Source: Epilithonimonas caeni DSM 17710
Lineage (GTDB): Bacteria; Bacteroidota; Bacteroidia; Flavobacteriales; Weeksellaceae
Assembly: GCF_000426465.1 (NCBI RefSeq)
Contig: NZ_AUFK01000014.1
Span: 310,001 to 374,000 of the forward strand
Reading direction: 5' to 3'
Length of the DNA: 64,000 nucleotides
Shown here: piece after piece, positions 1 to 64,000 of the stretch
How the letters are laid out: each line of letters begins with the position of its first letter
Position numbering within the stretch: position 1 is the first letter of the stretch
Made by a program: the position numbers and the translations under genes
The notes under the pieces: model-generated
Database searches by the model: none
Told to the model about the DNA's origin: nothing
The model's input: only the letters and a program-made list of their open reading frames with translations

Positions 1-627
1 TTTAGGAATATTTAAAGTTTTATCCTTAATGAAAAAATAAATCGTTTTCAGAATCCAAATCCCTAAAATAATCCAATAAATTAAAGTGATTCCGGGAACA
101 AAATTAGGAAGTGAATCGAACCAGCTGAACTCATTTTCTACAAACCAATTGAAAGCCCGAGGCGTTTTTATCCAATACAACATTGGAAAAACAGTTGCAG
201 AATAAATGGCGATACCGTCCCAAAATTTTGAAAAACCTTTCTTCTCGAATCTCGCATACAATCGCATAAATCCATATTGCTGACGAACAAAATGAAAGAC
301 CGCAACCAAAGCCAAAACCGACCAAAAGAACAAACTCCCGAATTGATAAAAAATCAAACCGAGAATCAGACTAACTGCAGGAATTCCCAAATACAAAAGC
401 TTCCTTCTTCGGAATTCTTCTCTGATAAAATAAGTTTTGAATAAAGTCGAATAAACGTGCGCAACATCCACAAAAACAATAAGAATCAACCATGTATAGA
501 ATGAATAATGATTTTCAAGATTCTGAATTTGTCCCTGAAACAAAACTATAATTGTCAATACCAAAAATGGTGGAGACAAGATGAATCGCCAATCGGTTTT
601 CGCATTATGAATCCAAGGCTGTTTCAT
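1..627 (-). CDS. Multi-pass membrane protein, unknown, 3' end cut by window edge
   Basis: An open frame starting with ATG at 627 reads leftward for 209 codons and leaves the window with no stop, so the C-terminus is missing. The protein starts MKQPWIHNAKTDWRFILSPP and has about five hydrophobic helices rich in F, W, Y, I and L, with short basic loops containing EEFRRRK and RQQYGFMRLYARFEKK. I recognise no catalytic motif and do not know the family. It follows the FAD oxidoreductase gene on the same strand by 46 bases, so the two are probably co-transcribed. That link is the only hint to its role. Confidence 0.8.
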   Translation of the reverse strand, partial: MKQPWIHNAKTDWRFILSPPFLVLTIIVLFQGQIQNLENHYSFYTWLILIVFVDVAHVYSTLFKTYFIREEFRRRKLLYLGIPAVSLILGLIFYQFGSLFFWSVLALVAVFHFVRQQYGFMRLYARFEKKGFSKFWDGIAIYSATVFPMLYWIKTPRAFNWFVENEFSWFDSLPNFVPGITLIYWIILGIWILKTIYFFIKDKTLNIPK

Positions 628-673
628 TTCAAGATATTTATTTTGTTAAAGGTCAAATGTAATCTTGGGGATT

Positions 674-2269
674 TCATATTCCAATCATTTCTTTTGCAGC
701 TCTGATTCCCTGATGAAAAGCTTCCTCAAAAATAGAAATTCCTGATAAATCGGTATGAGCAAAGAAAATTTTGTTATCAACATTTTGTTTTGCTAATTGT
801 TTTTCTACTCCAAAAATGAAATCCGGAACAGGCGAAATCATCCCGTGTCCCAATTTATGAAACTGAATATCAATTATAAAATCTTCGATTTCCGGATGTG
901 CGACTTTCAAATCATCAAGAACCAGATTTTTCAATTCATCTGCCTTCAGATTGTATAATTGTCTTCGTGCTTTTTTACAATTATCTGTAGAAAAACTTCT
1001 GTAATGTGTGATGACCTTCTCTCCAACAATTTGATTAAGGTTCTGATGTTGGTCATTGATGTAACCTAAACCTTCCGTTCCAAAAATCACATTATCCCAA
1101 GCCAGTTCTTCTGCACCACCAAATTCATTTTTCAATGTTAAAGTGGATAATAACCAAGGAACATAATTGAAATTTTTCAGTTTTCTGCTTTTGAAAATAT
1201 ATTGATTGACGAATTGCGGCGTTGCAAAAAGAACTTTCTCAGCAATAATTTTTTTTGAGATTTTCGATTGATTATCAAAAACTAAAACCTCAACATTATC
1301 TTTATCCGAATTGACATCAAAAACAAGATGATGTTTCAAATGTTTATTCTCAACAAATTCTGAAAGATGTTTTGCCAATCTTGCGTTTCCTTCCGGCCAG
1401 GTGAAAACCTGATCTTGACGATTAGTCGCCCAATTATTTTTTCTTCCTGCAAAATAATGGATTCCAGCCCAAGCGGAAACGTATTTCAAACCTAAACCAT
1501 AATCATCTTTGCAGGAATAATCCAATAACCAAAGTAATTCTTGAGATTGAAAATGATTATTAACAAGCCAATCAAGAAAAGTTATTTGGTCGAGGTTTTT
1601 GGCTTCGTCACTGGATTTTGAAACCGGAATATCAAACCAATATTTTCCAGAATTATCTTTCTTGATTCGGAATTCGTCCATTAATTTAAAAAAACCTGTA
1701 ATTTCTTCTTTAGCATTAGAGGAAATTCCGTTTTGAGGAATCAAATCATTTTGCCATTCATTCTTGAAAAATAAGCGTTCTTGTTTAGGAAAAGTCAGTT
1801 GCTCATCATCTAAAACAGGCAACCCATTTTCGTCATCGCCGAGATAGATTTTACAATCTTTCAGAAACTCAATCAATTCCAAATCTTCTTTATTCGGAAT
1901 CGGAAGATAATGTGCACCGATAGGAAATTTTGAAAACCGGTTTTCTCCGTTGGAAGCATTTCCTCCGAGATGATTCTCCATCTCGACTAAAAGAAAATCA
2001 TTCTCATTATTATTTTTCAAATACCGACAAGCCGAAAGTCCGGAAATTCCACTTCCAACAATCAGAAATTTTGTTTTGATTTCTTCTGTCGGTTTCGGAA
2101 AATCTTTTGCCCAAAGTCTATGCCCCAAAACAGAATTGGTTCCTGTGATTTTGAGTAAAAAAGATTTTGATTTCTGTTTGCAATATTGTAGAAATGGCAA
2201 CATCAATCCTGCCCAAAAGATAGTCTTGAGAAAAGATTTCCGGGAAAATTGATTGGTAGAAGTTGGCAA
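674..2269 (-). CDS. Exported FAD-dependent amine oxidase-like oxidoreductase
   Basis: Residues 68-100 hold a dinucleotide-binding fold: GSGISG at 72-77 and an acidic residue at the end of strand 2 (E96), followed by LGGNA. This is the layout of flavin amine oxidases and phytoene-desaturase relatives, which oxidise amines or C-C bonds using FAD. The N-terminus has a twin-arginine-like motif (R10-K11 in SRKSFLK), a hydrophobic stretch and C30, so Tat export, perhaps as a lipoprotein, is likely. The start is TTG: an in-frame stop lies two codons upstream and the next ATG would remove the export signal. It sits downstream of a polyamine-type operon, so an amine substrate is plausible but unproven. 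Confidence 0.8.
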   Translation of the reverse strand: MPTSTNQFSRKSFLKTIFWAGLMLPFLQYCKQKSKSFLLKITGTNSVLGHRLWAKDFPKPTEEIKTKFLIVGSGISGLSACRYLKNNNENDFLLVEMENHLGGNASNGENRFSKFPIGAHYLPIPNKEDLELIEFLKDCKIYLGDDENGLPVLDDEQLTFPKQERLFFKNEWQNDLIPQNGISSNAKEEITGFFKLMDEFRIKKDNSGKYWFDIPVSKSSDEAKNLDQITFLDWLVNNHFQSQELLWLLDYSCKDDYGLGLKYVSAWAGIHYFAGRKNNWATNRQDQVFTWPEGNARLAKHLSEFVENKHLKHHLVFDVNSDKDNVEVLVFDNQSKISKKIIAEKVLFATPQFVNQYIFKSRKLKNFNYVPWLLSTLTLKNEFGGAEELAWDNVIFGTEGLGYINDQHQNLNQIVGEKVITHYRSFSTDNCKKARRQLYNLKADELKNLVLDDLKVAHPEIEDFIIDIQFHKLGHGMISPVPDFIFGVEKQLAKQNVDNKIFFAHTDLSGISIFEEAFHQGIRAAKEMIGI

Positions 2270-2335
2270 AATTTAATTATAATTTTGAAACGCTTTCGTA
2301 GATATTCTTCTATATTTTTAAAATCGGAATCTGCA

Positions 2336-2683
2336 TTAGTTAATATTTCTATTTGCCTCATTTGCATATTTTTTCAAACGTTCGTCACGACTCATTTTCC
2401 ACTCAGAAAAAGGAATTGTGTTTCCATTCTTTATGTCTTCCTCTGCTTTTTTCAACGATTCCAAAATTTCTTCCTTGGTTTCGGTTCTGTAAACCGGCTC
2501 CATTACTCTGGCAATAGCTAGCAACTCTTCGGAAGTAAATCTTTTGTCTTTCATTTTTTTGAAAAAGGTTGGCTTTTTAATCCCTGTTTTCTCAATAATG
2601 TAAGAGATTTTGAAAGGAGATTCTTTCAGAATTAGATCTATACTGTTCTGGATTTCTATATATTTTTCGATTTCAGCTATCAT
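2336..2683 (-). CDS. Small HTH regulator, antitoxin-like, no toxin partner seen
   Basis: This is a 115-residue protein. Residues about 20-60 form a Cro/CI-type helix-turn-helix (ISYIIEKTGIKKPTFFKKMK). The tail EEILESLKKAEEDIKNG is typical of antitoxins of HigA or RelB style that add a toxin-binding helix. No RelE, HigB or ParE gene lies beside it: the 66 bases to the next gene hold no usable frame. It lies between the spermidine-synthase-like gene and the FAD oxidoreductase gene. A perfect palindrome in its own promoter suggests autorepression. It could be an orphan antitoxin or a local regulator of the neighbouring genes. Confidence 0.75.
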   Translation of the reverse strand: MIAEIEKYIEIQNSIDLILKESPFKISYIIEKTGIKKPTFFKKMKDKRFTSEELLAIARVMEPVYRTETKEEILESLKKAEEDIKNGNTIPFSEWKMSRDERLKKYANEANRNIN

Positions 2684-2699
2684 AATTTTATAATTTTAA

Positions 2700-2716
2700 G
2701 TATCACTATTTGATAC
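2700..2716. promoter_or_regulatory. Palindromic operator upstream of the HTH gene
   Basis: GTATCA and TGATAC are perfect inverted arms separated by five bases. The site ends 17 bases before the ATG of the HTH gene and touches the last base of its predicted -7 box, a position where a bound repressor would block transcription. Autoregulation is inferred from position; nothing shows which protein binds. Confidence 0.6.
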
Positions 2717-2723
2717 AAATATA
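2716..2723 (-). promoter_or_regulatory. Flavobacterial -7 box for the HTH gene
   Basis: On the minus strand TATATTTG matches the Bacteroidota -7 consensus TAnnTTTG. A TTTG lies only 14 bases upstream, shorter than the usual 17-23, so the -33 element is weak. The predicted transcription start falls inside the operator palindrome. Confidence 0.5.
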
Positions 2724-2741
2724 ATAAAATATTGAGACAAA

Positions 2742-4256
2742 TTACTGGACTTTGCCCCATTCTTCATCAAAATATCTTACCAGAATCTGATTATCCAAAC
2801 GATTCACTTCCAGATTATTTGCTTTCATATCCTTGCTGAAATAAGACATTTGTTTAAAATTGTAATCATAAAATTTCAAATCCGGAAGCCTTCTTATAAT
2901 TTTGTTATCAATAGGCTGAAAAGAGGCGAGACAAAATCCCCATTCTCCAAAACTAGGAACATAAGAGTGATAGGCTGTTGTAAATGGAAAAATCTGATTA
3001 ATGGTTTTCTCGATACACCAAAAAGATTTCGGTGCGAAATAAGGCGATGTGGTCTGAACGACTATTTTAGTGTCGTTTGTGGTTACTTTCTCCAGTTCTT
3101 TATAAAACTGTAGCGAATATAATTTTCCTAAGCTATAGTTCGAAGGGTCTGGAAAATCGATGATAATGATATCATATTTCTTCTTGTTCCCTTTTACCCA
3201 AATGTAAGCGTCTTTATTAATCACTTCAACTTTAGGACTAGAAAATGATTGATGATTCAGCCTTTTCATTGTTTCATTATCTCGGAAAAAATTGGTCATT
3301 TCTCCATCCAAATCAACCAAAGTAATATTCTTTACATTTTTATATTTCAAAATTTCTCGAACCGCAAAACCATCGCCTCCGCCCAGAACCAAAACATTGG
3401 AAATAGTCTTGGCCATAGACATCGCCGGATGAACCAAAGCTTCGTGATAACGGTATTCGTCAGCAGAAGAAAACTGAAGATTATTATTAAGATAAAGTCG
3501 GAAATCCTGATTATTCCTAGTAAAAACAATTCTCTGGTAAGGTGAATTATTTGCGTAGATAATATTCTCTCCGTACATTTTCTCTTCGGAAAAGGTCAAA
3601 AGTCTATCCGAAAAAATAAAAAGTGCCAATAAACTTAGAAAGGCAAAAATCGATTTAATTTTAAGTCCGATTGGATTTTTCAATTCTCTTTCCAGATAAA
3701 ACGAAAGGAAAATCGCAATGGAAATATTAATCAAACCAAAAAAAAGCGGCGTTCTTATAATTCCTAAACTTGGAATCAGAACCAGTGGAAAAAGAATGGA
3801 TGCCAGCAAAGCACCAATGTAATCAAACGCAAAAACATTAGAAACCAAATCTTTGAAAGCGACTTTATCCTTGAGAATATTCATCAGTAATGGAATTTCC
3901 AACCCAACTAAACATCCTGTCAGAAATACAAAAAGATATAAAACAGGCTCAAAATGATGAACCGTATTGAATAAATAGAATAAAACTACTGAGCTGATTC
4001 CTCCGATAACACCGACAAGAATTTCGATTTCAACGAATTTATTTAGCAAATCTTTATGAATAAATTTTGCCAAGTAAGAACCCACGCCCATCGAAAAAAG
4101 ATAAACGCCGATAATGAAAGAGAATTGTTTTACAGAATCTCCCAAAAGATAACTTGCCAAAGCGCCTGCAACCAATTCATAAATCAATCCGCAAGTCGCG
4201 ATGACAAATACCGAAAAAAGTAAAAGCAGTTCAAACGAAATCCGTTTTTTATCCAT
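2742..4256 (-). CDS. Membrane-anchored spermidine synthase-like aminopropyltransferase
   Basis: This 504-residue fusion has about seven hydrophobic helices in residues 8-215 and a polyamine aminopropyltransferase domain in about 230-504. The second half carries the family motifs: SPYQRIV (Q241), YRYHEALVHP near 268-277, the nucleotide loop LGGGDG at 291-296, D316 after strand 2 and DFPDPS at 367-372. Soluble spermidine synthases transfer an aminopropyl group from decarboxylated S-adenosylmethionine to putrescine. The membrane anchor suggests an acceptor in or near the inner membrane, which is inference. It starts with ATG and overlaps the DUF350 gene by 8 bases. The speD-like gene in the same operon would supply the donor. 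Confidence 0.87.
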   Translation of the reverse strand: MDKKRISFELLLLFSVFVIATCGLIYELVAGALASYLLGDSVKQFSFIIGVYLFSMGVGSYLAKFIHKDLLNKFVEIEILVGVIGGISSVVLFYLFNTVHHFEPVLYLFVFLTGCLVGLEIPLLMNILKDKVAFKDLVSNVFAFDYIGALLASILFPLVLIPSLGIIRTPLFFGLINISIAIFLSFYLERELKNPIGLKIKSIFAFLSLLALFIFSDRLLTFSEEKMYGENIIYANNSPYQRIVFTRNNQDFRLYLNNNLQFSSADEYRYHEALVHPAMSMAKTISNVLVLGGGDGFAVREILKYKNVKNITLVDLDGEMTNFFRDNETMKRLNHQSFSSPKVEVINKDAYIWVKGNKKKYDIIIIDFPDPSNYSLGKLYSLQFYKELEKVTTNDTKIVVQTTSPYFAPKSFWCIEKTINQIFPFTTAYHSYVPSFGEWGFCLASFQPIDNKIIRRLPDLKFYDYNFKQMSYFSKDMKANNLEVNRLDNQILVRYFDEEWGKVQ

Positions 4257-4464
4257 GAATCGCTGCGCTGATAATAATAGAAATCCCGATAATAAACGCG
4301 CCTAAAATAATTGCTAATGCGGTGTTATTATTTTTTGAAATCTCGTGCCAGGTCTTTTCCGGAGTTAATTTTTCAATAATGACATAGCAAATCAACAAAA
4401 TGGCAATTCCCAAAAAAGAATATAATATCGAATTAAGTATTGGTAAATAATTAAAATCTCCCAT
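4249..4464 (-). CDS. DUF350 (YjfL-like) two-helix membrane protein
   Basis: This protein has 71 residues if it starts at ATG 4464. The frame can be opened at TTG 4470, but ATG MGDFNYLPIL is the better choice. Two hydrophobic helices (about 9-30 and 48-68) flank a short loop KLTPEKTWHEI, and the chain ends SAAIHG, as is usual in DUF350. The function of DUF350 is not known. Family members commonly co-occur with spermidine-synthase-like, SpeD-like and DUF4178 genes, as here. The gene overlaps the downstream aminopropyltransferase-like gene, so translation is probably coupled and the two may form a membrane complex. Confidence 0.85.
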   Translation of the reverse strand: MGDFNYLPILNSILYSFLGIAILLICYVIIEKLTPEKTWHEISKNNNTALAIILGAFIIGISIIISAAIHG

Positions 4465-4482
4465 AATCAATGTTTTTAAAAT

Positions 4483-4677
4483 TTATTTGTGATAATATCT
4501 GTAAACCGAAGTTCCGTGTGAGCGATATCTGGTTGCTCCATCTCTGTACTTTTCCATTTTTGCACAATCGCAAAACTGGTTTCCCGTGTAAGTCAAATAC
4601 AGAAACCAACCTAGAAAAAATATTCCTAAAGACAGCAATAGCTTATTATTTCTAATATAATTAATCATCTTTTCCAT
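4483..4677 (-). CDS. Small single-span membrane protein of the speD operon
   Basis: This is a 64-residue protein with one transmembrane helix (about 12-30, LLLSLGIFFLGWFLYLTY) and a short tail containing CDC and many Y, R and H residues (RYRSHGTSVYRYYHK). Its ATG overlaps the stop of the DUF4178 gene by one base, and it ends 18 bases before the DUF350 start, so it is fully embedded in the operon. I do not recognise a family. Its operon position resembles that of other small YjfM-like partners of DUF350, but similarity is not shown. Confidence 0.7.
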   Translation of the reverse strand: MEKMINYIRNNKLLLSLGIFFLGWFLYLTYTGNQFCDCAKMEKYRDGATRYRSHGTSVYRYYHK

Positions 4678-6128
4678 CAGTTTGTATACTCGTTAAAAGG
4701 AGAATAGTTACTGTTTTTCCATTTCTCCTTATCAAAAAGATATTTTCCCCAATAATTCAGAAGAACCAACGCCACCATTATTCCTATAATAATGAAGTAA
4801 TTCCAAAAACTTACAGGTCTCCAAAAAGCCTGAATATCGAATGCCGGATTCAGCGTATCCGTATCAGGTGATGTTGCTGAAAAATTTGGATTTTTGAGTT
4901 TGAATTCTTTAGCCTTTTCTAACTCAGAATAGATTATGGAATCATTAGTTTGAAGATTAGATAAATTATAAGAAATCTTTTCACCCGTCGCCAGAGTTGT
5001 TACATCCACGAATCCAAACTCATCGTAAATAAAAGATTTTGTTCCGTCAGGAGAATAGAATGTTTCTCCACTTGGCTGTTCAAAGCCTTGTTTTTGCGCA
5101 TTGATGGCGAAATGATATTTTCCGGGCGCAACACCACAAAAATTAAATTCTTTGTTCTTATCTCCTTCTGACCAGCTTTCTCCGCTTTCGTAGCCGTGAT
5201 ATTGTTCAATGTCTTGAGACGTGTATTCTATCTCATTCGTTTTTTCATTGACGAGACTCAATTCTACGTTGGCCCAGGAATTATCAACATTGGAATAGAG
5301 TTTTACATTAAGTGGAGCAGAAGCGCCACGCAAATCAAACGACTTCGAAATCAATTCTTTATTCCTTACAGAATCAAATCTGATTCTGTCACTGAAAACC
5401 TCATAATTAGTTCTTGAAACTGTGTTATAAAGCTGTAAAAGACTCATCAACAATGCAACAATTGCTAAAATATTTATCAATTGTCTGATGTTAATATAAT
5501 AAGGCTGAACAATCCCTATTCCGGAATAATTCGGCATATGACTCGGTTTGAATTGTCGCTTGATTTCGCTCTTCGGAATATGTTTTCCCCAAAGAAAAGT
5601 TTTTTCTGTACCTATTTGTTCTATAGAAACCATTTCGGTCCCGTTCACAAATTCTTTATAATTGGCCAGGGAAAATTTAATTTTATCTTCGAAGAAACCG
5701 GTTGCAGAATCAATATTATTGGGAGTGGATTCGTACCACCTATAATTTTTCCCATTGAATTCTGCGTGAAATTTGAACTCCTTTTTCGGCATTTCTTTCG
5801 GTTGAAGAAAAACCCAATGTCCACTGCTTTCACTCAGGAATGCGTCATTTTTATCTTTGTCTTTCAGATAATATTCTCTCCAAAAAACAGAACTTCCATA
5901 TTTGCGAACAACAATCGCAACGACTTGATATTCCGTTCCGTCAATTTTACCTTTTTGACCAATCTCCAAAACTACATTCTCCGTTGGTTTTTTGACAGTT
6001 TTTAAAATCGTTCCGGTCTCAGGATTAATTAAATTAGAGCAAGATCTACAAATATATTGTTCAATCTCGATATCGATTGTGAGAATATTTTCGGTTTTAC
6101 AACTCGGGCAAACGTAGGTCTTCATCAT
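4677..6128 (-). CDS. DUF4178 protein with N-terminal zinc ribbon and two membrane helices
   Basis: This 483-residue protein begins with a CPSC...CRSC zinc ribbon (residues about 8-31). A beta-rich DUF4178-type domain follows (about 45-200, with EYQVVAIVVRKYGSSVFWREYYL), then a helix near 215-235, a large predicted extracytoplasmic region and a last helix near 440-460. DUF4178 has no assigned activity; comparative genomics links it to SpeD/spermidine-synthase-like and DUF350 genes and to PspA-like envelope systems. It overlaps speD by four bases upstream and the 64-residue gene by one base downstream. The start may be 6128 or the adjacent ATG at 6125. Confidence 0.83.
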   Translation of the reverse strand: MMKTYVCPSCKTENILTIDIEIEQYICRSCSNLINPETGTILKTVKKPTENVVLEIGQKGKIDGTEYQVVAIVVRKYGSSVFWREYYLKDKDKNDAFLSESSGHWVFLQPKEMPKKEFKFHAEFNGKNYRWYESTPNNIDSATGFFEDKIKFSLANYKEFVNGTEMVSIEQIGTEKTFLWGKHIPKSEIKRQFKPSHMPNYSGIGIVQPYYINIRQLINILAIVALLMSLLQLYNTVSRTNYEVFSDRIRFDSVRNKELISKSFDLRGASAPLNVKLYSNVDNSWANVELSLVNEKTNEIEYTSQDIEQYHGYESGESWSEGDKNKEFNFCGVAPGKYHFAINAQKQGFEQPSGETFYSPDGTKSFIYDEFGFVDVTTLATGEKISYNLSNLQTNDSIIYSELEKAKEFKLKNPNFSATSPDTDTLNPAFDIQAFWRPVSFWNYFIIIGIMVALVLLNYWGKYLFDKEKWKNSNYSPFNEYTN

Positions 6129-6493
6129 CTCAGGATTTTGTGTTCTTTGATGATTTCTGCCTCGAAGTAAGTTAGCAATTTCGAGGTGATTTTTTCAACT
6201 TTCTCTGTATTATCATTATAATAATTACAAAGCAACAAATCTAAAGTCAGTTGTTGGAACTCCGGCCAGGTATGGATACAAAGATGTGATTCTTTCAGAA
6301 TAATTGCTGAAGTAAAACTATCATTATCAAAAATATGAAACGTTTCTCCAACAACTTCTGTATCACATTCTGCCAAAAGTTTTTTGGCGTAATCTAAATA
6401 GGAATAATAATTTGTCAGTAAATCTGGATTTTCAACCTTCAGAGTCAATAGAACGTGTAATCCTTCCTGATAAATTTCTAAAGTTTTCATCAT
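6125..6493 (-). CDS. speD: S-adenosylmethionine decarboxylase-like (SpeD) proenzyme
   Basis: The protein has 122 residues, the size of the bacterial class 1b SpeD. The self-cleavage site ESHLCIHTWPE is present: E68-S69 marks the bond whose serine becomes the pyruvoyl group. H74 lies five residues on and C89 twenty residues on, matching the Ser63/His68/Cys83 spacing of the Thermotoga enzyme as I recall it. It should convert S-adenosylmethionine to its decarboxylated form, the aminopropyl donor. It is first in a tightly overlapping operon, so the donor is probably used by the downstream membrane aminopropyltransferase. Some SpeD homologues have become arginine or ornithine decarboxylases, which the sequence alone does not exclude. 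Confidence 0.88.
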   Translation of the reverse strand: MMKTLEIYQEGLHVLLTLKVENPDLLTNYYSYLDYAKKLLAECDTEVVGETFHIFDNDSFTSAIILKESHLCIHTWPEFQQLTLDLLLCNYYNDNTEKVEKITSKLLTYFEAEIIKEHKILR

Positions 6494-6554
6494 TAACGGT
6501 TATCAAGAAGCAATATCAGAATTTTTTGAAAACCTTACAATAGGATTAATAAAA

Positions 6555-6576
6555 AAGCTGTAAATATTTACAGCTT
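6555..6576 (-). terminator. Intrinsic terminator after ctlX-like gene
   Basis: AAGCTGTAAAT and ATTTACAGCTT form a perfect inverted repeat. On the minus strand it is followed by a run of six T, 10 bases after the stop of the hydrolase gene. It separates that gene from the speD operon. Confidence 0.8.
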
Positions 6577-6585
6577 ATTAAAAAT

Positions 6586-7503
6586 TTATTTCTTCGGCAG
6601 AAAAACCTCAGCCAACATACATCTGGCACTTCCGCCACCGTTGGTTTCTATCACTTCCAAATCGGAATAGATAATTTCACAATATTTTTCGATTGCGGAA
6701 ACTTGTTTAGGCTTCAAAGATCTGTAAGCACTTTGACTCATTACCAGGAATTTTTCTCCAAAATGATTCTGGACCTGAAGCATATTTCCAGCAAAGTTCT
6801 GCATTTGGTCTTCGGAGATTTCTATCAGCTCTTTACCAGAGCCCTTAATCGTTTCAATGACTTTTTCCCTTTCCAGTTCGTCATCTATACAATCCAGACA
6901 AATCACTACAAACTTGTCAGCTACACACATCATCACATTGGTATGATAAATAGGCAACCTTTCTTCTCCGGCAGTCTGATAAGAATGAAAAACCACAGGC
7001 TTGAATCCAAACTCACTACAGAATTTTCTGAATAGATCCTCATCCAATCTGAGCGAAACCGAACCATAAGCGATCTTGTTATCGTGGTCGAAAATCATAC
7101 TTCCTGTTCCTTCCAGGAATTTATTGTCTTTTTCGGTTTCAGAATAATCGATGATTTCGTTGATTTTGAATTGTTCCCCGATTTGGTCAAGAATGTCATT
7201 TCGTCTTTCCAAACGTCTGTTTTTGGCAAACATCGGGTAGAGAACCACTTTTCCATCTCTGTGAAAACTAACCCAGTTATTCGGGAAAATGGAGTCTGGT
7301 GTTTTGGGGTCAAGCGTATCTTTTATGGTGATGACGTTGATGCCTTTTGCTCTCAGTTTCTCAACAAAGGTATTGAATTCCTTCAAAGCTTCTCCTTGAA
7401 CATTGCCTTCCTGTTGAACCTGAAAATAATTATTAACAGCCGTTTGCTTGTTGAAACCGAAAGCAACAGGTTCTATCATTAAAACTGTATCTGTAGTTTG
7501 CAT
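6586..7503 (-). CDS. ctlX: Amidinotransferase-fold hydrolase, CtlX-type (citrulline utilization)
   Basis: The 305-residue protein starts MQTTDTVLMIEPVAFGFN and ends with the nucleophile region NGGGSARCMLAEVF (C295), with H near 189 (YHTNVMM) and PNNWVSFH near 75. This is the five-bladed propeller fold shared by arginine deiminase, DDAH and the CtlX group. CtlX is associated with citrulline or arginine breakdown; the precise reaction here is not certain. It ends in a strong terminator. The next gene upstream encodes a second member of the same fold, 110 bases away on the same strand, suggesting a two-gene arginine-derivative pathway. Confidence 0.8.
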   Translation of the reverse strand: MQTTDTVLMIEPVAFGFNKQTAVNNYFQVQQEGNVQGEALKEFNTFVEKLRAKGINVITIKDTLDPKTPDSIFPNNWVSFHRDGKVVLYPMFAKNRRLERRNDILDQIGEQFKINEIIDYSETEKDNKFLEGTGSMIFDHDNKIAYGSVSLRLDEDLFRKFCSEFGFKPVVFHSYQTAGEERLPIYHTNVMMCVADKFVVICLDCIDDELEREKVIETIKGSGKELIEISEDQMQNFAGNMLQVQNHFGEKFLVMSQSAYRSLKPKQVSAIEKYCEIIYSDLEVIETNGGGSARCMLAEVFLPKK

Positions 7504-7613
7504 ATTATCGAACTAAATTTAAAATTTAATTTATCTCGCAGATTTTTCAGATTTAGTAAATCTCCCAAACTAAAATTTTGCAAAATTTGCTGAATCAGCG
7601 AGAAATATCTGAC

Positions 7614-8528
7614 TCATTCTCTCACCAACGGCAAAGTCGAACATCTCAACAATCCTCCCATTTTGGAAATTTCACGATAAGGGATTTCTTCCACTGTAAT
7701 ACCCCACTCGTCTCTGAGATGATGATTGAGTCTTGTGAAGGCTTTATCAGAAACCACTATATCCGGAGCAATTGAGAAGATATTCGGAACCATATCGAAC
7801 ATTTCTCTATCATTGATCTCGAAACAATTTTCTTCTCCAAAAATATCAACCAACAATTGATAATCAGACTCATCTACAAATCCATTTTTGTAAATGATAC
7901 ATTTGTCATTCCCAACAATATTGAATGTACAATCCAAATGAAGGATACCTTCGTAGGGCTTCGTATCGTTTTTTCTTAAATCAAGGTCGATGATCCTTTT
8001 CTTCGGGAAATATTCTTTCAGAATTTCGATGGCATATTCATTGGTTCTTGCCGTCTTCAGATTTCTATAATCCGGGCTGTAGCTGGTTCCGATGAAGAGA
8101 AATCCGTTCCAGACAATCACGTCTCCACCTTCTATATGCGCCGTTTCCGGAAGATTGATAATATTCCTCCAGGACACTTTATCGATGATATGCCTGTAAG
8201 CTTCCTGTTCGTCCGCTCTATCCGGAATGATATTCGAAATTATCATTTTGTCTTCTATCACGAACGCGACGTCTCTTGCAAAAACCTGGTTGTAATCTTT
8301 GATGATTTTCGGTCGGAAAACTTCAACATCATACTTTTTCAGAACCTTTTCGAATTCTGTCATTTCAGAGATAATATCTTGTTCCTTTGGGTAGATATTA
8401 TTCTCGATCGTATGATAAGATTTAGCATCATAACTTTCTTCCAGAGTCGGAACCGGACCATTAGATTTCGGTTGTCCAAGAACTACGGATTTCAGTCTTC
8501 CAGTCTCATTTTTGATATTTAGTTTCAT
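7614..8528 (-). CDS. Amidinotransferase / DDAH-like hydrolase
   Basis: This is a 304-residue member of the amidinotransferase superfamily. Visible signatures are the acidic site ARDVAFV, HIEGGDVIVW, the catalytic histidine region GILHLDCTFN, and the cysteine near the C-terminus in GGLLRCSTLPLVRE (C296). Such enzymes cut or transfer the amidino group of arginine-like substrates. RCSTLPL is the usual ending of DDAH- and glycine-amidinotransferase-like members. The substrate cannot be read from sequence. It lies directly upstream of the CtlX-like gene and the two are probably transcribed together. Confidence 0.8.
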   Translation of the reverse strand: MKLNIKNETGRLKSVVLGQPKSNGPVPTLEESYDAKSYHTIENNIYPKEQDIISEMTEFEKVLKKYDVEVFRPKIIKDYNQVFARDVAFVIEDKMIISNIIPDRADEQEAYRHIIDKVSWRNIINLPETAHIEGGDVIVWNGFLFIGTSYSPDYRNLKTARTNEYAIEILKEYFPKKRIIDLDLRKNDTKPYEGILHLDCTFNIVGNDKCIIYKNGFVDESDYQLLVDIFGEENCFEINDREMFDMVPNIFSIAPDIVVSDKAFTRLNHHLRDEWGITVEEIPYREISKMGGLLRCSTLPLVRE

Positions 8529-8735
8529 AAGTTACTTACAGTCATTTCTAAAGGTCATATGTCACCGCAGATTTAGAAGATATTTTCTAGTAAAAACAAC
8601 AGCGATCTCATAATTTCAGAATCACGCAAATATAATTAAACGATTCAAACCTGTAATATTTTATTTTAGTTAATAACACCTGCCAGAGCGAGATTGTTGG
8701 AGAAAATTTCAGATTAATTATAATATTGCCGAAAA

Positions 8736-8767
8736 AAAATCCCCGAAAAATTACTTTCGAGGATTTT
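8736..8767 (-). terminator. Intrinsic terminator after gltA
   Basis: A stem AAAATCCcCGAAA / TTTCGaGGATTTT with one internal mismatch and a six-base loop lies 21 bases after the citrate synthase stop. On the minus strand it is followed by a T run. The other bases of the 8529-8787 gap show nothing else I can name. Confidence 0.8.
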
Positions 8768-8787
8768 ATATTGATTTTCAGAAATTT

Positions 8788-10074
8788 TTATCTGTTTGCA
8801 ATATCCACATAGTCACGAAGTTGCGAACCTTGATAGATCTGTCTTGGTCTTCCGATAGGATCTCCTTTCAGTCTCATTTCTCTCCATTGGGCAATCCATC
8901 CCGGCAATCTTCCCAATGCAAACATTACAGTGAACATTTCTGTCGGGATTCCCAAAGCTCTGTAGATGATTCCTGAGTAGAAATCTACGTTTGGATATAA
9001 TTTTCTTTCGATGAAATATTCGTCTTCCAAAGCTACTTTTTCTAGTTGCATTGCAATATCAAGTGCTTTATCCTGAATTCCTAATTTTCCTAGAATATCG
9101 TCAGCCGCTTTTTTGATGATCTTCGCTCTTGGATCAAAGTTTTTGTAAACCCTGTGTCCGAAGCCCATCAATCTGAAGCCATCGTTTTTATCTTTAGCTT
9201 TGGCAACCCATTTGTTCACATCGCCGCCATCTTTTTCAATCAATTCAAGCATTTCGATAACTGCCTGGTTAGCACCACCGTGCAATGGCCCCCAAAGTGC
9301 AGAAACACCTGCAGAGATAGATGCGAATAATCCCGTGTGTGCAGAACCTACCATTCTAACAGTAGAAGTAGAGCAGTTTTGCTCGTGATCAGCATGGAGT
9401 ATCAATAATTTATCTAATGCAGCAACTACGACCGGATCCAATTCAAATTCCTCATTTGGTAATCTGAATGCCATTTTGTAGAAATTTTCTACATAATTCA
9501 GACTGTTATCACCATGGTTAATTGGTAAACCTTGGGTTTTTCTGTAAGTCCAGGCACAAAGATGAGAGAATTTTGCAATCATCAATTCTGCTGCAAGGTC
9601 CATTTCTTCTTTTGACTTAACATCTACTGCCTTCGGGTTGAATGCCGTTAAAGCAGAAGTTAAAGCAGACAAAACACCCATTGGATGAGCAGAACGCGGG
9701 AAGACATCGATCAGTCTTTTCATTTCGTCCGCCACGAAGTTATATTTCTTGATATTGTTCTCGAATGAAGAAAACTGGTCGGCCGTCGGCAACTCCCCGT
9801 GAAGCAAAAGATACATCACTTCTGTAAAATTGGATTTCTCAGCAATCTGCTCTATTGGATAACCTCTGTAGAACAATTCCCCCTTATCACCATCCAGGTA
9901 AGTAATTTCACTAATTGTAGCACCTGTATTTTTGTACCCAAGATCCAAAGTAATCAAACCTGTTTGATCTCTCAATTTAGAAATATCAATTCCTCTGTCA
10001 CCGATAGTACTATCTACGATTGGATATTCGAAGCTTTTTCCATCGTAATTCAATATAACTTTATTATCTGACAT
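8788..10074 (-). CDS. gltA: Citrate synthase
   Basis: This is a 428-residue type II citrate synthase, condensing oxaloacetate and acetyl-CoA at the entry of the TCA cycle. The catalytic triad is intact: H265 in WGPLHGGAN, H307 in GFGHRVY and D364 in PNVDFYSG, at nearly the numbering of the E. coli enzyme. HADHEQN (227-233) and SAHPMGV (128-134) are also present. It is a single-gene unit: a promoter lies just upstream, a terminator downstream, and both neighbours are separated by over 200 bases. Confidence 0.97.
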   Translation of the reverse strand: MSDNKVILNYDGKSFEYPIVDSTIGDRGIDISKLRDQTGLITLDLGYKNTGATISEITYLDGDKGELFYRGYPIEQIAEKSNFTEVMYLLLHGELPTADQFSSFENNIKKYNFVADEMKRLIDVFPRSAHPMGVLSALTSALTAFNPKAVDVKSKEEMDLAAELMIAKFSHLCAWTYRKTQGLPINHGDNSLNYVENFYKMAFRLPNEEFELDPVVVAALDKLLILHADHEQNCSTSTVRMVGSAHTGLFASISAGVSALWGPLHGGANQAVIEMLELIEKDGGDVNKWVAKAKDKNDGFRLMGFGHRVYKNFDPRAKIIKKAADDILGKLGIQDKALDIAMQLEKVALEDEYFIERKLYPNVDFYSGIIYRALGIPTEMFTVMFALGRLPGWIAQWREMRLKGDPIGRPRQIYQGSQLRDYVDIANR

Positions 10075-10093
10075 TTTAAAAAAATTTATTTGC

Positions 10094-10124
10094 TAAATAT
10101 AACACTTTCAGTCTTAATGCTCAA
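10094..10124 (-). promoter_or_regulatory. Promoter of gltA
   Basis: On the minus strand TTG (10124-10122), a 20-base spacer and TATATTTA (10101-10094) fit the Bacteroidota promoter TTG-N17-23-TAnnTTTG with one mismatch in the last base. The ATG follows 19 bases after the box. Confidence 0.5.
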
Positions 10125-10246
10125 CTGACAAAAGTCATATCTCACAATCGATTATATTAATATCAATAATTGAATAAAAAAAATAATTATTTATGAAAAA
10201 ACCAAATAATTAACAAATTGATTCTCAAATAAATAAAAAATAAAAA

Positions 10247-10268
10247 GCATCTGGAAAATTCCAAATGC
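10247..10268 (-). terminator. Intrinsic terminator after eno
   Basis: GCATTTGGAA and TTCCAGATGC pair with one G-T wobble, followed on the minus strand by a T-rich tail. It begins 26 bases after the enolase stop. Confidence 0.8.
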
Positions 10269-10294
10269 CTTAAATTATAATTTTTTGTTAAATC

Positions 10295-11602
<1,308 letters not shown>

Positions 11603-11639
11603 TTAAGATTTTTATTTGTTTTGTTTTTTTTAAGCATTG

Positions 11640-11647
11640 CAAATTTA
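11640..11647 (-). promoter_or_regulatory. -7 box of eno
   Basis: The minus-strand TAAATTTG matches TAnnTTTG. It lies 52 bases upstream of the enolase ATG. No clear TTG is seen at the -33 distance, so only the -7 element is supported. Confidence 0.45.
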
Positions 11648-11706
11648 AACATTTTAAATATTATGTAATGAATCCTTTTAGATATTTGACGATCTCAAAA
11701 GATGAT

Positions 11707-12099
11707 TTATTTCAATATCTTATATTTTATTTTTATGATGCCTGCATTCAAGCTTGCGATCTTTTTAAAAGCCCCCTGACTAAGGTCAAATTCCCGAGAC
11801 GGCTTCAACGGGCCCCGGTCATTCACCGTTATGATAACCAATCTACCATTATCTATATTAATGATCTTCACTCTGGTTCCGAAAGAAAGTGATCTATGGG
11901 CACCTGTCATTTTATAGTGTCTATAAACTTCCCCGCTAACCGTTTTCCTTCCATTAAATTTGTCAGCATAATATGAAGCTGTTGTAAATCTATATCCCGA
12001 ACTGTGATTTGAGGGATTCCGACCTCCGCAAGAAACAACAACTATTAAAAATATGTATGTTTTCAATACATAATGGAATATTCTATAAAAAGTTTTCAT
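11707..12099 (-). CDS. RlpA-like double-psi beta-barrel lipoprotein
   Basis: This 130-residue protein has a lipoprotein signal: a hydrophobic stretch ending VVVSC, with C24 the likely lipidated cysteine. The rest is a single RlpA/DPBB domain, recognised from TASYYADKFNGRKTVSGEVY, the MTGAHRSLSFGTRVKI segment and VIITVNDRGP followed by FDLSQGAF. RlpA proteins bind or cleave denuded peptidoglycan at the septum; no SPOR domain is present here, so it may not localise to the septum. The gene is separate from its neighbours and reads toward eno. Confidence 0.85.
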   Translation of the reverse strand: MKTFYRIFHYVLKTYIFLIVVVSCGGRNPSNHSSGYRFTTASYYADKFNGRKTVSGEVYRHYKMTGAHRSLSFGTRVKIINIDNGRLVIITVNDRGPLKPSREFDLSQGAFKKIASLNAGIIKIKYKILK

Positions 12100-12234
12100 T
12101 ATTATAATTTACAAAGGTTAATAAATCAACAATAAAAAATGTTAATTGTTCATTAATATTTTGTTTATATTGCAGAAATTTCTAATTTAGTTTTCGAATT
12201 AGTTTAGAGATTAAAATATAATCTCCTATTTTAA

Positions 12235-13002
12235 ATGAATTACGAAAGTATAAAATTAACGATAGACGGAAAAATCGCCATTGTTACGATCAACAGGCCG
12301 GAAAGCTTAAATGCCTTGAATGCTGGGGTTCTTAACGATCTGGAAAATGTTTTTGATCATCTGGATTCTGAGAAGACTGTTAATTGTATCATTGTAACCG
12401 GGAGCGGAGAAAAGTCTTTCGTTGCCGGAGCAGACATTAAAGAATTTCCTTCCCTAACTAAGGAACAGGCAACCGAACTATCAAAAAGAGGGCATTTGAT
12501 CTTTAATAAAATAGAAAATCTCAGCAAGCCGGTGATTGCGGCAATCAATGGTTTTGCTTTGGGCGGAGGATTGGAATTGGCAATGTCCTGTCATATAAGA
12601 TATGCATCTGAAAATGCAAAACTTGGTTTGCCGGAAGTAACCTTGGGATTAATTCCAGGATATGGAGGAACGCAGAGATTACCAAAATTAGTAGGAAAAG
12701 GAATTGCCAATGAAATGATTTTCTCCGCAAAAATGATCACTGCTGAAAAAGCCAAATCAATTGGTTTGGTGAATGAAGTTTTCCCTCTCGGAGAATTGCT
12801 TCCTAAAACGAAGGAATTGGCTGAGCAAATCGTTAAAAACTCGCCACAGGGAATTGCAAAGGCAATAAAAGCGGTGAATGCAAGCGACTCAGAAAAAGGA
12901 ATGGAAAAAGAGATAAATTCTTTCGGAGAGCTATTCGCACAAGATGATTTTAAAGAGGGCGTTTCTGCATTTATTGAAAAAAGAAAACCTATTTTCAATT
13001 AA
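12235..13002 (+). CDS. Enoyl-CoA hydratase (crotonase family)
   Basis: The 255-residue protein hydrates trans-2-enoyl-CoA. Both catalytic glutamates of true hydratases are present, E114 in GGGLELAM and E134 in LPEVTLG, with the usual 20-residue spacing. The oxyanion-hole segments VAGADIKEF and NGFALGGG are also present. Crotonase relatives with other reactions usually lack one glutamate, so hydratase is the favoured call. It is first of four closely spaced plus-strand genes, with 9 bases to the next gene, although the products are functionally unrelated. Confidence 0.92.
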   Translation: MNYESIKLTIDGKIAIVTINRPESLNALNAGVLNDLENVFDHLDSEKTVNCIIVTGSGEKSFVAGADIKEFPSLTKEQATELSKRGHLIFNKIENLSKPVIAAINGFALGGGLELAMSCHIRYASENAKLGLPEVTLGLIPGYGGTQRLPKLVGKGIANEMIFSAKMITAEKAKSIGLVNEVFPLGELLPKTKELAEQIVKNSPQGIAKAIKAVNASDSEKGMEKEINSFGELFAQDDFKEGVSAFIEKRKPIFN

Positions 13003-13011
13003 ATTTGCAGA

Positions 13012-13443
13012 ATGGATTATAACAAGTTCGACATTGCTTATCTTAAGATGGCGTCTGAATGGGCGAATCTATCTTATTGTAAGAGAAAAAAAGTAGGGGC
13101 TCTTATTGTAAAAGACCGAATGATCATTTCTGACGGCTACAACGGAACTCCTTCTGGATTTGAGAACAATTGTGAGGATGAAGAAGGAAAAACAAACTGG
13201 TTTGTTCTACATGCAGAAGCTAATGCAATCTTAAAAATTGCTGGAAGTACACAGTCCTCTAAAGGTGCAACATTATATATAACAATGTCTCCTTGTAAAG
13301 AGTGCAGCAAGCTTATATTGCAATCCGGAATAGAGAAAGTGGTGTATATGACCGGCTACTCTGATGACAGCGGGTTAGAATTTTTAAAGAATGCGGGAAT
13401 CGAGATTTTAAATATCACTGAACAAGAATTATATCATTTATGA
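13012..13443 (+). CDS. Deoxycytidylate (dCMP) deaminase family protein
   Basis: This 143-residue zinc-dependent cytidine/deoxycytidylate deaminase shows the zinc site: HAEANAI (H68 with E70 as proton shuttle) and SPCKECSK (C95, C98). A second possible metal group, CKRKK...NNCEDEEG, precedes it, as is common in ComEB/dCMP deaminase proteins. It would turn dCMP into dUMP for thymidylate synthesis. It lies 9 bases after the hydratase gene and 40 before the recombinase gene. Confidence 0.9.
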   Translation: MDYNKFDIAYLKMASEWANLSYCKRKKVGALIVKDRMIISDGYNGTPSGFENNCEDEEGKTNWFVLHAEANAILKIAGSTQSSKGATLYITMSPCKECSKLILQSGIEKVVYMTGYSDDSGLEFLKNAGIEILNITEQELYHL

Positions 13444-13483
13444 AATAAATAAAACATAATACAAAAACAATAAAACACAAATT

Positions 13484-14395
13484 ATGAACTGGTCCGAAAA
13501 AATTACAGACTTCTCAAATTTTCTAAAATTTGAGAAAAGTTTCTCTGACAACACACTTGACGCTTATATCAGAGACATCAAAAAGCTGGAAAGCTTTGCA
13601 ACAACAGAGTTAGAAGACGTATCTCCACAGAATATATCTTACGAAAACCTACAGGAATTCATCTACCAACTTTCGAAAAAGAAAATCAGCGAACGATCCC
13701 AGGCAAGAGGAATTTCTTCTATAAAGGCATTTTTCAAATTTCTTTTGGAAGAAGAGTATAGAGATGACAATCCTTCCTCTCTTCTAGAAGGTCCAAAATT
13801 GGGTCTATATCTTCCCGATACCTTGAGTATGGATGATATCGACAGAATAATAAACAGCATTGATAAAAAAACAGACATTGGACAAAGAAACCAATGTATT
13901 CTGGAAGTTCTGTACGGTTGTGGTCTACGCGTTTCTGAACTGGTGGATTTGAAAATATCAAATATTAATTTCAAAGAAGGATTTATCATTGTAGAAGGGA
14001 AAGGCGAAAAGACCAGGCTTGTTCCCCTTGCACACTCTACGGCAGAATATCTGCACCACTATATACAGAACGTCCGGAACAAAATCAAAGTCAACAAAAA
14101 ACATGAGGATATTGTATTTCTAAATACTAGAGGTACCAATATGTCTAGGGTTATCGTTTTCATCATCATTAAGGAATTGACTCAAAAAGCTGGAATCAGC
14201 AAAAGTATTTCGCCACACACCTTCAGACACTCTTTTGCAACCCATTTGTTGCAGAACGGAGCCGATTTGAGATTCATTCAGGAAATGTTAGGACATAGCA
14301 GTATCACAACAACTCAAATCTACACGCATCTGAAAACTGAGGAGTTGAGAGATGTTATTTTAAATTTCCATCCAAGAAACAGAAACATCGCGTAG
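13484..14395 (+). CDS. xerD: Site-specific tyrosine recombinase XerD
   Basis: This is a 303-residue Xer recombinase with an N-terminal SAM-like core-binding domain (1-95) and a catalytic domain. All the active residues are seen: R149 (GCGLRVSEL), K174 (EGKGEKTR), H245 and R248 (PHTFRHSFATH), H271 (LGHSS) and Y280 (TQIYTH). This is the size and motif set of the chromosomal dimer resolution enzyme, not of an integrase on a mobile element. XerC and XerD are hard to tell apart without a tree, so the letter is tentative. No att or dif site was found beside it. Confidence 0.88.
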   Translation: MNWSEKITDFSNFLKFEKSFSDNTLDAYIRDIKKLESFATTELEDVSPQNISYENLQEFIYQLSKKKISERSQARGISSIKAFFKFLLEEEYRDDNPSSLLEGPKLGLYLPDTLSMDDIDRIINSIDKKTDIGQRNQCILEVLYGCGLRVSELVDLKISNINFKEGFIIVEGKGEKTRLVPLAHSTAEYLHHYIQNVRNKIKVNKKHEDIVFLNTRGTNMSRVIVFIIIKELTQKAGISKSISPHTFRHSFATHLLQNGADLRFIQEMLGHSSITTTQIYTHLKTEELRDVILNFHPRNRNIA

Positions 14396-14413
14396 TTTTC
14401 TTAAATTTATCCA

Positions 14414-14929
14414 ATGGAAAACTTGAGATTCTGCCCCAAATGTGGGCAGGAAAAATTATTGTGGAATAATATTACCAAATTTAGTTGCAGCAATTGTGAT
14501 TTTGTTTTGTATCATAATACTGCTGCAGCTGTTGCGGTGATCATAAAATATCGGGATGAATTATTTTTTACAGTAAGAAATCAAGAACCTGGAAAAGGGA
14601 AATGGGATTTACCCGGTGGATTTACCGACCCAAAAGAAAGCTCTGAAGAAACTTGTTCAAGAGAGCTAAATGAGGAATTGGGATTAATAATTAATCCTGA
14701 AGAGTTTAAATATCTGGGAAGCCAGCCGAACATCTATCCTTATAAAAATATTGATTACAACACTTTAGACCTATTCTACCTGTATGACGTTGAAGAAAAA
14801 TTTGAAATCAAATTGGAAGAATCCGAGATCTCTGAAACCATTTGGATAAAAGTTTCAGAACTTGACTTGGATAAGATCGCTTTTGAATCTCAGAAACGAT
14901 TTCTTAAAACCTACATTGATAAACTTTAA
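14414..14929 (+). CDS. Nudix hydrolase with N-terminal zinc ribbon
   Basis: The 171-residue protein begins with a zinc ribbon, C7-x2-C10 and C25-x2-C28. It then has a perfect Nudix box between G69 and L91 (GX5EX7REUXEEXGU, with E75, R83-E84 and E87-E88). Nudix enzymes hydrolyse nucleoside diphosphates linked to another group. A ribbon ahead of the domain occurs in NudC-like NADH or RNA-cap hydrolases, but the protein is too short for NudC. The substrate is unknown. It ends in a terminator shared with the convergent gene. Confidence 0.9.
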   Translation: MENLRFCPKCGQEKLLWNNITKFSCSNCDFVLYHNTAAAVAVIIKYRDELFFTVRNQEPGKGKWDLPGGFTDPKESSEETCSRELNEELGLIINPEEFKYLGSQPNIYPYKNIDYNTLDLFYLYDVEEKFEIKLEESEISETIWIKVSELDLDKIAFESQKRFLKTYIDKL

Positions 14930-14931
14930 TA

Positions 14932-14959
14932 AAAAACCGGAAACTGATTTCCGGTTTTT
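14932..14959. terminator. Bidirectional terminator between Nudix and thioredoxin-like genes
   Basis: CCGGAAA ctga TTTCCGG with A5 before and T5 after forms a symmetrical terminator serving both convergent genes. Confidence 0.9.
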
Positions 14960-14965
14960 GTTTTA

Positions 14966-15523
14966 TTATTTCCATTTGATATTGCAACCTAAACTGGGTC
15001 TCTGAAAATCTTCTTGCTCCACTCCGGCCAAAAGATTTTCGAAAGCGATAATCAGATCTTCACCCGTGATTTCTTTCTGATTTCCTGGTCTAGAATCGTC
15101 CATTTGCCCACGGTAGATCAAATTTAGATTTTCATCGAAAAAGTAAAAATCCGGAGTACAAGCCGCATCATAAGCTTTTGCAATTTCCTGAGACTCGTCG
15201 TACAGATAAGGGAATTTTATGCCTCTTTCAACCACAAACTCCACCATCATCTCCGGAGAATCTGCAGGGTACCGATCCACATCATTAGAATTAATTCCGA
15301 TAAACTCAATTCCTTGAGATTTGTAATCTTCATACAATTCTTCTAATTTATCGATGATATGAAGAACGAATGGACAATGGTTACACATAAAAACAACCAA
15401 AGTTCCTTTTTTTCCTTTCAAAAATCCAAGACTTTGTAATTCGTTATTTTTTGATGGATCAGGAAGTTTAAAATCTGGAGCTTTTGTTCCTAAAGCCAAC
15501 ATATTCGAAGGTGTATTTGACAT
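14966..15523 (-). CDS. Thioredoxin-like / AhpC-TSA family protein
   Basis: This is a 185-residue thioredoxin-fold protein without signal peptide. The redox site is CNHC (47-50) in VVFMCNHCPFV, where a peroxiredoxin would have a different cysteine context. Downstream are EFIGINSND, YDESQEIAKAYDAACTPDFYFFD with the cis-proline region, and LIYRGQMDDSRPG. This matches the cytoplasmic thioredoxin family often annotated as AhpC/TSA-like. The physiological partner is unknown. It is a single gene between a shared terminator and miaA. Confidence 0.85.
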   Translation of the reverse strand: MSNTPSNMLALGTKAPDFKLPDPSKNNELQSLGFLKGKKGTLVVFMCNHCPFVLHIIDKLEELYEDYKSQGIEFIGINSNDVDRYPADSPEMMVEFVVERGIKFPYLYDESQEIAKAYDAACTPDFYFFDENLNLIYRGQMDDSRPGNQKEITGEDLIIAFENLLAGVEQEDFQRPSLGCNIKWK

Positions 15524-15594
15524 AATATTTTATTTAATATAGCAGTGTATCAATTTACCATTTTAAAAAATCCGATTGGTAAATTGGTAAATTT

Positions 15595-16497
15595 TCACTT
15601 TGGTAAATTTGATAACAAAGATAATGCTTCTTGCAGAGAATTATCATAGTTGACCCAATTTACATTTTCCAATTTCCGATTCCAGGTCGTTTGCCGTTTA
15701 GCATAGCGTCTGGAGTTTTTCTTGATCTCTGAAACAGCGAAATCCAAATTCCATTCTCCATCAAAATACCGGAACAATTCTGAATAGCCAACGGTTTGCA
15801 AAGCCACTTTGTCCCTATCAGCGATCAAACCTTTTGCTTCTTCCAATAATCCGTTTTCCATCATTTTATCAACACGCAGATTGATCCTTTCGTAGATGAT
15901 TTCTCTTGGCGCATCGATTCCGATTCTAATGGTTTCAAAATCACGTTTTATTTTTGGTGTACTAAGATTTTCGGTGTACGTTTTTCCTGTTTGCCAAATG
16001 ATGTCAATTGCTCTTAAAAGCCTTCTGGAATTATCTTTATCAACTATAGAATAATATTCCGGGTCAAGTTTTGCAAGTAATTTTTGTAGAGGTTCAATGC
16101 CTTCTTTCTCAAAGATCGAAATCAATTTTTTTTGATTTTCCTCATTCGCTACTGGCAAATCATTCATTCCTTCCACAACAGCTTTTTCGTACATTCCACT
16201 TCCTCCAACCATTATGGCCATATCTTTTTCTGCAAAAATATCATCCAATTTTTTCAAAGCTTCTTCTTCAAACAGCCCAATCGAATAATAATCGTCCACA
16301 CTAAGATTCCCGACAAAATGGTGTTTCGCTTCCGCTAATTCTGCATCGGTTGGCATTGCTGTTCCAATTCTCATTTCTTTATAAAACTGGCGCGAGTCGC
16401 AGGAGATAATTTCGGTATCGAGATGATTAGCCAAATCGATTGCCAATCGGGTTTTCCCGATTCCTGTAGTTCCAACGATGGAGATAAGACGTTTCAA
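15595..16497 (-). CDS. miaA: tRNA dimethylallyltransferase MiaA
   Basis: This 300-residue enzyme adds a dimethylallyl group to A37 of tRNAs reading UNN codons. Visible are the P-loop GTTGIGKTRLA at the N-terminus, DSRQFYKEM (residues 34-42) with the substrate-binding aspartate, VGGSGMYEKA and the C-terminal KRQTTWNRK. The start must be TTG (MKRLISIVG), as no in-frame ATG lies upstream. MiaB, which modifies the same base further, is encoded at 43.1 kb. Confidence 0.95.
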   Translation of the reverse strand: MKRLISIVGTTGIGKTRLAIDLANHLDTEIISCDSRQFYKEMRIGTAMPTDAELAEAKHHFVGNLSVDDYYSIGLFEEEALKKLDDIFAEKDMAIMVGGSGMYEKAVVEGMNDLPVANEENQKKLISIFEKEGIEPLQKLLAKLDPEYYSIVDKDNSRRLLRAIDIIWQTGKTYTENLSTPKIKRDFETIRIGIDAPREIIYERINLRVDKMMENGLLEEAKGLIADRDKVALQTVGYSELFRYFDGEWNLDFAVSEIKKNSRRYAKRQTTWNRKLENVNWVNYDNSLQEALSLLSNLPK

Positions 16498-16539
16498 AAA
16501 CTTAATTTTTGCAAATTTACGAAATCATTATTTTGATTT

Positions 16540-16698
16540 AAACGCAAAGTCCGCAAAGATTTTTATAAATAACCAACTGCTTTCAAGTCCGCAAAGGCGT
16601 AAAACTTAACAAAATGAAAATAATTGCTGAACAAAGTGCCCTTACGAAACTTAAAATATTTTCAATTATTACAATGAAACTTTGTGTTCATTGCGTTT
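16540..16698. repeat. Short element with inverted ends, Flavobacterium-type AACGCAAAG repeat
   Basis: The left end AAACGCAAAGTCCGCAAAG (16540-16558) and the right end CTTTGTGTTCATTGCGTTT (16680-16698) are inverted, 15 of 19 bases pairing. The 120-base interior holds a second AAGTCCGCAAAGGCGT copy and no gene. The arms resemble the long inverted repeats around the cassette at 54.7-55.4 kb, so both appear to belong to one dispersed family. It fills most of the gap before the aminotransferase gene. Confidence 0.55.
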
Positions 16699-16758
16699 AA
16701 AATATTCTCAAAAGGTTTTGATTTTTTAAAGTAATAATTACTTATTTTTACAATCAGA

Positions 16759-17916
16759 ATGGCTTTCAGATTACCAAACTCCAAACTTCCTGATGTGAAA
16801 ACAACGATTTTCACAGAAATGAGCTTATTGGCACAGCAGGAAAACGCAGTCAATCTTTCTCAGGGATTTCCGGATTATCAACCTGATGAAAATTTAATCC
16901 AATACCTCGGTGAATTTTCAAAAAAAGGTTATAATCAGTATGCGCCTTTGTCTGGGATCAAAGAACTCCGGGAAGAGATTTCCAGAAAATTCTATCTTCA
17001 ATATCACGTGGATTATCATCCGGATTCTGAAATCAATGTAACAGCCGGAGCCACTCAAGGGATTTTCACTATTATTTCTGCATTTGTAAAAAAAGGTGAT
17101 GAAGTCATTATTTTTGAACCGGCATACGATTGTTATGAACCCGCAATTATCCTGAATGGCGGCATTGTAAAAAATGTCAAAATGCTTTATCCGGATTATG
17201 AAATTAACTGGGTCGAAGTCAAAAAGCTGGTTACCGAAAAAACCAAGATGATCATCATCAACAATCCGAATAATCCTTCCGGGAAAATCCTGAAACAAAA
17301 CGATATCGATCAACTGATCTCGATTGTAAAAAATACGGATATCATTATTCTTAGTGATGAAGTTTATGAAAGTATCACTTTTGATGAAAAACCGCATCTG
17401 ACATTGGCAAAATATCCGGAACTAAAAGAAAGAACCTTCATCGTTGGCTCTTTTGGGAAATTGTTGCACATTACAGGCTGGAAAATCGGTTATGTTTGTG
17501 CGCCTTCGGATTTGATGAATGAGTTCAGGAAAGTTCATCAATTTAATGTGTTTTGTGTGAACACGCCGGCACAATTTGCTATTTCTAAATATTTGCAAAA
17601 TGTTGATGACTTCAAATCAATCTCAACATTTTTCCAAATAAAAAGAGATTATCTTAAAAGTGCTTTGAAGGAAACGCCTTTCCAGTTATTGGATTGTGAG
17701 GGAACATATTTTCTGTCTGCCAATTTTGGCGCAATTTCTGATAAGCAAGACAAAGATTTTTGTTATTGGTTGACGAAAGAGCACAAAGTTGCAACTATCC
17801 CGTTTTCAGCATTTTACAAAGACAAAATTGATGAAAGAGTGATTCGCTTTTGTTTTGCAAAAGAACAGGAAACATTAGAGAATGCCATAGAAAAGTTATT
17901 AAAAATTAAAATATAA
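16759..17916 (+). CDS. PLP-dependent methionine aminotransferase (fold type I)
   Basis: This 385-residue class I aminotransferase carries the PLP lysine K234 in SFGKLLHITGWKIGY, NNPNNPSGK (168-176) and SDEVYES (199-205). The N-terminal VNLSQGFPDY and the overall length match the methionine/kynurenine aminotransferase subgroup (YbdL, MtnE-like), which transaminates methionine from 2-keto-4-methylthiobutyrate. This would be the last step of methionine salvage. The substrate is inferred from family. It is not in an operon with the methionine synthesis genes 4 kb downstream. Confidence 0.85.
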   Translation: MAFRLPNSKLPDVKTTIFTEMSLLAQQENAVNLSQGFPDYQPDENLIQYLGEFSKKGYNQYAPLSGIKELREEISRKFYLQYHVDYHPDSEINVTAGATQGIFTIISAFVKKGDEVIIFEPAYDCYEPAIILNGGIVKNVKMLYPDYEINWVEVKKLVTEKTKMIIINNPNNPSGKILKQNDIDQLISIVKNTDIIILSDEVYESITFDEKPHLTLAKYPELKERTFIVGSFGKLLHITGWKIGYVCAPSDLMNEFRKVHQFNVFCVNTPAQFAISKYLQNVDDFKSISTFFQIKRDYLKSALKETPFQLLDCEGTYFLSANFGAISDKQDKDFCYWLTKEHKVATIPFSAFYKDKIDERVIRFCFAKEQETLENAIEKLLKIKI

Positions 17917-17990
17917 CATGAAATTGTCGCTATAAAAACTTTATAAATGACGATTGCATATAACCGAAATAAAAAAATAATAAATATTAT

Positions 17991-18557
17991 ATGAAAAACC
18001 TAATTATCGCCGCTTCTTTGTTAGTAGGGGTTAGCGCATTTTCTCAAGCAAAATTGGACCCGACAAAACTGAATTATTTTTCTGTGGATGTAAGTCCAAT
18101 GGATGCTGCTTATTATCCAATTCAGGTAACTTCTTCCAAATCGGATAGTCCGAAAGTGAAAGTGGTTTACTCCCGTCCGCAAAAAAAGAACAGAGTTGTT
18201 TTCGGAAACCTTGTGAAATTCGGAGATATTTGGAGATTCGGGGCAAATGAAAATTCTGAAATCAAATTCTATACGCCAGTAGTAATCGGTGGAAAGGAAA
18301 TTCCTGCAGGAACTTACAGTATTTTCGCTATTCCATTTGAAAAAGAATGGACAATTGTTCTAAATTCTGACATCGATAAATGGGGCGCCTATGCTTATGA
18401 CAAAAGTAAAGACGTTGTAAGATTCAATGTTCCGGTTGAGAAAACAAGCTCTCCAATCGAATATTTTTCCGTGACATTTGTACAGACAAAGTCCGGAGCA
18501 GATCTGTATGCTGGTTGGGATAATTCTCAAGTTAAATTTCCGATTGAATTTAAATAA
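17991..18557 (+). CDS. DUF2911 secreted protein
   Basis: This is a 188-residue protein with a signal peptide (MKNLIIAASLLVGVSAFSQA). The DUF2911 core VVYSRPQKKNRVVFGNLV, FGDIWRFGANENSEIKFY and AGTYSIFAIP fills residues 55-115. The family is common in Bacteroidota and its function is not known. It is a lone gene 74 bases after the aminotransferase gene, ending in a terminator shared with the convergent HAD gene. Confidence 0.88.
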   Translation: MKNLIIAASLLVGVSAFSQAKLDPTKLNYFSVDVSPMDAAYYPIQVTSSKSDSPKVKVVYSRPQKKNRVVFGNLVKFGDIWRFGANENSEIKFYTPVVIGGKEIPAGTYSIFAIPFEKEWTIVLNSDIDKWGAYAYDKSKDVVRFNVPVEKTSSPIEYFSVTFVQTKSGADLYAGWDNSQVKFPIEFK

Positions 18558-18577
18558 TCTACAAGATCTTAATAAAT

Positions 18578-18606
18578 AAAACCTTATCAGACTGATAAGG
18601 TTTTTT
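18578..18606. terminator. Bidirectional terminator between DUF2911 and HAD genes
   Basis: ACCTTATC and GATAAGGT pair around a short loop, with A-rich sequence before and T6 after, 20 bases after one stop and just before the other. Confidence 0.88.
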
Positions 18607-18611
18607 GTTTT

Positions 18612-19238
18612 TTATAATTTCATAGAAAGTAAATCTTCAAAGTTTTGGATCTGAACTTTTGGATTTTCGATTTTCCCAAAACCGTAAGTAGCATAAATAA
18701 AATCTACGCCAGCCTTTTCAGAAGATTCTTTGTCCCAAATTGTATCGCCAACATAGACCGGATTTTGTAAATTATTGCGTTCCACAATCAGCGTGATATT
18801 CTTGTCTTTTGGTAAACCATCGTTTCCGAAACATTCGAAATCTTCAAACAAATCATTAAAACTAAAAAACCCGATGAAGTTCTCGATATAACCCTTCATA
18901 CAATTGCTGACGATGAAAAGTCGGTAGTTTTCAGTTAATCTTTCTAATGTTTCTTTTACATTTGGGAATAATTCGCCACCGTAATTTTTAAGATATTCGT
19001 TTTCTTTTTTTGCATAGATCTTTTCGAACTTTTGCAACTTATCTTTTGGAATAAAACTAAAATGCTGAGCAAAAATGTCATCCATTTTCATCCCTGAAAA
19101 GTCTCTTACGGCCTTAGATGTAATATTGATATCAAATCCGATCTCCTGAATGCTATCATTAAAAGCTTTTACAACGGTTTCCGAAGCGTTCCAAAGTGTT
19201 CCGTCCAGATCAAAAATAATGCTGTCTCTTTCTCTCAT
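18612..19238 (-). CDS. HAD-superfamily phosphatase
   Basis: The 208-residue protein has HAD motif I DLDGT (D10, D12), motif II in FIVSNCMK, a lysine near 145 and motif IV VGDTIWDKESS. The cap is helical, as in phosphoglycolate-phosphatase-like enzymes. The substrate is not predictable. Its ATG overlaps the stop of hutI by one base, so translation is coupled. The cysteine-rich cap (NCMKGY, FECFG) is the only visible peculiarity. Confidence 0.88.
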   Translation of the reverse strand: MRERDSIIFDLDGTLWNASETVVKAFNDSIQEIGFDINITSKAVRDFSGMKMDDIFAQHFSFIPKDKLQKFEKIYAKKENEYLKNYGGELFPNVKETLERLTENYRLFIVSNCMKGYIENFIGFFSFNDLFEDFECFGNDGLPKDKNITLIVERNNLQNPVYVGDTIWDKESSEKAGVDFIYATYGFGKIENPKVQIQNFEDLLSMKL

Positions 19239-20464
19239 TATAAAATCTTTTCTCCATTAATGTAAACATGTGCCGGCAAAAGACTCCCTTGCCGATAAAG
19301 GATATTTTGGAAATTATCCGTTTCATAAGTAATGAAATCCGCTTTTTTTCCTTGTACCAAAATCCCTCTATCCTCCAGCCCCAAAGCAAAAGCTGCCCGG
19401 AAAGTAATGGCAGCAAGGACTTCCGCCGTCGTCAATTTCTGATAAGTTGCTAAAATGGAAGCTTGAGTTACGAGGTTTCCCATTGGAGCCGAACCTGGGT
19501 TCCAGTCTGTTGCGATAGCAAGAATTCCACCTTTATCAAGAATTTTCCTGGCAGGAGAGAATGGTTCTCCCAAGCCTAGACTGGCACCCGGCAATGCAAT
19601 TGCCACCGTATTAGAATTGGCCAGAAATTCAATATCTTCATCAATTGTAGCTTCCAAATGGTCTGCTGACCTTGCGCCAACTTCCACAGCAACTCTGGAA
19701 CTTCCGGCTGTAAACTGATCTGCATGAACAGTGATTTGAAAGCCTAATTTCTTTGCTTTTTCAAGAAAAGCTTTACTTTCTTCCGGTTGAAAAGCTGATT
19801 TTTCAATAAAAATATCAACTCGATTGGCAAGGTTTTCTTCTTTTACTTTTGGTAAAATTTCTTTCAAAATATAATTAAGATATTCCCCGGAAGTACCTTC
19901 GAAATCTTTTGGTTTGAGATGAGCTGATAAACAGGTTGGAATAAGAGTTGCTTTTGTGTGGCCCTGAGCTCTTTTAACAGCTCGGAGCATTTTAAGTTCC
20001 TCTTTAACATTCAATCCATAACCACTTTTTATCTCAATCGTTGTAATACCTTGTTTAATAAGCTGATTGACTCTTTCCAAAATCCCTTCAACTAAATCTT
20101 CTTCCGAAGCCTTTCTTGTATGTTCCACAGAACTCCAGATCCCACCGCCGGATTCTGCAATTTCGAGATAGGTTTTTCCAGCATTTCGCATTGCAAAATC
20201 GTTAGCACGATCTCCTCCGAAACAAATATGCGTGTGCGCATCTACAAAAGCAGGAAGTGCAATCTGTTCGCCTTCGATCAGATCAATTTCAGAATCTGGA
20301 AATTTTTGTTTTAGAAAATCGAAATCTCCTGTTTCGATAACTTTTCCATTTCCAGTCAAAATTCCTCCATTGGAAACGATTTCTAAAGATTCATTGTCTA
20401 ATTTTCCTTTTAATAGAAGGTTGTTGAGGGTAATTATTTGTTTGAAAGGTCCTGATAATTTCAT
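19238..20464 (-). CDS. hutI: Imidazolonepropionase
   Basis: This 408-residue amidohydrolase is the third enzyme of histidine breakdown, converting imidazolone propionate to N-formimino-glutamate. The metal ligands are H77 and H79 in DAHTHICFGGDR; ITVHADQF and ATDWNPGSAP are further family marks. The length is standard. The other hut genes are not in this window. It overlaps the HAD gene downstream and diverges from the secreted protein gene at 20.5 kb across an 89-base region with a palindrome. Confidence 0.93.
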   Translation of the reverse strand: MKLSGPFKQIITLNNLLLKGKLDNESLEIVSNGGILTGNGKVIETGDFDFLKQKFPDSEIDLIEGEQIALPAFVDAHTHICFGGDRANDFAMRNAGKTYLEIAESGGGIWSSVEHTRKASEEDLVEGILERVNQLIKQGITTIEIKSGYGLNVKEELKMLRAVKRAQGHTKATLIPTCLSAHLKPKDFEGTSGEYLNYILKEILPKVKEENLANRVDIFIEKSAFQPEESKAFLEKAKKLGFQITVHADQFTAGSSRVAVEVGARSADHLEATIDEDIEFLANSNTVAIALPGASLGLGEPFSPARKILDKGGILAIATDWNPGSAPMGNLVTQASILATYQKLTTAEVLAAITFRAAFALGLEDRGILVQGKKADFITYETDNFQNILYRQGSLLPAHVYINGEKIL

Positions 20465-20507
20465 AAAAAAACTTGAAATGTAAAATTAACAATAAAGTTT
20501 GTTTTTT

Positions 20508-20529
20508 ATACAATCAATATAAATTGTAT
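20508..20529. promoter_or_regulatory. Candidate operator between divergent hutI and secreted-protein gene
   Basis: ATACAAT, eight bases, ATTGTAT form a perfect 7+7 palindrome in the 89-base divergent gap, 44 bases from the hutI start and 24 from the other start. AT-rich palindromes arise by chance fairly often, so the regulatory role is a suggestion. Confidence 0.35.
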
Positions 20530-20553
20530 TTTTACAATAAATTTAAATAATTG

Positions 20554-21225
20554 ATGAAAACAATATTCATTACAGCAAGCCTACTACTTGGTGGGACATT
20601 TTTGCAAGCGCAACAAATTGATTTAGCTAGAAATGCACATTTCGTTAAATCAATGGATGAGATCAATAGTGGAAAATCTGTTTTAAAATATTCTGATATA
20701 CAAGGTAATCCTTTTTATAAAAATGGTTTTTCGGAAGCAAGGATTGGAGATACAGGAACTACACTTCCTGTAAGATATAACATGTACAAGGATGCTTTTG
20801 AAGTGCGGAACGATAGTGACATTTATGCAATACCCAAAGAAAATACATTTTCAAAATTTGTTTTTGTAGCTACTAATGAGAAATTTATTTTGGCTAATGA
20901 TGACGAAGGTTTTGCTGGTTACTTCTTAGTCCTAACAGAAGGAAAAAATAAACTTCTTAAGAAGATTGCTGTAAAATTCAGTCCAGAAGTTCCAGCTCCT
21001 AACACTTTGATTCCTGGAACTCCTGCAAAGTTTGAAAATCAAAAACCTGTTTATTACATAAAGACAGATGAAAATATAATAAAACTCACTAAGAAAAGTG
21101 AAGATTTACTAAGTGCGCTTCCTAGTGATAAAAAGGATGCTGTAAAAGATTTCATCAAAACAAAGAAAATCAAATTCAATCAGGAACTTGACCTTATTGC
21201 ATTGGCTAATTTCTTAAATAAATAA
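20554..21225 (+). CDS. Secreted protein of unknown function
   Basis: This is a 223-residue protein starting at ATG 20554; a TTG one codon earlier is less likely. It has a signal peptide MKTIFITASLLLGGTFLQAQ. The mature part is lysine-rich with beta-type strands and no motif I recognise. Phrases such as VLKYSDIQGNPFYKNGFSEA and AIPKENTFSKFVFVATNEKF suggest a compact all-beta N-terminal half and a helical tail (SEDLLSALPSDKKDAVKDFI). It stands alone and ends at a shared terminator. Confidence 0.8.
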   Translation: MKTIFITASLLLGGTFLQAQQIDLARNAHFVKSMDEINSGKSVLKYSDIQGNPFYKNGFSEARIGDTGTTLPVRYNMYKDAFEVRNDSDIYAIPKENTFSKFVFVATNEKFILANDDEGFAGYFLVLTEGKNKLLKKIAVKFSPEVPAPNTLIPGTPAKFENQKPVYYIKTDENIIKLTKKSEDLLSALPSDKKDAVKDFIKTKKIKFNQELDLIALANFLNK

Positions 21226-21226
21226 T

Positions 21227-21257
21227 AAAAAAGAGATGCAGATTGCATCTTTTTTTT
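21227..21257. terminator. Bidirectional terminator between secreted-protein gene and metF
   Basis: AGATGCA gat TGCATCT flanked by A-rich and T8 tracts, between two convergent stops. Confidence 0.88.
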
Positions 21258-21261
21258 AATT

Positions 21262-22218
21262 TTAAAATACTTCTCTTCCTATCTTCAGAATATTATCGCT
21301 TTTCCCCATCGAATAAAAATGCAGAACCGGAATTCCAAAATCTAAAAGTTCTTTAGATTGGTTGATTGCCCATTCTATTCCGACTTCTCGTACATCATTG
21401 TTTGTTTTACATTTCAACACTTCATTGATCAAAGCTTCAGGTAAATCGATTTTAAAAACTTGGGGCAACATTTGCAAGTGTATCTTTGTAGCAATCGGTT
21501 TGATTCCAGGAATAATTGGAACATCAATTCCTATTTCTCTGGCCTGTTTTACAAAGTCAAAGAATTTTTGGTTGTCGAAGAACATTTGCGTCACAATATA
21601 ATCTGCTCCGGCTTCTACTTTTTTCTTCAACATTTGGAGGTCATAATTCATAGACGGTGCTTCGATATGTTTTTCAGGATAACCCGCAACACCAATACAA
21701 AAACTGTTATCCGTATCAGATTCTATCTTACCGTGAAGATATTCTCCGATTCCCAAATCGTGAATTTGTTTTACCAGATCCGAAGCATATTTATGCCCTC
21801 CAACAGAAGGTTCAAAATATTTTTCACCTTTCATCGCATCACCTCGCAAAGCCACAATATTATTGATTCCCAAATACATACAATCTACCAAAAGATATTC
21901 GGTTTCCTCTTTTGTAAATCCTCCGCATAAAACGTGTGGAACCGTATCTACGTTATATTTATTCTGAATCGCAGAGCAAATCCCCAATGTTCCGGGACGC
22001 ATCCTTGTGATTTTTCGTTCCATCAAACCGTTTCCTCTTTCCAGAAAAATATATTCTTCCCGAGAAGTGGTTACATCAATAAAAGGTGGTTTGAACTCCA
22101 TCAACGGGTCGATATTTTTATATAAATCAGCAATCCCAACACCTTTTTGGGGAGGAACAATCTCAAAAGAAAAAAGTGTTTTGCCGTTGGCGTTTTTTAT
22201 ATGGTCAGTAATTTTCAT
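21262..22218 (-). CDS. metF: 5,10-methylenetetrahydrofolate reductase
   Basis: The 318-residue FAD enzyme makes 5-methyltetrahydrofolate, the methyl donor for MetH. Family segments are FEIVPPQKG near the N-terminus, LALRGDAM-like NIVALRGDAMKGE, the FAD-binding ADYIVTQMFFD and VPIIPGIKPI. It is last in the minus-strand methionine gene run, 80 bases after the second metH gene. The gap to that gene holds an AT-rich inverted repeat. Confidence 0.95.
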   Translation of the reverse strand: MKITDHIKNANGKTLFSFEIVPPQKGVGIADLYKNIDPLMEFKPPFIDVTTSREEYIFLERGNGLMERKITRMRPGTLGICSAIQNKYNVDTVPHVLCGGFTKEETEYLLVDCMYLGINNIVALRGDAMKGEKYFEPSVGGHKYASDLVKQIHDLGIGEYLHGKIESDTDNSFCIGVAGYPEKHIEAPSMNYDLQMLKKKVEAGADYIVTQMFFDNQKFFDFVKQAREIGIDVPIIPGIKPIATKIHLQMLPQVFKIDLPEALINEVLKCKTNNDVREVGIEWAINQSKELLDFGIPVLHFYSMGKSDNILKIGREVF

Positions 22219-22221
22219 TTT

Positions 22222-22295
22222 AAATTTTTAGTTGTTTGTTGTTAGTTTTTAGTTGTTGGATTTTAAGTCGATGGTAAATTACCATAAACCGACAA
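22222..22295. repeat. Imperfect inverted repeat between metH and metF
   Basis: A GTTGTTAGTTTTTAGTTGTTGG-like arm faces CCGACAACTATCAACCATCAAC across about 20 bases. The pairing is imperfect and could fold in RNA. Similar low-complexity GTTGATGG hairpins are frequent in flavobacterial intergenic regions; a function is not evident. Confidence 0.45.
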
Positions 22296-22298
22296 CTA

Positions 22299-24983
22299 TC
22301 AACCATCAACTAAATTCGGAGCGAGCCATTTTCTGGCATAATCTAATTCAACATCTTTTCTTTCAGCATAATCTTTCAGTTGGTCCTCATCAATTTTTCC
22401 TACTCCAAAATATTTAGAATTTGGATTTCCAAAATAATATCCGGAAACTGCTGCTGTCGGCCACATTGCAAGACTTTCGGTCAACGTAACGCCGATATTT
22501 TCTTCAACATTCAATAAATCCCAAATGGTCAGCTTTTCCAAATGGTCAGGACAAGCCGGATAACCCGGAGCCGGACGAATTCCGAGATATTTTTCTTTGA
22601 TTAATTCGTCGTTATCCAACGATTCATTTTCAGAATAACCCCAATATTCGGTTCTTACTTTTTTATGCAGATATTCGGCGAAAGCTTCTGCGAAACGGTC
22701 TGCCAAAGCTTTTACCATTATCGCATTGTAATCGTCGTTTTGTTCTTCGTACTCTTTTGCCAACTCATCGGCTCCGAAACCTGTACAAACGCAGAACGTT
22801 CCGATGTAATCCTGTTTCCCGGAATTCTCCGGTGCAATAAAATCACTTAAGGCAAAATATTCTTTTCCTTCAGATTTTTTATGTTGCTGGCGCAGAGTTC
22901 TAAAAGTCGAAATCACGTTCCGATTGTTATTATAAACCAAAATATCATCCTGTTCACTAGCATTGGCAGGGAAAATCCCGAAAATCCCTTTGGCTTTGAA
23001 ACTCTTTTCTTCCAGAATTTTTTTGAGCATTGTCTGCGCTTCATTGTACAAAATCGTGGCTTGCTCGCCTACCACATTATCAGCCAGAATCTCAGGAAAT
23101 TTCCCAAATAATTGCCAGCTTCTGAAAAACGGCGACCAGTCTATAAACTCCACCAATTCATCCAGATTTTGGTCTTCGATGATGGTAATTCCTAATTTTT
23201 TTGGTGTTGATATAGTTTCATTTTCCCAGTCGATTTTGAATTTTTTCTCACGCGCTTCTGCAATCGGAACATATTCTTTATCAACCTGGCGATTCAGGAA
23301 TTTTTCACGGAATTCATCATAATCCTTTCTAATTTCTAAAGCATAGGCATTGGATTTATCCTGATTCAAAAGTGCACTTACAACACCAACAGCCCTGGAA
23401 GCATCATTCACGTGGACAACTGTGTTCGAATATTTAGGCGAAATTTTTACAGCTGTGTGAGCTTTAGAAGTAGTTGCACCTCCAATCAATAAAGGGAAAT
23501 TAAGGTTTTTACGTTCTAATTCATCAGCAATATGAACCATCTCATCCAGACTTGGCGTAATCAACCCACTCAATCCGATCACATCTACTTTCTCATCAAT
23601 CGCCGTCTGGATAATTTTTTCTGCCGGAACCATTACACCCAAATCCACAATCTCATAATTATTACAACCCAAAACCACGCTTACAATATTTTTCCCGATA
23701 TCGTGAACATCGCCTTTTACAGTCGCCATCAGTATTTTACCATTGGATTTTTGAGTCTGGTCTTTTTGTGCTTCAATGAAAGGCTGAAGATATGCTACGG
23801 CTTTTTTCATTACTCTCGCCGATTTCACAACCTGAGGCAGGAACATTTTCCCGCTTCCAAAAAGATCGCCGACAACGCCCATTCCCGTCATCAGATTGAT
23901 TTCGATAACATCAAGCGGACGTTTTGAAATTCCCCTTGCTTCTTCGGTATCTTCTTCTATAAAACGGTCGATCCCTTTTACTAAGGAATGCGTAATCCTT
24001 TCTTGCAAAGGCATTTCCCGCCAAGCCAAATCTTCCGCTTTTTCTTTTTTTGTGGATTTGACCCTTTCGGAATAATCGAGAAGTTTTTCTGTTGCATCGT
24101 CTTTTCTGTCGAGCATTACATCTTCTACCAATTCCAGCAAGTCTTTTGGGATTTCATCGTAAACTTCCAACATTGTAGGATTTACGATTCCCATATTCAT
24201 TCCGGCTTTTATGGCGTGGTAAAGGAAAACCGAATGCATCGCTTCTCGCACAGAATCATTTCCGCGGAACGAAAACGAAACGTTGGAAACGCCTCCACTC
24301 ACGGAAGCATTTGGAAGATTGGTTCGAACCCAGCGTGTTGCTTCGATAAAGTCAATGGCATTTCTGCGGTGTTCGTCCATTCCTGTGGCAACAGGGAAAA
24401 TATTAAGGTCGAAAATAATATCTTCGGAAGGAAAACCAACTTGGTTAACCAAAATATCATAAGACCGTTTGGAAATTTCGATTCTTCTTTCGTAATTATC
24501 AGCTTGTCCAATCTCATCAAATGCCATAATTATGGCGGCCGCACCATATCTTTTTATAGCTTTCGCCTGTTTGATGAATTCTTCTTCACCACCTTTCAAA
24601 CTGATGGAATTAACGACAGGTTTTCCCTGAACGACCTGCAATCCTGCTTCCAGAATTTCCCATTTTGATGAATCTATCATAATCGGGATTCTGGCAATAT
24701 CCGGTTCGGAAGCAACAAGGTTAAGGAATTTGACCATTGCATATTTTCCGTCCAAAAGTCCATCATCCATATTGACGTCCAGAATCTGAGCACCGCCCTC
24801 AACCTGATTTCTTGCAATATCGAGTGCTTCAGAATATTTTTCTTCCTTAATCAAACGAAGAAATTTTTTGGAACCGGCAACATTGGTTCTTTCCCCAACA
24901 TTGATAAAGTTGGATTCGGGAGTTATAATTAAAGGCTCAAGGCCTGATAATTTCAGATACTTTTTTTTACAATCTGTTTCCAT
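22299..24983 (-). CDS. metH: Methionine synthase MetH, C-terminal part (folate, B12 and activation domains)
   Basis: This 894-residue protein holds the pterin-binding domain (about 15-290, [14 protein letters not shown] and [10 protein letters not shown]), the helical cap and B12 domain with the cobalt-ligand motif DVHDIGKNI, and the C-terminal SAM-dependent activation domain ([19 protein letters not shown]). The homocysteine domain is absent and is encoded by the next gene upstream, so MetH is split in two. I chose the ATG giving [10 protein letters not shown]; the frame stays open 17 codons further up. The enzyme transfers methyl from methyl-folate to B12 and on to homocysteine. An A8 run lies at codons 7-9. 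Confidence 0.93.
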
Positions 24984-25024
24984 AATTAATTTACCAATGT
25001 AAAAGTTTACCAATGTAACAATGA

Positions 25025-25050
25025 GATTCTTCACTTCGTTCAGAATGACA
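25025..25050. repeat. Dispersed TTCGACAAGCTCAG-family repeat, diverged copy
   Basis: GATTCTTCACTTCGTTCAGAATGACA is a 26-base imperfect palindrome of the family also found at 26.2, 31.5, 36.3 and 58.3 kb. It sits between the two metH genes. Confidence 0.6.
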
Positions 25051-25082
25051 CTCTGTTTGATAATTGGTAAATAGATACATTG

Positions 25083-26093
25083 TTATACTGTTATATTAAG
25101 TTTCCTCGGCTGGTAAGCTTGTACCAAATCTGTAATCGCTTTGATATGGTCTGGTGTTGTTCCGCAGCAACCACCAATAATATTGATCAATCCCTTATCC
25201 ACATACTCTTTGATTTGTTCAGCCATTTGCTCGGCAGTTTCATCGTACTGACCGAAAGCATTCGGTAAGCCGGCATTTGGATAAGCAGAAATTCCGAAAT
25301 CTGTGTGATTGGCAAGAATTTCCAGGTAAGGCGTCAATTGTTTTGCTCCTAAAGCACAGTTGAAACCAACACTTATCAAATCCATATGAGAAACGGAAAT
25401 CAAAAATGCATCCGCTGTTTGTCCGCTCAAAGTTCTTCCGGAAGCATCGGTAATCGTTCCTGAAACCATAATTGGAATAGTGATATTACGTTCTTCTCTT
25501 ATTTCATCAATGGCAAAAAGTGCCGCTTTTGCATTCAAGGTATCAAAGATTGTTTCAACCAAAAGGATGTCTGAACCTCCATCAAGCAAAGCTTCTGCCT
25601 GTTGTTTGTAGGCAATTCTGAGCTCATCAAAAGTGATCGCTCTGTAACCCGGGTCATTTACATCAGGACTTAAACTTGCGGTTCTGTTGGTTGGTCCGAT
25701 TGAACCTGCAACAAATCTTGGTTTGTCGGGATTCTGAGAAGTAAATTCGTCACAAACTTTTTTAGCAATTTTGGCAGATTCATAGTTAAGTTCGTAAACC
25801 AGATCTTCCATATGATAATCCGCCATTGCAATGGTTGTCCCGGAAAATGTATTGGTCTCGATGATATCTGCGCCTGCCAAAAGGTATTTTCTGTGAATCT
25901 CTTCAATAGCTTTAGGTTGAGTCAAAGACAACAAATCGTTGTTTCCTTTGAGCGGAGATTCCCAGTCTTTAAATCGCTCTCCGCGGTAATCTTCCTCGGT
26001 GAAATTGTAGCGTTGGATCATCGTTCCCATTGCTCCGTCGAGAATCAGGATTCTATCATTCAATGCTTTATATAATTGTTCTGAATTGTTCAT
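25083..26093 (-). CDS. metH: Homocysteine S-methyltransferase domain protein (MetH N-terminal part)
   Basis: The 336-residue barrel corresponds to the first domain of one-chain MetH. Zinc-binding cysteines are present in GFNCALGA and [10 protein letters not shown], and the N-terminus has [11 protein letters not shown]. It binds zinc-activated homocysteine and receives the methyl group from the B12 domain of the separate downstream protein. It is therefore one half of a two-protein methionine synthase. BHMT-like stand-alone use is less likely given the neighbour. Confidence 0.92.
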
Positions 26094-26118
26094 AATTCAC
26101 TTATTTTTTTCTAATGTT

Positions 26119-26166
26119 CCATCCGTTTTACCGACGGCTATTCAAATTGAATCCTTCGGATTCTTT
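26119..26166 (-). repeat. Twin-hairpin repeat, copy A
   Basis: One perfect stem GAATCC-TTC-GGATTC (26149-26163) follows a second small hairpin TCCGT-TTT-ACCGA (26122-26134, one mismatch); CGGCTA sits between. Copies B and C at 27.5-27.65 kb share the architecture but differ in stem bases that change in pairs. It lies in the metZ-metH gap. Confidence 0.65.
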
Positions 26167-26183
26167 CCATCGTTGATTGGAAG

Positions 26184-26301
26184 ACAAAACCTCAACATAG
26201 CCCCGATGGTAGCGGCATCCTTTTTTGTTTTTGGATTCTTCGACAAGCTCAGAATGACAAATGTTGTAAAAACAAAAAAGATATAGCGGACAGCGGGTTG
26301 G
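26184..26301. repeat. Composite repeat R1 (GGGGCTATGTTGAGG / GCTGTCCGC arms)
   Basis: The outer arm ACCTCAACATAGCCCCGATG with GCGGCATCC, then CTTTTTTGTTTTT (26220-26232), a variable centre, the exact inverse AAAAACAAAAAAG (26268-26280), then ATATAGCGGACAGCGGGTTGG. The centre is a copy of the TTCGACAAGCTCAG repeat (26233-26259). The copy at 31.48-31.60 kb has nearly identical arms and a diverged centre. No coding frame is present. Confidence 0.75.
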
Positions 26302-26351
26302 AATCTTGTTTCGAAGCAAAAATCTTGTTGCTCCAAATTCCATAAATTCTA

Positions 26352-27518
26352 TTAGTCTAAAGCCTGTTTCAAATCGTTGATAATATCATCAATATTCTCC
26401 AGTCCAACAGAGCAACGTACCAATCCGGCAGTAATTCCAACTTCGTTTCTCTCTTCATCGGAAAGTTTGGAATGCGTTGTGGAAGCCGGATGTGTAACAA
26501 TCGTCCTTGTGTCTCCCAAGTTGGCGGAAAGGGAACACATCTTAATTCTATTGAGGAAATTTCGTCCGCCTTCGATTCCACCTTTGATTTCGAAAGCCAC
26601 GATGTTTCCGCCTAATTTCATTTGTTTTTTGGCAATTTCGTAGCTTGGATGAGATTTCAGGAACGGATATTTTACCAATTCTACATTGGGATGATTTTCC
26701 AGAAACTCAGCCACTTTCAGTGCGTTTTCGCAATGTTTTTCTACCCGAATCGCCAAAGTTTCTAAACTTTTGCTCAAAACCCAGGCATTGAATGGCGACA
26801 TTGCCGGACCTGTATTTCTCGCAAACAGATAAATCTCACGAATCAAATCTGCTTTTCCAACCGCAACACCGCCTAGAACCCGCCCTTGACCATCAATCAA
26901 TTTCGTTGCTGAATGAACGACCAAATCTGCCCCGTATTTAATCGGTTGCTGCAAGTAAGGTGTTGCAAAACAATTGTCAACGATGAAAATCAGGTTATGT
27001 TTTTTTGCAATCTGTCCGAAAAACTCCAAATCCAACACTTCGATTGCCGGGTTTGTCGGTGTTTCCAGGTACAAGATTTTTGTATTCGGTTGGATATATT
27101 GTTCTACGCTTTCCGCATCTTCTGCTTTGAAATAAGATGTTTCAATATTCCATTTTGGAAAATATTTTGTGAATAATGTGTGAGTAGAACCAAATATCGA
27201 CTGACAACTCACAATATGGTCGCCCGCATCAAGCAACGCTGCAAATATTGAATAAATCGCCGCCATTCCTGTTGCAAAAGCGTAACCGGATTCCGCACCT
27301 TCCATTTTTACAATCTTATCTACAAATTCGGTAACGTTGGGATTGCTGAAACGGCTGTAAAGATTCTTGTCTTTTTCTTCTGCAAAACTTGCACGCATAT
27401 CTTCCGCATCTTCAAATACGAAGCTTGACGTGAGATATAACGGCGTGGAATGTTCGTCAAACTGAGTTCTTTCGGTTTGAGTCCTTATGGCTTGTGTTTC
27501 AAAATTTTGGTTTTCCAT
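26352..27518 (-). CDS. metZ: O-succinylhomoserine / O-acetylhomoserine sulfhydrylase (Cys/Met PLP family)
   Basis: The 388-residue gamma-family PLP enzyme has K206 in VVHSATKLIDGQGR and the family marks YSRFSNPNV, FATGMAAIYS and CQSIFGSTHTLF. It would form homocysteine directly from an activated homoserine and sulfide, which suits the presence of MetX and the absence of a metB/metC pair here. A trans-sulfuration role (cystathionine gamma-synthase or lyase) cannot be excluded by sequence. It is third in the riboswitch-led run. Confidence 0.88.
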   Translation of the reverse strand: MENQNFETQAIRTQTERTQFDEHSTPLYLTSSFVFEDAEDMRASFAEEKDKNLYSRFSNPNVTEFVDKIVKMEGAESGYAFATGMAAIYSIFAALLDAGDHIVSCQSIFGSTHTLFTKYFPKWNIETSYFKAEDAESVEQYIQPNTKILYLETPTNPAIEVLDLEFFGQIAKKHNLIFIVDNCFATPYLQQPIKYGADLVVHSATKLIDGQGRVLGGVAVGKADLIREIYLFARNTGPAMSPFNAWVLSKSLETLAIRVEKHCENALKVAEFLENHPNVELVKYPFLKSHPSYEIAKKQMKLGGNIVAFEIKGGIEGGRNFLNRIKMCSLSANLGDTRTIVTHPASTTHSKLSDEERNEVGITAGLVRCSVGLENIDDIINDLKQALD

Positions 27519-27532
27519 TTTGTCTGCTATTT

Positions 27533-27587
27533 TCCATAGGTTTCACCTACGGCTACTTTTGTTGAACCCTTCGGGTTCGTTGATTGG
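27533..27587 (-). repeat. Twin-hairpin repeat, copy B
   Basis: Hairpins TAGGT-ttc-ACCTA (27537-27549) and GAACCC-TTC-GGGTTC (27564-27578) are both perfect, with CGGCTA between them. It sits just upstream of metZ. Confidence 0.7.
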
Positions 27588-27600
27588 TTTTTGATTTTGT

Positions 27601-27650
27601 CTCCACCAGTTTTACCGGCGGCTATTCATATTGAACTCTTGGAGTTCTTT
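27601..27650 (-). repeat. Twin-hairpin repeat, copy C
   Basis: Hairpins CCAGT-ttt-ACCGG (27606-27618; its one non-pair becomes a G-U wobble in the minus-strand RNA) and GAACTC-TTG-GAGTTC (27633-27647). It is in direct orientation to copy B, 69 bases away, in the 141-base gap between the homoserine dehydrogenase gene and metZ. Confidence 0.7.
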
Positions 27651-27659
27651 CTGAATTTT

Positions 27660-29198
27660 TTATTTTGTTTCGCTAAGTCTCAAAATATCTCCGAAAACGC
27701 CTCTGGCAGTTACCTTGGCTCCAGCTCCTGCTCCCATGATCACGATTGGATTCTCACCATAACTTTCTGTGTAGATTTCGAAAATAGAATCAGAACCTTT
27801 CAGTTGTCCTAATGCCGAATTGGCTGGCACGGAAATTAGTTTCACATCCAATTCGCCTTTTTCTTTTTGCAAATCGCCGTGCAAATCGCCGACATATCTT
27901 AGGACGTGGTCAGGTTTCTGGTTTTCTTTGATTTTTTGATATTCGTCGTTTAATTCTTCCAATCTTGAAAGGAATTCTTCTTTAGAAACAGACAGCAGAG
28001 TTTCCGGAACAAGATTCTGAATATTGATGTCATCAAATTCATTGATCAGATCCAGTTCTCTTGCCAGAATCAACAATTTTCTTGCGACATCATTTCCAGA
28101 TAAATCCTCGCGTGGGTCCGGTTCGGTAAAACCTTTTTCCAGAGCTTCGTTGATAATGGTCGAGAATTTATCGTTACGAAGCGAAAAATTATTGAAAACA
28201 TAACTTAATGTTCCGGAAAAAACACCTTTGATTCTTGTAATATTTTCTCCTGAAAGATGCAATAATTTAATCGTATCAATTAAAGGTAAACCAGCACCAA
28301 CATTGGTTTCATAAAGATATTTCTTTTTATTTTTTTCTAATAATTTTCTGAAATTTCGATATTCCGAAATTGGTAAAGTATTGTAGATTTTGTTGGAACC
28401 AACAATGTCAAATCCATTTTCCACAAAAACCGTATAATTTTTAACAAAATCTTTGCTTGCCGTATTATCCACCATTACAAGGTTTTCCAGATGATGTTCG
28501 TTGGCAAAATCCACCAAAGACTGGACACTGGATTCCGTTTGAGAATATTTAATTTTTTGTCTCCAATCGCTTCCGAAACCAGCTTTGTTAAAAGCTATTT
28601 TTTTGGAATTTGCAATTGCGACGATTTTCAAATCGACTCTTTTTCTTTTCAGAATGTCGTAAGCAGAATCAAGTATTTGTTCAACCAAAGTCCCTCCAAC
28701 ATTACCGTGGCCAATCAAAGCGAGGTGAACGGTTTTTGGTTTTCCGTAGATTTCGGTTTCGATGATATTCTTTGTGATCTCAGTCTGATTTGCTATTACG
28801 ACTATATTTACTCTTCCGGCAGAAGCGATTTGACTCAACAATAAAGGATAAATCTTGTTACGCTGAAGTTCCGATAAGATCTTATTGTAATTATCATAAA
28901 CAAAACCGATAACGCTCAAATTATCAATGCTATAAATATTGCTGACGTGACCTTCCTTCGCTTCCTGCTCAAATTCTTTTTTAAGAAACTTGACGGCATC
29001 TTCCGCATCAACTTCGTCTACAAGAACAGAAATTCCATTTTCAATCGCTTGTTGGGAAATAACACCGACACTGATCCCTCCTCCATTTAAAGCTTGGAAG
29101 ATGCGTGAATCTACACCGATTTGACCGAGGAAATTTTTTCCTTCGAAGTTGACCAAAGCTTTGTTTCTGTAAATATTAATTGCGTTCTTGTCTGTCAT
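27660..29198 (-). CDS. ACT-domain homoserine dehydrogenase (ThrA-like without aspartokinase catalytic domain)
   Basis: The 512-residue protein has no aminoacid-kinase catalytic domain. Residues about 18-150 resemble the paired ACT regulatory region of ThrA (SRIFQALNGGGISVGVISQQA and a second ACT-like unit). The NAD-binding motif GHGNVGG is at 163-169, followed by the homoserine dehydrogenase catalytic half (GSNKIYNTLP, VGAGLPLIDTIK, GLTEPDPREDLSG-like FTEPDPREDLSGNDVARK). It reduces aspartate semialdehyde to homoserine. An independent aspartokinase must lie elsewhere. The ACT part suggests feedback by an amino acid, as in ThrA. It overlaps metX by one base. Confidence 0.88.
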   Translation of the reverse strand: MTDKNAINIYRNKALVNFEGKNFLGQIGVDSRIFQALNGGGISVGVISQQAIENGISVLVDEVDAEDAVKFLKKEFEQEAKEGHVSNIYSIDNLSVIGFVYDNYNKILSELQRNKIYPLLLSQIASAGRVNIVVIANQTEITKNIIETEIYGKPKTVHLALIGHGNVGGTLVEQILDSAYDILKRKRVDLKIVAIANSKKIAFNKAGFGSDWRQKIKYSQTESSVQSLVDFANEHHLENLVMVDNTASKDFVKNYTVFVENGFDIVGSNKIYNTLPISEYRNFRKLLEKNKKKYLYETNVGAGLPLIDTIKLLHLSGENITRIKGVFSGTLSYVFNNFSLRNDKFSTIINEALEKGFTEPDPREDLSGNDVARKLLILARELDLINEFDDINIQNLVPETLLSVSKEEFLSRLEELNDEYQKIKENQKPDHVLRYVGDLHGDLQKEKGELDVKLISVPANSALGQLKGSDSIFEIYTESYGENPIVIMGAGAGAKVTARGVFGDILRLSETK

Positions 29199-30145
29199 CA
29201 GTTCAAAAAAATAGGTTTTAAAATTGTGTTCAGTTGTTCATATTCCATTAGAAAAGCATCATGTCCGTGGATGGATTTGATTTCGTGATAGTGAACATTT
29301 TTATTTTTATATTTTAAAAGATCGTAAGTATTTTTGATTTCAAAAGCCGGATAAAAAAGGTCCGAATCGACTGACACCAAATGAATCTCTGCATCGATGT
29401 TTTCCAATTCATTTTCCTTTCCGCTGATGTTCATCAGAAGATGATTAACTAATTTATAAGCCTTTAAACTAAATCTTTCGTTCAGCCGTTTTCCATGGAA
29501 GTTGAGCCAGTCGTGAGACTTCAGAATTTGTTTCTCAGGATCTATTTCTCTATTAAACCTTGAATTAAGAGATTCCGGTGTTCTGTAGCATAACATTGCA
29601 TGAACTCTGGCTTTCTCAAGCGGTTTCTCTTCTGATTCCAAAAGAAATTTCTGAACCAGGCATTGAGAATGTAACCAATCCGATGTTTTGAAATCTGTCG
29701 CAATCGGAATGAATCTTTCTGCTAAATCATTCTGCAAAGTCAGCATTTCCCAACCAATTGAACCGCCAACAGAACCGCCAACCAGTGCAAATAGTTTTTC
29801 GATTTTCAGATTTTTCAATCCTTCAAGAAAAACAGATGCAATATCCTGGGACGTGAAATCTTCGTAAGTATCAATGAAAAATCCGTCAAACCCATTTCCG
29901 GGAATATTGAAAGAAATAATTGTAAATTGACTAGTATCAATTATTTTTCCTTCTCCAACCAGAGATTTCCACCAGCCATTTTCGCCGGCAACATCAGAGT
30001 TTCCCGTCAAAGCGTGATTAATCAAAACAATCGGAGCAGAATACAGCTCTTTTCCAAAAAGCTGATAGCTTAATGGAATATCGAGAACTTTTCCATTCTG
30101 AGTCGTGAAGTTATTAATATTGATATGTTGTAGCTCGTTTTTCAA
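29198..30145 (-). CDS. metX: Homoserine O-acyltransferase, MetX-like (alpha/beta hydrolase)
   Basis: The 315-residue alpha/beta-hydrolase acyltransferase has its nucleophile S125 in LVGGSVGGSIGWEM and the C-terminal SIHGHDAFLMEYEQL with the catalytic histidine. The acid is likely D in VSVDSDLFYP. HALTGNSD near 44-51 and the GWW that follows are typical of MetX. The length is short against the usual 350-380. The sequence does not settle acetyl versus succinyl donor. The start is TTG (30145-30143): an in-frame stop follows a few codons upstream and no ATG is available. That TTG lies inside a hairpin downstream of a SAM riboswitch. Confidence 0.88.
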   Translation of the reverse strand: MKNELQHININNFTTQNGKVLDIPLSYQLFGKELYSAPIVLINHALTGNSDVAGENGWWKSLVGEGKIIDTSQFTIISFNIPGNGFDGFFIDTYEDFTSQDIASVFLEGLKNLKIEKLFALVGGSVGGSIGWEMLTLQNDLAERFIPIATDFKTSDWLHSQCLVQKFLLESEEKPLEKARVHAMLCYRTPESLNSRFNREIDPEKQILKSHDWLNFHGKRLNERFSLKAYKLVNHLLMNISGKENELENIDAEIHLVSVDSDLFYPAFEIKNTYDLLKYKNKNVHYHEIKSIHGHDAFLMEYEQLNTILKPIFLN

Positions 30146-30167
30146 TTTTGATGATATAAATTGAAAA
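30139..30167 (-). promoter_or_regulatory. Hairpin covering the TTG start of metX
   Basis: In the RNA, TTTTCAATTT (30167-30158) pairs perfectly with AAATTGAAAA (30148-30139) over a nine-base loop; the start codon lies in the second arm. As the leader carries a SAM riboswitch, this could be the translational switch. The link between the two is inferred. Confidence 0.55.
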
Positions 30168-30196
30168 TGCTACGGGAAATGTAGAATAAATGTTTG

Positions 30197-30297
30197 GTTA
30201 TCTTTTCCGCCATTGCGGATAGAATTTAGCACCTTCTTCGTTTCCGAAGGGTTGCCAAGGTTTCACAGAGTCTAATCTCTCCACCTTTCTCGATAAC
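30197..30297 (-). ncRNA. SAM-I riboswitch (S-box)
   Basis: Read on the minus strand this 101-base element begins GTTATC and ends GATAAC, which pair as P1. Inside are the conserved S-box blocks AGGTGGAGAGA, GTGAAACCTTGGCAACC and AAGGTGCTAAATTC, each close to the consensus AGGTGGAGGGA, GAAACCCGGCAACC and AAGGTGCCAATTC. It sits 51 bases before metX and downstream of a promoter, so it should bind S-adenosylmethionine and turn off the methionine genes. No T-run terminator follows, which points to translational control. Confidence 0.95.
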
Positions 30298-30329
30298 ATT
30301 TTCAATATGTAAATGAACAATTCTGGCTG

Positions 30330-30362
30330 CAAATATACTTCACAAAGTTCACTTATTCCAAA
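30330..30362 (-). promoter_or_regulatory. Promoter of the methionine operon
   Basis: The minus strand has TTTG (30362-30359), a 21-base spacer and TATATTTG (30337-30330), an exact fit to the Bacteroidota promoter. The start would be near 30323, about 26 bases before the riboswitch. Confidence 0.75.
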
Positions 30363-30461
30363 TTTCGGCTGAAATTTCTAAAATAATTATTTGTTAATAA
30401 TATATTTTACCAGAACTTGCGTATAATATTTGCTTTAAAAAATTTCATTTTACAATAAATT

Positions 30462-31268
30462 ATGGAAATCAATCTTAATAAACAAGTTGCTATCGTGACG
30501 GGTTCCAGCAGTGGAATCGGGAAAGGAATTGCTATCAGTCTGGCAAAATCCGGCGCGATCACGATCATAAATCATTCATCTGAACATTCTCGACCTGAAG
30601 CGGAGGAAACTTTGAAAACCATTGAGGAAAATGGTGGCGAAGGTTTTATCATCCAATGTGATGTGAGTAAGGAAGACCAGGTGTTAGCTATGTTCAAAAC
30701 CACCATTGATAAATACGGAACTGTTGATATTCTTATTAATAATGCAGGTTTGCAACAAGACGCTGCTTTTATTGATATGACCCTCGAACAATGGCAGAAA
30801 GTAATTGATGTGAATCTTACCGGGCAATTTTTATGTTCAAGAGAGGCAATTAAAGAATTCCTGAAACGTGGAATGACCGAAAAATCCAAAGCGCTCGGAA
30901 AGATCATCAATATCAGCAGTGTTCACGAGACGATTCCGTGGGCCGGACACGCGAATTACGCTTCCAGCAAAGGCGCACTAAGAATGCTGATGCAAACGCT
31001 GGCTCAGGAATATGGGAAGCAAAAAATCCGTGTGAATAATATTTGTCCGGGCGCTATACAAACACCTATCAACAAATCAGCTTGGGATAATAAGGAATCT
31101 TTTGATTCTTTGATGACGCTGATTCCGTATGACAGAATCGGACAGCCGGAAGATATTGGAAATTTAGCCGTATTTTTGGCGAGTGATTATTCGGATTATA
31201 TTACCGGTGCGAGTATCTATGTGGATGGCGGAATGACGACGCTGGAAAGTTTTGCAGACAACGGGTGA
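30462..31268 (+). CDS. Short-chain dehydrogenase (glucose 1-dehydrogenase-like SDR)
   Basis: The 268-residue classical SDR has the NAD(P)-binding motif TGSSSGIGKG (13-22), NNAG (93-96), S152/S153, the catalytic Y166 and K170 in NYASSKGAL, and the PG motif NICPGAIQTPIN. It is closest to glucose 1-dehydrogenase-type SDRs by overall look, though SDR substrate is rarely predictable. It lies divergent from metX and 400 bases upstream of a glucosidase-like gene, a pairing consistent with sugar metabolism. Confidence 0.87.
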   Translation: MEINLNKQVAIVTGSSSGIGKGIAISLAKSGAITIINHSSEHSRPEAEETLKTIEENGGEGFIIQCDVSKEDQVLAMFKTTIDKYGTVDILINNAGLQQDAAFIDMTLEQWQKVIDVNLTGQFLCSREAIKEFLKRGMTEKSKALGKIINISSVHETIPWAGHANYASSKGALRMLMQTLAQEYGKQKIRVNNICPGAIQTPINKSAWDNKESFDSLMTLIPYDRIGQPEDIGNLAVFLASDYSDYITGASIYVDGGMTTLESFADNG

Positions 31269-31479
31269 TTATAAATGATGAATGATAAGTGATAAATGAT
31301 TGATTCGCTGTGGTTTTTTAATCGCAAAGATTTTTTGAGGGGCGAAGAATTTTAAGAAAGCAGAGAACCGATGAATCGATTTTTTAAGCGGATGGTAATT
31401 TGGAAAATGTTTTTTTAAATGACTTATTCTTATTATCATTTATCGATTATCGACTATCATTTATCCGTTGAAAGAAGGG
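31269..31479. repeat. AT-rich inverted repeat region, no gene
   Basis: ATGATAAGTGATAAATGATT-type sequence near 31275-31302 faces its imperfect inverse TATCATTTATCGATTATCGA near 31433-31465. Between the two lies an ATCGCAAAGATTTTTTG unit of the AACGCAAAG family. I see no coding frame. Confidence 0.5.
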
Positions 31480-31599
31480 ACAAACCTCAACATAGCCCCG
31501 ATGGGAACGGCATCCTTTTTTGTTTTTTAGATTCCTCACTTTGTTCGGAATGACAAAGCGTCTGAAAAACAAAAAAGATATAGTGGACAGCGGGTTGGG
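31480..31599. repeat. Composite repeat R2, second copy of R1
   Basis: It has the same outer arms as R1 (ACCTCAACATAGCCCCGATG, GGACAGCGGGTTGG) and the same exact inner stem CTTTTTTGTTTTT (31515-31527) / AAAAACAAAAAAG (31565-31577). The centre is a diverged copy of the TTCGACAAGCTCAG repeat (31530-31555). It ends 73 bases before the chosen start of the glucosidase-like gene. Confidence 0.75.
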
Positions 31600-31671
31600 A
31601 TGTTCTAACAGATGCACAACCGTGATGCTCCTAATAAAAAGAATAATTATTCTCGAAAAATAATTAGAAAA

Positions 31672-34278
31672 ATGAATGAAGAAGAAAAATTAAAAAATCC
31701 GCATTGGAAAAAGTGGGGACCTTATGTGAGCCACCGCCAATGGGGAAATGTGCGCGAAGATTACAGTACCAATGGCGATGCGTGGGGATTTACCGGTCAC
31801 GATATGGCGGAAGCATGGACCTACCGCTGGGCGGAGGAAGGCATCGCGGGAATCTCGGATGAGAAACAGCAATTGTGCTTTGCCCTTTCTTTTTGGAATA
31901 AAAATGACTGCAGAGTCAAGGAACGTTTTTTCGGACTGAGCAATTATCAGGGAAATCACGGGGAAGATATCAAGGAGATTTTTTATTATTTGGACAATAC
32001 GCCGTCTCATAGCTATATGAAGATGGTTTACAAATATCCGATCAATGCGTTTCCGTATGATGACCTCATCAATACGAATGCGCAACGCTCAAATAAAGAC
32101 CCTGAGTATGAAATCTTTGACACGGGAATTTTCGACAACGATGAGTATTTTGATATTTTTATTGAATATGCGAAAGCTGGCGAGGATGATTTCTTAGTAA
32201 GAATCGATGTTCATAACAGAAGTAATCAGCCCGCTCCAATCGTGGTTTTGCCAACAGTCTGGTACAGAAATAACTGGATGTGGGGTTATAATGATTACAA
32301 AGGGCAACTCGGTTTTTCTAAACAAGGCGAAATAGATGTTCATCATAATAGTCTTAGTATAAAGAAATTATATTCCAGAAATAAAAATGTGGATGCATTG
32401 TTTTGTGAGAATGAAACGAATCGCGCAAGGTTATTCAATCTTCCAAAAACAGAAGGGTTTTTCAAAGACGGAATCAATCAATATATTACGAAAGGTCTTG
32501 ATACAATCAATCCTTCTAAAACCGGGACAAAAGCTTCTCTTCATTGTGAAGAGATCATAGCAGCGAACAGTAACAAGGTTTTCGAATTCCGATTGTCGCC
32601 TCATATTATGGAGGATGCGTTCTGGGATTTTGATGACATCGTTTCAAGAAGAAAACAAGAAGCGGATGAGTTCTATGCGAATATCCAAAAAGATATCGAT
32701 AACGAAGACGAGAAAAATGTACAAAGACAGGCTTTCGCAGGTTTGCTTTGGAACAAACAATTCTATCATTACAACATCGGAAAATGGCTGAAAGGTGACC
32801 CAAATTTCCCAATCCAGCGAAAAGGTTTTGTACGAAACAGCAACTGGGAACATCTTCATAACAAAGATATTATATCGATGCCTGATAAGTGGGAATATCC
32901 TTGGTATGCGACTTGGGATCTGGCATTCCATTGCGTGAGTTTCAGTGTGATTGATTCGGAATTTGCTAAGAATCAATTGATTACTTTGACGAAGGAATGG
33001 TATATGCATCCGAATGGTCAGGTTCCGGCTTATGAATGGAATTTTGATGACGTTAATCCACCGGTTCATGCCTGGGCAACTTTCCGGGTCTTCAAAATCG
33101 ATGAAAAGAATAATGGGAAACCTGATCTGGCTTTTCTTGAAAGAGTTTTCCAGAAGTTATTACTGAATTTCACCTGGTGGGTCAACCGAAAAGATTATAA
33201 CGGAAACAATCTTTTTGGTGGTGGATTCCTTGGTCTGGATAACATCGGTGCTTTCGATAGAAATATGGAACTAGGCGACGGCGAACATCTGGAACAAGCT
33301 GACGGAACAAGTTGGATGGCCATGTACGCGCTGAATATGATGCGTATCGCAATGGAACTGGCAACCTACAATCCGGTTTATGAAGATATGGCGATTAAGT
33401 TCTTTGAGCATTATCTTTATATCGCTGAAGCAATGGAGAATATTGGTGAAGGCAAGCAAGGACTTTGGAATGAAGAAGACGGATTTTTCTACGATCTGCT
33501 TCAGTTATCCAACGGAGACAGTGTAAATCTGAAACTGAGAAGTATTGTCGGATTGATTCCGATGTTTGCTGTGGAAGTTGTGGAACACAGTCTCTTGGAA
33601 AAACTTCCGGAATTCAAAAAAAGAATGGAATGGATCCTGAAAAACAAGCAGGATTTGACGAAACTCGTCTCGCAATGGTATGTAGAAGGCGAAGGGAACA
33701 AACATCTTTTGAGTATTCTGAGAAAAACGAGATTGACGAAAGTTCTTGACAGACTGGTTGATGAATCCGAATTTCTAAGTGATTACGGAATCCGTGCGAT
33801 GTCTAAGGTTTATGAGGAAAATCCTTTCCGATTCACAGTTCATGGACAGGAACATGTGGTTTATTATACCCCTGCGGAAAGTGACAGCCGAATGTTTGGT
33901 GGAAACAGCAACTGGCGCGGACCGATTTGGTTTCCGATAAATTTCCTGATTGTGGAAAGTCTGCAACGCTTCCATTTCTTTTTTGGTGATGCATTGACAA
34001 TAGAATATCCGAAAGGAAGTGGCGTTCAAAAGAATCTGGAAGAAGTTTCAAAAGATATCAGTGACAGACTTTGTAATATTTTCCTGAAAGATAAGAATGG
34101 AAACAGAGCGTTTAACGGTGGTGTTGAGAAGTTCAATCAAGACCCAAATTTCAAGGATTACATTATGTTCTTCGAATATTTCCACGGAGATAACGGCCGC
34201 GGTGTTGGCGCTTCTCATCAAACGGGATGGACATCTACTGTTGCGAAGCTGATTCAGCCGAGACTTTCCAGTCGATAA
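31672..34278 (+). CDS. Glucosidase-like glycoside hydrolase (GH63-type six-hairpin fold)
   Basis: The protein has 868 residues from ATG 31672 (MNEEEKLKNPHWKKWGP); an ATG 20 codons upstream also opens the frame, but those codons abut repeat R2 and look non-coding. The N-terminal domain (1-about 380) is beta-rich and the remainder is an (alpha/alpha)6 barrel. Segments include WGPYVSHRQWGNVREDYS, WATWDLAFHC, NPPVHAWATF, GGGFLGLDNIGAFDR, DGTSWMAMYALNM and NWRGPIWFPINFL, matching the MGH1-like/GH63 enzymes of bacteria, which act on alpha-glucosides or mannosyl-glycerates. The precise substrate is unknown. There is no signal peptide, so it is cytoplasmic. Confidence 0.85.
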   Translation: MNEEEKLKNPHWKKWGPYVSHRQWGNVREDYSTNGDAWGFTGHDMAEAWTYRWAEEGIAGISDEKQQLCFALSFWNKNDCRVKERFFGLSNYQGNHGEDIKEIFYYLDNTPSHSYMKMVYKYPINAFPYDDLINTNAQRSNKDPEYEIFDTGIFDNDEYFDIFIEYAKAGEDDFLVRIDVHNRSNQPAPIVVLPTVWYRNNWMWGYNDYKGQLGFSKQGEIDVHHNSLSIKKLYSRNKNVDALFCENETNRARLFNLPKTEGFFKDGINQYITKGLDTINPSKTGTKASLHCEEIIAANSNKVFEFRLSPHIMEDAFWDFDDIVSRRKQEADEFYANIQKDIDNEDEKNVQRQAFAGLLWNKQFYHYNIGKWLKGDPNFPIQRKGFVRNSNWEHLHNKDIISMPDKWEYPWYATWDLAFHCVSFSVIDSEFAKNQLITLTKEWYMHPNGQVPAYEWNFDDVNPPVHAWATFRVFKIDEKNNGKPDLAFLERVFQKLLLNFTWWVNRKDYNGNNLFGGGFLGLDNIGAFDRNMELGDGEHLEQADGTSWMAMYALNMMRIAMELATYNPVYEDMAIKFFEHYLYIAEAMENIGEGKQGLWNEEDGFFYDLLQLSNGDSVNLKLRSIVGLIPMFAVEVVEHSLLEKLPEFKKRMEWILKNKQDLTKLVSQWYVEGEGNKHLLSILRKTRLTKVLDRLVDESEFLSDYGIRAMSKVYEENPFRFTVHGQEHVVYYTPAESDSRMFGGNSNWRGPIWFPINFLIVESLQRFHFFFGDALTIEYPKGSGVQKNLEEVSKDISDRLCNIFLKDKNGNRAFNGGVEKFNQDPNFKDYIMFFEYFHGDNGRGVGASHQTGWTSTVAKLIQPRLSSR

Positions 34279-34295
34279 TAAGTTTTAGAGTCGGA

Positions 34296-34357
34296 GTGTA
34301 GTAGAGTTTGAGTTTTAAATTTTCTCTCAACTCTCCGACCCTCAAACTCTACTGCAC
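34296..34357. repeat. Long hairpin between glucosidase-like gene and osmC
   Basis: GTGTAGTAGAGTTTGAG (34296-34312) and CTCAAACTCTACTGCAC (34341-34357) pair 16 of 17; a nested partial inverted pair with GTCGGAG lies beside them. The right arm covers the last three codons of the OsmC gene. It may act as a terminator for both convergent genes, although no T run follows. Confidence 0.6.
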
Positions 34358-34771
34358 AACTACTCCGTTCACGCTAACTTCATAAGTGATCTCTACATTT
34401 GGCTCAAGCGTTTTTGAAACGGAACAATATTTTTCAAAAGATAATTCTGCCGCTTTTTTAGCTTTTTTCGGGTCGATTTCGCCTTCGAGGAAAAATTTTA
34501 CTTTGATAGATTTGAAAGGTTTTGCTTCATCCACCTGAACTCTTTCGCCTTCCACTTCCGCTTTGAAATCTGTAATTGTCTGGCGTTGTTTTTTCAGGAT
34601 TGAAACGACATCTATTCCGCTACAACCGGCAACGGCCATTAGAACCGACTGCATTGGAGACACTCCTTTCGCTCCCGGCAAAGTCGTGTTATCTAATAAA
34701 ATAGAATTTCCCTGCTCATTGGAACATTCAAACAAAAAATCATCATTGATTCTATTAAGTGTGATTTTCAT
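34349..34771 (-). CDS. OsmC/Ohr family protein
   Basis: This 140-residue protein has the two family cysteines, in AVAGCSGIDV (near 50) and KYCSVSKTL (near 115). OsmC-type proteins reduce organic hydroperoxides with the two cysteines. Spacing and the length fit the YhfA/OsmC branch, not Ohr. The start is ATG. It is separate from the DUF58 cluster. Confidence 0.88.
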   Translation of the reverse strand: MKITLNRINDDFLFECSNEQGNSILLDNTTLPGAKGVSPMQSVLMAVAGCSGIDVVSILKKQRQTITDFKAEVEGERVQVDEAKPFKSIKVKFFLEGEIDPKKAKKAAELSFEKYCSVSKTLEPNVEITYEVSVNGVVVQ

Positions 34772-34887
34772 TTTTAAATTATATTATTTTTTTGAACACA
34801 AAGCTCACAAAGTTTTTTATTGCAATTCAATGTTTTTAGGTTCACAAGGCCACTTCGTTTAAATAAGATTTGTAATTAAAATCAAAT

Positions 34888-36219
34888 TTACAAAATTCCC
34901 CTCGCTTTTATCTCCAGATATTTGTTGATGACATCTATATCGAGGTTTTCAGGAAACGTGTAGATGCTGTAAATCCCATATTTTCTGAGCTCCTGAATAA
35001 TCAGTTTTTTCTCAAATTCGAATTTTTCCGCAATGATCTCATCATAGATCTGCTGCATGGTTTCCGGATTTGTATTGAGGAGTTTATGCACCTCGGAATT
35101 TTTGAAGAAAATAACCACCAGCAAATGGTTTTTGGCAATTCCTCTCAGATATTTCATCTGTCGGTCAAGGCCATCTAAAGTCTCAAAATTAGTAAACAAT
35201 AAGACCAAACTTCTTTGATTCAGATGGAATTTCGTTTCCTGATAAAGTCTTCCAAAATCACTTTCGAAGAAATTGGTCTGAACATTATAAAGTGCTTCGG
35301 AAATTCTTTTCAGTTGTCCGGACCTGTTGTCTGCTGCGACTCTGTTTTCTGTTTTTTTTGAGAAAGTCATCATTCCGGCGCGGTCGCCTTTCTTTAGAAT
35401 AATATGAGACAGTGCCATTGTAGCATTGATGGAATAATCCAGCAAACTCAATCCACTGAAAGGCATTTTCATCGTTCTGCCTTTGTCAATGAGCATGATG
35501 ATCCGTTGAGATTTTTCATCCTGAAACTGATTGACCATCAATTTGCTGGATTTGGAAGTCGCTTTCCAGTTAATGCTTCTGATATCATCGCCCTGGACAT
35601 AATCACGAATCTGCTCGAACTCCATCGTGTGACCCAGTTTTCGGATTTTCTTTATCCCGCCTAACATAAATTCGTTTTGAAGCGCCATCAATTCATATTT
35701 TCTGAGATTAATGAATGACGGATAACTTGCCAACTTCGCATCTTTTTGAAATGTAAATCTTCTGGAAACCAAACCAATTGGAGAATTGACGTAAATATTC
35801 AGACTTCCGAAACTGTACTCGCCACGTTCTTTCGGTTCGAGAATATATTCAAAAAATGTATTGTTTCCGCTTTCGATATTTTTCTGAATCAGGAAATCTC
35901 GTTTTTGAAATTGAAAGGGAATTTCGTCAATGATCTTGGTGCTAATATTAAAATTGTAATTATTTCTAATATCAACTTTAACGGAATTTTCATCGCCGTT
36001 TGATAATTTTTCCGGTAAAATTCTTTGCGCATTGATTCCTTCATTATTTAGAAAAAGAATCAAAGCATCAACTATTGTCAACAATAAAACAAAAATCAAT
36101 AACGAGTTGGCAATCCACATCAACAACGGAAAGAAAAATGCCAAAACATAGCAAAATCCTACGCAGAATAGGGCGAAGAAGAATTTGTTATTGAGGTATG
36201 TTTGTTTTAATGTTTTCAT
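34888..36219 (-). CDS. DUF58 domain protein with VWA-like fold
   Basis: The 443-residue protein has two N-terminal transmembrane helices (about 12-50) and a large cytoplasmic part with the DUF58 motif IRSINWKATSKSSKLMVNQFQDE (near 213-235) and a VWA metal-site-like MLIDKGRTM. DUF58 proteins pair with MoxR AAA ATPases; here MoxR is the next gene upstream, 136 bases away. The cluster is thought to act in envelope assembly or metal-centre maturation, but the client is unknown. Confidence 0.88.
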   Translation of the reverse strand: MKTLKQTYLNNKFFFALFCVGFCYVLAFFFPLLMWIANSLLIFVLLLTIVDALILFLNNEGINAQRILPEKLSNGDENSVKVDIRNNYNFNISTKIIDEIPFQFQKRDFLIQKNIESGNNTFFEYILEPKERGEYSFGSLNIYVNSPIGLVSRRFTFQKDAKLASYPSFINLRKYELMALQNEFMLGGIKKIRKLGHTMEFEQIRDYVQGDDIRSINWKATSKSSKLMVNQFQDEKSQRIIMLIDKGRTMKMPFSGLSLLDYSINATMALSHIILKKGDRAGMMTFSKKTENRVAADNRSGQLKRISEALYNVQTNFFESDFGRLYQETKFHLNQRSLVLLFTNFETLDGLDRQMKYLRGIAKNHLLVVIFFKNSEVHKLLNTNPETMQQIYDEIIAEKFEFEKKLIIQELRKYGIYSIYTFPENLDIDVINKYLEIKARGIL

Positions 36220-36255
36220 TTTGATAATTCAATTCACTTTTTCTTTTCACAAAAA

Positions 36256-36335
36256 GGCTTCGACAAGCTCAGCCTGACACTGTTCAAATATTACTGTTAG
36301 TATTAGTGATGTCATCCTGAGCCTGTCGAAGGATT
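36256..36335. repeat. Head-to-head pair of TTCGACAAGCTCAG repeats
   Basis: GGCTTCGACAAGCTCAGCCT (from 36256) and the inverse TGTCATCCTGAGCCTGTCGA (from 36310) face each other 30 bases apart, in the gap between moxR and the DUF58 gene. Confidence 0.7.
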
Positions 36336-36355
36336 TCCAATTATTTTGTGGTTTA

Positions 36356-37351
36356 TTATCTCGGAACTTCGATGCTTTCCAAAATCTGTCTGATTATTTC
36401 ATCAGCTGTCAAACCTTCCATTTCACGTTCCGGAGAAACAATAATTCTGTGACGCAATACCGCCAACGATGCCTCTTTGATATCTTCCGGCGTTACAAAA
36501 TCACGACCCCGGATTGCGGCAAAAGCCTTGCTTGCTGTCAGCAAAGCCAAACTTGCTCTTGGCGAAGCTCCTAAATATAAAAACTGATTTTCTCTCGTAT
36601 TGATAATGATTTTCGCAATGTATTCCAGAAGGTTTTGCTCGACAATGATATCTTTTACCAACTGCTGATATTGTTTCAGTTGATATCCGGAAATGACTGT
36701 TTGTACAACATCCGTCTTATCCTCTAACTTATTGTGATGCTGATTTTTGATGATTTCAATTTCCTGTTCAAGATTTGGATAACCAACTTCGATTTTGAAA
36801 AGAAAACGGTCAAGCTGTGCTTCCGGCAGCCTGTACGTTCCTTCATGTTCGATTGGATTTTGAGTTGCAACCACCAAGAACGGTTCTTCCATTGGGTATT
36901 TGATTCCGTCCATAGTGATTTGACGCTCTTCCATCACCTCGAACAAAGCAGACTGGGTTTTTGCGGGCGAACGGTTGATCTCATCAATCAATACAAAATT
37001 GGAAAAAATTGGACCTTTTTTATATCTGAAATCCGCTTCCTTCACATTGAAAACCGAAGTTCCCAAAATGTCAGAAGGCATCAAATCCGGTGTGAACTGG
37101 ATTCGGCTGAAATCTACAGAGATGGTTTTAGCCAACAATTTTGCGGTAATTGTTTTTGCAACACCGGGAACACCTTCTATCAAAACATGCCCATTGGACA
37201 ATAATGCTGCCAAAAGATGTTCTATCATATTTTCCTGTCCTACAATGACTTTTGCGATTTCTGTTTTTACACGCTCCAGATTATTCCGCAATTCCATCAT
37301 ATCCAGCCTGGACTGGAATTCGGGCGCTTTGTCTTGGTATTGTTCTTCCAT
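36356..37351 (-). CDS. MoxR-family AAA+ ATPase
   Basis: The 331-residue ATPase has Walker A GVPGVAKTITAK, Walker B VLIDEINRSPA, sensor VATQNPIEHEGTY and the arginine-finger region RFLFKIEV. MoxR proteins act as chaperones for VWA or DUF58 partners. Its partner gene lies just downstream, and DUF4350, DUF4129 and SpoIIM genes lie upstream; the set forms a standard Bacteroidota cluster. A RAYT transposase unit separates it from the DUF4350 gene. Confidence 0.93.
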   Translation of the reverse strand: MEEQYQDKAPEFQSRLDMMELRNNLERVKTEIAKVIVGQENMIEHLLAALLSNGHVLIEGVPGVAKTITAKLLAKTISVDFSRIQFTPDLMPSDILGTSVFNVKEADFRYKKGPIFSNFVLIDEINRSPAKTQSALFEVMEERQITMDGIKYPMEEPFLVVATQNPIEHEGTYRLPEAQLDRFLFKIEVGYPNLEQEIEIIKNQHHNKLEDKTDVVQTVISGYQLKQYQQLVKDIIVEQNLLEYIAKIIINTRENQFLYLGASPRASLALLTASKAFAAIRGRDFVTPEDIKEASLAVLRHRIIVSPEREMEGLTADEIIRQILESIEVPR

Positions 37352-37372
37352 AGTTCTTATCTAGTTTATATG

Positions 37373-37991
37373 AAGCTCCGTAGGAGCGAAATGTTTGTAA
37401 TAAAAAGCGATAGTTATTTTGCGGAGCTCCGTAGGAGCGACACTTTAATTATCGTAAAATTCGAACAAATATTTTTCTTCAAAAGGAATTTCAAATTTAT
37501 TCAAAAGTTCATGATATTCTTCCCGGAAACTTTTCTTTTTATGATGCTCTTCCTGATTATTGATGTAATTAATGACTTTATCAATCTGACTTCTGGAATA
37601 TGAAAAGGCACCATAACCTTCTTGCCAATTAAATTTTCCATCAAACCAATTTTCTTCATTAATAAATCTGGAAGAATTTGATTTTATATCACGAATCAAA
37701 TCAGGGATTTTGAAATTCAGACTATTGAATCCTATCAGAAGGTGAGTGTGGTCAGGATTTGCATAAATAGCCAATAATTTTTGATTATTATTTTTAATGA
37801 TTCCTGAAATATATTTTTGTAACAATTCTCGTTTGGCTGGATGAATCAGATTTTGCCTTCCTTCTACCGCGAAGACAAACTGGATGTAAATTTGAATGTA
37901 TGTATTTGCCATTTTGTGTTTTTGTATCGCTCCTACGGAGCTCAAATTAATTATAACTATATTATCTACAAACATTTCGTTCCTACGGAAC
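37373..37991 (-). mobile_element. REP/BIME-RAYT unit inserted in the MoxR cluster
   Basis: Two hairpins with stem GCTCC-GTA-GGAGC (37375-37387 and 37426-37438) lie on the left. The inverse pair lies on the right: GCTCC-TAC-GGAGC (37929-37941) and GTTCC-TAC-GGAAC (37979-37991). The spacers between hairpins also match in inverse (GCGAAATGTTTGTA ... ATAGTTAT). The unit ends exactly at the DUF4350 stop and begins 22 bases before the MoxR ATG. It encloses the transposase gene and is a non-autonomous-looking BIME flanking a RAYT. Confidence 0.8.
37445..37912 (-). CDS. REP-associated tyrosine transposase (RAYT, Y1/IS200-like)
   Basis: This is a 155-residue Y1 HUH nuclease from ATG 37912 (MANTYIQIYIQFVFAV); the longer open frame above it overlaps the REP hairpins. 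It shows the HUH motif in PDHTHLLIG, WQEGYGAFSYSRS and the likely nucleophile tyrosine in VINYINNQEEHHKK. RAYTs are single-copy, non-mobile-acting relatives of IS200/IS605 transposases that process REP hairpins. The flanking hairpins support this class. No IS605 ends, no TnpB and no target-site duplication were seen. Confidence 0.85.
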   Translation of the reverse strand: MANTYIQIYIQFVFAVEGRQNLIHPAKRELLQKYISGIIKNNNQKLLAIYANPDHTHLLIGFNSLNFKIPDLIRDIKSNSSRFINEENWFDGKFNWQEGYGAFSYSRSQIDKVINYINNQEEHHKKKSFREEYHELLNKFEIPFEEKYLFEFYDN

Positions 37992-39161
37992 TCACTTTAA
38001 AATATCATCCAGTAATTGATTCATTCTTACAAGGTCTTCCTTCATCACGCTTGCATAAGGATCTTGTCCTTTTTTTACAAGTGTAACAGCCTCTTTTATT
38101 AGTTCAATATTTTTTCCGGTTTTCAGATGTAGTTTATTAATAAATTGTTCATCAAGATTATGAGTATCAATCATCAAATCTATTCTTATTCTATTCAAAA
38201 AATATTGTGCTTTCTTCGCCATCATCTCATGAAAATCACCTTCCTGTAGATAAAGATTTCCAATACTCCGGATAAATTCCACTGACGTATTTTTCAGAGG
38301 TTCAACAATTGGAACAATCCGTTGTTTTCTTTTGGCATTGAAAATAACGAAGACAACAAAACCTGTTATTAGCAGATACCACGCATATTTAAGCGGTGGA
38401 TTACTGAGAATAAACCTCATCGGCGACATCGATAAAGGTGTATCATTTTTGATAAACCACACTGTTTCCCTGTTCGGAAGATAAGAAAGTACACTTTCCA
38501 GATATTTGTTCTTTGAATTTAAAATATAATAATTGGTCAAGACCAAAGGCTCTGAATGGATATAAAAATGCCCTTTCCCGAAATTAACTTTCACAAAATC
38601 CGCGCTAAAGGAAGATTCATCACTTTTAGCTTTATGCAATGTTTTTCCAAGAATCTCTATATCATTCCTGATATAGGAAAACCCTTGATTTTCAGGAAAT
38701 TTATCAATAAACAACCTGCTTTCCCCCAATTTTTTATCGGTGAGTTGCAGATAATAATTTTCTTCACTGCTTACAGTCTTGAATCTAAAACCCAATGTAT
38801 CTCTCAATTTTGCAGTAGTGTCGTTGGTAAACCACATCACATCGGAACCTTCGGAAACCTGATTTAAAATATATTGCCAGGAAACATCATCCAGTTTTTT
38901 CTGAATGATCAAGATATTATGTGGTTTCTTCTGATCATTTTTTTGATAATAAGAATAAGGAGAAGCTCTTACTTTTTCTAATTTCCCATGAAATAAACCA
39001 GCCGATTCCTGATTAAAAATATAAAGTCCAAAAGGTGTTTTTTTATCGACATCAAAGCTCTTTCGCCAATCCAAAGCAGATTTTCTATTTCCACTAAACA
39101 TCGCCACCAAAATCAATATGATGATAAAAACAATAGCGTATATTTTGAATGTTTTGTTCAT
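37992..39161 (-). CDS. DUF4350 membrane protein
   Basis: The 389-residue protein has one N-terminal helix (6-22, IYAIVFIIILILVAMFSG), a long extracytoplasmic region (about 25-250) and a second helix near 250-270 (YAWYLLITGFVVFVIF). A basic cytoplasmic tail (KRKQRIVPIVEPLK) follows. This is the DUF4350 architecture, usually found with MoxR and DUF58. Function is unknown; it may belong to the same membrane complex. 24 bases separate it from the DUF4129 gene. Confidence 0.82.
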   Translation of the reverse strand: MNKTFKIYAIVFIIILILVAMFSGNRKSALDWRKSFDVDKKTPFGLYIFNQESAGLFHGKLEKVRASPYSYYQKNDQKKPHNILIIQKKLDDVSWQYILNQVSEGSDVMWFTNDTTAKLRDTLGFRFKTVSSEENYYLQLTDKKLGESRLFIDKFPENQGFSYIRNDIEILGKTLHKAKSDESSFSADFVKVNFGKGHFYIHSEPLVLTNYYILNSKNKYLESVLSYLPNRETVWFIKNDTPLSMSPMRFILSNPPLKYAWYLLITGFVVFVIFNAKRKQRIVPIVEPLKNTSVEFIRSIGNLYLQEGDFHEMMAKKAQYFLNRIRIDLMIDTHNLDEQFINKLHLKTGKNIELIKEAVTLVKKGQDPYASVMKEDLVRMNQLLDDILK

Positions 39162-39185
39162 TGGCCTGCGGTAGTGAATTGACTT

Positions 39186-39974
39186 TTAGAATTTATTAAA
39201 ATAAGTTTTAAAATACTGATAATCTTTCTCCTCTGCATCGAATTCGCCATACCAGATATAATCATAGACATAAATAATACGGCTGAAATTTTCTTTCAAA
39301 TTAATGTCTTTCAGTTCCTTAAGATAATCCCGATTGGTTTTTTCGGGATTCCAATTGATCAGATCTTTGTCCGATAATTTTTTAAGTGCAAATAAAAAAT
39401 GATAACGGATCGCTGAACGGTAGTCTTGCTGTTTTTCGAATTTCAAGATACTCTGGGGAAAATTGATCTCGTGAATGTTTTCTTCTAGATCCTTGGATGT
39501 AATATTAATTTTTCGATTCTTCTTACCAAATAAGAAATTTCCTTCTTTCGACATCAGATACCTGATAAGAAGATATAGCAAAGATCCAATTACCAGAATA
39601 CCAATAGTTCGTAAAATGATCACCGTGTAATTGGTAGCTTTATTTGGGTCGATGCCTTTGAAGATCCTGGACAATAATTTGGCAATCTGTCTTTTGATAA
39701 TATCCCAAAGAGATTCTTGAGGTTTTGAAACCCCATAATCGAACTCGTTTCCTTTGTATTTGTTTTTGAAATCTGGAGAGAAACTTTTCGGATAAAGTGT
39801 ATTGTTCGTAGAATAATCGGATCTGACCAAAGAATCCGTCAAGACAAACTCTTCTTCAGAATCATAACTTATCGAATCCTCAACAACTTCCACTTCCTGC
39901 ACAGTATCGTACTGAGAAAAAACAGAGCTTCCCAGTAAAGAAAAAAATAACAAAAGAAGGATTCTAAATCTCAT
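39186..39974 (-). CDS. DUF4129 membrane protein
   Basis: It has 262 residues starting at ATG 39974 (MRFRILLLLFFSLLGSSVFSQ); a TTG three codons upstream is less likely. A signal peptide leads into an acidic extracytoplasmic segment (EVEVVEDSISYDSEEEFV). One transmembrane helix (about 115-140) is followed by a cytoplasmic C-terminal DUF4129 domain (YRSAIRYHFLFALKKLSDKDLINWNPEKTN). DUF4129 is a routine member of MoxR clusters. The role is unknown. Confidence 0.83.
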   Translation of the reverse strand: MRFRILLLLFFSLLGSSVFSQYDTVQEVEVVEDSISYDSEEEFVLTDSLVRSDYSTNNTLYPKSFSPDFKNKYKGNEFDYGVSKPQESLWDIIKRQIAKLLSRIFKGIDPNKATNYTVIILRTIGILVIGSLLYLLIRYLMSKEGNFLFGKKNRKINITSKDLEENIHEINFPQSILKFEKQQDYRSAIRYHFLFALKKLSDKDLINWNPEKTNRDYLKELKDINLKENFSRIIYVYDYIWYGEFDAEEKDYQYFKTYFNKF

Positions 39975-39995
39975 CCGCTTCAAATTAACTCAATT

Positions 39996-41003
39996 TTATT
40001 GCTGAACAGACCATCGATTTTTATCCCCTGAGACAAGTACATTTTGGTTTAGTTTTTTTATGACGATAAATGGATATATAAAATAGTAAAAAGCGATCAG
40101 AGACAACGTTCCAAAGATGATGACCAGATTCAGAATCAACGGCATTGTCTGCGCATATCTGGTTACAAAACCTTCTATAATTCCGGCAAATATGGTAAAT
40201 GGGACTGTACTTAAAAAAATTTTAAAACTATCTCGGAAACCCTGCTTGAAAGATTCTAATCTTGATAAGGTTTTCGGAAACAAAATAGATGCACCTAAAA
40301 TCAATCCCGCCATGGCTTCCACCACCATTCCAAAGATCTCAAAAGCACCGTGCAGCCAGATTCCTTTAGCACTTTCCAGTAGAACATTCTGTGTTTTGAA
40401 AAAAAACTGAAATGCTCCTAGCATGATGCTGTTCTGCATCAAGGCATACAAAGTTCCTACTCCTCCGGAAATCCCATATATGTAAAGTTTTGCTCCAACT
40501 ACCAGATTATTAACGATGATCATTATGGACGAGCTCCAATTGGATCCGCTTCCGTAAATTGCCGTTGCATCGCCTTTTTTGATATTTTCCAAGGTCTGGT
40601 TTACATAACCTTCTCCTAAGATCAGTGTCGCAAAATCTTTGTCATAAATAGATGAGATAACACCTATTGCTACAAACAAAACAAAAAAACAAAAAGCATA
40701 GTACAGATATCTCCGGTATTGGTAAACCGTCATTGGAACTTCTGTTACAAAAAAATGCCTGACCCGGTTTTCTTCTATTCTTTTGGTCTTATAGATTCTT
40801 TGAAAAATTTGGGAAGAGAGGAAGTTGAGATAAACCGTTGTTTTACTTTTAGGATAATAGGTCTGCGCAAAGGAGAGATCGTTAATAAGATTGATGTAAA
40901 GGGACGAAAGGTCATCCGGATCTTTTTTCATTTTTCCATTGATAACCTGTTCGATTTCCAACCATTTTGCTTTATTTTGCTTTATAAAAGCCACTTCTCT
41001 CAT
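39996..41003 (-). CDS. SpoIIM-family membrane protein
   Basis: The 335-residue protein has a soluble N-terminal region (1-about 95) followed by about six transmembrane helices. SpoIIM/DUF95 marks are LMQNSIMLGAFQFFF, WLHGAFEIFGMVVEAMAGLILGASILFP and IPFTIFAGIIEGFVTRY-like stretches. In endospore formers SpoIIM helps peptidoglycan remodelling in engulfment; here it is a cluster gene of unknown function. It diverges from the RDD gene across 20 bases. Confidence 0.87.
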   Translation of the reverse strand: MREVAFIKQNKAKWLEIEQVINGKMKKDPDDLSSLYINLINDLSFAQTYYPKSKTTVYLNFLSSQIFQRIYKTKRIEENRVRHFFVTEVPMTVYQYRRYLYYAFCFFVLFVAIGVISSIYDKDFATLILGEGYVNQTLENIKKGDATAIYGSGSNWSSSIMIIVNNLVVGAKLYIYGISGGVGTLYALMQNSIMLGAFQFFFKTQNVLLESAKGIWLHGAFEIFGMVVEAMAGLILGASILFPKTLSRLESFKQGFRDSFKIFLSTVPFTIFAGIIEGFVTRYAQTMPLILNLVIIFGTLSLIAFYYFIYPFIVIKKLNQNVLVSGDKNRWSVQQ

Positions 41004-41023
41004 AATGCTAAAATAATAAAAAT

Positions 41024-41776
41024 ATGAATCAGATCGCCATCAATACTTCACAAAATGTAAATGTAAATTTTACATTGGCAGGTGTTGGAGAAAGGATCTT
41101 TGCTTTTTTTATCGATTCTTTCATCAAAGTGATATATGTTTTCATCATATTTTGGATCCTGCGCAATGTTTTTGACTTTTCAGACTTCACCAGAGGTATG
41201 GACGGCTGGTCTGTTGGTGCAATCATCCTGATCATCACACTACCCGTCCATATTTACACTTTGGTTTTGGAAAGCCTGATGGAAGGACAGACCTTCGGAA
41301 AAAGATTAATGAAAATAAAAGTCGTAAAAATCGATGGTTATCAGGCAGGTTTTGGAGATTATTTGATGCGTTGGATCTTCCGTTTGGTTGATATTATCGG
41401 TAGCATGGGAATCATAGCATTTATCACTTCATTAATATCAAAAAACCATCAGCGTTTGGGCGATATCGCAACAGGGACAGCCGTTATTTCTCTTAAAAAC
41501 AATGTCAATATTTCACACACGATCCTGGAACATTTGAAAGAAGATCATGTCCCGACTTTCCCCCAAGTTGTTCTACTGAGTGACAATGATGTAAGGATTA
41601 TCAAGGAAAATTTCCAAAAAGCATTGAAGTCCGATGATCGTGAGATCATTAATAGATTGACGAAAAGAATCGTTGAAATTTTAAAGCTCGACCCCGAATC
41701 TATACAACTGACTCAAAGACAATTCATTAGCATTGTTATCAAGGATTATAATTTTTACACGGGCAAAGATCAATAA
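41024..41776 (+). CDS. RDD-family membrane protein
   Basis: The 250-residue protein has an RDD domain in residues 15-155: GVGERIFAFFIDSFIKVIY, then TFGKRLMKIKVVKIDG and HQRLGDIATGTAVIS. Three or four transmembrane helices are present, followed by a soluble tail of about 90 residues (VLLSDNDVRIIKENFQKAL). RDD proteins have been proposed as transporters or membrane regulators. It belongs to the MoxR/SpoIIM neighbourhood and reads away from it. Confidence 0.85.
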   Translation: MNQIAINTSQNVNVNFTLAGVGERIFAFFIDSFIKVIYVFIIFWILRNVFDFSDFTRGMDGWSVGAIILIITLPVHIYTLVLESLMEGQTFGKRLMKIKVVKIDGYQAGFGDYLMRWIFRLVDIIGSMGIIAFITSLISKNHQRLGDIATGTAVISLKNNVNISHTILEHLKEDHVPTFPQVVLLSDNDVRIIKENFQKALKSDDREIINRLTKRIVEILKLDPESIQLTQRQFISIVIKDYNFYTGKDQ

Positions 41777-41836
41777 AGCGGAATCAATTTCTGCAGTCAT
41801 TTTAATATATTTGACAAAATTTTTAACCATTATAAA

Positions 41837-42247
41837 ATGAGAATCTTTCTATTAATAACTTCACTATTGATAAGCAATCCCGTTTTTTCCCAATCCGAAA
41901 CTTCCAAAACTGAAATTGTTTCTGATTCCAAGGCGGAATTTCCCGGCGGACAAACAGCTTTCCGAAACGAGTTCATGAAGATGGTACACGCCTATGTAGA
42001 TATCACCGCCTATGGAGTGAATGGAAAATTTTCTTTTGTACTTACCATCGACGAGAAAGGAAAAATGAGTGAGCTGAAGATCTATCCTAAAGTCAGAAAC
42101 GATGAGGAATTCAAGCAGGATATGAATTTTGCCATGAAGCGTATCAAGAAAAAATGGAAACCTGCAATAAAAAACGGAGTTCCGGTAAGTTCAAATATTA
42201 TTTTCGAGATCAATTTTACTTCTGACCATTCTGATGAAGAATATTAA
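41837..42247 (+). CDS. Small secreted TonB C-terminal-like protein
   Basis: This is a 136-residue protein with a signal peptide (MRIFLLITSLLISNPVFSQ). The mature part EFPGGQTAFRNEF...GKFSFVLTIDEKGKMSELKIYP...KKKWKPAIKNGVPVSSN follows the pattern of TonB C-terminal/energy-transducer-like domains without any membrane anchor. The role is unknown. It is the first of a pair with the next gene, which has the same pattern; the two are 4 bases apart. Confidence 0.75.
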   Translation: MRIFLLITSLLISNPVFSQSETSKTEIVSDSKAEFPGGQTAFRNEFMKMVHAYVDITAYGVNGKFSFVLTIDEKGKMSELKIYPKVRNDEEFKQDMNFAMKRIKKKWKPAIKNGVPVSSNIIFEINFTSDHSDEEY

Positions 42248-42251
42248 AGCC

Positions 42252-42992
42252 ATGAAAAACATTTATTTTATTCTATTATTATTTTCAAATTTATTTTTTT
42301 CTCAAATTTTAGATGAATATCCAAAAGGCCAAACTTTCTACAAAGACGGAATCATAAATTTCTATAAAGAGGCCCACGAATTTTTGATAAAAAGCAACGC
42401 AAAAGAATGTGATCCAAAGGAGATATATGTTCCGAGAATTCTCGTATCAGCCGAAGGAAAAGTGAAAGTGGTACAAGATAGCGACACGCTGAATATTTCC
42501 AAAAACAAATGCGCATATGACCTGTCAATGTCTGTTTTGAAAAGTCTGAAGAATTGGTCACCCGCAGAGGTAAAAGGAAGGAAATTCGGGGCAATTACAG
42601 ATTTCGTTTTCTATCCAAAAGATCTGATGAGTAATTACAAAGAGAATTATAAAGCCTCTGATCACATCTCCAATGCTGAGTATTTTGAAGGAAAGAAAAA
42701 ATTCGACAAAGATTTTCACAATAATTTCATGGCATTATTCCAAGATTATCACATCAACGGGAACGTTAATATAGAGTTTTACATCAGCGGAAGCGGGGAA
42801 ATTATCAATGCGAGAATTTATCCGGAAATAGACAACAAGGATTTTAACAAAGATTTTTTCAGAGCATTGAAAAGAATCAATAAAAAATGGAATCCCGCAT
42901 TGTATTCTGGCTTGCCTATCAAACAAAGATTTGCGTTTCCCATAAGATTTTCTACCAATTTCAATTCAACAAATCCTAATAGCAATTATTAA
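42252..42992 (+). CDS. Secreted protein with TonB C-terminal-like repeat
   Basis: The protein has 246 residues from ATG 42252, which gives a clean signal peptide (MKNIYFILLLFSNLFFSQ); an earlier in-frame ATG at 42234 overlaps the previous gene. It carries two related halves, each with the pattern (G/A)xxxxxI...SGSGEIINARIYPEIDNKDFNKDF..ALKRINKKWNPALYSGLP. The second half closely resembles the C-terminus of the preceding protein. Function unknown. Confidence 0.78.
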   Translation: MKNIYFILLLFSNLFFSQILDEYPKGQTFYKDGIINFYKEAHEFLIKSNAKECDPKEIYVPRILVSAEGKVKVVQDSDTLNISKNKCAYDLSMSVLKSLKNWSPAEVKGRKFGAITDFVFYPKDLMSNYKENYKASDHISNAEYFEGKKKFDKDFHNNFMALFQDYHINGNVNIEFYISGSGEIINARIYPEIDNKDFNKDFFRALKRINKKWNPALYSGLPIKQRFAFPIRFSTNFNSTNPNSNY

Positions 42993-43036
42993 AATTCTCA
43001 AGATATTTCAATCTGCCATTCTGTCACAATATTTTG

Positions 43037-43044
43037 TATCTTTG
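43037..43044 (+). promoter_or_regulatory. -7 box upstream of miaB
   Basis: TATCTTTG matches TAnnTTTG exactly, 82 bases before the GTG start of miaB. No convincing -33 element is seen. Confidence 0.45.
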
Positions 43045-43125
43045 CAGACTTAAACAGTTCAAAGTTTTGGGTTCAAGGTTCTTCAACATTGGATTTCCAA
43101 ATATTGAACTTTAAATCTTAATCTA

Positions 43126-44562
43126 GTGCAGGAAAAATATATAGACGAGACCAAACAAGGAGAAGCTTTTGCCATTGCTGAAAAATCCGGAAATTCCAAA
43201 AAATTATTTCTGGAAAGCTACGGTTGCCAAATGAATTTCTCCGATTCCGAGATTGTTGTATCCATCCTTAATGAGCAAGGTTACAATACAACTCTGAAAG
43301 CGGAAGAAGCTGATTTGATTTTATTGAATACTTGCTCCATCCGTGAAAAAGCAGAGCAAACGGTGAGGATGCGTCTGGCTCAATTCAAAAATCTTAAAAA
43401 AGAACGCCCCAATATGACCGTTGGTGTGCTTGGTTGTATGGCGGAAAGGCTGAAAACCAAATTTTTAGACGAAGAGCAACTCGTAGATCTGGTAGTTGGT
43501 CCAGATGCTTACAGAGACCTCCCGAATCTTCTCAAAGAAACTGACGACGGCAGGGACGCCATCAACGTAATCCTCTCGAAAGAGGAAACTTATGCAGACA
43601 TCAACCCTGTTCGTTTAGGGGGAAATGGTGTTACTGCGTTCGTTACAATTACAAGAGGTTGTGATAATATGTGTACGTTCTGTGTTGTTCCCTTCACCCG
43701 TGGAAGAGAAAGAAGCCGTGACCCGCATTCTATCATAGAAGAATGTCTTGATCTTTGGAATAACGGTTACAAAGAGATCACATTACTTGGTCAAAACGTT
43801 GACTCTTATCTTTGGTACGGTGGCGGTCCAAAAAAAGATTTTGCAAAAGCATCCGAAATGCAAAAACTGACTGCCGTAAATTTTGCCCAACTTATGGAAA
43901 TGGTCGCGAATGCGGTCCCGAATATGAGAATCCGATTTTCAACATCCAATCCTCAGGACATGAGCCTGGATGTTTTCCGAGTGATGGCAAAGTATGATAA
44001 TATTTGCAAATACGTCCACTTGCCGGTTCAAAGCGGAAGTGACAGAATTCTTGGTTTGATGAACCGCCAGCACACCCGCCAGGAATATCTGGATCTAATC
44101 AAAAAAGCTAAAGAGATCGTTCCCGACATTTCTTTTTCACAGGATATGATTGTCGGATTCTGCACAGAAACAGAGGAAGACCATCAAGATACATTGTCAT
44201 TGATGAGAGAAGTGGAATACGATTACGGTTATATGTTCGCTTATTCTGAAAGACCTGGAACACCTGCTCACAAAAAGATGGAAGATGACATTCCTGCTGA
44301 TGTCAAGCAAAGACGTTTGGCGGAAGTGATCGCTTTACAAGGTGAATTGTCCAAAAAAAGAATGGCCTCTTATGTTGGTAGAGTTCACGAAATATTGATT
44401 GAAGGAGTCTCTAAAAAGAATAAGAACCAATGGAAAGGCAGAAACTCTCAAAATGCGGTTTGTGTTTTCGATATGCTGGAAGGACAGAAAATTGGTGACA
44501 TTGTATCCGTTTTCGTCCACGGGAACACGCAGGGAACGCTTTTGGGGGAAACGGTTCTGTAA
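43126..44562 (+). CDS. miaB: tRNA-2-methylthio-N6-dimethylallyladenosine synthase MiaB
   Basis: The 478-residue radical-SAM methylthiotransferase modifies i6A37 made by MiaA. The N-terminal UPF0004 cluster cysteines are C34 (YGCQMN), C70 ([10 protein letters not shown]) and C104 (LGCMAERL); the radical-SAM cysteines are C179, C183 and C186 (GCDNMCTFC). A C-terminal TRAM domain follows. The start is GTG, giving [12 protein letters not shown]. It is about 26 residues longer at the N-terminus than many MiaB proteins. Confidence 0.96.
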
Positions 44563-44577
44563 ATTCGTAAAGCACAA

Positions 44578-45816
44578 ATGGAAAGACTGTTTCTAATTTT
44601 CTTCTTTTTTTTATCCTTGGGTATTTCTGCGCAATTGGGTAGCGAAAAATGGAGTGAGGATATAAAATATCTGCAAAACAATCTTACCAATAAGCACTAC
44701 AATCTTTTTGCTCTTCGCCCTGAGGCGGATTTTACGAAAGAACTTAATAATATAATTGCCAGATCGAGTAATCTTACTGATTTTCAAACGGCTTTGAAAC
44801 TGCAACAAGCACTTGCAAAACAAGGCGATACGCACACTAATTTGTCATTAAGGAAATTCATCAACAACAATGAAATCCTGCCATTAGGCTCATATTTTTT
44901 TGGAAATGATTTTTACATTACATTTACCAACGCCGAAAACAAAGAATTATTGGGAGGAAAGATATTGGCTATTAATGATTTTGACATTAAAACTGTAACA
45001 GACAGTTTATCGACCTTATTCCCAAATGAAAATTCCGGGATTTTCAGAAATCGTATTCCGGAGATTTTGCCTTATAATCAAACGCTCAAAAATTTTGGTT
45101 TTTCCAAAACTGATGCAGTAAAGATAAAATATGAAAAGGACGGAAAAATATCTGAGAAAACCGTTTTCCCATCTGCAATAACAAAGCAAAACCGAGTAAG
45201 AATCACACCAAAAACCTTGACTTTTGTTCAGGAAAATAAGAGGAAATATTTCGAGAAGAAATATTTTGACGAGGATAAAATCCTTTATGTTCTTTACAAT
45301 GTTTGCACAACCAACGAAAAGCGTAATCCATCTTCTGAGAATCCGTTGAGTTTTGGAGAATTTGAAGATTCAGTTTTCAAGATCATCAAGGACAATAAGG
45401 TTGACAAACTGATTTTTGATATGCGGCAAAATGGAGGTGGTAGTTCAAAACAAGGCAGAGAATTTGTTAAAAAGCTGTCCCAGAATCGTGACATCAACAG
45501 AAAAGGTCATCTTTTTGTTGTTCTAGGCCGTGATACGTTTTCTTCTGCAATACTGAACGCGACAGATTTCCAAGAGGAAACCAAAGCTATTTTCGTAGGA
45601 GAAGAAACATCGGGAAAGCCTAATCATTATGGAGAAATTCAAAGTTTTGAATTGCCAAATTCCAAGTTGAAATTGACCTATTCCACATATTATTTCATCA
45701 GAACAAAAAAGAAAAACATCAATACCATAAAACCTGATCACGTTGTAGAAGTATCTTTTGATGATTACATTAATGGTATAGACCCTGTTTTTGAGTTTAT
45801 AAAAAACTATAAATAA
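44578..45816 (+). CDS. S41-family (tail-specific protease-like) peptidase, secreted
   Basis: This is a 412-residue protein with a signal peptide (MERLFLIFFFFLSLGISAQ). A small N-terminal domain is followed by a C-terminal peptidase S41 domain with KLIFDMRQNGGGSSKQGREFV, VVLGRDTFSSAILNATDF and FVGEETSGKPNHYGEIQSFELPNS. A serine in DTFSSA is the probable nucleophile. A classical PDZ domain is not evident. It is 15 bases after miaB. Confidence 0.85.
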   Translation: MERLFLIFFFFLSLGISAQLGSEKWSEDIKYLQNNLTNKHYNLFALRPEADFTKELNNIIARSSNLTDFQTALKLQQALAKQGDTHTNLSLRKFINNNEILPLGSYFFGNDFYITFTNAENKELLGGKILAINDFDIKTVTDSLSTLFPNENSGIFRNRIPEILPYNQTLKNFGFSKTDAVKIKYEKDGKISEKTVFPSAITKQNRVRITPKTLTFVQENKRKYFEKKYFDEDKILYVLYNVCTTNEKRNPSSENPLSFGEFEDSVFKIIKDNKVDKLIFDMRQNGGGSSKQGREFVKKLSQNRDINRKGHLFVVLGRDTFSSAILNATDFQEETKAIFVGEETSGKPNHYGEIQSFELPNSKLKLTYSTYYFIRTKKKNINTIKPDHVVEVSFDDYINGIDPVFEFIKNYK

Positions 45817-45818
45817 TT

Positions 45819-46406
45819 TTGAAGAACATTCTAAACATATTATGTTTTTTACCGATTTTGATCCTTTCACAAAATTCAAAATGGGATTATATTGGTAATA
45901 TCGTTTTTGATGACAAAACTGATAAAAAAGATTTTAGCCTTTGCAACGGACAACATATTTCTCAATATTTTAATGACTCGAAAGGATTCCAATACAAAGG
46001 AGAAAAATTGGCTATCGAAGAATTTCAGAAAAAATATAAGATTGAAGATGTAAAAAAAGAAAATGACCGGGTAAGGATCCGTTTTGTTGTCAATTGCAAT
46101 GGAGACGACAGATTTAGGATCTTTAAAACAAATTACAGCTACAAGCTGACAGTAATTGATAAAAATACTACTTCACACCTTTTAAACATTACCAGATCTC
46201 TTAAAGACTGGATACCAAAAGTTATTATTGGTAAAAAAATCGATTATTATCATTCTTTAGAAAATTTTGAAAAACAAAGCAAAGTTTACGATCTTGCAGA
46301 AAATATTTATTTTAGAGGTAAAGTTTCGAAGATCAGAAACAAAGATTATTTGGATTTGAAAACCAAAGCATTGGGAAATTATGATGAGGAAAAAATAATG
46401 CTTTAA
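45819..46406 (+). CDS. Secreted protein of unknown function
   Basis: The 195-residue protein starts with TTG two bases after the stop of the S41 gene, giving a signal peptide (MKNILNILCFLPILILSQ). The mature part is lysine- and aspartate-rich, with IRFVVNCNGDDRFRIFKTNYSYKL and YHSLENFEKQSKVYDL. The VVNCNGDDRFRI pattern resembles the TonB-C-like neighbours at 41.8 and 42.3 kb. Homology is not certain. Confidence 0.65.
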   Translation: MKNILNILCFLPILILSQNSKWDYIGNIVFDDKTDKKDFSLCNGQHISQYFNDSKGFQYKGEKLAIEEFQKKYKIEDVKKENDRVRIRFVVNCNGDDRFRIFKTNYSYKLTVIDKNTTSHLLNITRSLKDWIPKVIIGKKIDYYHSLENFEKQSKVYDLAENIYFRGKVSKIRNKDYLDLKTKALGNYDEEKIML

Positions 46407-46536
46407 GGTTAGACTCATCATTTCAACAAAGTTTACAGAAAGCAGATTGCTGAACTGTAAATTCAATTTAAAAAAAATTCAAAATCAAAAAATCTTCCGA
46501 TTTCTAAGTGCAGATCTCGGACAAAAAATTAAAAAA

Positions 46537-47832
46537 ATGGCAGACTTACAATCTATAAAAAACCGCTTTGGAGTCATCGGAAATTTTCCGGCACTTAATC
46601 GCGCTTTGGAAAAAGCAATTCAGGTTGCTCCGACAGATATTTCCGTTCTTGTAATTGGAGAAAGTGGCGTCGGGAAAGAATTCATCCCGAAAATAATCCA
46701 TTCAGAATCAAGAAGAAAACATCAACCTTACATCGTTGTAAACTGTGGTGCAATCCCGGAAGGAACCATCGATTCAGAATTATTTGGACACGAGAAAGGT
46801 GCTTTTACAGGTGCAACTTCTACCAGAAAAGGTTATTTTGAAGTGGCTGACGGCGGAACAATTTTCCTTGATGAGGTCGGAGAATTACCGCTTCAGACCC
46901 AGGTTCGTCTTTTGAGAGTTTTGGAAAGTGGCGAATTTATGAAGGTAGGTTCTTCCCAAGTCCAGAAAACCAACGTAAGAATCGTAGCTGCAACGAATGT
47001 GAATATGATGAAAGCCATTCAGGACGGACGTTTTCGTGAAGATTTGTATTATCGTCTGAACACGGTTCAAATCGACATGCCACCTTTGCGGGAAAGAAAA
47101 GGTGACATCCATTTGTTATTCAGAAAGTTTGCGATTGATTTTGCTGAAAAATACAGAATGCCCGAGTTGAAATTGACAGACGATGCCGTTGCTTACCTTG
47201 AAAACTATGCATTTCCGGGAAATGTTCGTCAGTTGAGAAATCTAGTCGAGCAAATGACTGTCGTTGAGCAAAATCGAGAAATCAATTCTGTGAAATTAGC
47301 AGAATACATCCCGATGAATGCTAATTTACCAGCAGTTGTTTCTAAAACAAATGGAACCGGAACTTCCGGAGACTTCGGCTCGGAGAGAGAAATTATGTAC
47401 AAGGTCCTCTTTGATATGCGAAATGATATTAATGATTTAAAATCCTTAACTTCGGAACTTATAAAAAGTAGAGGAAGTGCGGACCTTAGCTCTCAGGAAA
47501 AAAATCTGATCAATAGGATCTACACTCCGGAATCTGCTCAGAACGCAAACCCAAATTCTTTGCTTTACTTCGAAAACAACAACAGTAATCAAAACCAGAT
47601 CCATAACCCAATGATTATTTCTGAGGACGAAGACCATCATTACAACGATGTAGAAGACATTGAAATTGAGGAAGCTAGACCAGAATCCCTCTCACTTCAA
47701 AACAATGAAAAGGATTTGATAATCAAAGCCTTGGAAAAGCACAAAGGAAGAAGGAACAAAGCAGCGGATGAATTGGGAATCTCGCAAAGAACACTTTACA
47801 GAAAAATAAAACAATATAATCTAGAAGAATAA
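46537..47832 (+). CDS. Sigma-54-dependent transcriptional activator, no receiver domain
   Basis: It has 431 residues from ATG 46537 (MADLQSIKNRFGVIG); the frame is open further up but the segment there is AT-rich and weak. The AAA+ domain (about 10-245) has Walker A GESGVGKE, an intact GAFTGA loop and Walker B GGTIFLDEVGELP. A linker precedes a C-terminal Fis-type HTH (ALEKHKGRRNKAADELGISQRTLYRKIKQ). No REC, GAF or other N-terminal sensor domain is present, so control must come from partners or its level. It leads an operon with a membrane protein, LptE and a large acidic protein. Confidence 0.92.
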   Translation: MADLQSIKNRFGVIGNFPALNRALEKAIQVAPTDISVLVIGESGVGKEFIPKIIHSESRRKHQPYIVVNCGAIPEGTIDSELFGHEKGAFTGATSTRKGYFEVADGGTIFLDEVGELPLQTQVRLLRVLESGEFMKVGSSQVQKTNVRIVAATNVNMMKAIQDGRFREDLYYRLNTVQIDMPPLRERKGDIHLLFRKFAIDFAEKYRMPELKLTDDAVAYLENYAFPGNVRQLRNLVEQMTVVEQNREINSVKLAEYIPMNANLPAVVSKTNGTGTSGDFGSEREIMYKVLFDMRNDINDLKSLTSELIKSRGSADLSSQEKNLINRIYTPESAQNANPNSLLYFENNNSNQNQIHNPMIISEDEDHHYNDVEDIEIEEARPESLSLQNNEKDLIIKALEKHKGRRNKAADELGISQRTLYRKIKQYNLEE

Positions 47833-47833
47833 A

Positions 47834-48523
47834 ATGTCAGCAAACCTACAACCAAGAAGCGTAAATTTCAAATTTGGTGAATATATTTCTCAAGCGATTG
47901 ACTTAATGAAGAAAGATTTAGGAACGATAATACTTTCATTCCTATGTTTTATGATTATGTCCATTATTCCTTTTTGCGGAATTTTAGCTGCAGGTAATTT
48001 CTATAGGATCTGTTACAAAATTGATAAAGGAATCCCAACCGGAGCTGGAGAAATTTTTAATTTTGATGATTTTGTGCCGTATTTTATTTTTCAATTGTAC
48101 ATTTTTGCAGGCATTTTTCTAATTTTCATTCCGTTTGGCTTTTTGGCAATTTTTGCGGACAATGACAATATTGTTTCTGGTTTTGTTGGAGGTCTTGGAG
48201 TGATTTATTTTATATCTGTATATTTTGTATTGATTTATTTATTACTTCAATCTTTTTACATTCCTGCGCTAATTACATTCAAGCAAATAAAAGATTTGAA
48301 ATCTGCTTGGAATATCTCTAAAATAATGACAAAAGGAAATCTTTTATCTATACTTTTCTTTTCCATCGTAGTTGCATTTTTGGGAGAACTGGGAATTATA
48401 CTTTGTGGAATTGGGTTGTTTATAACTTTACCTTTTATAAATGTAGCTCATTATTTTGCCTTCAAAGATGGTCTTGCACAAATAGAACACGATGAACTAA
48501 GAGAAATCGGTCAAAAATTTTAA
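47834..48523 (+). CDS. Multi-pass membrane protein (DUF4013-like)
   Basis: The 229-residue protein has about six hydrophobic segments and a conserved N-terminal YISQAIDLMKKDLGTIILS. It contains FYRICYKIDKGIPTGAGEIFNFDDFVPYF between helices 2 and 3, the usual pattern of DUF4013/BPSS1780-type proteins. The start is one base after the sigma-54 activator stop, so it is co-transcribed. The function is unknown. Confidence 0.78.
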   Translation: MSANLQPRSVNFKFGEYISQAIDLMKKDLGTIILSFLCFMIMSIIPFCGILAAGNFYRICYKIDKGIPTGAGEIFNFDDFVPYFIFQLYIFAGIFLIFIPFGFLAIFADNDNIVSGFVGGLGVIYFISVYFVLIYLLLQSFYIPALITFKQIKDLKSAWNISKIMTKGNLLSILFFSIVVAFLGELGIILCGIGLFITLPFINVAHYFAFKDGLAQIEHDELREIGQKF

Positions 48524-48525
48524 TT

Positions 48526-49044
48526 ATGAAAAAGTTTTTTGGGCTTTTAATTTTAACATTATTATCAGTAACCTCCTGTTATTCATTCACGGGTTCATCT
48601 TTGAGAGAAGATATGAAAACGGTGAAGATCAACACTTTTCCGAATAATGCCGCAAACAACCTTCCTAGTTTGAGTCAGGATTTTACAGTCGCTTTACAGA
48701 ATCGTTTTCTCCAAAGAACAACATTGAAAGGTGCAGTGGAAAATCCAGACCTTTTGATAGAAGGAGAGATCAGCGATTATAATATCACTCCTACAAGTAT
48801 CGGGTCTGCAACGACAACGACATCCGGAAACACAATACAAGCACAGCAAAACAAGCTGACAATCTCTGTGAAGGTCCATTATGAAAATAGCAAAGACCCG
48901 ACATTGAGCTTTGACCGAACTTACAGTGACGAAGCCGTTTTCAATAGCGACCTAGACCTGAACACGATAGAAACTGCACAAGTGAGAATTGTGAACGACA
49001 GGATCATCAACAAAATTTTCAATGATATTGTAGCCAATTGGTAA
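48526..49044 (+). CDS. lptE: LptE-family LPS assembly lipoprotein
   Basis: This is a 172-residue lipoprotein with signal and lipobox VTSC (C18). The mature part KTVKINTFPNNAANNLPSLSQDFTVALQNRFLQRT and the pattern PDLLIEGEISDYNITP match Bacteroidota LptE, which plugs the LptD barrel to insert LPS in the outer membrane. It is two bases after the membrane protein gene. LptD is not in the window. Confidence 0.88.
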   Translation: MKKFFGLLILTLLSVTSCYSFTGSSLREDMKTVKINTFPNNAANNLPSLSQDFTVALQNRFLQRTTLKGAVENPDLLIEGEISDYNITPTSIGSATTTTSGNTIQAQQNKLTISVKVHYENSKDPTLSFDRTYSDEAVFNSDLDLNTIETAQVRIVNDRIINKIFNDIVANW

Positions 49045-49049
49045 GAAGA

Positions 49050-50840
49050 ATGAATACTAGAGTTTTAGAATTAGTAAAAAATCCGAAAATCATAACCGAA
49101 TCCGATCTGGACATTTTGAGATCCGAATCAGAAAAGATGCCTTATGCGCAAAGTATAAGGGCACTCTATCTTTACGGGATCAATCTTTACAAACCGGAAA
49201 ATTATAAGGAAAATCTTTCTAAAACCGCAGCCTACACGACAGATAAAAAGATACTTTATCACTTCATTAATTCTGAAAGAATTTCTAAAAAAGAAATCAC
49301 GCCAACATCAATTACACCTGAAGAAAAAACTGAAAATCAATCAACTAACGATAAAATAACAGAAGACGCAAAACCTGCAGAATCTGAAATCGTAACGGAA
49401 ATTGAAAATACAGAAACCCATTCTGTCCTGAATAAATTTGATGTTGAAAAAATTATCGAAACTGAAAATGCAGAGAACTCAGAATTCATAGTTGTAGGTG
49501 GAGAAAAGAACCGACTGCTCTACGAAGGTGAAGAAAATTTCCTCGAAGAGAAAAACCCGGAAGTTGACCTGGAAGCTTCTCAAGAGTCTGGACAACTCGT
49601 TCTAAAAGAAGAAATTGAAAGCATTGATACTCAAATCATAATTGATGAAAATCCTGCAGAAGAATCTATTTCTGTTCAAGAAAACATTGATGTCATTTCT
49701 ATCCCGGAAGAACCGAAAATAGAAGCGATCTCAACAGAACAGGAATCTGAACCCGAAATAACATCGGGAGATATAAGCTTTAATGGAGTTCAGGAGTTTC
49801 TTCCGAATGTGAAATTCTCAATTCCGAAAAATCATCTGGATTATCTGAATCCTTCGAGAAAAGAGAAATCAGAGGAAAAACCAATCCAAGAAAAATCTGT
49901 CATTAAATCAGAATATAAAGAGCCTTTTGTAGAAAATATTCCTGAAGATGATATTGATGACAGCCAGATCAGTTTTGAGGACACGCAGTCTTTTGAAATT
50001 TCTGAACCTCAAAAAGTTCAGGAAACAGTCGAAGATCCAATTCAGGAACAAAAAGCTGAAGAGAGTCCAATCAATTTTGAAAATACGCAAACCTTCGAAA
50101 TCACCGAAAAAGAAACTCCTGAAGCTGAAATCAAACCAAAAATCACTGAAACTAAAACTGAAGTTCAAGAACCTGTTTCTGAATGGAAACCAATGTCATT
50201 CTCTGTAAATATTCCGGATGCATTGATTGGTAAAAATGAGACAGAAGAAAGAGAAATTCCGAAGATCATTACGGAAGTTGACGTTGCCTCAACGCCTGAA
50301 AAAATTGATGAAGCTGAAATTCAAACAGAAATCATTGCAGGAGAAGCTCAAGAAGAAGAAAAGGGAATTGAAATTCCTGAAGAAGAAAGACCTATTTTAA
50401 ATGTTTCTTTCTTTGGAAATGATGTTTCTAAAATCGAAGAGAAGAAAGCAATCATTCCAATTCCGGAAAAAGCTGAAACCAAGCAAACTCCTGAAAGCAA
50501 TGTGGGAGCTTTTATCAATACCTGGCAAAGTTGGCTGAAAATTGAAAGACCGGAAACCAAAGAAGAGCCATCCAAAACCAAAGAAAAGATCATTGACAAC
50601 TTCATAGAGACCAACCCGAAAATATCCCAGTTAAAAGAAGAAAGCAACTATGTTGTGAAGGAGAAAAAGGACGACATCTCTCACCTCATGACAGAAACCC
50701 TGGCCAAATTATATACGGAACAAAAATTATACTCCAAAGCAATAAAGGCTTACGAGATACTTTCAGAAAAACATCCTGAGAAAAAAGATCACTTCGAAGA
50801 AAAGATCGAAGAAATAAAAGACATCAGAAAATCGCAATAA
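49050..50840 (+). CDS. Large acidic disordered protein with C-terminal TPR-like motif
   Basis: It has 596 residues from ATG 49050; a TTG four codons earlier overlaps lptE and is less likely. Residues 1-75 are helical; 80-520 are low-complexity and rich in E, K, I and P. This stretch holds imperfect repeats such as QISFEDTQSFEISEPQ and PINFENTQTFEITEKE near 310-355. The end (about 545-590) is a TPR-like helix pair LAKLYTEQKLYSKAIKAYEILSEKHPEKK. There is no signal peptide or membrane helix. This kind of protein follows lptE in related genomes; the function is unknown. Confidence 0.85.
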   Translation: MNTRVLELVKNPKIITESDLDILRSESEKMPYAQSIRALYLYGINLYKPENYKENLSKTAAYTTDKKILYHFINSERISKKEITPTSITPEEKTENQSTNDKITEDAKPAESEIVTEIENTETHSVLNKFDVEKIIETENAENSEFIVVGGEKNRLLYEGEENFLEEKNPEVDLEASQESGQLVLKEEIESIDTQIIIDENPAEESISVQENIDVISIPEEPKIEAISTEQESEPEITSGDISFNGVQEFLPNVKFSIPKNHLDYLNPSRKEKSEEKPIQEKSVIKSEYKEPFVENIPEDDIDDSQISFEDTQSFEISEPQKVQETVEDPIQEQKAEESPINFENTQTFEITEKETPEAEIKPKITETKTEVQEPVSEWKPMSFSVNIPDALIGKNETEEREIPKIITEVDVASTPEKIDEAEIQTEIIAGEAQEEEKGIEIPEEERPILNVSFFGNDVSKIEEKKAIIPIPEKAETKQTPESNVGAFINTWQSWLKIERPETKEEPSKTKEKIIDNFIETNPKISQLKEESNYVVKEKKDDISHLMTETLAKLYTEQKLYSKAIKAYEILSEKHPEKKDHFEEKIEEIKDIRKSQ

Positions 50841-50870
50841 AAAAACGGGACAAATATTTGTCCCGTTTTT
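50841..50870. terminator. Bidirectional terminator between acidic-protein and GLPGLI genes
   Basis: A perfect inverted repeat CGGGACAAAT / ATTTGTCCCG has A5 before and T7 after, right between two convergent stops. Confidence 0.9.
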
Positions 50871-51677
50871 TTATTTTAGCTCAATTGGATTATTTCTGCT
50901 TTTTATTTCTGCCTCCATCCGCTTTTGTCTTTCCTGCATTTCTTTTGGATCAATTGGTGGCCGGTTTCCACCGCCTCTTCCACTATTCCTTAAAGCATTG
51001 ACGAAACTTACAGGGTCTTTTTGTATCTTTTTCTCCATCTCTATATACTTCGATTTGGAAAGAGTGATGAATTGTCCTCGATTCAAAGGTTGATATATCT
51101 CTGCTATTTTTTTCGTTTGCATCAAATCGAAAGAGTAATCGCCTTTTGCATCCTGAATTTTTACTATCAATCCCGGCAAACCAGAGAATTTGTAAGGCCC
51201 ATCCTGAAAAGGAATTTCTTGTGTAAACCAGGCATACCAAGTTCTTCCTCCGAATTTCGTCTCTGCTTTTTGGGTTTGATAATCTCCAATCTTCACAGTT
51301 TCCGGCAAGATTTTCCATTCAAAAACAGGAGTTTCCGGATAAGAATAATTATCTCTGCCAATTCTTGATCTATAGGTCAAACTTTGATTGGTAAGGTCTT
51401 TTTCAATGGTAAACTGAAGATTGCTTCTCAAATTTTGCATTTGTTCTCTGTCAAAATTCCTGGTTGCTCTCATTCTGTCCATGAGAGAATCTCTCTTCAA
51501 GGAATTCTCGGCATAGAAAAGTGATCTTTTCCCATCGGTATCCAAATAGGCCAATTCCGTTTTTTTCTCCGTATTTGTAGAATCCGGTGTCTGTGTAACC
51601 TGGTAAATAAAACGAGTACTTTGTTGGGCTATTACCAATGGCATCGCCAACAGGCAAAATAATTTTATTAGTTTCAT
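50871..51677 (-). CDS. GLPGLI family secreted protein (1)
   Basis: The 268-residue protein has a signal peptide (MKLIKLFCLLAMPLVIAQ) and the family hallmark YKFSGLPGLIVKIQDAKGDYSF (near 165-187). The GLPGLI family is a Bacteroidota-specific secreted group of unknown function. It is 3 bases from the start side of its paralogue, on the same strand, which suggests co-expression. Confidence 0.88.
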   Translation of the reverse strand: MKLIKLFCLLAMPLVIAQQSTRFIYQVTQTPDSTNTEKKTELAYLDTDGKRSLFYAENSLKRDSLMDRMRATRNFDREQMQNLRSNLQFTIEKDLTNQSLTYRSRIGRDNYSYPETPVFEWKILPETVKIGDYQTQKAETKFGGRTWYAWFTQEIPFQDGPYKFSGLPGLIVKIQDAKGDYSFDLMQTKKIAEIYQPLNRGQFITLSKSKYIEMEKKIQKDPVSFVNALRNSGRGGGNRPPIDPKEMQERQKRMEAEIKSRNNPIELK

Positions 51678-51680
51678 ATT

Positions 51681-52640
51681 CTATTGTCTATTGCTTAATT
51701 CAATTGGATTTGTATTTCCAAAATTCATAACGTTCCCATGACTTGGTGTGGCATTTTGAGTCGGATTACCCATTTGCATATCTTGTCCTCCCATATCTCC
51801 ATTTGGCATTCCCCCATTCATTCCTTGTCCGGGCTGGCCACCAAATCCTCCATTGCGTTGATGCATTCCTCTTCCTCCTCCGGGATTGAAATTATCGAGA
51901 TTGATCTCAGGGTCTTTATTTTTCACCATTTCCATTTTAACAGATGCCTTGTCACCTTGGAAGTTAATTCTTGTTGATTTTCTTGCATCAGGTCTTATAT
52001 CCTCCGAAAAAGAATTTGGGATTGATATTTTTTTCAGGAAATTGAATTTATAATCTCCTTTCTCATCTTCAAGCTTTACGATCAACCCTGGTAATCCGGA
52101 AAATTTGTAAGGTCCGTCATATACTTTGATGTCTGGGGCAAACCAGGCGGTCCAGGTTCTTCCACCAAAACTCGTAGTGGCTTTCTGGACTTTATAGCCA
52201 TTAAGGTCAGAAATTTGATCAGAAATATTCCAATTCATTTTTCGGTCCTCCTGATAATAAACTTGCTTTGAACCAACATTTTCAACTAGACTTACCGTTT
52301 TATCTTCATTATTTTTCTTGATGAAATATTCAAAAAAAGTAGGTTGGATCGATTTTCCATTCGCCAGTTTTGGAAATTCCGGTTTGTCTTTTTTTGACTT
52401 TTTTATATCCGGGTTTGTTTGGCTTTTCAAAACTGCAACTAGAGAATCCCTCAACAATTTACTTTCACTAATGAACAATGATTGGCCATTTTTCACATCC
52501 AGAAAAGTTCTTTCCATCTTCATATCTACGAGATTGATAGTATCCGGATTCACCTCGGTCTGATAAATATATCTTTCGGTCTGGCTCATCATTTTCCCAA
52601 AAATGGAAAACAGCATCATCAAAATAAAAATCTTCTTCAT
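51681..52640 (-). CDS. GLPGLI family secreted protein (2), Gly/Met/Asn-rich tail
   Basis: It has 319 residues from ATG 52640 (MKKIFILMMLFSIFGKMMSQ); the frame is open nine codons further. The GLPGLI motif is YKFSGLPGLIVKLEDEKGDYKF. The tail (about 265-305) is strikingly rich in G, M, Q and N (GGFGGQPGQGMNGGMPNGDM), a feature the shorter paralogue lacks. It is the upstream member of the pair and has no clear promoter motif in the 200-base gap. Confidence 0.87.
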   Translation of the reverse strand: MKKIFILMMLFSIFGKMMSQTERYIYQTEVNPDTINLVDMKMERTFLDVKNGQSLFISESKLLRDSLVAVLKSQTNPDIKKSKKDKPEFPKLANGKSIQPTFFEYFIKKNNEDKTVSLVENVGSKQVYYQEDRKMNWNISDQISDLNGYKVQKATTSFGGRTWTAWFAPDIKVYDGPYKFSGLPGLIVKLEDEKGDYKFNFLKKISIPNSFSEDIRPDARKSTRINFQGDKASVKMEMVKNKDPEINLDNFNPGGGRGMHQRNGGFGGQPGQGMNGGMPNGDMGGQDMQMGNPTQNATPSHGNVMNFGNTNPIELSNRQ

Positions 52641-52808
52641 AATTAAAACTGATTGTTTGATTAACAAATTCGGGCAAAGTTAATTATAAGAACTATCAGA
52701 ATTAATATTTGTTCATTTTTTGATAACAATTTAACATTAACAAACTGTAATTCATTATCAAACGAAATGATAAAGTCTATTTAAAATCGTTAAAATAGAT
52801 GTCATCGA

Positions 52809-52840
52809 TTTGAGATTGCGGAAATTAGTTCGTACTTTTG
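52809..52840 (+). promoter_or_regulatory. Promoter of the suf operon
   Basis: TTTG (52809-52812), 20 bases, TACTTTTG (52833-52840) fits the Bacteroidota promoter. The predicted start near 52847 falls in an adjacent palindrome. Downstream is sufA, 28 bases after the -7 box. Confidence 0.72.
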
Positions 52841-52858
52841 TAGACTAAAATCAGTCTA
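52841..52858. promoter_or_regulatory. Palindrome at the suf transcription start
   Basis: TAGACT, six bases AAAATC, AGTCTA is a perfect 6+6 palindrome starting directly after the -7 box. A repressor sensing Fe-S status or iron (Rrf2/IscR- or Fur-type) could bind here. The regulator is not identified. Confidence 0.55.
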
Positions 52859-52868
52859 AATAAAAACA

Positions 52869-53198
52869 ATGATACAAGTAAGCGATCAGGCAAAATCCAA
52901 AGCGGCTCAGTTGATGGCTGAAGAAGGCTTCAATCCTGAGACCGACTATATAAGAGTGGGCGTAAAAAGTGGCGGTTGTTCCGGACTAGAATACGTCTTG
53001 AAATTTGATAATGTGAAAAATGAGACCGACCAGATCTTTGAACATAACGGTGTACGAGTGATAATCGAAAAAAAATCCATCCTTTATCTTGCTGGTACAA
53101 CTCTGGAATATTCAGGAGGTTTGAACGGAAAAGGTTTTATTTTTAATAATCCAAATGCTGCAAGAACTTGCGGTTGTGGAGAGAGTTTTAGTCTATAG
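52869..53198 (+). CDS. sufA: HesB/IscA-type Fe-S carrier SufA
   Basis: This 109-residue A-type carrier has all three cluster cysteines: C37 (GGCSGLEY) and C101, C103 (CGCGESF at the C-terminus). It would accept Fe-S clusters from SufBCD and pass them on. It is first in the suf run, with 75 bases to sufB. SufA versus ErpA/IscA assignment rests on context. Confidence 0.93.
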   Translation: MIQVSDQAKSKAAQLMAEEGFNPETDYIRVGVKSGGCSGLEYVLKFDNVKNETDQIFEHNGVRVIIEKKSILYLAGTTLEYSGGLNGKGFIFNNPNAARTCGCGESFSL

Positions 53199-53273
53199 AC
53201 ACGAGATGTTGGATATGAGATACAAGACTTTTACAGTCTGGAATCTGATGTCTGAAATCTGAAATCTTAAAAA

Positions 53274-54722
53274 ATGAGCAAATATACAGAAGACGATCTA
53301 CGCGTCGATTTAGAAAATAAAAAGTACGAATTCGGATTCGAAACGGATATCGAGTATGAAGATTTCCCGACTGGTCTGAATGAAGATATCATCCGGGCAA
53401 TTTCTACCAAGAAAGAAGAGCCGGAATGGATGACCGATTGGCGTCTGGAATCTTTCCGAATCTGGCTGAAAATGACAGAACCGGACTGGGCGAACATCAA
53501 ATACCAAAAACCTGATTTTCAAGCAATCAGATATTACGCAGCTCCAAAGGCAAAACCTGAATTGGCAAGTCTTGATGAAGTGGACCCGGAATTGTTGAAG
53601 ACTTTTGCAAAATTGGGAATCAATATCGAGGAACAGAAAAGATTAGCGAACGTTGCGGTTGATATTGTGGTAGATTCAGTATCGGTAAAAACTACGTTTC
53701 AGGAAACTTTGAGAGAAAAAGGTATTATCTTTTGCTCTATTTCCGAAGCGATCAAGGAACATCCGGAATTGGTTAAACAATATCTTGGGAAAGTAGTTCC
53801 AAGAGGCGATAATTTTTACGCCGCCCTGAACTCTGCAGTTTTTTCTGACGGAAGTTTCTGCTATATTCCAAAAGGTGTAAGATGCCCTATGGAATTGTCA
53901 ACTTATTTCCGTATCAATCAGTCCGGAACGGGTCAGTTCGAGAGAACTTTGGTGATTGCTGATGAAGGAAGTTATGTCTCTTATCTTGAAGGTTGTACAG
54001 CACCGTCAAGAGATGAAAATCAGCTACACGCTGCGGTTGTGGAACTAATCGCTTTGGATGACGCTGAAATTAAATATTCTACTGTTCAGAACTGGTATCC
54101 CGGAGATGAAGAAGGAAAAGGTGGAGTTTTCAATTTTGTAACAAAAAGAGGACTTTGCGAGAGAAACGCAAAAATCTCCTGGACTCAGGTTGAAACAGGT
54201 TCTGCCGTAACTTGGAAATACCCGAGCTGTATTTTGAAAGGTGATAATTCGGTAGGTGAATTTTATTCAATCGCAGTTACGAATATGCATCAATATGCAG
54301 ATACGGGAACAAAGATGATTCACATCGGAAAGAATACCCGATCAACCATTATTTCAAAAGGTATCTCTGCCGGAAAATCCAATAATTCTTATCGTGGTTT
54401 GGTAAAAGTAATGCCAACTGCAAAAGGAGCGAGAAACTTTTCTCAGTGTGATTCTTTGTTAATGGGTAATGAGTGTGGTGCTCATACTTTCCCTTACATC
54501 GAAATCAAAGACCCGACTGCACAATTGGAACACGAAGCAACGACTTCGAAAATCGGGGAAGATCAGATTTTCTACTGTAACCAAAGAGGGATCGATACAG
54601 AAAGAGCAATTGCCCTGATTGTAAATGGATTCAGTAAAGAAGTTTTGAATAAACTTCCAATGGAATTCGCCATTGAAGCTCAGAAATTACTGGAGATTTC
54701 TTTGGAAGGTTCTGTTGGTTAG
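53274..54722 (+). CDS. sufB: Fe-S assembly scaffold SufB
   Basis: The 482-residue SufB builds Fe-S clusters in the SufBCD complex. Family segments are [66 protein letters not shown] and [18 protein letters not shown]. The cysteines of the C-terminal half are all present. Its stop is followed by an inserted cassette before sufC. Confidence 0.96.
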
Positions 54723-54823
54723 ATTTTTATCGCAAGGTTAGACAAAGATTTTTTTGATTGTTTGAAAACATTTTAAAGAAATACAAAGCCACTAAAGCTT
54801 AAGAAAGCAATACAAGTTTTAAA

Positions 54824-54855
54824 TTGAATTTCTACAATTAACTTGTTTATCTTTG
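54824..54855 (+). promoter_or_regulatory. Internal promoter of the GxxExxY gene
   Basis: TTG (54824-54826), 21 bases, TATCTTTG (54848-54855) matches the promoter consensus. It lies inside the repeat-bounded cassette and would start a leader of only about 9 bases. Confidence 0.6.
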
Positions 54856-54870
54856 CGAAAAATAACACAA

Positions 54871-55254
54871 ATGTCAGAGAATGAAATTTCAAAGATTGTC
54901 TTTGAAAATGGATTAAAGATTCATAGAAAATTGGGCATAGGCTTATATGAAAGTATTTACGAAAAATGTCTTTTCTATGAATTAAAAAAAGCAGAAGTAA
55001 AAGTCGAAAGACAAAAACCTCTGAACATCCAATATGAAGAATTGTTACTGGAAAATGCTTTTAGAATGGATTTATTAATTGAAAACAAGGTTGTTTTAGA
55101 AATTAAATCTGTTGAAAGTTTAAATAATTTTCACGCATCACAATTAAAAAATTATTTAAGACTAGGAAATTATAAGTTAGGAATGCTTATCAATTTTAAT
55201 TCTCAACTATTTAAAAATGGTGTAATGAGAATCGCAAATGGTCTTGATTATTAA
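54871..55254 (+). CDS. GxxExxY protein (PD-(D/E)XK nuclease-like superfamily)
   Basis: It has 127 residues from ATG 54871; the open frame extends six codons further upstream. The signature GIGLYESIYE is at about 23-32, with FRMDLLIENKVVLEIKSVESL carrying the D-(x)n-E-x-K nuclease-like motif. The family is small, sporadic and multi-copy in many Bacteroidota; its function is not established. It has no relation to Fe-S assembly. Inverted-repeat boundaries and a private promoter suggest insertion into the suf operon. Confidence 0.85.
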   Translation: MSENEISKIVFENGLKIHRKLGIGLYESIYEKCLFYELKKAEVKVERQKPLNIQYEELLLENAFRMDLLIENKVVLEIKSVESLNNFHASQLKNYLRLGNYKLGMLINFNSQLFKNGVMRIANGLDY

Positions 55255-55370
55255 TACAAAATAAGAAACAATAGTATTTCATTTGATAAGCGTTAGCGCC
55301 TTTGTTTCACTTAAAAAAGCAAAGGAGGATAAAAAAAATCTTTGTCTAGCCTTGCGATAAATTTAAACGT

Positions 55371-56114
55371 ATGTTAGAGATAAAAAACTTACACGCCAAA
55401 ATTGAAGATGGCGCAGAAATTTTAAAAGGAATCAATCTTGAAATAAAACCAGGCGAAGTTCATGCTATTATGGGACCGAACGGCGCAGGAAAATCGACTC
55501 TTTCTTCTGTAATTGCAGGAAAAGAAGATTACGAAGTAACGGAAGGCGAAATTCTTTTCGAAGGAGAAGAAATCGGCGAAGATGCGCCTGAGGAAAGAGC
55601 ACACAAAGGCATTTTCCTTTCTTTCCAATATCCTGTGGAAATCCCTGGGGTTACGGTTACCAATTTCATCAAAGCTGCTCTTAACGAAACCAGAAAGGCC
55701 AACGGACTGGAAGAAATGGGTGCTAAGGAAATGTTGGGATTAATTCGTGAAAACTCTGAGAAATTAGGAATCAGAAAAGATTTCCTTTCCCGTTCATTGA
55801 ACGAAGGTTTCTCTGGAGGAGAGAAAAAAAGAAACGAAATCTTCCAAATGATGATGCTGAACCCAAAATTGGCAATCCTTGACGAAACAGATTCAGGATT
55901 AGATATCGATGCTTTGAGAATCGTTGCTGATGGGGTTAACAAATTTAGAAGCGAAGGCAACGCTGTTCTGTTGATCACGCATTATCAAAGACTTTTAAAT
56001 TATATTCAGCCGGATTTCGTGCACGTTCTGGCAGATGGAAAAATCATAAAAACAGGAGATAAATCCTTAGCACTTGAATTGGAAGAAAAAGGTTACGATT
56101 GGCTTTTGAACTAA
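55371..56114 (+). CDS. sufC: Fe-S assembly ATPase SufC
   Basis: The 247-residue ABC-type ATPase has Walker A GPNGAGKSTL, signature LNEGFSGGEKKRNE, Walker B LAILDETDSGLD and the H-loop region LITHYQRLLNYI. It drives conformational change in SufBCD. It starts 10 bases after the cassette right arm. Confidence 0.96.
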   Translation: MLEIKNLHAKIEDGAEILKGINLEIKPGEVHAIMGPNGAGKSTLSSVIAGKEDYEVTEGEILFEGEEIGEDAPEERAHKGIFLSFQYPVEIPGVTVTNFIKAALNETRKANGLEEMGAKEMLGLIRENSEKLGIRKDFLSRSLNEGFSGGEKKRNEIFQMMMLNPKLAILDETDSGLDIDALRIVADGVNKFRSEGNAVLLITHYQRLLNYIQPDFVHVLADGKIIKTGDKSLALELEEKGYDWLLN

Positions 56115-56163
56115 TTCAAATTTAATTTTAATCTTCTAAACGATGCAAAATCAAACCATTACA

Positions 56164-57471
56164 ATGGCTTTATTTGAACAAACAATAAATCAACATTCAG
56201 ATTTTTTGGAATCGCTTCGTCATTCTTTTTTGAACGAAGAGAGAAAAACCGCACTTCAGAAATTTGAAGAGAAAGGTTTTCCTACCAAAAAAGATGAAGA
56301 ATATAAATACACGAATCTGAAGGAAATCACGGAAAAAGATTACAATTTTTTTCCTTCAGAAGCGCATCATATCACCAAAGAGCAATTGGACGAATTGCAT
56401 CTGGGCGAGGAACATTTTGACTGGATTGTTTTTATCAACGGGAAACTTCACAAAGAATATTCTAACATTTCCATTGAAAATGCAGAATTCCTGACGCTGA
56501 ATGAAGCTCTAAATGATTCAGCAAAAAAGGAAACTTTCAATCAATATTTCAATACGATTGCGAGCAAAGACCTGGCTTTCACCAACCTGAATCTGGCTTA
56601 TTTCAACGAAGGATTTTTCCTGAAAGTTCCCAAGAATATCGTTATCGAAAAACCGATTCACGTCTTTTACATCTCTGACAGTCAGGAAGAAAACACTTTT
56701 TACAACACAAGGAATCTTCTGATTGTAGAAGCTGGAGCAAAAGTAGAAGTAATTGAAAGTCATCACAATTTTGATGAATCTTTTGTTTTCACCAACTCTG
56801 TGACAGAGATTTTCACTTACCAAAATGCAAAAGCTGATTGGCACAAATTGCAGAACGACAGTAATACATCTTACCTTGTGGACCACACATTTGCGAAGCA
56901 GGAAAGAGACAGCTTAACAACTGTGAACACCTTCTCTTTCGGAGGAAAATTGGTTCGTAACAATCTGGATTTTATTCACAACGGCGAGAATATCAACTCG
57001 TTTATGAACGGCATCACGATTATCGGTAAAGACCAACTGGTAGACCACCACACGGCCGTTCATCACAACACGCCAAACTGCGAATCTTACCAGAATTACA
57101 AAGGGATTTTCAAAGACAAATCGCACGGTGTTTTCAACGGAAAAGTATTTGTGAACAAGATTGCTCAGAAAACCAACGCTTATCAGCAGAACAACAATAT
57201 TTTGCTGGACGAAGGCGCAACTATTGACACAAAACCTCAGCTGGAGATTTTCGCAGACGATGTGAAATGTTCGCACGGTTGTACCGTCGGACAGCTGAAC
57301 GAAGACGCAATGTTCTATCTTAGAGCGAGAGGGATTTCCAAGAAAGAAGCCAGAGCATTGTTGCTTTACGCTTTCGCCAACGATGCAATGCAAAATATCG
57401 ATATCGAACCACTGAAAGTAAAAGTTTCCAAACTTCTGGCAGAAAAACTGGAAGTTCAAATGGAATTCTAA
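56164..57471 (+). CDS. sufD: Fe-S assembly protein SufD
   Basis: It has 435 residues from ATG 56164 (MALFEQTINQHS); an in-frame ATG seven codons earlier is possible. SufD marks are DEEYKYTNLKEI near the N-terminus, FIHNGENINSFMNGITII, VDHHTAVHHNTPNCESYQNYKGIF and the C-terminal KCSHGCTVGQLNEDAMFYLRARGI. It pairs with SufB. No sufS or sufE gene follows, so the sulfur donor must be encoded elsewhere. A strong terminator ends the operon. Confidence 0.94.
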   Translation: MALFEQTINQHSDFLESLRHSFLNEERKTALQKFEEKGFPTKKDEEYKYTNLKEITEKDYNFFPSEAHHITKEQLDELHLGEEHFDWIVFINGKLHKEYSNISIENAEFLTLNEALNDSAKKETFNQYFNTIASKDLAFTNLNLAYFNEGFFLKVPKNIVIEKPIHVFYISDSQEENTFYNTRNLLIVEAGAKVEVIESHHNFDESFVFTNSVTEIFTYQNAKADWHKLQNDSNTSYLVDHTFAKQERDSLTTVNTFSFGGKLVRNNLDFIHNGENINSFMNGITIIGKDQLVDHHTAVHHNTPNCESYQNYKGIFKDKSHGVFNGKVFVNKIAQKTNAYQQNNNILLDEGATIDTKPQLEIFADDVKCSHGCTVGQLNEDAMFYLRARGISKKEARALLLYAFANDAMQNIDIEPLKVKVSKLLAEKLEVQMEF

Positions 57472-57476
57472 ATCAA

Positions 57477-57503
57477 ATCGCATCTCTCGGGTGCGATTTT
57501 TTT
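57477..57503 (+). terminator. Intrinsic terminator after sufD
   Basis: ATCGCATC tctcg GGTGCGAT (one G-T wobble) followed by a T-rich run, 6 bases after the sufD stop. Confidence 0.85.
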
Positions 57504-57505
57504 AT

Positions 57506-57602
57506 GGGCGGACATTCGCGCTATCCACTCATACTCCTCACTCGGCGGCTCCACTGCGTTCCGCCGCCTCGTTGCGGGGTAACCGTTACTATCACGGCCG
57601 CA
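57506..57602. repeat. GC-rich intergenic repeat-like block
   Basis: The block starts GGGCGGACATTCGCGCTATCC and ends TTACTATCACGGCCGC. It is far richer in G and C than its AT-rich surroundings and holds a hairpin GGCGGC / GCCGCC (57544-57549 with 57563-57568). No gene is present. It looks like a member of a dispersed family, but the window has only this copy. Confidence 0.55.
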
Positions 57603-57677
57603 GATTCAACTTCTTTTGAAATATTTGTCACTAAATTGTAAATTTGAACCCATATAGAACAAATTTATTTAGCACAA

Positions 57678-58226
57678 ATGAACTACGAAAAAATACAATT
57701 CAACCTCAACGCTTACAAAGAAACCGGCGAAATCCTGGATGCAGCAAGATTCCTAATCCATGAATTCGAATTGGATGATGAGAACTTTTTAGGATTTGGT
57801 TTTCGGGAGGAATTAGAAAAGAACTCGATATTATTGACTGCTAATGGAGAAATCGGAGATATGCAGGAAGTTCTGATTCCAAAAAATCTTTTTGATTTTG
57901 ATTTGACATTAGTTCTTAATATGCTTGCCCACGAAATGTTACACGTCCGCCAGAAATCACCCAAAATGATGATTACGGACAAAAACGAACGCGAATGGCA
58001 GGCTTACTACGAAATGTTATTTCACACCAATTTTCCGCAGATTCCGGAACTTTCGGATTATTACAAGAATTTCTTTGGCGAAAAGGCTTTGATATATTAT
58101 GGAAGAATGGCTGAAGGAAGTGAATTACAACAGAAATATGCTGAACAAAAAGCTGATGTTGAAAAGCTTTTGAAGGAATTAAAAAATCCTGACAACACTT
58201 CAACAATCCTTCGAGACAACGTGTGA
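57678..58226 (+). CDS. Putative zinc metallopeptidase-like protein (HExxH)
   Basis: The 182-residue protein contains HEMLH (85-89) in MLAHEMLHVRQK followed by EREWQAYYE, where a third ligand glutamate could lie. There is no signal peptide or membrane helix. The last eight codons (STILRDNV and stop) lie in a diverged copy of the TTCGAC...TGACA repeat, so the C-terminus may have been replaced. Otherwise unrecognised. Confidence 0.72.
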   Translation: MNYEKIQFNLNAYKETGEILDAARFLIHEFELDDENFLGFGFREELEKNSILLTANGEIGDMQEVLIPKNLFDFDLTLVLNMLAHEMLHVRQKSPKMMITDKNEREWQAYYEMLFHTNFPQIPELSDYYKNFFGEKALIYYGRMAEGSELQQKYAEQKADVEKLLKELKNPDNTSTILRDNV

Positions 58227-58251
58227 CATCTCTAATACAATAATATAGCCG

Positions 58252-58277
58252 TGTCAGGCTGAGCCTGTCGAAGCCTT
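58252..58277. repeat. TTCGACAAGCTCAG-family repeat
   Basis: TGTCAGGCTGAGCCTGTCGA and its continuation form a copy in inverse orientation to the partial copy (58206-58228) at the end of the preceding gene. It lies 14 bases before csaA. Confidence 0.65.
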
Positions 58278-58290
58278 AAAATATTTAACA

Positions 58291-58635
58291 ATGACAAAAC
58301 CTGAAATATCCTGGAGTGATTTTGAGAAAATCGACATCAGAGTCGGAACCATCATTTCTGTGAATGATTTTGAAAAAGCCAGAAATCCTTCTTATCAACT
58401 GGAAATCGATTTTGGAGATCTAGGCATTAGAAAATCTTCTGCTCAAATCACAACTTTATATTCGAAAGAAGAATTGATAGGAAAACAGATTCTCGCTGTT
58501 GTGAATTTCCCGAAGAAACAAATCGCCAATTTCTTTAGTGAATGCCTTGTTCTTGGTGTCTATGGCGAAAATAAAAGTGAAGTAACTTTGTTAAGTCCGA
58601 GTTTGCCTGTGAAGAACGGATTGGAAGTCGGGTGA
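58291..58635 (+). CDS. csaA: tRNA-binding / CsaA-like protein
   Basis: This 114-residue OB-fold protein starts MTKPEISWSDFEKIDIRVGTIISV. It contains KIDIRVGTI, YQLEIDFGDLGIRKSSAQIT and QILAVVNFPKKQIANFFSECLVLG, the pattern of CsaA/EMAP-II-like tRNA-binding proteins. CsaA has been described as a tRNA-binding protein and chaperone in Bacillus. The length is normal. It is convergent with the DUF1801 gene. Confidence 0.9.
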   Translation: MTKPEISWSDFEKIDIRVGTIISVNDFEKARNPSYQLEIDFGDLGIRKSSAQITTLYSKEELIGKQILAVVNFPKKQIANFFSECLVLGVYGENKSEVTLLSPSLPVKNGLEVG

Positions 58636-58657
58636 AATTCACTTAAAAATCAAAAAT

Positions 58658-59002
58658 TTATTTGATATAAGGTTTAACCTCATCAAGAATATCAAAAATC
58701 AATTCCATTGGTAAATCTTCTTCCATATCCAGAAGTAAGATTTTAAATTTTTTCCTGCCTTCAGATAAGAGCTTGGGATAATCCAATCTATCGCCGTGAT
58801 AAAAGCTGAGATAATGTTTCTGATGTTGTTTACTATAATAGAAATAGCAGAGCATCTTCTTTTTATATTTCAAAAAAGGAAGTCCAAAGCTGAAAGTTTC
58901 GGTAATCAGTTCATCAGAATTTAGAATCTTTTCCCGGATAAACAGAAGTGCACTCCTCGCAGGCTCATCGATCCGGTAAAAATATTCCTGAATTGGATTC
59001 AT
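58658..59002 (-). CDS. DUF1801 (YdhG-like) protein
   Basis: The 114-residue protein starts MNPIQEYFYRIDEPARSALLFIREKIL and has ETFSFGLPFLKYKKKMLCYFYYSKQHQKHYLSFYHGDRL. The YdhG/DUF1801 family is of unclear function, with some members tied to iron transport. Its ATG overlaps the stop of the exporter gene by one base, so it is translated with it. Confidence 0.83.
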   Translation of the reverse strand: MNPIQEYFYRIDEPARSALLFIREKILNSDELITETFSFGLPFLKYKKKMLCYFYYSKQHQKHYLSFYHGDRLDYPKLLSEGRKKFKILLLDMEEDLPMELIFDILDEVKPYIK

Positions 59003-60840
59003 TAATCAAAATTCTGAAGCTCAACCAACTTTCTGTAAGTGCCGTCTTTTTCCATCAATTCCTGATGAGAACCTTGCTCTACAATATCGCCTTTCTCCAT
59101 CACGACAATATGGTCAGCTTTCTGGATCGTGGATAATCTGTGTGCAATCACCAAAGATGTCCTGTTCATCATCATCTTTTCCAAAGCGTCCTGAACATAT
59201 CTTTCGGATTCAGTATCCAAAGCAGAAGTCGCTTCGTCAAGAATCATAATTGGTGGATTTTTCAAAACTGCCCTTGCAATGGAAACACGCTGTTTCTGTC
59301 CACCGGAAAGTTTGTTTCCGTCGTCTCCGATATTGGTATGATAGCCTTCCGGAAGCTGTGAAATAAAATCGTGAGCATTGGCAATTTTAGCCGATTCTAT
59401 AATTTGTTCTTCGGTTGCATCGGGATTTCCCATCAGGATATTATTGTAAACCGAGTCATTGAACAAAACAGATTCCTGAGTTACCATTCCCAACAATTTG
59501 CGATAATCCGTCAGTTTCAGATTTTTGATATTATGTCCGTCAATCAGGATTTCGCCTTCGGAAACGTCGTAGAATCTGGCCAATAGATTAGCAATTGTTG
59601 TTTTTCCACTTCCGGATTGTCCAACTAACGCCACAGTCTTCCCTTTTGGCAGATCGATGGAGAAATTTTTCAGAATCAGATTAGATTTCTCGTAATAGAA
59701 CCCAATATTTTTGAATTCAATTTTATCCTTTAATTCAGAAATTGGTGTCGGATTAGGGATTTCATCAACTTTCAGATTGTAATCCAAAACTTCGGAAACC
59801 CTTTCCAGACTCGCCATTCCACCCTGGATATTAGAAACTGCATTTGACAACCGTTTTGCCGGATCTAAAATCTGGAAGAAAACTGCAATAAATGCTAAAA
59901 AAGTCGCAGGATCACGGTTGGTTCCGTTGATGATCTCTGTTCCGGCGTACCAAGTGATCAACAACATCGTCACAGAACCCAGAAACTCACTCATTGGAGA
60001 AGCCAATTCCCGCCTTCTGCTCATCGATATGGCATGATGTTGCCACTGACTTGTGGTTTTATTAAAACGATTTTTCAGAATTTTATCCGCATTGAAAATC
60101 TTGATCACTTTTGAAGATTTCAAGGTTTCATCAACCAAAGAGAAAAGATTCCCTAATTCTTCCTGTGCATTTTTAGCCTGTTTTTTCAAACTTTTTCCAA
60201 CCCAGGAAATGATCCATCCCATAATCGGGAAAACGACCAATGAAAACAAGGTCAATTTTGGAGAAAGCAGAAACAACGCAGTCAATGATGAAATAATCAT
60301 AAACGGCGAGTTCACAATATCCACCAGAGAACCCATAATTCCGCTTTCTACACCACCGATATCGTTGGATATCCTGGACATCATATCACCTTTTCTTTGT
60401 TCCGTGAAAAAAGAAACCGGCAATTTCAGAAACTTGTCGTACATCGCCGTTCTCAAATCTCTTGTGATACCAACTCGATAATTAACCAGCAAATAAGAGC
60501 CAATATAACGGAAGATATTCCTCAATAGAAAAGCAAAAGCCGTCATGCAGCAGAGAATCGCAAGAACTTTGATCCCGCCATGTTCATTAATATTGACTTG
60601 AATTGTATAATATGCCCAATCTTTCACATAGGAAAAATAATCCGCCAGTCTACCATTCCAAACCGGCGCTTTTGTAGTGTCGATCTCATCAGAAGTTCCG
60701 AACATTATGCTGAGAATCGGAAGCAATGTCCCTATGGAAAAGATTTGCAACAGCGAGTAAAGAATGTTAAAAAACATACTTCCCCAAAGGTATTTCTGAT
60801 GCGGTTTTGCAAAACCTAAAATTCGTTGGTATGGTTTCAT
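59002..60840 (-). CDS. ABC exporter (MsbA/lipid-type, fused membrane and ATPase domains)
   Basis: The 612-residue protein has a membrane domain with about six helices (to about 330) and an ATPase domain with Walker A GQSGSGKTTIAN, signature LSGGQKQR, Walker B IMILDEATSALD and H-loop VIAHRLST. The layout matches MsbA and multidrug exporters. The substrate is unknown. It is the promoter-proximal gene of a pair with DUF1801. Confidence 0.93.
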   Translation of the reverse strand: MKPYQRILGFAKPHQKYLWGSMFFNILYSLLQIFSIGTLLPILSIMFGTSDEIDTTKAPVWNGRLADYFSYVKDWAYYTIQVNINEHGGIKVLAILCCMTAFAFLLRNIFRYIGSYLLVNYRVGITRDLRTAMYDKFLKLPVSFFTEQRKGDMMSRISNDIGGVESGIMGSLVDIVNSPFMIISSLTALFLLSPKLTLFSLVVFPIMGWIISWVGKSLKKQAKNAQEELGNLFSLVDETLKSSKVIKIFNADKILKNRFNKTTSQWQHHAISMSRRRELASPMSEFLGSVTMLLITWYAGTEIINGTNRDPATFLAFIAVFFQILDPAKRLSNAVSNIQGGMASLERVSEVLDYNLKVDEIPNPTPISELKDKIEFKNIGFYYEKSNLILKNFSIDLPKGKTVALVGQSGSGKTTIANLLARFYDVSEGEILIDGHNIKNLKLTDYRKLLGMVTQESVLFNDSVYNNILMGNPDATEEQIIESAKIANAHDFISQLPEGYHTNIGDDGNKLSGGQKQRVSIARAVLKNPPIMILDEATSALDTESERYVQDALEKMMMNRTSLVIAHRLSTIQKADHIVVMEKGDIVEQGSHQELMEKDGTYRKLVELQNFD

Positions 60841-60974
60841 TAAGAAAAATTGAAAGGCAAAAATACGGAAAATAAATAGCTTGCAATAGATGAAAGAAAA
60901 TAGATAAAAGATAAAAGACTCACAATCATTATATTTTATCTATAAAACACTTCTTTCTACTACTTGTCAAGACG

Positions 60975-61901
60975 TTAGAAATCGTATTTTACCTTATCGT
61001 TATACTTCGGCTGGAAGTTCTTGGTATCGAATTTTTCAATCGTTTTAGCGAAATTATTGATAATGTTGGTCAGATTGTCTGCATCTACAATATTGATATC
61101 ATCATTCACAGCGTGGTAATGAAAAGCTTTGTTCATATCAACTGTCGAGATAGAATGTGCAATAATCTTTCTTTTTACAAAATTCACATTATCAGACCTA
61201 TAGAATAATTGCTGGCCTTGATATGGGTCTGGATAAACCTTTAAACCATTGACTGCGTTTGCATTGATCAATTCATCAAAATCAGAAAGCTCATCGCCTG
61301 TCATAAAAACTGCATTTTTCCCGAACTGAGATTCCGTTGCCAGCATTTCGAAATTGAAGAGCGCTTTGATATTATTGAAAACAGGATTAAGATTTTGATT
61401 TTCAGATAATGCTTTTGAACCAATCAATCCGATCTCTTCCGCATTGAAAGCCATAAAAACCATTGAATAATCTGTCTTTTTATCTTTAAAATAATCAGCC
61501 AGGCCAATCACTGTAGAAACTCCGCTTGCATCGTCATCAGCTCCGTTGTAGATATTATCTCCTTCCTTGTCATTAGTTCCAATGTGGTCAAAATGTGCTG
61601 AAAAAGCCAAACTCTGTTCTGATTTTCCTTTTTTGATTCCACAAACATTGTAACCTTTTTGTCCTTTGTACTCGAAAGGAACCAGGTAAGAATCTCCGAA
61701 GCAGTAACCCAGGCTATTTTTTTTGAATTCCTGAGCGATGTATTCCGCAGCTTTATCATTTTCAGGCGTTCCGAATTTCCTGCCTTTCATTTCATCAGAA
61801 GCTAAAGTTGAGACGATACCGACAACTCTTTCTTTGGAAATATCCTGAGCAAAAGACAGAAACGATCGGGCAATTAAAACAATGGAGATTACTTTTTTCA
61901 T
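60975..61901 (-). CDS. M28-family metallopeptidase, secreted
   Basis: The 308-residue protein has a signal peptide (MKKVISIVLIARSFLSFA). Zinc-ligand motifs are visible: FSAHFDHIGT, GADDDASGVSTV and NAEEIGLIGS, with a late histidine near KAFHYHAVNDDINIV. This is an aminopeptidase-type peptidase without PA domain. It would act in the periplasm or outside. It is a single gene. Confidence 0.92.
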   Translation of the reverse strand: MKKVISIVLIARSFLSFAQDISKERVVGIVSTLASDEMKGRKFGTPENDKAAEYIAQEFKKNSLGYCFGDSYLVPFEYKGQKGYNVCGIKKGKSEQSLAFSAHFDHIGTNDKEGDNIYNGADDDASGVSTVIGLADYFKDKKTDYSMVFMAFNAEEIGLIGSKALSENQNLNPVFNNIKALFNFEMLATESQFGKNAVFMTGDELSDFDELINANAVNGLKVYPDPYQGQQLFYRSDNVNFVKRKIIAHSISTVDMNKAFHYHAVNDDINIVDADNLTNIINNFAKTIEKFDTKNFQPKYNDKVKYDF

Positions 61902-61961
61902 AGTTCAGATTTATTAATTAAGTATTATAAGTCCCTTTTTTATCCAAATTGTTACCAATAA

Positions 61962-62540
61962 TCAAACATAAAGGTAATATCGTTTATAAATAAAGAAAAT
62001 CTCGAACAAAATGAAAAATAATAAAACGCCTGCATAATAGATATTCTTTTTTGAATTAATGAAAACCAGTGCAAAGCTTAGCGGAATATGTGTTATCATC
62101 CGTATTCCATATAATGGCATTAGCGAGTCCAGATAATCTTTTCCCTTATATAGTGTATCTACAAGGTCTAGGCAAAACATTATCCCAAGGAAAGCAAAAA
62201 GCCATTTTCTTCGGGAGAAAAAATAATTTTTGTAATCATTGCCATAATCTTTCACATCTGTCGGATAAAGCAATGTACAAAGGACAAAAAACAAAATGAT
62301 GTAACCAATAATGAAGATATATTGTGTAAAGGTCCAGGACGTAATGGCTCTAAGACGGTATTCCCACCACCAGAAATGGATCATCAAAATAAAAACATAC
62401 AGAACCAATAACAGATGTAACCAAAATGGTTTGTTCCTCCCGGGATGCTGTATGAATCTCACGCTTCCATTCAACAACGTTCCGATTCCCAGACTCAGGA
62501 TAATGCTGATGATTGTTTTTAAATGATTGAATGTGTCCAC
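61962..62540 (-). CDS. Multi-pass membrane protein, unknown
   Basis: The 192-residue protein starts with GTG (MDTFNHLKTIISIILSLGIG) and has about six helices. It contains LHLLLVLYVFILMIHFWWWEYRL and KNYFFSRRKWLFAFLGIMFCLD. I know no family. It reads in the same direction as the M28 peptidase gene, 60 bases away. Confidence 0.75.
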   Translation of the reverse strand: MDTFNHLKTIISIILSLGIGTLLNGSVRFIQHPGRNKPFWLHLLLVLYVFILMIHFWWWEYRLRAITSWTFTQYIFIIGYIILFFVLCTLLYPTDVKDYGNDYKNYFFSRRKWLFAFLGIMFCLDLVDTLYKGKDYLDSLMPLYGIRMITHIPLSFALVFINSKKNIYYAGVLLFFILFEIFFIYKRYYLYV

Positions 62541-62576
62541 GCTACCAATCTTTTACACAAATCTATCAAAATAAAA

Positions 62577-62601
62577 AACAGCTTCCAAAAAGGAAGCTGT
62601 T
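62577..62601 (-). terminator. Intrinsic terminator after DUF4293 gene
   Basis: AACAGCTTCC aaaaa GGAAGCTGTT with a T run on the minus strand, 26 bases after the DUF4293 stop. Confidence 0.9.
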
Positions 62602-62626
62602 CTCACTCAAAAAAATCGTCGTAAGC

Positions 62627-63016
62627 CTATCGAAGTCTGTCCACAGATTTTACGAGCCTCTCATCTTTTCTGATGTAAACATTTGCCAAAAGCAAACATA
62701 TCATCGAGATGAATGGGAAAATCGGCTCAATACCCTTCTCAGGAAACTGAATTCCTCCGGATAAATTTAGTAACCAGTAAATCAAAAGACCAACCAACAA
62801 AGCGTTTATAATAAGGCTGATGTTGTTCAGCAATATTTGTCTTTTCCTGTTTTTGAAACTAAAAATACTCAATACCCCGAATAATATTAAAATCACCGTC
62901 GAAGCATTGATCGTCAAATATTTTCCAAGGATATCAAAATCCTGTGCGGTAATGTTAAGGAAGACACTTCCCAAAACGGCTAAAAATATCCAGACAGTTT
63001 GTATTCTTTGTAACAT
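62627..63016 (-). CDS. DUF4293 membrane protein
   Basis: The 129-residue protein has four hydrophobic helices and starts MLQRIQTVWIFLAVLGSVF. The charged ends (FKNRKRQILLNN and VYIRKDERLVKSVDRLR) are typical of DUF4293, which sits beside rho in many Flavobacteriia. Function unknown. It diverges from rho. Confidence 0.87.
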   Translation of the reverse strand: MLQRIQTVWIFLAVLGSVFLNITAQDFDILGKYLTINASTVILILFGVLSIFSFKNRKRQILLNNISLIINALLVGLLIYWLLNLSGGIQFPEKGIEPIFPFISMICLLLANVYIRKDERLVKSVDRLR

Positions 63017-63073
63017 ATTTATTATAAATCCTTTATAAAAAAGGTTAAAATAGATTGCAAAAATAAAATAATT

Positions 63074-63104
63074 TTTGCGTAATTCAAAAATTAATGTAGA
63101 TTTG
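63074..63104 (+). promoter_or_regulatory. Promoter of rho
   Basis: TTTG (63074-63077), 19 bases, TAGATTTG (63097-63104) matches the Bacteroidota promoter. The leader would be about 80 bases long and contains a 13-codon open frame. Confidence 0.65.
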
Positions 63105-63125
63105 CATTGTAATCACTCAATAAAA

Positions 63126-63167
63126 ATGGTAACCTCCTGGTTTTCATTCTTACTTATACACAAATAA
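63126..63167 (+). other. Candidate short leader ORF upstream of rho
   Basis: An ATG after an A-rich stretch (AATAAAAATG) opens 13 codons, MVTSWFSFLLIHK, ending TAA 22 bases before the rho ATG. It could be a leader peptide gene or chance. Confidence 0.25.
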
Positions 63168-63189
63168 AAATTACCTTTTACGTATTTAT

Positions 63190-64000
63190 ATGTTTAATAT
63201 TGAAACGCTACGGTCAAAATCCGATGAGGAATTGGCTCAACTTTCTAAAGATCTAGGCGTTAAATTGGCTAAGAAAAGCTCTCCTGAAGAAACCGTTTTC
63301 GCTATTCTGGACTATCAGGCTTCCAATCCGAAGATCATTAAAGATTATCTTAACGCTACTCAAGAAAATATGACAAAAAAAACAGAAGAGAATCCTTCAG
63401 GAAATGCCGCTCCTGCAAAGAAAAGAGGCAGGAAGCCCGCAGAGAAGCCGAAAGAAGAAAATATAATTCCAACGGAAACTGTTGCTGCCACCAGCACTGA
63501 AAAAGTTCCGGCGGAGATTGTAAAGGAAGAAGTAAAAGCTCCGAATCCGCCAAAGAAAAAAGCGCCAAGAGCGAGAATCACTCCAACTCAGACAGAGGAA
63601 CCAGCTTCTACCATTCCAGCTTCCACCGAGGAAGTAACCCCAAAGACTGATGAAAAGCCTGAGCAAGAGGAAAGAAAGCCTCAACAAAAGCAACAGCCTA
63701 AGCAGCAAAACAATCAGCAGCAGCAAAAGACCAATAACAACAATAGAGGTCAGCAAAAAGCACAAAATCCCAATTCTCAACAACACAACAATCAAAAAGA
63801 ACAATCCGAAACACAACAGCCAGAAGTTGCAGCCCCAAAAAAGGAATTCAACTTTGATGGAATTGTAACCATAGAAGGCGTTTTGGAAATCCTTCCGGAC
63901 AACTACGGCTTCCTTCGTTCTTCAGATTTCAGTTATATTTCTTCTCCGGACGATGTTTATGTTTCTACCAATCAGATCAGAAATTATGGTCTGAAGACCG
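63190..64000 (+). CDS. rho: Transcription termination factor Rho, 5' part (cut by window edge)
   Basis: The first 270 residues are present. Residues 1-50 form the SAP-like helical start (MFNIETLRSKSDEELAQLSK). Residues about 60-218 are a disordered insert rich in K, P, E, Q and N, holding an AT-hook-like KKRGRKP (78-83) and a Q/N run near 165-200. The cold-shock RNA-binding domain begins near 221 (FDGIVTIEGVLEILPDNYGFLR). The ATPase part lies beyond the edge. E. coli Rho lacks the insert. Confidence 0.95.
   Translation, partial: MFNIETLRSKSDEELAQLSKDLGVKLAKKSSPEETVFAILDYQASNPKIIKDYLNATQENMTKKTEENPSGNAAPAKKRGRKPAEKPKEENIIPTETVAATSTEKVPAEIVKEEVKAPNPPKKKAPRARITPTQTEEPASTIPASTEEVTPKTDEKPEQEERKPQQKQQPKQQNNQQQQKTNNNNRGQQKAQNPNSQQHNNQKEQSETQQPEVAAPKKEFNFDGIVTIEGVLEILPDNYGFLRSSDFSYISSPDDVYVSTNQIRNYGLKT

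What the first reader, a model, noticed from the sequence alone, without database searches (positions are those of the whole stretch)
2742..6493. Five-gene overlapping operon for a membrane aminopropyl transfer of unknown acceptor
speD (intact proenzyme site), DUF4178 with a zinc ribbon, a 64-residue one-helix protein, DUF350 and a seven-helix spermidine-synthase fusion overlap or nearly touch. Comparative genomics already links SpeD, DUF350 and DUF4178, but no soluble acceptor enzyme or ATP-grasp ligase is present here. The donor would thus be used at the membrane by the fused transferase. The downstream FAD amine-oxidase-like gene could act on the product. No such product is known for this set.
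Basis: partly seen in the sequence, partly recalled or inferred. Interest (0 to 1): 0.78.

Follow-up and report, generated by a model that had tools for sequence, protein, structure and literature searches.

The report
Membrane enzyme tagging a lysine tail
A conserved bacterial gene set pairs a membrane-bound, spermidine-synthase-like enzyme with a small anchored protein that nearly always ends in a lysine, which suggests that the enzyme decorates that lysine rather than making ordinary spermidine.

Summary
The five genes are present at the stated coordinates, and the unit is larger: an FAD amine-oxidase-like protein with a Tat-like signal and a 6-TM His-rich protein belong to the same conserved operon, interrupted in the window by a toxin-antitoxin-like pair.

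New here is a candidate acceptor. The slot between DUF4178 and DUF350 holds a small anchored protein (window: 64 aa) ending exactly in Lys: 72 of 76 slots have a sense ORF ending in Lys (antisense control 6 of 76), and the four misses have Lys tails too, two fused onto DUF4178. Counting other arrangements, 83 of 88 loci have one. Eight sequence groups without detectable similarity share it, across Bacteroidota, Pseudomonadota and Gemmatimonadota. In E. coli peptide-spermidine-ligase systems the partner protein ends in Gly-Gly.

Seven predicted helices and the positive-inside rule put the catalytic domain outside the cytoplasm.

Best reading: dcSAM-dependent aminopropylation of a C-terminal lysine side chain, inferred and untested (0.5).

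The parts
6125..6493 (-). speD: pyruvoyl S-adenosylmethionine decarboxylase; supplies decarboxylated SAM
   Evidence: PF02675 63 bits; ESH 72 of 72, HT[WFY]PE 71 of 72, following Cys 67 of 72 distinct SpeD rows; only SpeD in the genome. TIGR03330 59.1 bits is below its cut-off 75.65
4677..6128 (-). DUF4178 protein: Zn-ribbon-like start and DUF4178 domain; homologues have about two TM segments
   Evidence: PF13785 45.3 bits; crude hydropathy count in homologues
4483..4677 (-). p64: one TM segment, tail ending ..YRYYHK-COOH; proposed aminopropyl acceptor
   Evidence: 32 of 32 distinct homologues end HK; 72 of 76 slots hold a sense ORF ending in Lys; dN/dS 0.137
4486..4488 (-). codon of the C-terminal lysine of p64 (AAA on the minus strand; stop at 4483-4485)
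   Evidence: sequence
4249..4464 (-). half-length DUF350 protein, 71 aa, 2 TM
   Evidence: PF03994 53.7 bits, model 6-66 of 133; only DUF350 match in the genome
2742..4256 (-). 7-TM / spermidine-synthase-like fusion, proposed protein aminopropyltransferase
   Evidence: NF002956 637 bits; 7 hydropathy peaks; D349, D367, D370, Y270 in 82 of 82, D295 and D315 Asp in 79 and Glu in 3
674..2269 (-). FAD amine-oxidase-like protein with Tat-like motif (SRKSFLK) and following Cys (FLQYC); operon member
   Evidence: PF01593 28.5 bits, cut-off 19.8; next labelled gene after the fusion in 50 of 88 loci; twin Arg/Lys motif in 42 and motif plus Cys in 41 of the 42 homologues tested, of 51
1..627 (-). 6-TM His-rich protein (cut by the window edge, continues in the genome); last gene of the unit
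   Evidence: no Pfam or NCBIfam match for its relatives; follows FAD in 40 of 88 loci; continued in L154
2203..2683 (-). toxin-antitoxin-like pair lying inside the unit, not part of it (antitoxin-like 2336-2683, short toxin-like frame 2203-2367)
   Evidence: antitoxin relative in only 3 of the loci (window, L070, L072); weak RelN-antitoxin match, 19.4 bits, cut-off 70

Best explanation
SpeD makes decarboxylated SAM in the cytoplasm. The 7-TM part of the fusion, probably with the small DUF350 and DUF4178 membrane proteins, brings this donor to the fused spermidine-synthase-like domain, which is predicted to face the periplasm. That domain transfers one or more aminopropyl groups not to free putrescine but to the side-chain amine of the C-terminal lysine of p64; the lysine side chain, a four-carbon primary amine, resembles half of putrescine. 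The FAD oxidase (Tat-like signal) and the 6-TM protein would then work on the modified tail. Shown by sequence: the gene set, the catalytic motifs, the invariant terminal lysine of p64, and hydrophobic or lipoprotein-like starts of the tail proteins. Inferred: the acceptor, the side of the membrane, donor transport and the oxidation step.
For: (1) Terminal Lys: p64 32 of 32 distinct; lipoproteins of the type-B operons 15 of 15 and seven of seven in L126-128 and L136-139; slot test 72 of 76 versus 6 of 76 antisense, the 72 ending HK 48, GK 22, VK 2, with 59 distinct last-30-residue tails. (2) Where the separate small gene is missing, the DUF4178 protein itself ends in the tail and Lys: L087 ..GSHK, L105 ..GFGK. 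(3) Distant plasmid records agree: Novosphingobium ..SHK/..THK, Burkholderia ..GSHK, Gemmatirosa ..HGK, Ensifer ..SGK, Tritonibacter ..RVK, Alteromonas ..SGK; 18 representatives form 8 groups without blastp similarity at E 1e-3. (4) Parallel: in E. coli the neighbours of the peptide-spermidine ligases YjfC and YgiC end ..WGG and ..MGG, and the three loci here with a GSP-synthase-like ligase (L089, L099, L135) have a ..YGG protein and no Lys tail. (5) Catalytic and donor residues kept, while the Asp of B. subtilis SpeE (1iy9) in QTDNPW is replaced in 82 of 82 fusions, never by an acid. (6) Positive-inside: K+R higher in predicted inner than outer loops in 82 of 82, mean 11.0 in 62 versus 1.2 in 31 positions. 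(7) No other spermidine-synthase-like domain in the genome; SpeD present in 12 of 12 other fusion genomes tested, 8 of which have none at the locus.
Against: No biochemistry. A conserved last Lys can occur otherwise: the neighbour ctlX also ends in Lys in 27 of 27, though only among close relatives, and 48 of 253 background ORFs end in Lys. Five of 88 loci have no Lys-tail gene: L089, L099, L135, L100 and the fragment L124. The tail proteins are short, so missing similarity does not prove separate origins. In G005 and G087 the only SpeD lies in a 442-446-aa frame beside or with a second synthase match, so it may serve another enzyme. Export of dcSAM has no precedent known to me. HK versus GK tails follow the tree, so residues varying with tail type cannot be read as specificity.
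Confidence: 0.5

Rival explanations
1. The fusion aminopropylates a lipid or small envelope molecule; p64 and its relatives are structural or regulatory subunits whose terminal lysine binds a partner such as DUF4178, DUF350 or an anionic surface.
For: Membrane location of most components; a conserved C-terminus can be a docking motif; four loci carry a full fusion without a Lys tail (L089, L099, L135, L100).
Against: Tails without detectable sequence similarity share the last residue, which fits a chemical role better than docking to one conserved partner. No direct evidence against a lipid acceptor.
Confidence: 0.27
2. It is an ordinary membrane-anchored polyamine synthase making spermidine or another free polyamine, as its NCBIfam name says.
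For: NF002956 'polyamine aminopropyltransferase' equivalog, 637 bits over a cut-off of 472; the genome has an arginine-decarboxylase-like gene, hence a possible diamine source; catalytic residues intact.
Against: PMC12803844 (passage) states that bacterial homologues of a membrane-APT fusion were experimentally shown to be uninvolved in spermidine or spermine synthesis; the genome has a deoxyhypusine-synthase homologue that could make homospermidine; TIGR00417 speE 140.4 bits is below its cut-off 249.55.
Confidence: 0.1
3. The lysine tail is the substrate, but the fused domain is cytoplasmic and modifies the tail before or without export; the 7-TM part only anchors the enzyme.
For: dcSAM is made in the cytoplasm; the E. 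coli ligases of the GG-tail systems would need cytoplasmic ATP although their partner proteins have hydrophobic, export-like starts (judged by eye).
Against: Positive-inside pattern with seven helices.
Confidence: 0.1

Closest known systems
AdoMetDC plus membrane-SpdSyn fusion gene sets (Li et al. 2019, Biochem J 476:2579; not held, abstract recalled; cited in PMC11237479)
   Same: class 1b SpeD, N-terminal membrane / C-terminal SpdSyn-like fusion, DUF350 nearby (recalled)
   Different: here DUF350 is half-length, and p64, Zn-ribbon DUF4178, FAD oxidase and 6-TM protein are added; the terminal-Lys acceptor proposal was found in none of the passages read, but the 2019 text was not seen
CesT/Tir-PspA operon group 2 of PMC11237479 (passages read)
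   Same: 7TM-SpdSyn fusion, DUF350, DUF4178, and a membrane-anchored protein
   Different: no PspA in this genome, 2-TM instead of 8-TM DUF350, p64 instead of the lipoprotein, FAD and 6-TM genes added
YjfC/YgiC peptide-spermidine ligase systems of E. coli (Pederick et al. 2023, Biochemistry 62:899; seen only as a citation and in RefSeq product names)
   Same: polyamine chemistry on peptides, with a neighbouring protein that has a distinctive C-terminus; YjfL is a DUF350 protein and YjfJ a PspA-family protein
   Different: ATP-grasp ligase and Gly-Gly end versus aminopropyltransferase and Lys end; no PF03738 in this genome
Silaffins and hypusine (recalled)
   Same: polyamine-type chains on protein lysines
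   Different: eukaryotic (hypusine also archaeal); not this enzyme set

Membership tests
Membrane-SpdSyn fusion family (NF002956) | full-length match above the curated cut-off | tested here: met
   637 bits, cut-off 472, residues 8-503
Membrane-SpdSyn fusion family (NF002956) | SpeD partner, no separate soluble SpeE | tested here: met
   one PF02675 and one PF01564 match in the genome
Membrane-SpdSyn fusion family (NF002956) | does not complement a spermidine synthase mutant | not testable with these tools
   experimental; reported for bacterial homologues of such fusions (PMC12803844 passage)
Soluble spermidine synthase SpeE (TIGR00417) | score above the curated cut-off | tested here: not met
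   140.4 bits, cut-off 249.55
Soluble spermidine synthase SpeE (TIGR00417) | donor-binding and catalytic residues | tested here: met
   D349, D367, D370, Y270 in 82 of 82; D295 and D315 Asp in 79, Glu in 3; roles of residues recalled
PSP group-2 operon (PMC11237479) | PspA with CesT/Tir partner | tested here: not met
   no PF04012 match in the genome; CesT/Tir itself not searched in the whole genome
PSP group-2 operon (PMC11237479) | 8-TM DUF350 | tested here: not met
   71 aa, 2 TM; only DUF350 match in the genome
PSP group-2 operon (PMC11237479) | 7TM-SpdSyn fusion and DUF4178 | tested here: met
Peptide-spermidine ligase system | GSP_synth ATP-grasp ligase | tested here: not met
   no PF03738 match in the genome
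Peptide-spermidine ligase system | partner protein ending in Gly-Gly (my reading of YjfM and YgiB) | tested here: not met
   p64 ends YYHK; YjfM and YgiB end GG

The most novel reading that the evidence does not exclude
A periplasmic protein-aminopropylation system: decarboxylated SAM is exported and used by a membrane enzyme to build a propylamine chain on the C-terminal lysine of a dedicated anchored tail protein, which an exported FAD oxidase may then convert to a reactive group for cross-linking to the envelope. It would be the mirror image of the ATP-grasp systems that join spermidine to a C-terminal carboxylate.
Probability: 0.3. Interest if true: 0.92.

Novelty: new variant of a known kind. 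Interest (0 to 1): 0.74.

Why it matters
These fusions are annotated as polyamine synthases, yet a 2025 paper says bacterial relatives do not make spermidine or spermine, and the acceptor is open. An invariant C-terminal lysine in the partner protein turns that open question into one mass-spectrometry experiment. If true, it adds a type of protein modification (enzymatic aminopropylation of lysine from dcSAM), joins two sets of polyamine operons under one logic (decorated C-terminal tails at the envelope), and gives two unplaced genes (FAD oxidase, 6-TM protein) a pathway.

Tried and rejected
Defence system: PADLOC gave only a weak match of the synthase domain to mad2 (50.8 bits) and of DUF350 to a SLATT-type model (17.5 bits) among 8 proteins scanned; set aside as fold-level similarity. 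Specificity residues: columns separating HK-tail from GK-tail enzymes exist, but tail type follows the tree, so no claim is made. I first labelled the GG-ended proteins of L089, L099 and L135 as DUF1190; PF06693 matched 0 of 296 phylum genomes and the two of the three that I scanned gave no Pfam match, so the label was dropped. A strict hydropathy filter in the slot test lost true p64 genes (53 of 55 slots with a hydrophobic ORF end in Lys) and was replaced by the plain last-residue rule with an antisense control. Under the earlier rule 'longest ORF in the slot' the count was 64 of 73 slots that held an ORF. Structure prediction could not be run. Paper searches for a C-terminal lysine acceptor or a periplasmic fused spermidine synthase showed nothing relevant in their listings; the library holds one paper naming DUF4178. 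Rows dropped: fusion ORFs of 450 aa or less, or 600 aa and more (run-together frames in GC-rich loci), plasmid loci not added by hand, and identical rows, leaving 82; a hand-picked 45 of these; nine of 51 FAD rows that lacked my Rossmann pattern (L118, L119, L120, L125, L131, L133, L146, L147, L148); pairs outside dS 0.2-2.
Full report
What is there. The window belongs to a 4.1 Mb genome; the nearest named relative among the 25 loci is Epilithonimonas hispanica (fusion protein 96% identical, L062). On the minus strand lie speD, a DUF4178 protein with a Zn-ribbon-like start, p64, a 71-aa DUF350 protein and a 504-aa fusion of a membrane part with a spermidine-synthase-like domain. Overlaps are 4, 1 and 8 nt, with an 18-nt gap before DUF350. 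The genome has one SpeD match, one spermidine-synthase-like domain, one DUF350 match, no PspA and no GSP_synth ligase. Its two Orn/Arg-decarboxylase-family matches are, judged by me from length and sequence, a diaminopimelate and an arginine decarboxylase; it also has a deoxyhypusine-synthase homologue, so another triamine route is possible.

How widespread. The fusion was found in 54 of 395 genomes of the order at E 1e-60, with 4 of the 7 genus genomes listed; in 28 of 392 genomes of the phylum with a type-B query at E 1e-50; in 33 of 148 phylum genomes at E 1e-20, of which 8 match over nearly the full length and the rest over the synthase domain or in part; and in 16 plasmid records, 12 of them over at least 80% of the query. 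It is patchy, as an accessory trait would be.

The unit is larger. Among 88 loci with a fusion (85 distinct synthase matches), speD-DUF4178-DUF350-fusion stand in this order in 46, the six-gene order speD-DUF4178-DUF350-fusion-FAD-6TM in 38, a FAD gene is the next labelled gene after the fusion in 50, and the 6-TM gene follows FAD in 40. 'Labelled' means recognised by profiles built from these loci; unlabelled genes may lie between. The window has a toxin-antitoxin-like pair in between; its antitoxin has relatives only in L070 and L072. Of 51 FAD rows, 42 could be tested: all have a twin Arg/Lys motif and 41 a following Cys, which I read as Tat export with a lipid anchor. The 6-TM relatives have no Pfam or NCBIfam match. 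In a second large clade (type B) the fusion stands with an 8-TM-size DUF350, a short DUF4178 protein and a lipoprotein; a PspA gene is near in 10 of the 88 loci, as described in PMC11237479 (passages). That paper's main text has no occurrence of lysine, FAD, amine oxidase or periplasm as word starts.

The tail. p64 lies where type B has its lipoprotein: after DUF4178, before DUF350. All 32 distinct p64 proteins end in His-Lys. All 15 type-B lipoproteins of the first set end in Gly-Lys, as do the seven of L126-128 and L136-139. Tested by rule, 72 of 76 DUF4178-to-DUF350 slots hold a sense ORF of at least 35 aa ending in Lys; the antisense strand of the same slots gives 6 of 76; by ORF the counts are 78 of 164 and 6 of 163. 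The 72 end HK in 48, GK in 22 and VK in 2, with 59 distinct last-30-residue tails. The four misses also have Lys tails: in L087 and L105 the DUF4178 protein itself ends ..GSHK and ..GFGK; L097 has p64, which the rule missed; in L134 the Lys-ending ORF follows the first of two DUF4178 genes. Of the 12 loci without such a slot, seven have a Lys-ending tail protein elsewhere in the unit: L093, L106, L120, L147, L148, L121, L130. Five have none: L089, L099, L135, L100 and the synthase fragment L124. So 83 of 88 loci have one; the last seven were picked by eye. Distant records agree, including a PGAP-annotated 48-aa 'hypothetical protein' ending ..GPSHK in a 64% GC plasmid region where 2 of 17 complete annotated genes end in Lys, and a 510-aa Alteromonas protein ending ..SSGK where 1 of 19 does. 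Eighteen representatives fall into eight groups without blastp similarity at E 1e-3; these proteins are short, so this is weak proof of separate origins. On the fusion tree the Lys tail is in both large clades. Against over-reading: 48 of 253 background ORFs end in Lys, and ctlX, a neighbour sampled only in close relatives, ends in Lys in 27 of 27.

The exceptions L089, L099 and L135 are informative: there the fusion stands beside a GSP-synthase-like ligase (PF03738, 233.5 bits for L099; the other two by my profile) and a protein ending ..YGG. In E. coli the proteins next to YjfC and YgiC, named peptide-spermidine ligases in RefSeq, end ..HWGG and ..SMGG; the experimental paper (Pederick et al. 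2023) was seen only as a citation. So where the enzyme activates a carboxylate the tail ends in Gly-Gly, and where it needs an amine the tail ends in Lys. That is five GG cases, a small sample.

The enzyme. In 82 distinct fusions the residues that I recall as donor-binding and catalytic are kept (D349, D367, D370, Y270 in 82; D295 and D315 Asp in 79, Glu in 3). At the position where B. subtilis SpeE (1iy9) has Asp in QTDNPW, the fusions have Thr 56, Gly 22, Cys 3, Val 1, never an acid. In the other three alignments printed the facing residue is also not acidic (7xif Gly; 6bq2 and 1uir Ala and Thr, where the register may be off by one). This fits an acceptor unlike putrescine but proves nothing alone. 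Seven hydropathy peaks are found (centres 20, 54, 88, 115, 158, 179, 207). Lys+Arg is concentrated in the N-terminus and even loops: 82 of 82 rows have more in predicted inner than outer loops, mean 11.0 in 62 positions versus 1.2 in 31 (loops were chosen on the same family). With the N-terminus inside and seven helices the catalytic domain lies outside, on the same side as the lipoprotein tails and the FAD enzyme. No structure model could be made.

The donor. SpeD keeps ESH in 72 of 72 distinct rows, HT[WFY]PE in 71 and the following Cys in 67. SpeD was found in 12 of 12 further fusion genomes checked; eight of these show none at the locus (G005, G066, G087, G148, G162, G172, G681, G694; loci), four do. 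In G005 and G087 the SpeD match lies in a long frame beside or with a second synthase match, so there it may belong to another enzyme. p64 is a real gene: median dN/dS 0.137 over 42 usable of 120 pairs among 16 sequences (ungapped comparison), and its start overlaps the stop of DUF4178.

Conclusion. Its interpretation repeats, without the reference, a published open question. The added value here is the candidate acceptor (the C-terminal lysine of p64), the two extra operon members and a topology under which the parts meet on one side of the membrane. The chemistry is inferred, with 0.5 confidence.

Noticed in passing
window 2203-2683: Toxin-antitoxin-like pair between the fusion and FAD genes; the toxin-like frame (54 aa) is shorter than the 100-aa frame after the antitoxin in L070. 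An antitoxin relative lies at the same place in L070 and L072.
   Followed up: partly
window 1-627 and L154: 6-TM protein family with several His motifs (HVYSTLF, HFxRQQYGF, SHGIPY, THYxLDGFIW in the examples printed), no Pfam or NCBIfam match for relatives, found beside the FAD gene.
   Followed up: partly
L104: Two fusion genes in one locus: one with 6-TM and FAD genes, the other convergent with DUF350, lipoprotein, DUF4178, a channel-like gene, speD, PspA and CesT/Tir.
   Followed up: no
L089, L099, L135: Fusion gene divergent from a GSP-synthase-like ligase, speD and a ..YGG-ending protein (no Pfam match for L099 and L135); no DUF350 and no Lys tail nearby.
   Followed up: partly
window 6586-8528: ctlX and an arginine-deiminase-like gene upstream of speD, conserved in Epilithonimonas and Chryseobacterium loci but not found in the more distant loci; probably a neighbour only.
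   Followed up: no
L124 (Rhodovulum plasmid): Only a 236-aa synthase-domain piece without the membrane part or the usual neighbours.
   Followed up: no
G005:C1:1726192-1727340, G087:C33:6825-8030: SpeD and a second synthase match lie in or next to one 442-446-aa frame, apart from the fusion operon; possible SpeD-synthase fusions for ordinary polyamine synthesis.
   Followed up: no
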